A stretch of DNA of 23,116 nucleotides from a virus. The position numbers and the translations under genes were made by a program. The stretch is taken from positions 1 to 23,116 of the IMG/VR virus record IMGVR_UViG_3300043119_000479; one strand, written 5' to 3'. The notes under the pieces are model-generated. The model made no database searches. It saw only the letters and a list, made by a program, of their open reading frames with translations, and had not been told where the DNA came from. Positions 1-23,116 of this stretch are shown here, in pieces; the first letter of the stretch is position 1; every line of letters begins with the position of its first letter.

Positions 1-384
1 AAAGTGTTGGATGGTCAGCCCGGCGGTCGCGCACCAGGCCAGAATGAAGGTGATCAGAGCCCGCATTTCGCCCACGGTCAGGTGCGAGGATCGGTGGCCC
101 ACCGGGAACATGCCGTCGCCTTCCAGCTTGGGGAGGAAGCGAACCTCAGCCCCCCAAGCGTCCATGAAGACGGCCTTCCAGAGCCCCTGATCCATCTGCA
201 CGCCGTTGTGGACGGGGCGCTGTTTCAGAACTTGGTCGAGCAAGCCGTAGAACCCGGCGTTCTGCTCAACGGAGCGGTTCGGCTCGCGGACTTCCAGCAT
301 CCAGCCGTCATGGGCCTTGGCGACCCATCCGGCGGCGATGCGGCGGTTGCTCTTGGTCAGCTTCAGGAAGTGTCGTTCGCTCAT
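1..384 (-). CDS. ninB: NinB-family recombination protein (C-terminus beyond window)
   Basis: The first 128 residues are visible and the frame runs off the left edge without a stop. Seen: a basic start (MSERHFLKLTKSNRR), then WVAKAHDGWMLEV, the stretch around MDQGLWKAVFMDAW and FLPKLEGDGMFPVGHRSS, and an aromatic end. This matches the NinB (lambda Orf-type) family, recombination mediators that bind single-stranded DNA and SSB. It follows the exonuclease and ERF genes, which fits a phage homologous-recombination operon. ATG at 384 is the only usable start because a stop lies in frame at 406-408. No strong ribosome site is visible upstream. The overlap with the ORF at 308-517 is unresolved. Confidence 0.8.
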   Translation of the reverse strand, partial: MSERHFLKLTKSNRRIAAGWVAKAHDGWMLEVREPNRSVEQNAGFYGLLDQVLKQRPVHNGVQMDQGLWKAVFMDAWGAEVRFLPKLEGDGMFPVGHRSSHLTVGEMRALITFILAWCATAGLTIQHF

Positions 385-517
385 CGGATGAAGCGGGGCG
401 GCTTGTTAAGCTTCGCACCCCTTCCCTCACTGTGATTTCTGTCCCCGGAAAGGCCCTCAGCACCTCGCGACAGAGCGCGCGTGCCCACAGGACTTCCGGG
501 GTGTCGGGGATCCTCAA
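308..517 (-). CDS. doubtful small ORF between exonuclease and NinB
   Basis: A 69-residue frame opens with TTG at 517, four bases after the exonuclease stop, and ends inside ninB, overlapping it by 77 bp in another frame. The first 36 residues (MRIPDTPEVLWARALCREVL then FPGTEITVREGVRS) look like real protein. The remainder is rich in Arg, Pro and Ser and is probably a shadow of ninB. It could be a genuine small gene with an overlapping tail, or a frameshifted or eroded remnant. No family is recognised. Confidence 0.35.
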   Translation of the reverse strand: MRIPDTPEVLWARALCREVLRAFPGTEITVREGVRSLTSRPASSDERTTLPEADQEQPPHRRRMGRQGP

Positions 518-520
518 GGG

Positions 521-1147
521 TCACGCGGCGGCCTTGTGGTAACGGGCCGTAAGCGCTTCCACCTTGCAGTCGATCTCGCGGAGGAAGGCGGAAACGTCCC
601 CCTCCAGGTCGAGGATCATCGACACGTCACGGGGGACGCGGCGGATGAACAGGCTCATCTCGGCAGGAAGGCGCGGATCGAACGACACGAAGTCGCACCA
701 CGCCCGGCCCGTACAGGCCATCTGCCACATCATCTGCGTGACGTACTTGGCCGGCACCATCTCACTGAGCAGGGTGTCGAGATGCGTTGCCGTGTTCGGG
801 CACTTGATCTCCAGCATCCCGTCGTCACCGATCAAGCCGTCAGGGCTGGCGCCGCTGTTGGCGATCTCGGGGTGGTCAACGAAGCCGATCTCTTCGACCG
901 TGACGCCCGTACGCTTCTCGTAGGCCGCGCGGGCGAGGGGCTCGGTCTCCGTCCCCCATTGCATCGCCGCGTTGGTGAAGCCGGGGGCCGTGCAGCCAGT
1001 CAGGCGTTCGGCGATCAGCTCGGCGGCGTAGTTGGCGCGAGACGCCCCCCAGCCGGTTTTCGTCTTGGCGATCACGTCGGCCACGCGGGAGGCGGTGACC
1101 TTGCCGCAGCGCATGGCGAACCATTCTGGCGAGCCCTGAATGATCAC
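521..1147 (-). CDS. YqaJ-like viral recombinase (phage exonuclease)
   Basis: 208 residues, the usual size for the lambda-exonuclease/YqaJ family of PD-(D/E)XK nucleases, which degrade one strand from a double-strand end and hand the tail to an annealing protein. Seen: the N-terminal motif MRCGKVTASR (residues 12-21), the metal ligand Asp in SGASPDGL (Asp103), and the E-x-K motif in LEIKCPN (Glu113, Lys115). ATG at 1147 overlaps the ERF stop by four bases, so the two are translationally coupled. Exonuclease beside ERF is the classic two-component phage recombination pair. Confidence 0.92.
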   Translation of the reverse strand: MIIQGSPEWFAMRCGKVTASRVADVIAKTKTGWGASRANYAAELIAERLTGCTAPGFTNAAMQWGTETEPLARAAYEKRTGVTVEEIGFVDHPEIANSGASPDGLIGDDGMLEIKCPNTATHLDTLLSEMVPAKYVTQMMWQMACTGRAWCDFVSFDPRLPAEMSLFIRRVPRDVSMILDLEGDVSAFLREIDCKVEALTARYHKAAA

Positions 1148-1866
1148 GCGGCGTCCTCCAGCTTGGTCTCGGCGAAGTCGGCCACGCGGGCGGCGTAGCG
1201 CTTGTCGAGATCGGCGAGGCGCTCGGGGTCCTTGTCGTCCAGCTCGGCGCGCAGGGCGCTGGCGAGGGCGTAGGCCTTCTCCAGATCGGCGAGGGACTTG
1301 ACCCCGTTGAGGGTGCTTTCCAGACGGTCAGCGCGCTCGCTGAGGGTCGGCTTCTTCGGGGCCTCCTGCTTGCTCTCATTGGCGGGCTGGCGGGGTCCGC
1401 TGGCGGCGTTGCCGTCGTCGTCCTCGGGAGCCGCGCCGCTCATGGCGAGCAGGGTGTAGCGGCGTCCGTAAGTTATCGCCGAGCCAACGCCCTGGGGGTC
1501 GTTCTTGCTGGGCCGCAGCTTCAGTTCACCCGTGACCGACGAGCCGGTTTCGTGTAGAAAAGTGGTGGTCACCAGCACCCATTCGCCGTCGAAGGAGGGG
1601 AACTGCATGACCCCGATCCCGTTGGCGTTGAGGGCCGGCAGCACCGCCTCCACCACCCCGGCGAGGTCGGCGTACTTGGACCTGAACGCGGGGTTGCTGG
1701 ACGCCTTCTTGACGGCCTCGGTGGCCTTCTGAGCGGCGACGAAGGCCTTGGCGAAGGGAGCGCGGTCGCCCTCCCACTTGATACACAGGTGCGGTGTTTC
1801 CAGATCGGCAGCGATCATCGCTTCCTCCATTTGTTTTGCGGTTTCGGGGTCTTCGTACGGGCTCAT
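1144..1866 (-). CDS. erf: ERF family single-strand DNA annealing protein
   Basis: 240 residues. The ERF core is clear: FRSKYADL (61-68), then GSAITYGRRYTLLAM (128-142) followed by the acidic EDDDGN (148-153). ERF proteins form rings that anneal complementary single strands and in P22-like phages circularise or repair the genome. The C-terminal third is Pro/Lys/Glu-rich and probably helical, as is usual for the variable ERF tail. The start at 1866 overlaps the upstream membrane-protein stop by ATGA, and the stop overlaps the exonuclease start. P22 itself has ERF, in keeping with the P22-like late genes here. Confidence 0.95.
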   Translation of the reverse strand: MSPYEDPETAKQMEEAMIAADLETPHLCIKWEGDRAPFAKAFVAAQKATEAVKKASSNPAFRSKYADLAGVVEAVLPALNANGIGVMQFPSFDGEWVLVTTTFLHETGSSVTGELKLRPSKNDPQGVGSAITYGRRYTLLAMSGAAPEDDDGNAASGPRQPANESKQEAPKKPTLSERADRLESTLNGVKSLADLEKAYALASALRAELDDKDPERLADLDKRYAARVADFAETKLEDAA

Positions 1867-2033
1867 CGGATGGCCTCAGCGATTTCCGGCAGAGACAGCA
1901 GCACCCCGGCGACAATCACCCCCACCAGCACGACAGCCAGCGGGGAAAGGATCACTGACCAAGGGAAGGGCTTTGTCGGCATGAGCTGGAGGGCTTCACG
2001 GGGAGGCCAGGTGAGTTGTTCGCGGTCGGTCAT
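1863..2033 (-). CDS. small single-pass membrane protein
   Basis: 56 residues from ATG 2033, chosen over an upstream start because it gives the ATGA overlap seen throughout this operon. A soluble N-terminus (MTDREQLTWPPREAL) precedes one strongly hydrophobic segment, about residues 26-48 (SVILSPLAVVLVGVIVAGVL), and a short tail. It probably sits in the inner membrane. No family is recognised. It lies just upstream of ERF in the PL operon, where phages often carry small host-interaction or superinfection genes, but nothing in the sequence shows its role. Confidence 0.7.
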   Translation of the reverse strand: MTDREQLTWPPREALQLMPTKPFPWSVILSPLAVVLVGVIVAGVLLSLPEIAEAIR

Positions 2034-2251
2034 GCGGCCCTCCTGATCGAAAAGCTGACGGGGTTGGTGTAGGTAGCGACCCGCTGTTGAGCCCAAGGCA
2101 GGGTCGCAACCCCCTCAGGCTTTCCACACCGGAAGGCGCAGAGGGCGAGGCGACCGAAACGGGGCTTCCAGCCTTCGGAGGGGCAGGGCGCGGCCTCGTA
2201 AGCCTCAAGGGCTTCGCAGAGGGCGTCGTAGGAACGGAGGTCGCCGGTCAT
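2030..2251 (-). CDS. hypothetical early phage protein
   Basis: 73 residues from ATG 2251. It is joined by ATGA overlaps to the genes on both sides, which is the main support that it is real. The N-terminal half is acidic and helical (DLRSYDALCEALEAYEAAP). The second half contains KPRFGRLALCAFRCGKPEG with two cysteines, and ends basic. No known family is recognised. It is likely translated only through coupling, since there is no separate ribosome site beyond the upstream gene's end. Confidence 0.65.
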   Translation of the reverse strand: MTGDLRSYDALCEALEAYEAAPCPSEGWKPRFGRLALCAFRCGKPEGVATLPWAQQRVATYTNPVSFSIRRAA

Positions 2252-2475
2252 TGGGAAGCCCCCGCGAGGCCGCAGAAACCGTGGATGGGACCGACGATCT
2301 CAGCGGGCGCCGGCGCTTCACGCCAAGCCATGCAGTCGGAGCCGATGCAGCCGGTGGCGTTGATCACCGTCTCGTTGCGGTAGATGGGGCGGTTGACACC
2401 GGCCATGCCCGCGCCCGCGCCTACGCCGACCCGCGCGAACGGGCACCACTTGGTCTTGGCTTCGGCTTCGGTCAT
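2248..2475 (-). CDS. small Cys-containing phage protein
   Basis: 75 residues with cysteines at 11, 43, 48 and 68 in the pattern KWCPF, CIGSDCMAWR and GFCGLAG. Compact proteins with this spacing (KWCPF near the N-terminus, a central CxxxxCMAWR and a final GxCG) recur in proteobacterial phages and look metal-binding, probably zinc. The middle is Gly/Ala-rich. Function is unknown. ATGA overlaps join it to both neighbours, so it belongs to the PL transcript. Confidence 0.75.
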   Translation of the reverse strand: MTEAEAKTKWCPFARVGVGAGAGMAGVNRPIYRNETVINATGCIGSDCMAWREAPAPAEIVGPIHGFCGLAGASQ

Positions 2476-2663
2476 CCCTGACCCCCATCAAGAGAGGGAG
2501 AGGCCTTGGAGATGGCGGGTTCCCAGAGGTTGCCAGCACATTGACGGCGAGCCTCGGCCAGCGGGACGTTCCAGACTTGTCCGCATGGGCTCCAATCGCC
2601 CTCGTCACGAAGATGGCGACGGAAGCGGCAGTCGGAGCAGAGTTTGACTTGATCGCCCATCAT
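2472..2663 (-). CDS. small zinc-ribbon-like protein
   Basis: 63 residues with Cys9, Cys12, Cys27 and Cys42. The CSDC knuckle followed by two spaced cysteines suggests a four-Cys zinc site. Basic residues (CRFRRHLRD) follow the first knuckle. The start is ATG 2663, which overlaps the upstream stop, with GGAG five bases before it; a second ATG directly follows at 2660. It is the second of two adjacent Cys-rich genes in the leftward operon. No function can be assigned. Confidence 0.7.
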   Translation of the reverse strand: MMGDQVKLCSDCRFRRHLRDEGDWSPCGQVWNVPLAEARRQCAGNLWEPAISKASPSLDGGQG

Positions 2664-2857
2664 CCATTCTCCGAAACAATAAGGGGGTCAGTCTCAGCGA
2701 TTGCGGCGCGAGCCTCGCGGACACACTCCATCGCAAACTCGACGGCACCCCGAGGGCTTTGCTGGTAGAGCGGGCCGAAGAAGGCCGGGTTGGCGCTTAT
2801 GCCGCTCAGAGCCGCCGCGAAAATGACGAGGTCATTCTGGTTTAGTGGCGCGCTCAT
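2660..2857 (-). CDS. hypothetical small early protein
   Basis: 65 residues from ATG 2857, preferred over the longer frame to 2926 because it has GGAG seven bases upstream and an ATGA overlap with the upstream stop. Helical and fairly hydrophobic (DLVIFAAALSGISANPAFF), then a segment with EFAMECVREARAAIAE. The C-terminal residues DPLIVSENG resemble the end of the upstream protein (SPLIVSGETE) because the underlying DNA is repeated. The family is not recognised. Confidence 0.7.
   Translation of the reverse strand: MSAPLNQNDLVIFAAALSGISANPAFFGPLYQQSPRGAVEFAMECVREARAAIAETDPLIVSENG
2673..2687 (-). repeat. 15-bp repeat at a gene junction, copy 1
   Basis: GAAACAATAAGGGGG (plus strand) is shared exactly with 2870-2884, 197 bp away. 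Each copy sits in the last codons of a gene, immediately before the Shine-Dalgarno sequence and start of the next, and encodes PLIVS in the same frame. Similarity continues over the adjacent CTCC, the complement of GGAG, with one inserted base. Confidence 0.75.
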
Positions 2858-3108
2858 TCCGTCTCTCCAGAAACAATAAGGGGGGAAGAGGAGAGGGCGG
2901 CCCGGCCAGCGTCGGTGATGCTCCACAGCGGCCAGTAGCCTCCTCGGTCACACGAGACGAAGCCGCGCCGCTCAAGCTGTCCGAGGGCCGCGTAGGTGGC
3001 TTTCGTGCTGGAGGTGGTGGACACCCAGTAGGTGCTGGCGCGACCGCTGCCGCTGCTGTCGAGGCGAACGAGAGCCGCGCGCTGGCGTTCGGTTAGGGTG
3101 GCGCTCAT
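2854..3108 (-). CDS. winged-helix-like DNA-binding protein (tentative)
   Basis: 84 residues. The order fits a small winged helix: an N-terminal helix (LTERQRAALVRLDSS), a middle segment STYWVSTTSSTKATYAALGQL as recognition helix region, RRGFVSCDRGGYWPLW as the wing, then ITDAGRAAL, a closing helix typical of MarR/PadR-like folds. This is fold-level inference from pattern only. It lies second in the PL operon, joined by ATGA overlaps, and could be an early regulator. Its tail SPLIVSGETE is nearly repeated in the next protein. Confidence 0.6.
   Translation of the reverse strand: MSATLTERQRAALVRLDSSGSGRASTYWVSTTSSTKATYAALGQLERRGFVSCDRGGYWPLWSITDAGRAALSSSPLIVSGETE
2870..2884 (-). repeat. 15-bp repeat at a gene junction, copy 2
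   Basis: Second copy of GAAACAATAAGGGGG, with one further G. It encodes the PLIVS near the end of the winged-helix-like protein and abuts the GGAG used by the gene starting at 2857. See copy 1. Confidence 0.75.
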
Positions 3109-3320
3109 CGGCCCGCCTCGATCTCGCTGGCGAACTTCTGAAGAAGCCGCTCCCTGATCTTCGGGCTCAGGTCACCCCAGCCAAGGACGGTGCGCTTCTG
3201 GACGCCCCTGCCTTCAAAGGTGACGAGGTCGATCCGGTCAAACTCTCCATCGGAGAAGACGATCTCAGCCTCAAAGGGGATCGTGACGGTGTCGGTCTGG
3301 GTAGTGGTGTCGAAGGGCAT
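3105..3320 (-). CDS. first gene of the leftward early operon, unknown function
   Basis: 71 residues from ATG 3320. The ribosome site GAGGAAG lies about seven bases upstream, about 20 bases after the predicted PL start. The protein has a Thr-rich beginning (DTTTQTDTVTIPF), a likely beta-rich acidic middle (EAEIVFSDGEFDRIDLVTFEG) and a helical end (SPKIRERLLQKFASEIEAG). The family is not recognised. Its strong ribosome site and first position suggest high early expression on induction. The stop overlaps the next start. Confidence 0.7.
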   Translation of the reverse strand: MPFDTTTQTDTVTIPFEAEIVFSDGEFDRIDLVTFEGRGVQKRTVLGWGDLSPKIRERLLQKFASEIEAGR

Positions 3321-3345
3321 GGGGCTTCCTCAGTTCGTGAGGAAG

Positions 3346-3366
3346 AATGTGCACCCCGTGCGCAAT
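3346..3366. promoter_or_regulatory. operator O1 (PL)
   Basis: A 21-bp imperfect palindrome: AATGTGCAC, 3 bp, GTGCGCAAT (half-sites agree at 7 of 9). It matches O2 at 18 of 21 positions and O3 in inverted orientation. Bound repressor or Cro would cover the spacer and -10 of PL. Confidence 0.7.
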
Positions 3367-3374
3367 CTAGTCAA
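3346..3374 (-). promoter_or_regulatory. PL early promoter
   Basis: Reading leftward: TTGACT (-35, 3374-3369), 17-bp spacer, CACATT (-10, 3351-3346). The spacer plus -10 is exactly operator O1. The transcript would begin near 3339, just before the GAGGAAG ribosome site of the gene at 3320. An alternative -10, TATGAT at 3379-3374, lacks a good -35. The layout matches PR at 3962-3990. Confidence 0.65.
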
Positions 3375-3379
3375 TCATA

Positions 3380-3400
3380 AATGTGCACCACAGGCGCAAT
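3380..3400. promoter_or_regulatory. operator O2 upstream of PL
   Basis: AATGTGCAC, 3 bp, AGGCGCAAT; the right half is degenerate. Its centre is 34 bp from that of O1, a little over three helical turns, which would allow cooperative binding. It begins where the small zinc-ribbon gene ends (TAA at 3402-3400). Confidence 0.65.
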
Positions 3401-3558
3401 TATTCCGGCGCGCCCCTGTCGTTGCCGGTTTGACCGTGCAGGGGATGCGTCCAGCCGCAGCGGACGCAGACGTGCTGATAGGGGCCGTCAGCGTCGCTGT
3501 CGGTCCATTCGTCGTGGCCGAAAAGCCAGCAGATCAGTTTGTCGAGTAGTCGCCCCAT
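3400..3558 (-). CDS. 52-residue zinc-ribbon-like protein
   Basis: A short gene between the repressor and PL. It begins MGRLLDKLICWLFGHDEW and continues to HVCVRCGWTHPLHG. Cys10, His15, Cys31 and Cys34 would form one zinc site. These four residues, plus Arg3-Leu4, fall at the same positions in the protein at 8900-9040, so the two are probably related. ATG 3558 is the only start after an in-frame stop at 3574-3576. No good ribosome site is visible; it may be translated from the repressor transcript, whose stop lies 36 bases upstream. Role unknown. Confidence 0.7.
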   Translation of the reverse strand: MGRLLDKLICWLFGHDEWTDSDADGPYQHVCVRCGWTHPLHGQTGNDRGAPE

Positions 3559-3594
3559 GCGGGCGATATTGGCTCACCAGGCAGGCAAGCGCAA

Positions 3595-3903
3595 CTAGCC
3601 CGCCTTGCGAAACGTCTCTGCAATCTGAACGATTTGCTCTTGAGCTGCCGGCTCTAGCTGGTCCCAGATAGTCCAGATCCCGTTCGGCATGTTTGGATCG
3701 CGTATAATCAAGTCCACCGGCTCACAGCGCAGCTCGGCGGCAAGCAATTCCAGCAGGACTTGATTATAGGGGACCTTGCCGCGCTCGATCTTGCCCAGGT
3801 TCTGGTGGGTCATGCCGATACGCTCGGCGAGCCTCTCTAAAGTCAGCTCGCGAAACTTACGCCACTCGCGGATGTAGTGCCGGGACTTGGGCTGTTTTGC
3901 CAT
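3595..3903 (-). CDS. XRE/C1-type HTH repressor
   Basis: 102 residues from ATG 3903. The helix-turn-helix spans about residues 19-45 (ELTLERLAERIGMTHQNLGK then IERGK), a standard Cro/C1 HTH_3 sequence. The C-terminus (DQLEPAAQEQIVQIAETF) is a short helix. There is no S24 peptidase domain, so RecA-driven self-cleavage in the manner of lambda CI is not expected and induction must work otherwise. It is transcribed divergently from the Cro-like gene across O3. Its own promoter is unclear: TATTTT at 3959-3954 is a possible -10 without a good -35. No clear Shine-Dalgarno sequence is seen. A longer frame to 4164 is rejected because it runs through the divergent gene. Confidence 0.85.
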   Translation of the reverse strand: MAKQPKSRHYIREWRKFRELTLERLAERIGMTHQNLGKIERGKVPYNQVLLELLAAELRCEPVDLIIRDPNMPNGIWTIWDQLEPAAQEQIVQIAETFRKAG

Positions 3904-3946
3904 GCGCACAGGATGAGCGGGCGGGGGCGTCTTCACCACATCACCA

Positions 3947-3955
3947 AATGCGCAA
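3947..3955. promoter_or_regulatory. operator half-site near the repressor promoter
   Basis: AATGCGCAA equals one operator half-site, without a matching second half. It sits between the repressor start and PR. A similar half (CATGCGCAC, 3901-3909) overlaps the repressor start codon. These may be weak sites for autoregulation. Confidence 0.35.
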
Positions 3956-3961
3956 AATATG

Positions 3962-3990
3962 TTGACGGAAATGCGCACACAGTGCACATT
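3962..3990 (+). promoter_or_regulatory. PR early promoter
   Basis: TTGACG (3962-3967), 17-bp spacer, CACATT (3985-3990). It agrees with PL at 22 of 29 positions. The expected transcript start, 7-8 bases after the -10, coincides with the ATG at 3998, so the Cro-like message may be leaderless. Confidence 0.65.
3970..3990. promoter_or_regulatory. operator O3 (PR)
   Basis: AATGCGCAC, ACA, GTGCACATT: half-sites agree at 8 of 9, the best palindrome of the three. It fills the PR spacer and -10, as O1 does at PL, and lies between the repressor and Cro-like genes. Confidence 0.72.
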
Positions 3991-3997
3991 GCTGGTC

Positions 3998-4186
3998 ATG
4001 ACCCTTGAAAAATGGATGGCGAAAAAGAAGCTGGACGACGCCGGGATGGCGAAGCTGGTTCCCCTTTCTCGCTCGCAGATCAATCGCATCCGTCGCCGGG
4101 TAAGTCGGCCTAGCCCCGAGAGCGCCCGCGCTCTTGAGGTGGTCACCAAGATCCCGGCGGCCAAGTTCGTGATGGGTGAGGCCTAG
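3998..4186 (+). CDS. Cro-like HTH regulator
   Basis: 62 residues from ATG 3998; the upstream start at 3959 would lie before the promoter. Residues about 14-36 (DAGMAKLVPLSRSQINRIRR) read as a helix-turn-helix, followed by SRPSPESARALEVVTKIP and a short tail. Size and divergent position opposite the repressor match Cro, which competes for the operators to shut down repressor synthesis. The stop overlaps the convergent gene ending at 4183. If PR works as predicted, translation starts at or within a base or two of the 5' end of the mRNA. Confidence 0.75.
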   Translation: MTLEKWMAKKKLDDAGMAKLVPLSRSQINRIRRRVSRPSPESARALEVVTKIPAAKFVMGEA

Positions 4187-4446
4187 TCCATGACGACGGG
4201 GGCCTGGCATCGGGAGCGGCAGTGGCAGACGACGCAGCGTGCGACCAGCACCGCCCGCGCCGCCAGCTTTGCCTGCTTCATTGACGGAATGGCCTCGCGT
4301 AGCTCTCGCACACGTCGCGGCTCGTCTGGTCCTAGCTGTCTGAGAATGCCGTTGGTCAAGCGGCTGCATTTGCCGGGCTTGCCCTCTGTCAATACGGCAA
4401 GCAGCCCTAACAGGACCACTCCCTCTGCTGTTGGAGCCGGTAGCAT
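4183..4446 (-). CDS. hypothetical protein convergent to the Cro-like gene
   Basis: 87 residues from ATG 4446, which has GGAGG six bases upstream, far better than the upstream start at 4485. A hydrophobic stretch (GVVLLGLLAVL, 9-19) is followed by a basic soluble part with ELREAIPSMKQAKLAARAVL and a Cys-rich end (ARCVVCHCRSRC). The function is not recognised. It points against PR, so rightward early transcription from PR would be antisense to it. The final bases overlap the Cro-like stop codon. Confidence 0.6.
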   Translation of the reverse strand: MLPAPTAEGVVLLGLLAVLTEGKPGKCSRLTNGILRQLGPDEPRRVRELREAIPSMKQAKLAARAVLVARCVVCHCRSRCQAPVVMD

Positions 4447-4514
4447 GGTTTCCTCCGTTCGCCCCGAAGGCGAATGGAACCACACGACTGCACATTCTGA
4501 GCGTGAAAAACGTG

Positions 4515-4544
4515 GTTATCCGGCGCGTCATCCGGTCGCGTCAA
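4515..4544 (-). promoter_or_regulatory. candidate promoter for the gene at 4446
   Basis: Reading leftward, TTGACG (4544-4539), an 18-bp spacer and GATAAC (4520-4515). It would give a leader of about 60 bases before ATG 4446. An operator half-site-like AATGTGCAG lies at 4496-4488 in that leader. Confidence 0.4.
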
Positions 4545-4744
4545 ATTGGGTTTACGCGCTCTGCACTAAGCAGATCGACGGGGGACGCCCACCCCGCCAG
4601 CATCTTACTACCCCGTTCTCTGTAAACCCCGGCGAGGCGTTGCAGCGCCCCGTTCGGGTCGTCTCGTCTGTCTGTCTGTTCAAGTTTGCGAGCCGCCAGA
4701 AGCAGTTGCAGGCCCATCGTAAAGGTCGGGTCGGCGGTCTGCAT
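4541..4744 (-). CDS. hypothetical small protein
   Basis: 67 residues from ATG 4744, with AAGGG about nine bases upstream. It looks helical: FTMGLQLLLAARKLEQ, then a charged TDRRDDPNG and ALQRLAGVYRERGSKMLAGW. Three CAGA tetranucleotides underlie QTDRR. The family is not recognised. A competing frame (4552-4797) has shadow-like composition. It lies divergent to the gene at 4789 and upstream of the gene at 4446, probably in the same small leftward group. Confidence 0.55.
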   Translation of the reverse strand: MQTADPTFTMGLQLLLAARKLEQTDRRDDPNGALQRLAGVYRERGSKMLAGWASPVDLLSAERVNPI

Positions 4745-4772
4745 CTGTCTGCCCTTAGCAACACCCCCTCAG

Positions 4773-4785
4773 TGGGAGCGTCCCA
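4773..4785. promoter_or_regulatory. inverted repeat over the ribosome site of the next gene
   Basis: TGGGA, GCG, TCCCA: a perfect 5-bp palindrome ending three bases before ATG 4789. It contains the only Shine-Dalgarno-like bases (GGGAG), so it could hide the ribosome site in mRNA, or be a small operator. Confidence 0.35.
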
Positions 4786-4788
4786 ACC

Positions 4789-5232
4789 ATGACGCATCTC
4801 ACGGAGGCTTTCGTGCCCCTACGTCGGCAACTCTTCGACCTGAGCATGGGGGAGGCCTTGGCCGATCTCGCTCGTCAGAAGTACCCCCGCGACACCGCCA
4901 AACACATCGCGCGCGCTTGGGGCATCGACGCCTCGACAGCGGCGAACGTCGTCAAGGGCCACGCCAGCGAGCGGACCCTGACGAAAGCCATCAAGGCCGA
5001 AGGGTGGAGCCTGCTGGCCTGCCTCGGCGCGGCCCTCACTGGCGAGACCTACTCGCAGTTCGAGGAACGCCAACTTCAACAGATCATCGAGAGGGCGGCG
5101 GATGCCAGCCAGAAACTTGTTCAGCTTCGGACGCGTCGTGAAGCGATGGCTTCGCAGTCCCTGGACCCTGACGCTCTGGGCGATGGGCGGGCTTCTGATG
5201 ACCGTGGGGCTCGGGATCGGCGCAGCCGGTGA
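4789..5232 (+). CDS. HTH-like phage protein, first of the rightward early operon
   Basis: 147 residues. Residues about 36-75 (TAKHIARAWGIDASTAANVV then KGHASERTLTKAIKAEGW) read as a helix-turn-helix with following helix, resembling small regulators seen in alphaproteobacterial prophages. Residues 92-120 form a charged helix. The last 27 residues are Arg/Asp-rich and look like a shadow of the overlapping membrane gene (5102-5287), so the tail may be unconstrained. It opens a run of coupled genes to 9040. No matching promoter is clear upstream. Confidence 0.65.
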   Translation: MTHLTEAFVPLRRQLFDLSMGEALADLARQKYPRDTAKHIARAWGIDASTAANVVKGHASERTLTKAIKAEGWSLLACLGAALTGETYSQFEERQLQQIIERAADASQKLVQLRTRREAMASQSLDPDALGDGRASDDRGARDRRSR

Positions 5233-5287
5233 GCGCCTGACTTCAATCGCAATCGCGCGTCTGGCGCGGAAGGGGAGGGAACAATGA
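5102..5287 (+). CDS. small single-pass membrane protein, overlapping gene
   Basis: 61 residues from ATG 5102, preceded by GAGAGGG at a good distance. A basic N-terminus (RNLFSFGRVVKRW) leads to one hydrophobic span, about 20-42 (PWTLTLWAMGGLLMTVGLGI), and a basic tail. It overlaps the previous gene by 131 bp in another frame, unusually long for this genome; a shorter start is possible, but the N-terminal part looks genuine. The stop overlaps the next start (ATGA). Function unknown. Confidence 0.6.
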   Translation: MPARNLFSFGRVVKRWLRSPWTLTLWAMGGLLMTVGLGIGAAGERLTSIAIARLARKGREQ

Positions 5288-5448
5288 TCAAACGCATCAA
5301 CCAGGCCGTCGCTTCGTGGCGCTTCCGCAAGCTGACCCGTCCTATCGACCGCCAGATTGAAGACGCCCGCCGCCATCACCAGCCGGTGAAGCACCTCCTC
5401 GCGGCGAAGCGGGAGCTTGTTCATTCGGCCCTGCGAGGTGCGGCATGA
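5284..5448 (+). CDS. 54-residue basic hypothetical protein
   Basis: A short frame, MIKRINQAVASWRFRKLTRP onward, rich in Arg, Lys and His and probably helical throughout (QIEDARRHHQPVKHLLAAKR). It is joined to both neighbours by ATGA overlaps and fills the gap without waste, which is the main evidence that it is a gene. The charge would suit nucleic-acid or membrane-surface binding, but no function can be stated. Confidence 0.6.
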   Translation: MIKRINQAVASWRFRKLTRPIDRQIEDARRHHQPVKHLLAAKRELVHSALRGAA

Positions 5449-5555
5449 TCGGCTTTGCCATCTTCCTCGTTGTGGGCGCCGTCCTGATCCTCAAGGTCGG
5501 CGGCTGGGCCATAGACTGGGCTGCTGACGAAGAGACGCAGGACGGTTCGCTATGA
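5445..5555 (+). CDS. 36-residue membrane peptide
   Basis: A tiny gene: MIGFAIFLVVGAVLILKVGG is almost wholly hydrophobic and is followed by WAIDWAADEETQDGSL, an acidic tail. It is probably a single membrane helix with the tail in the cytoplasm or periplasm. ATGA overlaps on both sides place it firmly in the operon. No family is known for so short a sequence. Confidence 0.6.
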   Translation: MIGFAIFLVVGAVLILKVGGWAIDWAADEETQDGSL

Positions 5556-6058
5556 CCGCCTACGAGTTCACCAGCGGCCAAGTCGATTTCCCGCCGATCT
5601 GTGACGCGTGCGGCGAGCATATCCGCTGGGTCGGACCCCGGAAGAAGCGCGCTCAGGTCTGCGGCTGCGAGCCTGTCGTTAAGGCGCCGGCCAAGCCCCG
5701 CATCAACACGGCCAAGAAGGGCCGACGCCTCGAGGTGTCCACCCGCAAGGCCCTCGAGGCGATGGGGGTTAGCCGCGTGGTGCTTCAGCCGGGCTCTGGC
5801 GCCTACGGGACGCGGAACGATGTGACCTTCCTTCAGGGCGACCTTTCCGTGCAGATCGCGGGCGTCACCCTGAGAATTGAATGTAAGTCCAGAGCAGACG
5901 ACAGCGGCTTTAAGGTCATCAAGGATTGGATGCAGGGCTGTGATGTCCTGACCATCAAGCAAGACCGCCAGCCGCCCATGCACGTCCTTTCGGACGAAGC
6001 CTACCTTCATCTTATGGGGTCGGCCAATGCCGCCTCAATCCAAGGGGAAAACCAATGA
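5552..6058 (+). CDS. zinc-containing PD-(D/E)XK nuclease, resolvase-like
   Basis: 168 residues. The N-terminus has a four-Cys zinc site (CDAC 17-20; CGC 37-39). A PD-(D/E)XK core follows: KKGRRLEVSTRKALEAMG with Glu61, GSGAYGTRNDV with Asp90, and RIECKSR with Glu110 and Lys112, then GFKVIKDWMQGCDVLTIKQD. The order, Gly-Ser-rich loop and IECK motif resemble archaeal Hjc-type Holliday junction resolvases and VRR-NUC-like phage nucleases. It may resolve recombination or replication intermediates, complementing ERF and exonuclease. The exact substrate is inference. Confidence 0.7.
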   Translation: MTAYEFTSGQVDFPPICDACGEHIRWVGPRKKRAQVCGCEPVVKAPAKPRINTAKKGRRLEVSTRKALEAMGVSRVVLQPGSGAYGTRNDVTFLQGDLSVQIAGVTLRIECKSRADDSGFKVIKDWMQGCDVLTIKQDRQPPMHVLSDEAYLHLMGSANAASIQGENQ

Positions 6059-6528
6059 GACAGGGACCTTACTCGCCCAACGACGACGAAACCGTCCTGC
6101 GGCTGGTGTCGGAGGGCATGACCAACCAGGCCATCGGCGAGATCATCGGTCGGACGGAAAAGAGCGTCTGCGCCAGGCTGTCGAAGATCCGCCCTGCCGG
6201 CATGGAGCGGCGCGGTTCCTACCACCGCTACACCCCCGACGAAGACGCCCAGATCGTCTCGCTCCGCAATGCCAACCATCGGTTCGCTGACATCGGCGCC
6301 GACCTTGGCCTGACCGGCGGGCAGGTTCGGGAGCGCTACCTCCTGCTGTGCAACGGCAGCGACTACAAGGCCTTCCAGAACACGACGGAAGGCTTTGAGG
6401 CCCGCGACGACGACTACGTGGAAGCCTGCATCGCTGAAGGCGGTTTCATCCATCGGGAAGTGATCGACGGCTGCGTCTTCACCTTCGACTGGCGCGGCAT
6501 GGTCTCCCATGAACGGAGGGCCGCGTGA
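6055..6528 (+). CDS. double SANT/Myb-like DNA-binding protein
   Basis: 157 residues with two similar segments: YSPNDDETVLRLVSEGMTNQ onward (6-45) and YTPDEDAQIVSLRNANHRFA onward (59-99). Each is an acidic YxPxxD start, two helices and a recognition-type helix (IGRTEKSVCARLSKI; LGLTGGQVRERYLLL), as in SANT/Myb repeats. The C-terminal 50 residues are acidic and aromatic. It probably binds DNA as an early regulator. Alphaproteobacteria use the similarly built GcrA with CcrM methylation, but a link is speculative. Confidence 0.65.
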   Translation: MRQGPYSPNDDETVLRLVSEGMTNQAIGEIIGRTEKSVCARLSKIRPAGMERRGSYHRYTPDEDAQIVSLRNANHRFADIGADLGLTGGQVRERYLLLCNGSDYKAFQNTTEGFEARDDDYVEACIAEGGFIHREVIDGCVFTFDWRGMVSHERRAA

Positions 6529-6722
6529 GCGATCAGCACACCATTGTTCGGGAGCGGTATCTGATCGCCCTGGACGCCATGCTCGCCACCTTGGGGCGTG
6601 AGGCGGCCTTGCTGTTCATGCGGCAGGCTACCAGCGCCATCGCGGGCAATCCCTCACCCATGAGCGTCAAGCGGCTGCATGACCATGCGGTGAGCTGTGC
6701 GGAACGGGTGGTCGCACCTTGA
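6525..6722 (+). CDS. hypothetical helical protein
   Basis: 65 residues from GTG 6525, in a GTGA overlap with the preceding stop; the following gene starts with TTG overlapping this stop. Helical sequence (RERYLIALDAMLATLGREAA then LLFMRQATSAIAG) and a short basic C-terminus (SVKRLHDHAVSCAERV). No family is recognised. It sits just before the replication initiator. Confidence 0.6.
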   Translation: MSDQHTIVRERYLIALDAMLATLGREAALLFMRQATSAIAGNPSPMSVKRLHDHAVSCAERVVAP

Positions 6723-7492
6723 GCGTCCAGGCCATCACCATCGCCCTGAAGCTTCAAGGCGTCACGGCGTCCGAAAAGCTGGTGCTCTTTGTGCTGGCCA
6801 ACTATGCCGACGAAGCCATGCGCTCCTTCCCTTCGATGCGGAAGCTGTCTCTGGACACCGCAATGAGCGAGCGCACCGTTCAAAGGACCATCAAGGTTCT
6901 TGAGGATCGGGGCCTGCTGTCACGTGTCGCCCGCGTTCGTCCAGACGGAAGCCGCTCAACCGACGTCATAACCCTGCATTTGGATGGGGGTGACATGACG
7001 ACGGGGGGTGGTGTCACCGTGTCACCGGGGGGTGTCACTGACGACGGGGGGGTGGTGTCACCGTGTCAGGGGGGTGGTGTCATGGTGTCACCCCTCACTA
7101 CGTTTGAACCGTCACTAGAACCGTCAGAAGAACCATCAAACACAAAGCGCGCGTTCGACGCGTTCTGGCGTGAGTATCCCGAGAAGGTCGGCAAGGGCGC
7201 CGCTCGCCTAGCCTACTCGAAGGCCCTGAAGCGCATCGGAACCCAAAACGCTGAGGCTGTTATCCTCGAAGGCGTGAGGGCCGCGAACGAGCAAAGCGAC
7301 AAATGGCGGCGCGGGATCGTGCCCAACCCGGCGACCTGGCTGAACCAGGACCGCTGGAACGACGAACACCGCCAACAACCGGACCCCCGCCATGCACAAC
7401 CTTCCGCAAAGCTCATCGAACGTCACGCGAATTACGGACGCGCTCTCTCAGGGTTTGAGGCTGTTGCTTTTGCACGAGCCGACGACGGCTGA
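6719..7492 (+). CDS. lambda O-like replication initiator
   Basis: 257 residues from TTG 6719. An N-terminal winged helix (about 16-85; VTASEKLVLFVLANYADEAM, then LSLDTAMSERTVQRTIKVLE) matches the helix_turn_helix_36 domain of phage replication proteins. A Gly-Val-Ser low-complexity segment (89-125) is encoded by the iteron array. After EPS repeats (130-140) comes a C-terminal domain with FDAFWREYPEKVGKGAARLA and PNPATWLNQDRWND, typical of phage O/DnaT-like initiators. As in lambda, the origin lies within the gene and a P-like gene follows. It should bind the iterons and recruit the helicase loader. Confidence 0.82.
   Translation: MSVQAITIALKLQGVTASEKLVLFVLANYADEAMRSFPSMRKLSLDTAMSERTVQRTIKVLEDRGLLSRVARVRPDGSRSTDVITLHLDGGDMTTGGGVTVSPGGVTDDGGVVSPCQGGGVMVSPLTTFEPSLEPSEEPSNTKRAFDAFWREYPEKVGKGAARLAYSKALKRIGTQNAEAVILEGVRAANEQSDKWRRGIVPNPATWLNQDRWNDEHRQQPDPRHAQPSAKLIERHANYGRALSGFEAVAFARADDG
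6996..7090 (+). repeat. iteron array, probable replication origin
   Basis: Seven copies of GTGTCA begin at 7011, 7019, 7032, 7055, 7063, 7077 and 7085; three pairs are spaced 8 bp. A 29-bp unit at 6996-7024 recurs at 7039-7068 with one extra G. G-runs of 5-7 punctuate the array (6986, 7003, 7027, 7046, 7069). A less GC-rich stretch follows, with three 12-bp-spaced copies of GAACCRTCA (7106-7138). Iterons inside an initiator gene followed by a weaker-melting region is the lambda ori arrangement. Confidence 0.68.
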
Positions 7493-7961
7493 CGCGGTGG
7501 AGGGCATCGTCGCTAACCCGGCGCTTCACGCTGAGGCGAAGGCGGCGCTGCCTGCTCTGGTCGCCGCACGGGACTTGGCGATGCAGCCTTGCACCTTGGA
7601 GGGCATGGCCCGTGTCATCACCGACCGTTTCGCCAACTACCCGCAAAGCGACCGGACGAAGGAGGAATGGGCGAGCTGGTGGCGTGGCTACTACGACGCC
7701 CTGTCCGACCTCCCGCTGGTCAACATCGAAGCCGCCATGAAGGCTTGGGTGCGCTCTCCCGAGCGGTTCCTGCCGAACCCCGGACAACTCCGCGAATTGG
7801 CGCTGAAGCAGGCCATCCCGGAGTTCACGGCGGCCTATCGCGCCAAGCTGGCTGTCGCCCGGGAGCCCCGCCGGATCAGCAAGCCCGACGCCGAGACGCG
7901 CCGCCGTCAGGTTGCTGAGCTTCTGGCAGGCATCGGATCGAAACCGGGAAGCGCCGCATGA
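7392..7961 (+). CDS. lambda P-like replication partner (helicase loader candidate)
   Basis: 189 residues from ATG 7392, overlapping the initiator by 101 bp; in-frame TTG codons near 7453 are alternative starts and no ribosome site settles it. The core (FANYPQSDRTKEEWASWWRG, LSDLPLVNIEAAMKAWVRSP, then RFLPNPGQLRELA) is typical of proteins encoded immediately after phage initiators, which load or recruit the host replicative helicase. There is no Walker A, so it is not a DnaC-type ATPase. The C-terminus is basic (REPRRISKPDAETRRRQVAE). Confidence 0.68.
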   Translation: MHNLPQSSSNVTRITDALSQGLRLLLLHEPTTADAVEGIVANPALHAEAKAALPALVAARDLAMQPCTLEGMARVITDRFANYPQSDRTKEEWASWWRGYYDALSDLPLVNIEAAMKAWVRSPERFLPNPGQLRELALKQAIPEFTAAYRAKLAVAREPRRISKPDAETRRRQVAELLAGIGSKPGSAA

Positions 7962-8206
7962 GCCGCGCCGCCAGCATCAAATCCCTCTGCTCCGAGATCG
8001 CCCTGTTCACCGGCAAGCTGGAACAGCACGCGGTTCTAGCCTCCCTCAACGACAACAACACGGAGATGCTCATGGGCCACCTGTCCGCTGTGTTCCGAAC
8101 CAAGGTCGCCCTGGATCATCGGCTCGTCCTGCTTCGGGAGTTGGCGCCGAACTGTGCAGAGGCGGGAACGGATGCAGGGCGGGATCTTCGCGAGATCGCG
8201 GCATGA
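7958..8206 (+). CDS. hypothetical early protein
   Basis: 82 residues with an ATGA overlap at each end. Probably all-helical: SIKSLCSEIALFTGKLEQHA, then NDNNTEMLMGHLSAVFRTKV and DHRLVLLRELAPNC. Heptad-like spacing suggests a small helical bundle or dimer. It is not recognised. Its position after the P-like gene matches the variable cluster of small genes between replication and late control in lambdoid phages. Confidence 0.6.
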   Translation: MSRAASIKSLCSEIALFTGKLEQHAVLASLNDNNTEMLMGHLSAVFRTKVALDHRLVLLRELAPNCAEAGTDAGRDLREIAA

Positions 8207-8379
8207 CCATCGAAACCAACCACGCCTACGCCGAACTAGGCGGCCTACTCAAAGAGCGCTTCGGCATCCTCCTTACCTCTGACCAGTGCAAATCACTGGT
8301 GGAGGAGGCGAGGGGAATGACCGTGCGTTGGCAGGCCTACGGCGGGCACTCGGGACAACCAGACAAGGGGGTCGCATGA
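8203..8379 (+). CDS. 58-residue hypothetical protein
   Basis: A short gene, joined to both neighbours by ATGA overlaps. It reads MTIETNHAYAELGGLLKERF then ILLTSDQCKSLVEEARGM, a helical unit, and a polar tail. A longer frame starting at 7912 shares this end, but its first part is a shadow of the upstream genes. No family is recognised. Confidence 0.6.
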   Translation: MTIETNHAYAELGGLLKERFGILLTSDQCKSLVEEARGMTVRWQAYGGHSGQPDKGVA

Positions 8380-8903
8380 CCTGGCACGTCGCAGTCGTTC
8401 GTTCGGGCAAAGAGGCCGGCGCAACCCATGACCTCCAGACCATCGGCATCGAAGCCTACTACCCCCAGAAGGTCCGCTGGAAGCAGCTCCAGCTCCGCAA
8501 GGTGCCGGTCTCCTCCCCGATCATCCCCGGCTATGTGTTCTTCCGCCTCAACGAGCCTGACGAACAACGCTACATCGACACCTGCGATGGGGTAACCGGG
8601 GTTCTGACGATGGGCTTCACCCCGCAGGGCGACCGGAAGCTGGCCGGCATCGGCGGCGGGTGGGTCGAAGACATCCGCGCTCAAGAGGCGAGGGGCGACT
8701 TCGACAGCACTATCGACCGTTCCACCAAAGCCAAGCCCGGCGACCGCATCCGCATTGTCACCGGCGCCTTCGCTGATAGAATGGCGGTGATCCTGCGGGC
8801 TGCGAACAAGCGGGAATGGAAGGTCGAGGTTGAGACCACCGGCCCGCTGAAGCCACGGACCACGGTGAGCAAGGCTGAAGTTGAGATGGAGGAGGCGGCG
8901 TGA
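8376..8903 (+). CDS. phage-encoded NusG-like transcription factor
   Basis: 175 residues from ATG 8376, in a four-base overlap with the preceding gene. The N-terminal NGN domain is visible: TWHVAVVRSGKEAGA, then GIEAYYPQKV and PIIPGYVFFRL (49-59), equivalent to the PxxPGY core of NusG. A KOW domain begins near 119 (KPGDRIRIVTGAFADRMAVI), followed by a basic strand region. NusG paralogues such as RfaH and LoaP join RNA polymerase and permit read-through. As nearly the last gene of the early operon, it may act as the late antiterminator in place of lambda Q; that role is inference. Confidence 0.85.
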   Translation: MTWHVAVVRSGKEAGATHDLQTIGIEAYYPQKVRWKQLQLRKVPVSSPIIPGYVFFRLNEPDEQRYIDTCDGVTGVLTMGFTPQGDRKLAGIGGGWVEDIRAQEARGDFDSTIDRSTKAKPGDRIRIVTGAFADRMAVILRAANKREWKVEVETTGPLKPRTTVSKAEVEMEEAA

Positions 8904-9040
8904 CCAGATTGTTCCGAGCGATCATGTGCGCCTTCGGGAAGCACCGCTGGCAGTCGTTAGGCATGGGCGCCGGCTGGACCATCCAGCGGTGCGAACATTG
9001 CCGGACTGGCGACTGGGGCACGTTCAAACCGCCCGCCTAA
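8900..9040 (+). CDS. 46-residue zinc-ribbon-like protein
   Basis: Starts with GTG 8900 in a GTGA overlap with the NusG-like stop. The protein begins MTRLFRAIMCAFGKHRW and has QRCEHCRTGDWG near its end. Cys10, His15, Cys31 and Cys34 match in position those of the protein at 3400-3558, as do Arg3 and Leu4. It is probably a one-zinc protein and the last gene of the rightward early operon. Function unknown. Confidence 0.65.
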   Translation: MTRLFRAIMCAFGKHRWQSLGMGAGWTIQRCEHCRTGDWGTFKPPA

Positions 9041-9255
9041 CACCACCCCTTGCACCTCCCCCAAATCAGTAGTACCACTGGCAGTGGTCGCGTCGTTAAT
9101 TCTACGCCACCTGCCCCGGTTGAACCCCGGTTTTTTGGCTGAGGGCTTTTGCGCCCTGACAGTAACCCCATTCAAACCGCGCCGCTCGTTCCTCCCCGAA
9201 CATGCGCGTAGGCCCATCGGTTGAGCTGCTCCCTCCGGTTCCCGATGGGCCGCCC
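9041..9255. other. 215-bp non-coding gap between early operon and regulatory island
   Basis: No credible gene on either strand; the frames here have shadow-like composition. It contains the perfect palindrome ACCACT, GGC, AGTGGT (9074-9088), a weak terminator (9116-9136) and a hairpin AGGGC, six-base loop, GCCCT (9142-9157). It receives convergent traffic: early genes from the left and the minus-strand mini-operon from the right. Confidence 0.5.
9116..9136 (+). terminator. candidate weak terminator of the rightward early operon
   Basis: CCGG (9116-9119), seven-base loop, CCGG (9127-9130), then six T (9131-9136). The stem is only four GC pairs, so efficiency is doubtful; read-through aided by the NusG-like factor is conceivable. 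Confidence 0.4.
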
Positions 9256-9495
9256 TCAAGGCTTAAGGCATTCCAACCCATCAGGGGGCAGGGCGCCGGA
9301 AAGCATCATATCCACAGCGACCGACATCGGCCCGCTAATCCGGGTGGTCCCGCGTTCGTAGTCGCGGATAGAGGCCCCTGGATCGCGCCCAGACAGGCGC
9401 AAGGCTCTGCCCATCTCGCTCATCTGGAGCGGGCGGCCAAGCCCCCACATAGCGCCTAGGGTGGCGCGGGCGTCACGGAGTTGGTCTGGGGTCAT
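9256..9495 (-). CDS. HTH protein, last gene of the regulatory mini-operon
   Basis: 79 residues from ATG 9495, with GAGCGAG just upstream. It reads TPDQLRDARATLGAMWGLGR then LQMSEMGRALRLSGRDPGAS and IRDYERGTTRISGPMSVAVD. The arrangement (helix, turn, IRDYERG, PMSVAVDMML) is that of XRE-like regulators in which the DYERG segment follows the recognition helix. It probably binds DNA and may act at the TACAGGG palindrome upstream of its operon. Opposite orientation to early and late genes marks it as a separate unit. Confidence 0.7.
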   Translation of the reverse strand: MTPDQLRDARATLGAMWGLGRPLQMSEMGRALRLSGRDPGASIRDYERGTTRISGPMSVAVDMMLSGALPPDGLECLKP

Positions 9496-9649
9496 TCTCG
9501 CTCTCGTATGCGCTGATGGCCTCTTCAACAAAGCGAAGCCAGATCCGGTAGGGTGTGAAGGGCTCGATAGCGCCGGCAGGACCAAGGCTTCGGATGTTTC
9601 CAGCCGACACCTTGAGCGCCTCCAGCATCTGAAGGGTTGCGGGGCTCAC
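9473..9649 (-). CDS. 58-residue hypothetical protein
   Basis: Starts with GTG 9649, in a GTGA overlap with the upstream stop, and overlaps the HTH gene start by 23 bp. It reads MSPATLQMLEALKVSAGNIR, then GAIEPFTPYRIWLRFVEEAI and a polar end. An internal ATG at residue 8 is an alternative start. The family is not recognised. Tight packing between the two neighbours supports it. Confidence 0.6.
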   Translation of the reverse strand: MSPATLQMLEALKVSAGNIRSLGPAGAIEPFTPYRIWLRFVEEAISAYESENDPRPTP

Positions 9650-9792
9650 TGGCCCCGCTCGCGAAGTTGGTCGTAGAGGTCGGAGATCATCTGATCGACT
9701 TTGACCGAGCCGCAGACTTCCTTGAGGGCGTCAACGGCGGTGTACCCTTGAGCGACGAGGGCGAGGACTTGGAGGCTGATGGTCTCGGTCAT
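9646..9792 (-). CDS. 48-residue protein, first of the mini-operon
   Basis: Start ATG 9792 with AAGGA about nine bases upstream; the longer frame from 9840 is rejected because it would begin before the predicted transcript start. The sequence TISLQVLALVAQGYTAVDAL then KVDQMISDLYDQLRERG looks helical, possibly a small HTH-like or partner protein. No family is recognised. The stop overlaps the next start. Confidence 0.6.
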   Translation of the reverse strand: MTETISLQVLALVAQGYTAVDALKEVCGSVKVDQMISDLYDQLRERGQ

Positions 9793-9838
9793 TGGTCTTG
9801 TCCTTGGCTGGTGGGGCGTTGCCCCGTTCGATGAGTTC

Positions 9839-9866
9839 AATCTACAGGGTTTCCCTGTATCGTCAA
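9839..9866 (-). promoter_or_regulatory. promoter of the minus-strand mini-operon
   Basis: Reading leftward: TTGACG (9866-9861), 16-bp spacer, TAGATT (9844-9839). Transcription would start near 9832, leaving about 40 bases before ATG 9792. The spacer is almost entirely the palindrome at 9843-9859. Confidence 0.55.
9843..9859. promoter_or_regulatory. operator of the mini-operon
   Basis: Perfect palindrome TACAGGG, TTT, CCCTGTA between -35 and -10. A further half-site TACAGGG lies at 9875-9881, 32 bp (about three turns) away. This differs from the O1-O3 sequence, so a second regulator is implied, most simply the HTH protein at 9256-9495. Confidence 0.65.
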
Positions 9867-9979
9867 CACCTATTTACAGGGATTGTGCAGGTTTTTTCCG
9901 CCATCCCTACAACCTTCGCCCCGACTACTGACACCCATCGCACAGTCGTAACCCAAGCAGCAGATCGCGGGCGAAACCC

Positions 9980-10060
9980 ATGAGGCAGACCATGACCGTT
10001 TTCTGGAAAGCCTGGATCAAAACCGCTGAAGCCATGCTGAAGGTCGCGGGTGTTCGATAA
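9980..10060 (+). CDS. possible 26-residue peptide
   Basis: A tiny frame in the gap between the mini-operon and the late genes: MRQTMTVFWKAWIKTAEAML then KVAGVR. It would form an amphipathic helix. GAGGCAG precedes the internal ATG at 9992, which could be the true start. Support is only the ribosome-like site and composition. Otherwise 9882-10065 shows no clear gene or plus-strand promoter. Confidence 0.25.
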   Translation: MRQTMTVFWKAWIKTAEAMLKVAGVR

Positions 10061-10065
10061 CCAGC

Positions 10066-10563
10066 ATGAGTAGGTTTTACGTTTACACCCTGTCCGACCC
10101 GCGATGCGGAACGGTGTTCTACGTGGGCAAGGGCTCAAGCCTTCGGATGTACCAGCACGCCCTTGAGGCGCGAACCAACAGCAATGGAAACCGCGCCAAG
10201 CTGGACCGCATCTGCGCAATCCAAGGCGACGGGCTTGAGCCGATAGCGGCCAAGGTTGCCGAATACGAGGTTGAGCGTGATGCTCTCAACCATGAGGCGG
10301 ATTTGATCGCCTCGTTGCCGGGCCTGACGAACATCATGTCTGGCGGGGTTTGCCAGTCGCTCACCCCGGAAGAGGTGGCCCGACGCGCAGCAGAGAGGGA
10401 CGCCCGACGCCTTGCCGAAAGGCTTGAGCAAACAGCGGCGGAACTCCGCGACTGGCTGAAACGAGTAGATAGGTGGCCGGGCGTCACGTGCCCCGGCGTT
10501 CGCAACGGTGATCAATTGGCGGAAGACATTCTGTCGGCCATTCGATCCATCGTTGCCCAATAA
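10066..10563 (+). CDS. GIY-YIG family endonuclease
   Basis: 165 residues. The GIY-YIG core is plain: FYVYTL (4-9) and FYVGKG (18-23), with Arg27, His31, Glu77 (NHEADLIASL) and Asn89 as expected catalytic positions. The order with His after the Arg resembles the LEM3-like subgroup. The C-terminal part is a charged helix (VARRAAERDARRLAERLEQT) then a short basic end, possibly DNA-contacting. It lies directly before the terminase genes. It could be a free-standing homing nuclease or assist packaging; no intron or inserted gene is seen near it. Confidence 0.82.
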   Translation: MSRFYVYTLSDPRCGTVFYVGKGSSLRMYQHALEARTNSNGNRAKLDRICAIQGDGLEPIAAKVAEYEVERDALNHEADLIASLPGLTNIMSGGVCQSLTPEEVARRAAERDARRLAERLEQTAAELRDWLKRVDRWPGVTCPGVRNGDQLAEDILSAIRSIVAQ

Positions 10564-10577
10564 ACAATTCGCCGAAA

Positions 10578-10907
10578 ATGGGCATCAAGACAGGAAATCC
10601 GCGTGGCCGCCCGCCGGGCTCAAAGAGCAAGCGCACCGTAGAGCGTGAGCAAGCTATGAGCGAAGCGGCCAAGGCCATTGAAGCAGCGTTTGGCGAGGCC
10701 GCATTTGAGGGCGACGCCCACGCGTTCCTGATGGGGGTCTACAAGGACACTCGCATGGACATCGAGAAGCGGATCGACGCAGCGAAAGCAGCTATCCGCT
10801 ACGAAAAGCCGGCGCTTTCCAGTGTCGAAGCAAAGGTCGATGCGAGTGTTGAGGCCACACTGACCCTTGTGGAGCTGGTGGCCCCAGGCCATGCGAGCGA
10901 GGCTTGA
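10578..10907 (+). CDS. candidate terminase small subunit
   Basis: 109 residues. The N-terminus is AT-hook-like (GNPRGRPPGSKSKRT) and basic. The middle is helical with KAIEAAFGEAAFEGDAHAFL, MGVYKDTRMDIEKRIDAAKA and AIRYEKPALSSVEAK. Similar short proteins lie directly upstream of large terminases in many proteobacterial phages and are taken as the DNA-recognition subunit. It overlaps the TerL start by 17 bp. Function rests on position and the DNA-binding N-terminus. Confidence 0.65.
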   Translation: MGIKTGNPRGRPPGSKSKRTVEREQAMSEAAKAIEAAFGEAAFEGDAHAFLMGVYKDTRMDIEKRIDAAKAAIRYEKPALSSVEAKVDASVEATLTLVELVAPGHASEA

Positions 10908-12195
10908 GCTACCGCCCAAGCTGATCCCGGTGTTCATGGGTCCTGCAAGGTATCGCGGGGCCTACGGCGGCCGGGGTAGCGCCAAGACGCGGACCTTCGC
11001 CAAGATGACGGCGGTTCGCGGGCTGATGTGGGCAAGGGCCAACGAGCCGGGCGTTATCATCTGCGGTCGGGAGTACATGAACTCGCTGGCTGATAGCTCC
11101 ATGGCCGAGGTCAAGGCGGCTATCGAGAGTGAGGACTGGCTCAAGGCCGCTTACGACATCGGCGAGACCTATATCCGCACCAAGGACAAGCGGATCGAGT
11201 ACGTCTTCACCGGCTTGCGGCACAACCTCGACAGCATCAAGTCGAAGGCTCGGGTTAAGCTGCTCTGGGTAGACGAGGCCGAGCCCGTCTCCGAGACAGC
11301 CTGGACGAAGGCTATTCCGAGTGTTCGGGAGCACGACAGCGAAATCTGGCTGACGTGGAACCCGGAGCGCAAGAACAGCCCGACGCATGTTCGCTTCCGC
11401 GACAACCCGCCGGAAGGCGCAAAGATCGTGGAGATGAACTGGCGCGACAATCCGTGGTTTCCAGCCGTGCTGGATGCAGAGCGCCGGGAAGACCAGGCCA
11501 AGCGTCCAGAGAATTACGAGCACGTCTGGGAAGGCGGTTTCAAGACCGTGACCGAGGGCGCTTACTACGCATCCCACCTAACGACAGCGAAGGCTGAGGG
11601 CCGCATCGGTCGTGTCGCCGCTGACCCGCTCCTGACGATCCGCCTGTTCTTCGACATCGGGGGCACTGGAGCGAGAGCGGATAGCCTGACGATCTGGGCT
11701 GCTCAGTTCATCGGACGCGAGATCCGGTGGCTGGATTACTACGAGGCGCAGGGCCAACCCCTTGCAACGCACGTCAATTGGATGCGGGAACGAGGCTACA
11801 CCTCAGACCGCGCGCAAATCTGGCTCCCTCACGACGGGGCGAGCAACGACAAGGTTTTCGACGTGTCCTACGAGAGCGCGCTTCGCTCCGCTGGTTACAC
11901 GGTCACGGTCATCCCGAACCAGGGCAAGGGCGCCGCGTCAGCTCGGGTTGAAGCCGGTCGCCGGCTGTTCCCGTCGATGTGGTTCAACGAAGACACCTGC
12001 TCCGGTGGCCTTGAGGCGCTTGGGGCTTATCACGAGCGCAAGGACGAGGTTCGCGGCATTGGGCTGGGACCTGAGCACGATTGGGCTTCACACGGCGCTG
12101 ACGCCTTCGGGCTTGGCTGTGTGGCTTACGAAGAACCCCGCGTTCAGCGCGACAAGAAGCGGCCTGCAAGGGTCAGCAGTTGGATGGGAAGCTGA
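10891..12195 (+). CDS. terL: terminase large subunit
   Basis: 434 residues from ATG 10891; a TTG at 10867 would add eight residues but is less likely. ATPase domain: Walker A GGRGSAKT (26-33) and Walker B KLLWVDEA (123-130), then a coupling motif around LTWNPE. Nuclease domain: Asp255 in FFDIGG, LPHDGASND, and the late acidic site in HDWASHGADAF. Family PBSX/P22-type (Terminase_3/6). It drives DNA into the prohead and cuts it; similarity to P22-like terminases suggests headful packaging, which the sequence alone does not prove. Confidence 0.93.
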   Translation: MRARLELPPKLIPVFMGPARYRGAYGGRGSAKTRTFAKMTAVRGLMWARANEPGVIICGREYMNSLADSSMAEVKAAIESEDWLKAAYDIGETYIRTKDKRIEYVFTGLRHNLDSIKSKARVKLLWVDEAEPVSETAWTKAIPSVREHDSEIWLTWNPERKNSPTHVRFRDNPPEGAKIVEMNWRDNPWFPAVLDAERREDQAKRPENYEHVWEGGFKTVTEGAYYASHLTTAKAEGRIGRVAADPLLTIRLFFDIGGTGARADSLTIWAAQFIGREIRWLDYYEAQGQPLATHVNWMRERGYTSDRAQIWLPHDGASNDKVFDVSYESALRSAGYTVTVIPNQGKGAASARVEAGRRLFPSMWFNEDTCSGGLEALGAYHERKDEVRGIGLGPEHDWASHGADAFGLGCVAYEEPRVQRDKKRPARVSSWMGS

Positions 12196-12196
12196 C

Positions 12197-12217
12197 ATGA
12201 GCACCGAAACCATCTGA
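12197..12217 (+). other. six-codon minicistron before the portal gene
   Basis: ATG 12197 encodes MSTETI and stops at 12215-12217, with the portal ATG sharing its last base (TGATG). The only Shine-Dalgarno-like bases (GGGAAG, 12186-12191) are spaced for this mini-ORF, not for the portal start. It may load ribosomes that then restart on the portal. Confidence 0.4.
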
Positions 12218-14331
12218 TGGCCGACAAGAAGGCTCGCGAACCCAAAGTACCCGAGGGCTACGAGGACGAAGACAGCTTCATCAAGGAGGCGCGCGAGCGT
12301 TTTCAGGAGGCTGTGGACTTCGACAAGGACAACCGCGACGCCGGGCTTGAAGACGCGCGTTTCGCCGCTGGTGAGCAATGGGACGACACCGCCAAGCTGG
12401 CGCGCGCTGGTCGGCCTACGCTGGTTATCAACCGCCTGCCTCAGTTCATCGCCCAGGTCGTCGGTGACATTCGCATCAACCGCCCCTCGATCAAGGTCCG
12501 CCCGGCTGAAGACGCTGACAAGGATCTGGCCGACGTTCGGGAAGGCATGATCCGCGCTATCGAGCGTGATTGCGATGCTCAGGGTGTTTACGCCACGGCT
12601 GGCCAATCTCAGGTGACGTGCGGCATTGGCAACTTCCGGGCTGCTGTGAAGTACGCCGGGGAGATGGCGTTTGACCGCGACCTGACGCTTGATCGCATTG
12701 CCGATCCGTTCGCCGTGGTCTGGGACCCGCTGTCGATTGAGCCCACGGGCCGCGATGCGCGCTACTGCTTCGTCGCTGACGAGGTTCCGCGCAAGGATTT
12801 CGAGGAAGCCTACCCCGACGAGATGCCTTCCAGTCTGGAGGCTCCGTCTGGCGAGCGTGAAGGCTGGTTCACCAAGGACACGGTTCGCGTCACCGAGTAT
12901 TGGCGCGTCATTGAGAAGCCGATGGACATTGCGCTTCTGGCGGATGGCTCGGTCGTTCCGATGGACAAGGTTCCGCAGGGCGCCGAGGTTCTCCAGACCC
13001 GCAAGTCGTCGCGCAAGTACGCCTGCATGTACCTGATCACCGGGACCTGTGTTCTCGACGGCCCCTATGAGTGGCCCATTGACCGGGTTCCGATCTTCCG
13101 CGTTCAAGGTTGGGAGTTCAACGTCGGGACCAAGCGCGTTCGCTTCGGCCTGGTGCGTTGGGCGAAGGACCCGCAACGGCTGCTGAACTACTGGCGCTCT
13201 GTGGCTGCTGAGACCTTGGCTATGGCCCCGAAGGGCAAGTGGCTGGTTCACGAAACCGCGCTGGACGAGGACAACGAAGACGACTTCCGGCAGGCGCACA
13301 ACAGCTCCGACCCGATGCTTCGCTGGAAAGGTGGCATAAGGCCCGAGTACACGCAGCCGCCCGCCATGCCTGCTGCGCTGCTTCAAGAGGCCGCGCTCAA
13401 CTCGCAGGACATGAAGGACGTTACGGGCCTTCAGGATGCGAGCCTTGGCGTTCGGTCCAACGAAACTTCCGGCAAGGCCATCATGGCTCGCCAGCGGGAA
13501 GGGGATGTCGCCACCTATATCTACCACGACAACCTGAGGGCCGCGATTGCCGAGGCCGGCAAGGTTCTCAACGCCATGATCCCGGTCTGTTACGACACGC
13601 CGCGCACGATCCGCATCGTCGGGGAAGATGACGCGACCAAGGTCCAGCGGGTCAACGATCCGAACAACCCCAACTCGGTGGACATCAACCAGGGTCGTTA
13701 CGACGTTTCAGTTGAGACCGGCCCGAGCTACTCGACCAAGCGCGCCGAAGCCGCCGACAGCCTGATCCAGTTCATGCAGGCTGTCCCTGCCGCTGCCGCT
13801 GTTGCGTCTGATCTGGTGGCCAAGGCGATGGATTGGCCGATGGCTGACATTCTCGCCGAGCGCCTGAAGAAGACCATCCCGCCGCAGATCCTTGAGGGTG
13901 AGGACGGTCAGGAGCCGAAGCAGCCGAGCCCGCAAGAAATGCAGGCGATGGAGATGCAGCAGCAGGCCGCTCAGGCTGAGGTGCAAGAGAAGATCGCCAA
14001 CGCCGACAAGGCCAAGGCTGATGCGGCGCACGCCATGTTCGATGCTCAGAAGGCTGAACTTGAACTAGCCGCGATGCAGTACCACGCCGAGCAGGGCGAC
14101 CACACCTTCGGCAAGATGGCCGAGATGGAACGTCAGGTTCAGATGAGGGCCATGCAGGGCGGCCAAGGCGCTCAGGGGCCCGCTCAGGCCGCTCCGGCTG
14201 GCGTCCCGACACCTGACGCCTTCGACCAGGCACTACAGCAGACGCGCGCCGATCCCGCCGCCCTGCAAGAGCTTTCCGGGCAGGGGTTTCCCCCCCCTGA
14301 AGACCCCGCAATGGAGATGACGGGCATCTAA
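12217..14331 (+). CDS. P22-like portal protein
   Basis: 704 residues, near the 725 of P22 gp1. Recognisable features include QWDDTAKLARAGRPTLVINR and QVVGDIRINRPSIKVRPA at the N-terminus, WDPLSIEPTGRDARYCFVAD, and LLNYWRSVAAETLAMAPKGK with TSGKAIMARQREGDVATYIY, all typical of the P22 portal family. Portals form the dodecameric ring through which DNA enters and leaves. The C-terminus (from about 570) is a long Gln/Ala/Glu helix (MQAMEMQQQAAQAEVQEKIA), consistent with a P22-type barrel, then a Gln/Pro-rich tail. Eight consecutive C lie at 14290-14297. Confidence 0.92.
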   Translation: MADKKAREPKVPEGYEDEDSFIKEARERFQEAVDFDKDNRDAGLEDARFAAGEQWDDTAKLARAGRPTLVINRLPQFIAQVVGDIRINRPSIKVRPAEDADKDLADVREGMIRAIERDCDAQGVYATAGQSQVTCGIGNFRAAVKYAGEMAFDRDLTLDRIADPFAVVWDPLSIEPTGRDARYCFVADEVPRKDFEEAYPDEMPSSLEAPSGEREGWFTKDTVRVTEYWRVIEKPMDIALLADGSVVPMDKVPQGAEVLQTRKSSRKYACMYLITGTCVLDGPYEWPIDRVPIFRVQGWEFNVGTKRVRFGLVRWAKDPQRLLNYWRSVAAETLAMAPKGKWLVHETALDEDNEDDFRQAHNSSDPMLRWKGGIRPEYTQPPAMPAALLQEAALNSQDMKDVTGLQDASLGVRSNETSGKAIMARQREGDVATYIYHDNLRAAIAEAGKVLNAMIPVCYDTPRTIRIVGEDDATKVQRVNDPNNPNSVDINQGRYDVSVETGPSYSTKRAEAADSLIQFMQAVPAAAAVASDLVAKAMDWPMADILAERLKKTIPPQILEGEDGQEPKQPSPQEMQAMEMQQQAAQAEVQEKIANADKAKADAAHAMFDAQKAELELAAMQYHAEQGDHTFGKMAEMERQVQMRAMQGGQGAQGPAQAAPAGVPTPDAFDQALQQTRADPAALQELSGQGFPPPEDPAMEMTGI

Positions 14332-14349
14332 ACCCGTTCGCGAGAGCGC

Positions 14350-15096
14350 ATGACCGACCAGAACGAGACGCCGGAAGGCGTGATCGAAGACACCGCTGCT
14401 GACCAGGTGGTGGAGAACGAGGGTGAAGGCCTGGAGCCGGAACCTGAAGCGGGCGAGCCGGCTCCCAAGCCGAAGAAGACCGCAGGCGAACGCATCGCAG
14501 AGCTGACCGCCAAGCAGCGGCAAGCCGAACGCGATGCAGACTACTGGCGCGAACAGGCCTTGGCCGCTCGTCCAGCCCCGGCACCGGCGCCGCAAGCCCA
14601 AGAGGGCAAGCCGACCAGCGACCAGTTCGAAAGCTACGACGACTACGTCGAAGCCCTGACCGACTGGAAGGCCGAGAACACTGTCAACGCCCGGCTCGCC
14701 GCGCAACAGCAGCAATCGACCATCCAGACCAAGGTTCAGACGTTCGAGCAACGTGTCGCCTCTCAGTTCCCCGATGGGGAGCCTGATGGCCTATCCGCGC
14801 TGCGGCGCGCTCCGTCCCTGCCGGAAGGCGTGCAGGAAGTCATTCTGTCCTCGGAGAACGGCCCGAAGCTGGCCGATCACCTTGGCAACAACCCGGCTGA
14901 ACTTCATCGCCTGTCGTCCCTGACGCCAACCATGCAGGCCTTCGAACTCGCCAAACTGGAGGCGAAGCTGTCTTCGCCTTCGAAAGCCACCAACGCCCCG
15001 GCTCCTTCTCCCGCCCTTCGTGGCACGTCTGGCCAGTTCAAGGTCTCCCCTGAGACCAACGACTTCGCCGCGTTCGAGAAGCAGTACGGGGCCTGA
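14350..15096 (+). CDS. scaffolding protein
   Basis: 248 residues between portal and coat genes, the standard scaffold position. The N-terminus is very acidic (EGVIEDTAADQVVENEGEGL), followed by basic and coiled-coil-like helices (AGERIAELTAKQRQAERDAD), a Pro/Ala linker, then more helices. The C-terminus ends FAAFEKQYGA. Low-complexity, charged helical proteins here guide procapsid assembly and leave afterwards. No catalytic motif is seen. Assignment is by position and composition. Confidence 0.72.
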   Translation: MTDQNETPEGVIEDTAADQVVENEGEGLEPEPEAGEPAPKPKKTAGERIAELTAKQRQAERDADYWREQALAARPAPAPAPQAQEGKPTSDQFESYDDYVEALTDWKAENTVNARLAAQQQQSTIQTKVQTFEQRVASQFPDGEPDGLSALRRAPSLPEGVQEVILSSENGPKLADHLGNNPAELHRLSSLTPTMQAFELAKLEAKLSSPSKATNAPAPSPALRGTSGQFKVSPETNDFAAFEKQYGA

Positions 15097-15107
15097 CCCC
15101 CACAGCA

Positions 15108-15121
15108 GCGTCGGATGACGC
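15108..15121 (+). promoter_or_regulatory. hairpin in the coat gene leader
   Basis: GCGTC, GGAT, GACGC forms a perfect 5-bp stem in the 52-bp gap before the coat gene, 27 bp from its ATG, with no T-run. It may protect the coat mRNA 5' region rather than terminate. Confidence 0.3.
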
Positions 15122-15148
15122 CGCCCTTCTCTCAGAAAGATCCCCACC

Positions 15149-16393
15149 ATGGCTAACGCCTTTCTCTCGCCGAAGGTCTTCGCGAACGCGGGCCTGAAGC
15201 TCCTCAAGAACAACCTCGTGATGGCGAAGCTCTGCGACAGCGAGGGGGTCGATAAGACCTTCAAGGCTGGCGTCGGCGGCACCGTCTACGTCAAGCGCCC
15301 GCCCGAGTTCATCATCCGCACCGGGGCCACCGCCTCCGCGCAGGACGTGACCGAGGGCGAAGTCGCCGTGGTCATCGACAAGCAGGCCGGTGTTGACGTG
15401 CAGTTCACCTCGCAAGAGGAAACCCTGAACGTCGATGCGCTGCTGAAGTCGAAGGTTCTCGATGCCTCGATGGCCCAGATCGCCTCCTATGTGGATGGCG
15501 AACTGATCGCCCGCGTCAACGAGTTCCACAACTGGGTCGGCACCCCCGGCGTCACCATCGACAGCCCGGCGGACTTCTTCAAGGCGCCGCAACGCCTGGA
15601 CGAAATGGCCGTGCCGATGAACGACCGCAACGCCATCCTGACCCCTGCGGACGGGTACGGCATCGCCGGCTCCCTGCTGGCCAACGCCGCCATGCAGGGC
15701 GACATCGCCCGCTCGGCTCTGGCGAAAGCCAAGGTCCCGCTGATGGGCAATATCGACAGCTACATCACGCAGACCATCCCGAGCCTGACCTGCGGCACGC
15801 GCACCAACGCCGCTGTGGACGGCGCCAGCCAGAACGTCACCTACGCCAACGTCAAGTCCACCTACACCCAGACCCTGAACATCGACGGCGTGGGTAACGC
15901 CACCACCGTCGTGGCCGGCGAAGTCTTCACAATCGCCGGGGTGAACGCGGTCAACCCGCGCACCAAGGCCGATCTGGGCTACCTCCAACAGTTCACCGTC
16001 ATCACGGGCGGGACTTCGGTGGCCTCGGGCACGGCGACGGCGCAGGATCTGGCCCTGACCATCTCGCCCCCGATCATCACCTCGGGTGCGTACAAGAACG
16101 TCACGGCGGCGCCGGCTGACGATGCGGTTGTGACCTGGCTGGGCACCGCCTCGACCACCTACCGAGCCAACGCCGCGTTCCACAAGACCGCGATCAAGCT
16201 GGTTTCGGCCAAGCTGGTCATGCCGTACTCGGGCGAGGCTGACTACGCCACCGACCCCGACACCGGCCTGACCGTTCGCTACTGGCGCTACAGCGACGGC
16301 GCGACCGACACCCACAACCACCGCTGGGATGTCTTCTTCGGCACCGTCAACGCTGATCGCCGCCTCGGGACCCGGATTTCCGGGACCGCCTAA
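15149..16393 (+). CDS. major capsid protein, P22 coat family
   Basis: 414 residues, close to the 430 of P22 gp5. The beginning (ANAFLSPKVFANAGLKLLKN then NLVMAKLCD) and GGTVYVKRPPEFIIRTG, with VDVQFTSQEETLNVDALL, are characteristic of this HK97-fold coat family. The segment GVGNATTVVAGEVFTIAGVN with LGYLQQFTVITGG corresponds to the inserted domain region of P22-like coats. It is followed within 20 bp by a strong terminator, which should set a high dose relative to downstream genes. Confidence 0.93.
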   Translation: MANAFLSPKVFANAGLKLLKNNLVMAKLCDSEGVDKTFKAGVGGTVYVKRPPEFIIRTGATASAQDVTEGEVAVVIDKQAGVDVQFTSQEETLNVDALLKSKVLDASMAQIASYVDGELIARVNEFHNWVGTPGVTIDSPADFFKAPQRLDEMAVPMNDRNAILTPADGYGIAGSLLANAAMQGDIARSALAKAKVPLMGNIDSYITQTIPSLTCGTRTNAAVDGASQNVTYANVKSTYTQTLNIDGVGNATTVVAGEVFTIAGVNAVNPRTKADLGYLQQFTVITGGTSVASGTATAQDLALTISPPIITSGAYKNVTAAPADDAVVTWLGTASTTYRANAAFHKTAIKLVSAKLVMPYSGEADYATDPDTGLTVRYWRYSDGATDTHNHRWDVFFGTVNADRRLGTRISGTA

Positions 16394-16409
16394 CCACCCT
16401 CCCTGACTA

Positions 16410-16440
16410 GGGGCCAGTCTTCGGGCTGGCCCCGCCTTTT
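16410..16440 (+). terminator. strong Rho-independent terminator after the coat gene
   Basis: A 10-bp stem (16410-16419 with 16424-16433; one G-U pair) closed by a UUCG tetraloop with a C-G closing pair, then GCC and four T. This lies 17 bp after the coat stop and before a gene in the same direction. Confidence 0.85.
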
Positions 16441-16451
16441 CGGAGGGTTGA

Positions 16452-17099
16452 ATGACCGTTCGCCAGATCATCACCGACGCCTTGGAGCAGATCGGCGCCA
16501 TAGACGGCGGGTCGGCTCCCACCTCGCAACAGGCCAATCAGGCCTTGCGCGTGTTCCAGAACATGATCCTCAACCTGCCCGGCTCGCACTGGTGGAACGA
16601 GGTCGAAACGTCTGCCAGCTATACCGCAGGCGAAAACGAGCGCATCCGCGTCATCACGCAAAGCGCCGTCACCATCACCGTCCCTGTGGCCGTATCGAGC
16701 GCCCGTAGCGTGCTCTACTGCTGCAACCAGATCGAACTGGCCTGTGAAGGCTACGACGACCGCGCGCCAAAGGATCTGACCCGGGTGCATGTGTCGGACG
16801 CCTACGGCGACACCTCCGTCACCTACTACTACCGCTCCGACATCGCCCAATGGACCCGCGCCGACAGCCTCACGCTCGATAGCGACTGTCCCCTCGGAAC
16901 CGAATGGAACGAAGGGCTCGGGGCCATGCTTGGGGCTCGGATGTGCCGCTACTACGGCCTTCCGCTGGATCAAGGCACCGTCACCATCGCCTCGCAGACC
17001 GAAAGCCGGATGCGGTCGCGTTTCGCCAAACGGCAGGCCGTCGCCGTCGATAGCGCCCTGCTGCGCACCTCCTCTAACGAAGTCTGGAGCGAACATTGA
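16452..17099 (+). CDS. P22 gp4-like head completion/tail accessory protein
   Basis: 215 residues from ATG 16452, with GGAGG six bases upstream. It begins TVRQIITDALEQIGAIDGGS then QQANQALRVFQNMILNLPGS, and ends with GARMCRYYGLPLDQGTVTIA, all typical of P22 gp4-type adaptors. These join below the portal and seal the head so the tail can attach. The start of MSANEQ overlaps the stop (TTGA). The strong ribosome site suggests it is the first translated cistron after the terminator. Confidence 0.82.
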   Translation: MTVRQIITDALEQIGAIDGGSAPTSQQANQALRVFQNMILNLPGSHWWNEVETSASYTAGENERIRVITQSAVTITVPVAVSSARSVLYCCNQIELACEGYDDRAPKDLTRVHVSDAYGDTSVTYYYRSDIAQWTRADSLTLDSDCPLGTEWNEGLGAMLGARMCRYYGLPLDQGTVTIASQTESRMRSRFAKRQAVAVDSALLRTSSNEVWSEH

Positions 17100-17344
17100 G
17101 CGCCAACGAACAATCGCGCCCTTCGGGGAGCTTTGAGGCCATCACCGCCTCCAACTCGACCAACTTCGTCAAGGGGGTCTGTCGCGGCATCTACGTCGGA
17201 ACCACGGGGAACGTGGTTGTGGTTGCGCCTGACGACACCACCGCGACCTTTTCGAGCGTCCCCGCCGGCATGATCCTTCCCGTCCAGGCCAAGCGGGTCA
17301 ACTCGACCAACACCACGGCCTCTAACATGGTCGCGCTGTTCTGA
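17096..17344 (+). CDS. spike base protein, RCAP_Rcc01079 type
   Basis: 82 residues from TTG 17096, in a TTGA overlap. It reads NSTNFVKGVCRGIYVGTTGN, VVVVAPDDTTATFSSVPAGM, ILPVQAKRVNSTNTTASNMV, a small beta protein matching the family named after the Rhodobacter capsulatus gene transfer agent protein Rcc01079. There it sits at the base of head spikes that bind host capsule. Here it probably anchors a decoration or receptor-binding protein, perhaps those encoded just downstream. Confidence 0.72.
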   Translation: MSANEQSRPSGSFEAITASNSTNFVKGVCRGIYVGTTGNVVVVAPDDTTATFSSVPAGMILPVQAKRVNSTNTTASNMVALF

Positions 17345-17484
17345 TGTTTATCGGCATCGGCCTTGGCATCACCAGACAGCCCGGCCCGGTCACGGGTGGC
17401 GCTCCCCCGGCCTCGTCCTTCCTGCTCATCGAGAGCGGCGACTTCCTCCTGATGGAGAGCGGCGACAAGCTGCTGCTTGAATAA
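17344..17484 (+). CDS. 46-residue protein with ESGD repeats
   Basis: Short gene from ATG 17344, in overlap with the stops and starts on both sides (next gene starts in TAATG). A Gly-rich head (FIGIGLGITRQPGP) is followed by the repeats LLIESGDF, LLMESGDK and LLLE. Repeats of this kind (LLxESGDxLLxE) recur in small phage structural or tail-associated proteins. They would form short beta arcs. The function is unknown. Confidence 0.65.
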   Translation: MFIGIGLGITRQPGPVTGGAPPASSFLLIESGDFLLMESGDKLLLE

Positions 17485-18266
17485 TGCCCGACACGAAAAT
17501 CTCTGCCCTGTCGGCTGCTGCCGCGCTTGGGGCCACCGACGTTATTCCGGCTGTTCAAGGCGGGCTCGGCCCGTTCGGTGTGACCGGCACGCAGCTTGCC
17601 GAGTACATCCGCGACACCATCGGAACCGCCTTGACGGCGGGCGAGAGCATCACGCTCACGGTCAACGACGCGGGCGACACCATCACCATCGCCGCGCCGC
17701 CCCTGCATCCCGGCTATGTCGCGGGCCGCTGGTACTTCGCCGAGCCGGGCCAGATCGTCGCCGCGTCTGCCATTGGCGTGAACTCGATCCGGTTCATGCC
17801 GTTCCGCATCTTCAAGCCGGTGACGATCACGCAGCTTGGCGCGCGGGTAACGACCCTCAGCGCCGCCGGCAACTTCCAGCTTGCGATCTACGCGAACAAC
17901 TCGACCACCGACAGGCCGACCGGCAACCCGCTGGGCGCCACGGGCAACATGTCCACTGGCACGGCGACTGTCGTTGCTGCGGTTCTGGCGGGTGGCAACA
18001 TCACGCTTCAGCCCGGGACGTACTGGTCGGCCATCTGTCAGGACAACGGGACCGCCTGCTACACATCGGTTGCCACGACCTTCATCAGCAACACGGGCGT
18101 TCTGATCGGCACGGCAACGCAGGCGACCCTCTGTTCATCCACGGCGGCTGTCGGCTGGTATCTCTCGCTCGCCCAGACCTTCGGCACCTGGCCTGATGTG
18201 ACGGGCGCCGGGTTCACGGAAGCCACCGGCACCGCCAACGTCGCGCTTCAATTCCTGACAGCTTAG
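17484..18266 (+). CDS. virion protein with tail-type N-terminus
   Basis: 260 residues. The N-terminus, KISALSAAAALGATDVIPAV then QGG, is the short attachment motif common to phage tail or appendage proteins, about 4-45. A beta-rich domain follows (WYFAEPGQIVAASAIGVNSI, GNFQLAIYANNSTTDRPTGN, LQPGTYWSAICQDNGTACYT), like a jelly-roll or carbohydrate-binding domain. No enzyme motif is visible. It probably forms a minor appendage or decoration protein, encoded with the spike base and esterase. Confidence 0.65.
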   Translation: MPDTKISALSAAAALGATDVIPAVQGGLGPFGVTGTQLAEYIRDTIGTALTAGESITLTVNDAGDTITIAAPPLHPGYVAGRWYFAEPGQIVAASAIGVNSIRFMPFRIFKPVTITQLGARVTTLSAAGNFQLAIYANNSTTDRPTGNPLGATGNMSTGTATVVAAVLAGGNITLQPGTYWSAICQDNGTACYTSVATTFISNTGVLIGTATQATLCSSTAAVGWYLSLAQTFGTWPDVTGAGFTEATGTANVALQFLTA

Positions 18267-18275
18267 GGGCCGCTA

Positions 18276-18734
18276 GTGGCGCTCACCATCACCGTTCCGG
18301 CCAAAATTACCATCGAGGACGATACCGTGGTTCAAATTGACATTGGCGGCTCGCTCGTCTGGCTGGGGGAGACCTACATCCCCGTTCCCGTCGCCTATGC
18401 GGCTGACATTGCGAACGGTGAGAGCCTCACCGCTGCCATCGACCTGACGACCTCTGATCAACGCTGCGCCCGTCCCACGGGTCTGGTCCTTCCCTCGGGA
18501 TGGGACGCCGCCGACGTGACGTTTCAGGTGTCGGTCGATGGGGGCGTGACCTTCTACAACATGTACGACGACGCCGATAACGAGTATGTCGTTCAAGCCG
18601 CCGCAAGCCGCTACGTCGCCCTCAACCCCTCGGATTTCGCCGGGGTCAGCAACCTGAAGATCCGTTCGGGCACCGCCGGCACGCCGATCAACCAGACCGG
18701 CGCCGTGACTGTGACGCTGCAAGCGGCGCGATGA
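18276..18734 (+). CDS. beta-rich virion protein
   Basis: 152 residues from GTG 18276, with AGGGG upstream. The C-terminal part (RPTGLVLPSGWDAADVTFQV, SVDGGVTFYNMYDDADNEYV, RYVALNPSDFAGVSNLKIRS) is a beta-sandwich-like domain often seen in GTA-like and related alphaproteobacterial phages next to spike or tail proteins. The N-terminus (MALTITVPAKITIEDDT) is a further beta strand region. It is likely structural; its stop overlaps the esterase start. Confidence 0.6.
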   Translation: MALTITVPAKITIEDDTVVQIDIGGSLVWLGETYIPVPVAYAADIANGESLTAAIDLTTSDQRCARPTGLVLPSGWDAADVTFQVSVDGGVTFYNMYDDADNEYVVQAAASRYVALNPSDFAGVSNLKIRSGTAGTPINQTGAVTVTLQAAR

Positions 18735-20041
18735 CCTCCTTCGCCCGCGACTTCCTCAACGGGAGCTATCGAGGGACGCCGCCGCCGCTTCCCCCGCCGC
18801 CCCCGCCACCGACGCCGCTTCCCTACGACATCAACATCATTCTGATTTCCGGTCAGTCGAACTCGGAAGATCAGGACGCAGCGCCGATCATCAACCGCAC
18901 GGGCCGGGCCGGTGTGGTGATGCTTGACACGATCCGCCCGCGTACCTGGGGGGCCTCGTTCGGGTCTGCGTTCACGAATGCGGTCGGCACGGAATACATC
19001 AACTCGACCACCTTCCATATGGGTGGCGACATGGTTCCGGCTGTTGGCGACAAGCTGATGCAGTTGATCGAGGACGAAGACGGCTTCACCTACGCCGACC
19101 ACGGGCAGATGATCCTGCCGGTCCATATCGGGCAGTCATCTTCGGCCATTTCCGAGTTCAGCCACGGGACGGCGGTCTTTACCGCTGTGACCGATCACCT
19201 GACGGCTGTTAAGGCCGCAGCGGACGCTCAATCGAAGACGGTCGGCATCATCTGCGGGGCGTGGCTGTGGGGGGCTGACGGCTACGAGGACGACATCACG
19301 CAGTCCGATTGGTACGATCAAGTTCATGCCTACTGGTCAGGGGACGTGAACACCTACCTGGCCGACATCTTTGACCAGCTTGGAGAGAACTTCCCGGTTG
19401 GCTTCATGCAGACCCACGCTCACGGCGCGCGGGGCTATGGGACGAACCCCTACGGCGCTGAAGCTGAACTTGAGCTGGCCGAAGACTTCGCCCGCTATCA
19501 CATCATCAACCCGGAAGGCCCGTGGTTCCTGAACGGCCTTAACCGGGGCTGGGCGGGCTCGACCATTCACCACGGCCCGCACGAAGCGGCGATCATCGGC
19601 GCGTACATCGGCTGGTTTGCGAAGCGGCTGGTTGTGGACGAAGGAACGTGGAACAGCCACATCCCGAGCTTCACCCGGGTCAGCTCGACGGAGATCCGTT
19701 GGACCGGGGCCTTTACCGGCCTCCGCATGGGCGTTGCAGGCACGGGCCTCCCGCCCACAACGATGGTCACCAACTACGGCCTGTTTGCCTACGACCCTTC
19801 GACGCCGACGACGGAAATCGCCCTCACTCGCCCTCCCTATCAGGACGGCAACGACCTCGTTCTAAAGACCGCTGGCACCTTCCCGGTGGGGGTCAAGGTT
19901 CGGGGCGGTTCGCGTACCTCGTCCAGCAACATCGCCTCCAACATCGCGTTCATTTCCGACGACGTGCAGACCTATTCGGTTCTCGGTCAGGAAATCCGGC
20001 TTTGGCGGCACATTCCAACGTTTGACCGGGTGGCTGCATGA
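18731..20041 (+). CDS. SGNH/SASA-type carbohydrate esterase on the virion
   Basis: 436 residues. After a short anchor and a proline-rich linker (17-31) comes ILISGQSNSE, with catalytic Ser43 in the GQSN motif of the sialate O-acetylesterase (SASA) group. A Gly/Asn-rich block follows, and IHHGPHEAA (279-287) supplies the catalytic His region (His281 or His284). Residues after about 305 form a beta-rich C-terminal domain. It would remove acetyl groups from host surface sugars during adsorption. There is no signal peptide; the linker and position suggest it is carried on the particle. Confidence 0.78.
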   Translation: MTSFARDFLNGSYRGTPPPLPPPPPPPTPLPYDINIILISGQSNSEDQDAAPIINRTGRAGVVMLDTIRPRTWGASFGSAFTNAVGTEYINSTTFHMGGDMVPAVGDKLMQLIEDEDGFTYADHGQMILPVHIGQSSSAISEFSHGTAVFTAVTDHLTAVKAAADAQSKTVGIICGAWLWGADGYEDDITQSDWYDQVHAYWSGDVNTYLADIFDQLGENFPVGFMQTHAHGARGYGTNPYGAEAELELAEDFARYHIINPEGPWFLNGLNRGWAGSTIHHGPHEAAIIGAYIGWFAKRLVVDEGTWNSHIPSFTRVSSTEIRWTGAFTGLRMGVAGTGLPPTTMVTNYGLFAYDPSTPTTEIALTRPPYQDGNDLVLKTAGTFPVGVKVRGGSRTSSSNIASNIAFISDDVQTYSVLGQEIRLWRHIPTFDRVAA

Positions 20042-21051
20042 CGACCTGGCTTCCCGATGACGCTGATCTGATCTTTGAGTACCACCTCAATACGGATGCG
20101 GCGACTTCGACCTTCAACCACGCCACGGGCACGACGGATGGCGTGATCAACGGCGCTCCGACCTACGGCGCCGGGTTCATGGATATTTCCGGCGTGGGTC
20201 CGAAGGGTCTCGACACCGGCTACATTCCAAGCGCCGATGACCTGACCTTTATCGCCCTGGTGGACCCGAACAACGGTGTGGGCCTCTGCTCTGCGTCCGG
20301 GCTGAATGACCCCCTGACCGGGCTGGTCCGCTACCTGATGGATGCGAACCCGACCAACGGTCAGAAGCACACGGTCAACGGGGTAGACATCGAGTTCGTC
20401 ACCTCCGGGGCGACGGGCTATCAGGTCAACATCGGCGCGACGGTGCAGGAAACCGCCTTCGCCTTTGCCGAGGTGGTCAACGCCAATCCGGGCGTTTTCG
20501 GCTGCACGGCCTTCTGCCCCATCGGCAACAGTGTCGTGTTCCTCGAAACCACCATCACCGGATTGGCGGCCAACGCCATCACCGCCACAACCACGGCGAC
20601 GAACACCCGCGTAAGGGCCGCAGGGAACCCCACCACGCCCGTTACGACCTTCACGGCGGGGTTGGCCGGGGAAAGCCTGACAACGGGTCTGGTGGCCTCC
20701 TCTACGGCCTTCGTCTACCGCAACGCCAACATTGGCGCGGGCGGCCTTGCGAGCGTCACCTTCCCCGGGACGAATTACTACGTTGTGTTCGGTTGGGGTG
20801 GCCTTCGGGACTTCCCACACCTTCAGGTCTGCTCTGGCGGCGCCCTGTCCACGATCTCGGTCGGCACGACCAGCGGTCGCAAGCGTCAGGTCAGCGGCAC
20901 GGTGCAGGTTGCGCTCTCGGGGGCAGGTACGGGCTCGGCAAAGGTCGGGTTTGTGGCCTGTCTGGGCCGAGTGATGACCGACGCGCAACGTCTCGCCGCT
21001 TACCTCGCAATCAAGGCTGAGGGTGAAGCCTTGGGGCTGACGGTCAATTGA
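20038..21051 (+). CDS. LamG-like virion protein with inserted domain
   Basis: 337 residues. The start (LIFEYHLNTDAATSTFNHAT, GVINGAPTYGAGFMD) and end (YYVVFGWGGLRDFPHLQVCS, VGFVACLGRVMTDAQRLAAY) resemble the two parts of a LamG/concanavalin-like sugar-binding fold. Between them, about residues 100-215, is a separate unit (KHTVNGVDIEFVTSGATGYQ, VNIGATVQETAFAFAEVVNA) of a type found in other phage tail proteins, flanked by Thr-rich linkers. It is probably a glycan-binding appendage protein. Fold assignment is by pattern. Confidence 0.6.
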   Translation: MTTWLPDDADLIFEYHLNTDAATSTFNHATGTTDGVINGAPTYGAGFMDISGVGPKGLDTGYIPSADDLTFIALVDPNNGVGLCSASGLNDPLTGLVRYLMDANPTNGQKHTVNGVDIEFVTSGATGYQVNIGATVQETAFAFAEVVNANPGVFGCTAFCPIGNSVVFLETTITGLAANAITATTTATNTRVRAAGNPTTPVTTFTAGLAGESLTTGLVASSTAFVYRNANIGAGGLASVTFPGTNYYVVFGWGGLRDFPHLQVCSGGALSTISVGTTSGRKRQVSGTVQVALSGAGTGSAKVGFVACLGRVMTDAQRLAAYLAIKAEGEALGLTVN

Positions 21052-22403
21052 GGCTCCCCCTCGCCTCGGAAGCCTTCGACCGTCGCTTCGGATCGAACCG
21101 CGCCGTTCTGACGAACCTCTATGCTGAACAGAGCCGGGAAGGCCCGACAGAGCGGCGGCTTGTACCCCGGCCCGGTCTGGCTCCGGTGGTCACCCTCGGC
21201 CCCGGTCCCGTCCGCTGCGTGGTCTTCCACCAGGGCGTTCGCTACATCGTCTCGGGTACGCGGGTTTACAGCGGATCTACCCAGATCGGCGTCATCCCCG
21301 GCTTTGGCCTGATCCGCTCGGCTGGCTACGACGAGCAGCTCGTCATGGTCACCGATGGGATTGCCTACCTGATCGGGGCGACCGTTTCGACCATCGCCAT
21401 GCCGGATGGTGACCTTGTTTCGGATGTGGTCGTTGCGGCGGGCCGGTTCATCTACACCATCCAAGGGTCGGGCAAGTTCCGCTATTCGGACATTGCCGAT
21501 GCGACGACCATCGGGGATTTGAACTTCGCCTCGGCGGAAAGCGACCCTGACAACATCGTCTCCGCTGAGACCCTTGGCGACGACATCATCTTCTACGGTC
21601 AGAACACGACCGAATGGCACTCGCCAACGTCGGACATCGACATTCCCTATATCCGCAACGGTGGCCGGCGCTACGACAAGGGCTCCGCTGCCCAGTTCAC
21701 AGCGGTCAAGATCGACAACACGATCTTTTGGGTAGGCACCGCTCAACAGGGCGCCGACCTTCAGGTTTACCGCGCTGCCGCTGTCCCGGTTGCCATCTCA
21801 AACGAGGGCATCGAAGCGGCTCTGGCGGCCTGCACCGACATCACTCAGGCCTCTGCCGTCGCCATCGTCTCGACCGGCCACAGCTTCTACGTCCTGAACA
21901 TACCCGGCGTCGGAACCTATGCTTACGACGTCAAAACCGGGCTTTGGGGCAACTGGGAGAGCTTCGGGCAGACGACCTTCCGCGTTCAATGCGGGGCCGA
22001 TGGGGTCTACGGGGACGCCATCAACGGCAAGCTCTGGACTATCGACCCTGACCGCCGAACGGATGGGGACGATACGATCATCTATCTGGCCTCCAGCTTC
22101 CTTGCTGTGCCGGAAGGGACCTACCGCCTCAATGCCCTGCGCCTGAACCTGAAGACCGGCGTCGGCGCTCCTGACGGCTCCCCCGTTGTCGAGTTCCGAT
22201 ATGCGGAAACCGGGGGTGAGGATTGGTCAACCTGGCGGGAAGCCTCGATAGGCTCGCCGGGCAACCATCCGACTGTGATCTGGCGCCAGCTCGGCATGAT
22301 CAAGCCGCCCGGAAGATCCCTTGAGTTCCGCTTCTCCGGTGGCGCTGACTTCGTTCCCCATGAGGTCACGGCGGATCTTGTGAAAGGGAGCGACCGGCTG
22401 TGA
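21048..22403 (+). CDS. P22 gp10-like packaged DNA stabilisation protein
   Basis: 451 residues from TTG 21048; P22 gp10 has 472. Characteristic parts: RRFGSNRAVLTNLYAEQSRE and RRLVPRPGLAPVVTLGPGPV at the N-terminus, repeating beta segments, SDPDNIVSAETLGDDIIFYG, NTTEWHSPTSDIDIPYIRNG and KGSAAQFTAVKIDNTIFWVG, as in the phage stabilisation (gp10) family. It forms the ring below gp4 that closes the neck and carries the tail needle. Together with gp1, gp5 and gp4 homologues this fixes the virion type. TTG in a TTGA overlap is the start. Confidence 0.85.
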   Translation: MRLPLASEAFDRRFGSNRAVLTNLYAEQSREGPTERRLVPRPGLAPVVTLGPGPVRCVVFHQGVRYIVSGTRVYSGSTQIGVIPGFGLIRSAGYDEQLVMVTDGIAYLIGATVSTIAMPDGDLVSDVVVAAGRFIYTIQGSGKFRYSDIADATTIGDLNFASAESDPDNIVSAETLGDDIIFYGQNTTEWHSPTSDIDIPYIRNGGRRYDKGSAAQFTAVKIDNTIFWVGTAQQGADLQVYRAAAVPVAISNEGIEAALAACTDITQASAVAIVSTGHSFYVLNIPGVGTYAYDVKTGLWGNWESFGQTTFRVQCGADGVYGDAINGKLWTIDPDRRTDGDDTIIYLASSFLAVPEGTYRLNALRLNLKTGVGAPDGSPVVEFRYAETGGEDWSTWREASIGSPGNHPTVIWRQLGMIKPPGRSLEFRFSGGADFVPHEVTADLVKGSDRL

Positions 22404-22567
22404 GCCAACCTCTTCCGAAATGGAGCGAGCCCATCTCGCCCGGCGATCAAATGCCTATCGAATGGCGCCGCTGGTTTGAAGAAGTCGAGGCGCTCAAGGC
22501 GACCGTGGCCGCGCAGGCCGTGACCATCGCCGACCACGAAACCCGAATTGAAACCCTGGAGCCCTGA
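22400..22567 (+). CDS. 55-residue coiled-coil protein
   Basis: Starts with GTG 22400 in a GTGA overlap; the next gene begins in TGATG. Short Pro-rich head (SQPLPKWSEPISPGDQMPIE) with WRRWFEEVEALKATVAAQAV and then ADHETRIETLE, a helix with heptad character. It resembles trimeric coiled-coil stubs in phage tail or appendage proteins. Small size suggests an assembly aid or a minor virion part. The function is not established. Confidence 0.6.
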   Translation: MSQPLPKWSEPISPGDQMPIEWRRWFEEVEALKATVAAQAVTIADHETRIETLEP

Positions 22568-23116
22568 TGCGGAACTTCCTGAAGATCGCCGAAGGTATCA
22601 ACACCGCCCCGCTTCTCAACCAGATCATCCGCAACGAAGACCTGTGGAACCAGAACCGCTTTCGGACCAGCGCGGAGGGAACGCCCTTCGGTGAAGCGGA
22701 CGACATCTGGCTGCGCTACTCCCCGCCGGAAGACCTGAAGGTCCATAACGGCGCCATGGGGAGCACGGCGACGGTCTGGTATCCGGCGCGCGAGGTGCTG
22801 ACCGAGGCCATTCCGCTGATCAAGGGCCTGATGGGCACGGTCGGCGCGTTCGCCCTGGATCGCGTCATCATCTCCCGCCTCGGGCCGGGAAAGAAGATGC
22901 TGCCGCACATCGACGCAGGCTGCGAGTACACCCAACAGCACAACATCGCCCGCTATCACATCGCCCTGCAAGGCCTGCCCGGCTGCAACTTCTACTGCGG
23001 CGACGTTCCCGTTGACGGCCCGCCCGATGTCGAGGTCGTCAACATGGAGACGGGCTCGGCGTGGTGGTTCAACGCCCACAAATGCCACTGGGTCGTCAAC
23101 GACAGCGCCGACGACC
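22567..23116 (+). CDS. 2-oxoglutarate/Fe(II) oxygenase, Asp/Asn beta-hydroxylase type (partial)
   Basis: The first 183 residues are present and the frame continues past the right edge. Iron ligands: LPHIDAG (His114, Asp116) and, in the final part, FNAHKCHWVVNDS (His174 the likely second His). ARYHIALQG and SAWWFNAH are typical of the aspartyl/asparaginyl beta-hydroxylase superfamily; the co-substrate-binding Arg should lie just beyond the window. The family hydroxylates proteins or small molecules. Placement right after gp10 and a coiled-coil protein suggests it modifies virion or host-surface material, but no substrate is evident. Confidence 0.75.
   Translation, partial: MRNFLKIAEGINTAPLLNQIIRNEDLWNQNRFRTSAEGTPFGEADDIWLRYSPPEDLKVHNGAMGSTATVWYPAREVLTEAIPLIKGLMGTVGAFALDRVIISRLGPGKKMLPHIDAGCEYTQQHNIARYHIALQGLPGCNFYCGDVPVDGPPDVEVVNMETGSAWWFNAHKCHWVVNDSADD

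Follow-up and report, generated by a model that had tools for sequence, protein, structure and literature searches.

A probable lambda-like lysis/lysogeny control region with a compact, predicted leaderless design in a temperate P22-like phage

Introduction

Lysogeny switches beyond the enteric model phages are poorly mapped. In phages lambda and P22, divergent genes for the repressor (CI or c2) and Cro are located between leftward and rightward early operons, PL and PR share operators, and three full operators stand about 24 bp apart. The repressor mRNA is leaderless, and the repressor undergoes RecA-stimulated self-cleavage through its S24 domain. Lambda CI activates PRM from OR2, at a distance of about 42 bp from the PRM start.

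Several other systems share single features with the locus described here. The telomere phages PY54, N15 and phiKO2, which are gammaproteobacterial linear plasmid prophages, resemble it in the leaderless cI and cro mRNAs of their immB region, demonstrated by RACE in PY54, but differ in operators and layout; in PY54, binding of Cro is confined to OR3 and spares the cro promoter, unlike the scheme proposed below (PMC4488713). Leaderless expression has also been reported for paaR2 in a cryptic E. coli prophage (PMC8630535). In phage T4, long transcripts hide the ribosome-binding site of gene e (lysozyme) in a hairpin, and the proper promoters start inside this hairpin (PMC3014915). The Salmonella phage repressor 5d4z and the phi106 repressor are non-cleavable and controlled by antirepressors.

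Among alphaproteobacterial phages, Rhizobium phages RHph_I1_23 and RHph_N2, Sinorhizobium phage PBC5 and Acetobacter phage phiAP1 carry a short repressor gene of the same family, with a small HTH gene running in the opposite direction. Their repressors are about 30-45% identical to that of the window (the whole stretch of 23,116 nucleotides analysed here), and their operator sequences differ from it; no published operator map for these phages was found in the literature searched.

Phage type, gene order and likely host

The sequence examined is a 23-kb virus fragment with genes on both sides of the switch. Erf and YqaJ recombination genes are located to the left on the minus strand. To the right follow the genes for the replication initiator, the NusG-like protein and terminase, and portal and coat genes of P22 type; this is the lambda/P22 order. 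The portal (phrog_156, E=5e-145) and major head protein (phrog_283, E=4e-80) were assigned by profile, tblastn gave matches to P22-like portals, and the portal and coat genes are of the type expected of a temperate P22-like podovirus. No integrase was recognised within the 23-kb fragment, but the closest relative, G002/L150 (repressor 91% identical), encodes a tyrosine integrase at 752-1753, the outer end of its left arm. The closest chromosomal relatives are in assemblies of Hyphomonadaceae and Caulobacteraceae, which makes an alphaproteobacterial host likely. Related phages infect bacteria of this class. The genes around the switch are as follows.

521-1147, minus strand: YqaJ exonuclease, PL operon (521..1866), by Pfam/PHROG
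1144-1866, minus strand: Erf-like annealing protein, PL operon (521..1866), by Pfam/PHROG
3105-3320, minus strand: first gene of the PL operon, 71 aa, Shine-Dalgarno (SD) sequence GAGGAAG
3400-3558, minus strand: ORF of 52 aa located between rep and PL, with a weak match to DUF1660/phrog_2670
3595-3903, minus strand: rep, 102-aa XRE/HTH_3 repressor, ATG at 3903, Pfam HTH_3 E=2e-8
3998-4186, plus strand: cro-like gene, 62 aa, HTH_3 E=4e-4

The 71-aa product of the first PL gene had no Pfam or PHROG match, and the 52-aa ORF could be co-transcribed with rep.

Away from the switch, the NusG-like protein (8370-8900, plus strand; PF02357, E=2e-9; phrog_6386 "transcription antiterminator", E=5e-20) is encoded between the replication gene and terminase, the position of Q in lambda, and is present in 5 of 15 related records; it is possibly a phage NusG paralogue serving as late antiterminator. 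A GIY-YIG nuclease-like ORF (10066-10563, plus strand; PF22945, E=2e-11) lies directly upstream of the terminase genes. In the tail-gene region, a 436-aa protein (18731-20041, plus strand) possesses a proline-rich N-terminus and a GQSN motif as in SGNH/sialate esterases, and had no Pfam match at E 0.01. The same stretch, GAAACAATAAGGGGG, occurs at 2673-2687 and 2870-2884, at the 3' ends of two adjacent minus-strand ORFs whose products both terminate in PLIVSxx, and is a possible recombination boundary or signal.

Operators and core promoters

PL (TTGACTAGATTGCGCACGGGGTGCACATT, 3374-3346, minus strand) and PR (TTGACGGAAATGCGCACACAGTGCACATT, 3962-3990, plus strand) are identical at 22 of 29 positions, a match that the original prediction had claimed and that direct reading of the sequence confirmed. 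The twin geometry it described (TTGAC -35, 17-bp spacer, CACATT -10, operator over spacer and -10) likewise stands in the sequence.

3346-3374, minus strand: PL, -35 TTGACT (3374-3369), -10 CACATT (3351-3346), predicted transcription start site (TSS) 3338
3346-3366, no strand: OL1, palindrome of 21 bp that takes up the PL spacer and -10
3380-3400, no strand: OL2, two-mismatch copy at 34 bp spacing to OL1, immediately upstream of the PL -35
3901-3909, no strand: half-site CATGCGCAC, overlapping the rep start codon
3962-3990, plus strand: PR, -35 TTGACG (3962-3967), 17-bp spacer, -10 CACATT (3985-3990), predicted TSS 3998
3970-3990, no strand: OR1, palindrome of 21 bp, AATGCGCAC-ACA-GTGCACATT, that takes up the PR spacer and -10

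With a 21-bp palindrome model (AWTGYGCAC-N3-GTGCRCAWT, up to three mismatches allowed), copies were found at 3346-3366 and 3970-3990 without mismatch and at 3380-3400 with two mismatches, and no further copy with three or fewer mismatches occurs anywhere in the whole record. These three copies compare with 0.06 expected by chance, and none of 100 shuffles reached three. The earlier count of three 21-bp operators holds and is far above chance; two sites are perfect, and the third is imperfect in its right arm (AGGCGCAAT). Half-sites taken singly do not exceed the chance level (13 found versus 16.7 expected), so they gain weight only through position and conservation. Two of them had been singled out previously, at 3901 and 3947, with one mismatch each; the latter is conserved at a fixed place, whereas the former, present in L004 and weaker in L006, is not kept family-wide.

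Judged by E. coli promoters, the -10 CACATT is weak. Between 3100 and 4300, a scan for consensus sigma-70 promoters returned none, and its terminator-like matches were the operators themselves. Weakly conserved -10 boxes are usual in S. meliloti (Sinorhizobium), where leaderless transcripts also occur (PMC3616915).

As in the lambdoid switches, divergent repressor and Cro-type HTH genes lie between leftward and rightward early operons, and PL and PR carry the same operator over the core promoter. Unlike them, the locus has one full OR operator and a half-site 34 bp off instead of three full operators.

Conservation of the layout in relatives

Relatives were gathered by searches with repressor alignments in viral contigs and genomes, and were reduced to 79 non-redundant loci. 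L004 and L005, whose Rep is 91% identical, and L006 (70%) carry one full PR operator and two PL-side operators with altered letters, the PL-side spacing being 34 or 33 bp; the half-operator OR2 is also present in L004 and L006. In another locus (L012), a Cro relative cut off at the contig end, the operator end likewise falls 7 nt before the ATG. The search for the palindrome in related phages that had been proposed as a check thus finds all three sites kept in the relatives with 91% and 70% identical Rep, but with their letters changed. This conservation, together with the integrase in one of these relatives, marks the locus as the probable immunity region of a P22-like phage of temperate lifestyle.

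A pattern search of the whole collection for the exact PR layout matched only the two closest relatives, because the operator sequence drifts; it varies from phage to phage, and the layout is constant. The distance from TTGAC to ATG on the divergent strand has a sharp peak at 34-37 nt that is missing from control regions. In 52 of the 79 loci, a divergent ORF of 50-110 aa has a TTG -35 box (at least 4/6) at 34-38 nt ahead of its ATG, compared with 5-17 loci for other distance windows of equal width, and since the 52 loci were selected by the -35 distance, the selection inflates that number.

A PL-side copy of the PR operator, downstream of rep, was detected in 34 of the 52 loci at p<=0.02. There are typically two such copies, 32-36 bp apart, or three in 16-19 bp steps, the last one behind a TTG box. 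A composition-matched dyad test, which has low power, reached p<=0.05 in 12 of the 52 relatives, so the palindrome is weaker in the relatives than in the window. The original interpretation is borne out in part: its scheme of PL and PR as early promoters plugged by shared operators around rep and cro is supported by the gene order, including the integrase in the close relative, and by the sites and geometry kept in relatives.

Leaderless signatures of cro and rep

When the loci are aligned on the cro ATG, A is found at -11 in 35 of 51, C at -1 in 40 of 51, and an SD-like sequence in 1 of 51. None of these traits had served to choose the loci, and they fit transcription starting at the A of this ATG. 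For rep, the alignment point was the ATG nearest to 94 nt from cro; here -11A occurs in 39/51, -7T in 38/51, -1C in 31/51 and an SD-like sequence in 2/51. In contrast, 21 of 32 PL genes have an SD-like sequence. The rep ATG lies 93-95 nt from the cro ATG in 36 of 52 loci, and among the 27 loci outside the -35-selected set 11 also have a start pair in the 92-95 bin. The leaderless layout was also scored in RHph_N2 (L065) and PBC5 (L067).

In the window, where the cro start codon at 3998 is backed by homologues, the cro mRNA is predicted to be leaderless, starting with the A of this ATG; cro would thereby be leaderless as well as the repressor gene, which would distinguish the locus from lambda and P22. 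The rep mRNA is likewise predicted to be leaderless, starting at 3903, 95 bp from the cro start.

3903-3915, minus strand: PRM, -10 CATCCT (3915-3910), placed for TSS 3903

No -35 of PRM is recognisable in the window. In the PRM -35 area (3936-3945), a ctATGG-like motif occurs in many relatives (G at -42, T/G/G at -35 to -33) and gives rise to false in-frame start codons (ATG) 35-36 nt ahead of the true start of rep. A cluster of rep starts 57-62 nt from cro was rejected as an upstream in-frame ATG, and nearly all of these loci also have an ATG near 94.

The half-operator OR2 and its position before rep

Exactly 34 bp from OR1, a second operator is represented by one arm, and the half-site originally noted at 3947 is, as we read it, part of this half-operator.

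3936-3956, no strand: OR2 half-operator, PR-proximal arm 3948-3956 ATGCGCAAA

The PR-proximal arm alone is conserved, and the other arm is not recognisable. Across the loci, the proximal arm of OR is repeated 34 bp upstream with 5.37 of 10 letters matching, versus about 2.4 at other offsets, and the match reaches at least 7/10 in 20 loci. It is locus-specific, as arms permuted between loci gave 3.36, with a maximum of 4.12 in 10,000 permutations. With one representative per arm type (33 types), the match was 5.12, against a maximum of 4.30 in 20,000.

The dyad centre of OR2 (3946) lies 43 bp before the predicted rep start. Since this position (-43) is near the lambda spacing, it points to activation of PRM by a cooperatively held dimer, and Rep probably activates its own weak promoter through OR2. 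A third OR site over the rep start, at the half-site 3901, 69 bp from OR1, was considered and dropped, as no family-wide signal exists there.

An inverted repeat over the PL start

3325-3345, minus strand: inverted repeat, CTTCCTCA (3345-3338) / TGAGGAAG (3332-3325), spanning the predicted PL TSS

The downstream arm of this repeat is the SD of the first PL gene, and most of the upstream arm falls outside the PL transcript if transcription starts at 3338, as the 36-nt rule indicates. A hairpin as part of the PL mRNA was dropped for this reason. In 33 loci, the arms form 5.88 pairs on average with their own partner versus 4.50 when permuted (maximum 5.30 in 20,000). The arms covary between loci, with the signal centred on the PL TSS (z 6.7; 6.4 for the strictly upstream part). 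The loop length varies widely, from 4 to about 20 nt, which speaks for an RNA hairpin. With read-through, the predicted unpaired fraction of the SD shifts modestly, from 0.39 to 0.24. We hypothesise that the inverted repeat keeps repressor read-through from translating the lytic genes. As in T4 gene e, the promoter start, here placed by geometry, would lie inside an SD-sequestering inverted repeat that acts in longer transcripts (PMC3014915); unlike there, the arrangement is proposed for an early promoter, PL, against read-through from the repressor gene.

The repressor and release from lysogeny

The XRE repressor and Cro-like HTH calls of the original prediction are upheld by the HTH_3 matches listed above, that of the Cro-like protein being just below the Pfam cut-off, and PHROG matches for Rep are to transcriptional regulators or repressors. 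Profile searches with Peptidase_S24 (PF00717) found no match in the window or in 14 related records (15 records), which confirms that the repressor is without an S24 domain. With 102 aa and no PF00717, Rep departs from the self-cleaving repressors of lambda and P22, and self-cleavage is therefore unlikely. The stronger wording, that induction cannot follow this route, is softened to likely, since the record is a fragment and 3 of the 79 relatives have much longer repressors (213-230 aa). L021 and L023 share the N-terminal HTH and have long C-terminal extensions, S24-like by eye; repressor scaffolds may swap cleavage domains.

An AlphaFold model of Rep (pLDDT 84) consists of the HTH and C-terminal helices 76-82 and 85-101. 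Foldseek with this model returned ClgR, SinR, restriction controllers, the P22 c2 N-domain, DdrO and short phage repressors, with E values of at least 1e-3. The 5d4z and phi106 repressors, which are among these matches, are like Rep in having a short HTH, C-terminal helices and no S24 domain, but the whole-chain similarity is weak (best E 1e-3). Induction would most likely proceed through an antirepressor or another trigger.

Proposed switch and alternative readings

The locus is quite probably the lysis/lysogeny control region of a temperate P22-like phage, a lambda-like switch of compact leaderless design. Its sites, their geometry and conservation, the leaderless signatures and the lack of S24 are read directly from the DNA. 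In the lysogenic state, Rep dimers would occupy OR1 and OL1, the full palindromes between -35 and start, and block RNA polymerase at PR and PL. On either side, contact with this first dimer would hold a second one 34 bp further upstream, at OL2 and at the half-operator OR2. The dimer at OR2, centred 43 bp before the rep start, would probably activate PRM. The transcripts of cro from PR and of rep from PRM would both lack a leader, and on the lytic path Cro would compete for the same sites. Because the PL start would lie inside the inverted repeat, the PL mRNA would have a free SD, and read-through from rep would fold it away. Release from lysogeny would occur without self-cleavage of Rep, most likely via an antirepressor. 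Who binds, cooperativity, PRM activation, the role of Cro, translational insulation and induction are putative parts of the scheme.

Both Rep and the Cro-like protein possess an HTH, so the palindromes may belong mainly to the latter, or be shared in a reversed hierarchy with Rep as accessory regulator; small divergent XRE/YdaS-type genes can be regulators themselves, and the YdaS Pfam model matches 2 of 21 Cro relatives. We regard this as unlikely, however, since rep is placed between PL and PR, its PHROG matches are to transcriptional regulators or repressors, and Rep is conserved at 91% and 70% along with the operators, with an integrase in a close relative. Slightly less likely still is that OR2 is an AT-rich promoter-flank (UP-like) element resembling an operator arm. 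The bases at -46 to -43 are indeed A/T-rich across the family, and arm matching between loci exceeds background (3.3 versus 2.4), but the locus-specific match is above all 10,000 between-locus permutations, and it tracks the specificity bases (TGCGCA in the window; CTGAAA, GCGAAA and GTGACT elsewhere).

It is very improbable that the cro transcript has a leader and that translation begins at ATG 3959 or 3971, with ATG 3998 internal: these upstream ATGs do exist in the cro frame, but homologues start at the equivalent of ATG 3998, only a few residues away from the conserved core, the distance from -35 to cro ATG peaks at 35-37 nt, and -11A and -1C sit right for a start at 3998, with no SD. The inverted repeat leaves more room for doubt. 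Instead of silencing read-through, it may be an operator at which some other regulator binds the DNA, or a hairpin that stabilises the PL mRNA. This is a real possibility, though not the reading we favour; the arms differ between loci as operator arms do, and the exact PL TSS follows from the distance rule. Against this, the wide loop range suits an RNA hairpin better than a dyad, the SD is retained in the downstream arm, and it is with the segment lying upstream of the predicted PL TSS that this arm pairs best.

Implications for the phage family

Compared with lambda and P22, the locus has in common an activation-type OR2 position before PRM, P22-like head genes and the gene order. The comparison of 79 loci suggests four points that the original prediction lacked: leaderless transcripts of cro and of rep, the reading of the 3947 half-site as OR2 at 34 bp spacing, and the inverted repeat that spans the PL start. 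The locus is a new version of the lambda-type switch, whose interest lies in a family-wide geometry that yields testable predictions.

More tentatively, and with confidence only just short of even, we propose that a large, mostly alphaproteobacterial family of temperate phages uses a fixed switch "ruler". Its marks would be two divergent leaderless genes spaced by about 95 bp, a half-operator at exactly 34 bp to OR1 that cooperative binding makes a lambda-like PRM activation site, and a PL start in an SD-hiding hairpin that silences read-through, with the operator sequence drifting and the ruler kept. If this is true, one rule (about 36 nt from TTGAC to ATG with the operator in this interval, a half-site 34 bp further upstream, and about 95 bp between the two ATGs) would be enough to derive the operators, the immunity groups and the transcript starts of dozens of uncultivated phages from their DNA. 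Nature would then also have supplied a set of repressors that differ in DNA specificity but share one layout. Two ideas would become open to testing: that both switch proteins are expressed without leaders, and that the lytic operon is insulated from read-through of the repressor gene.
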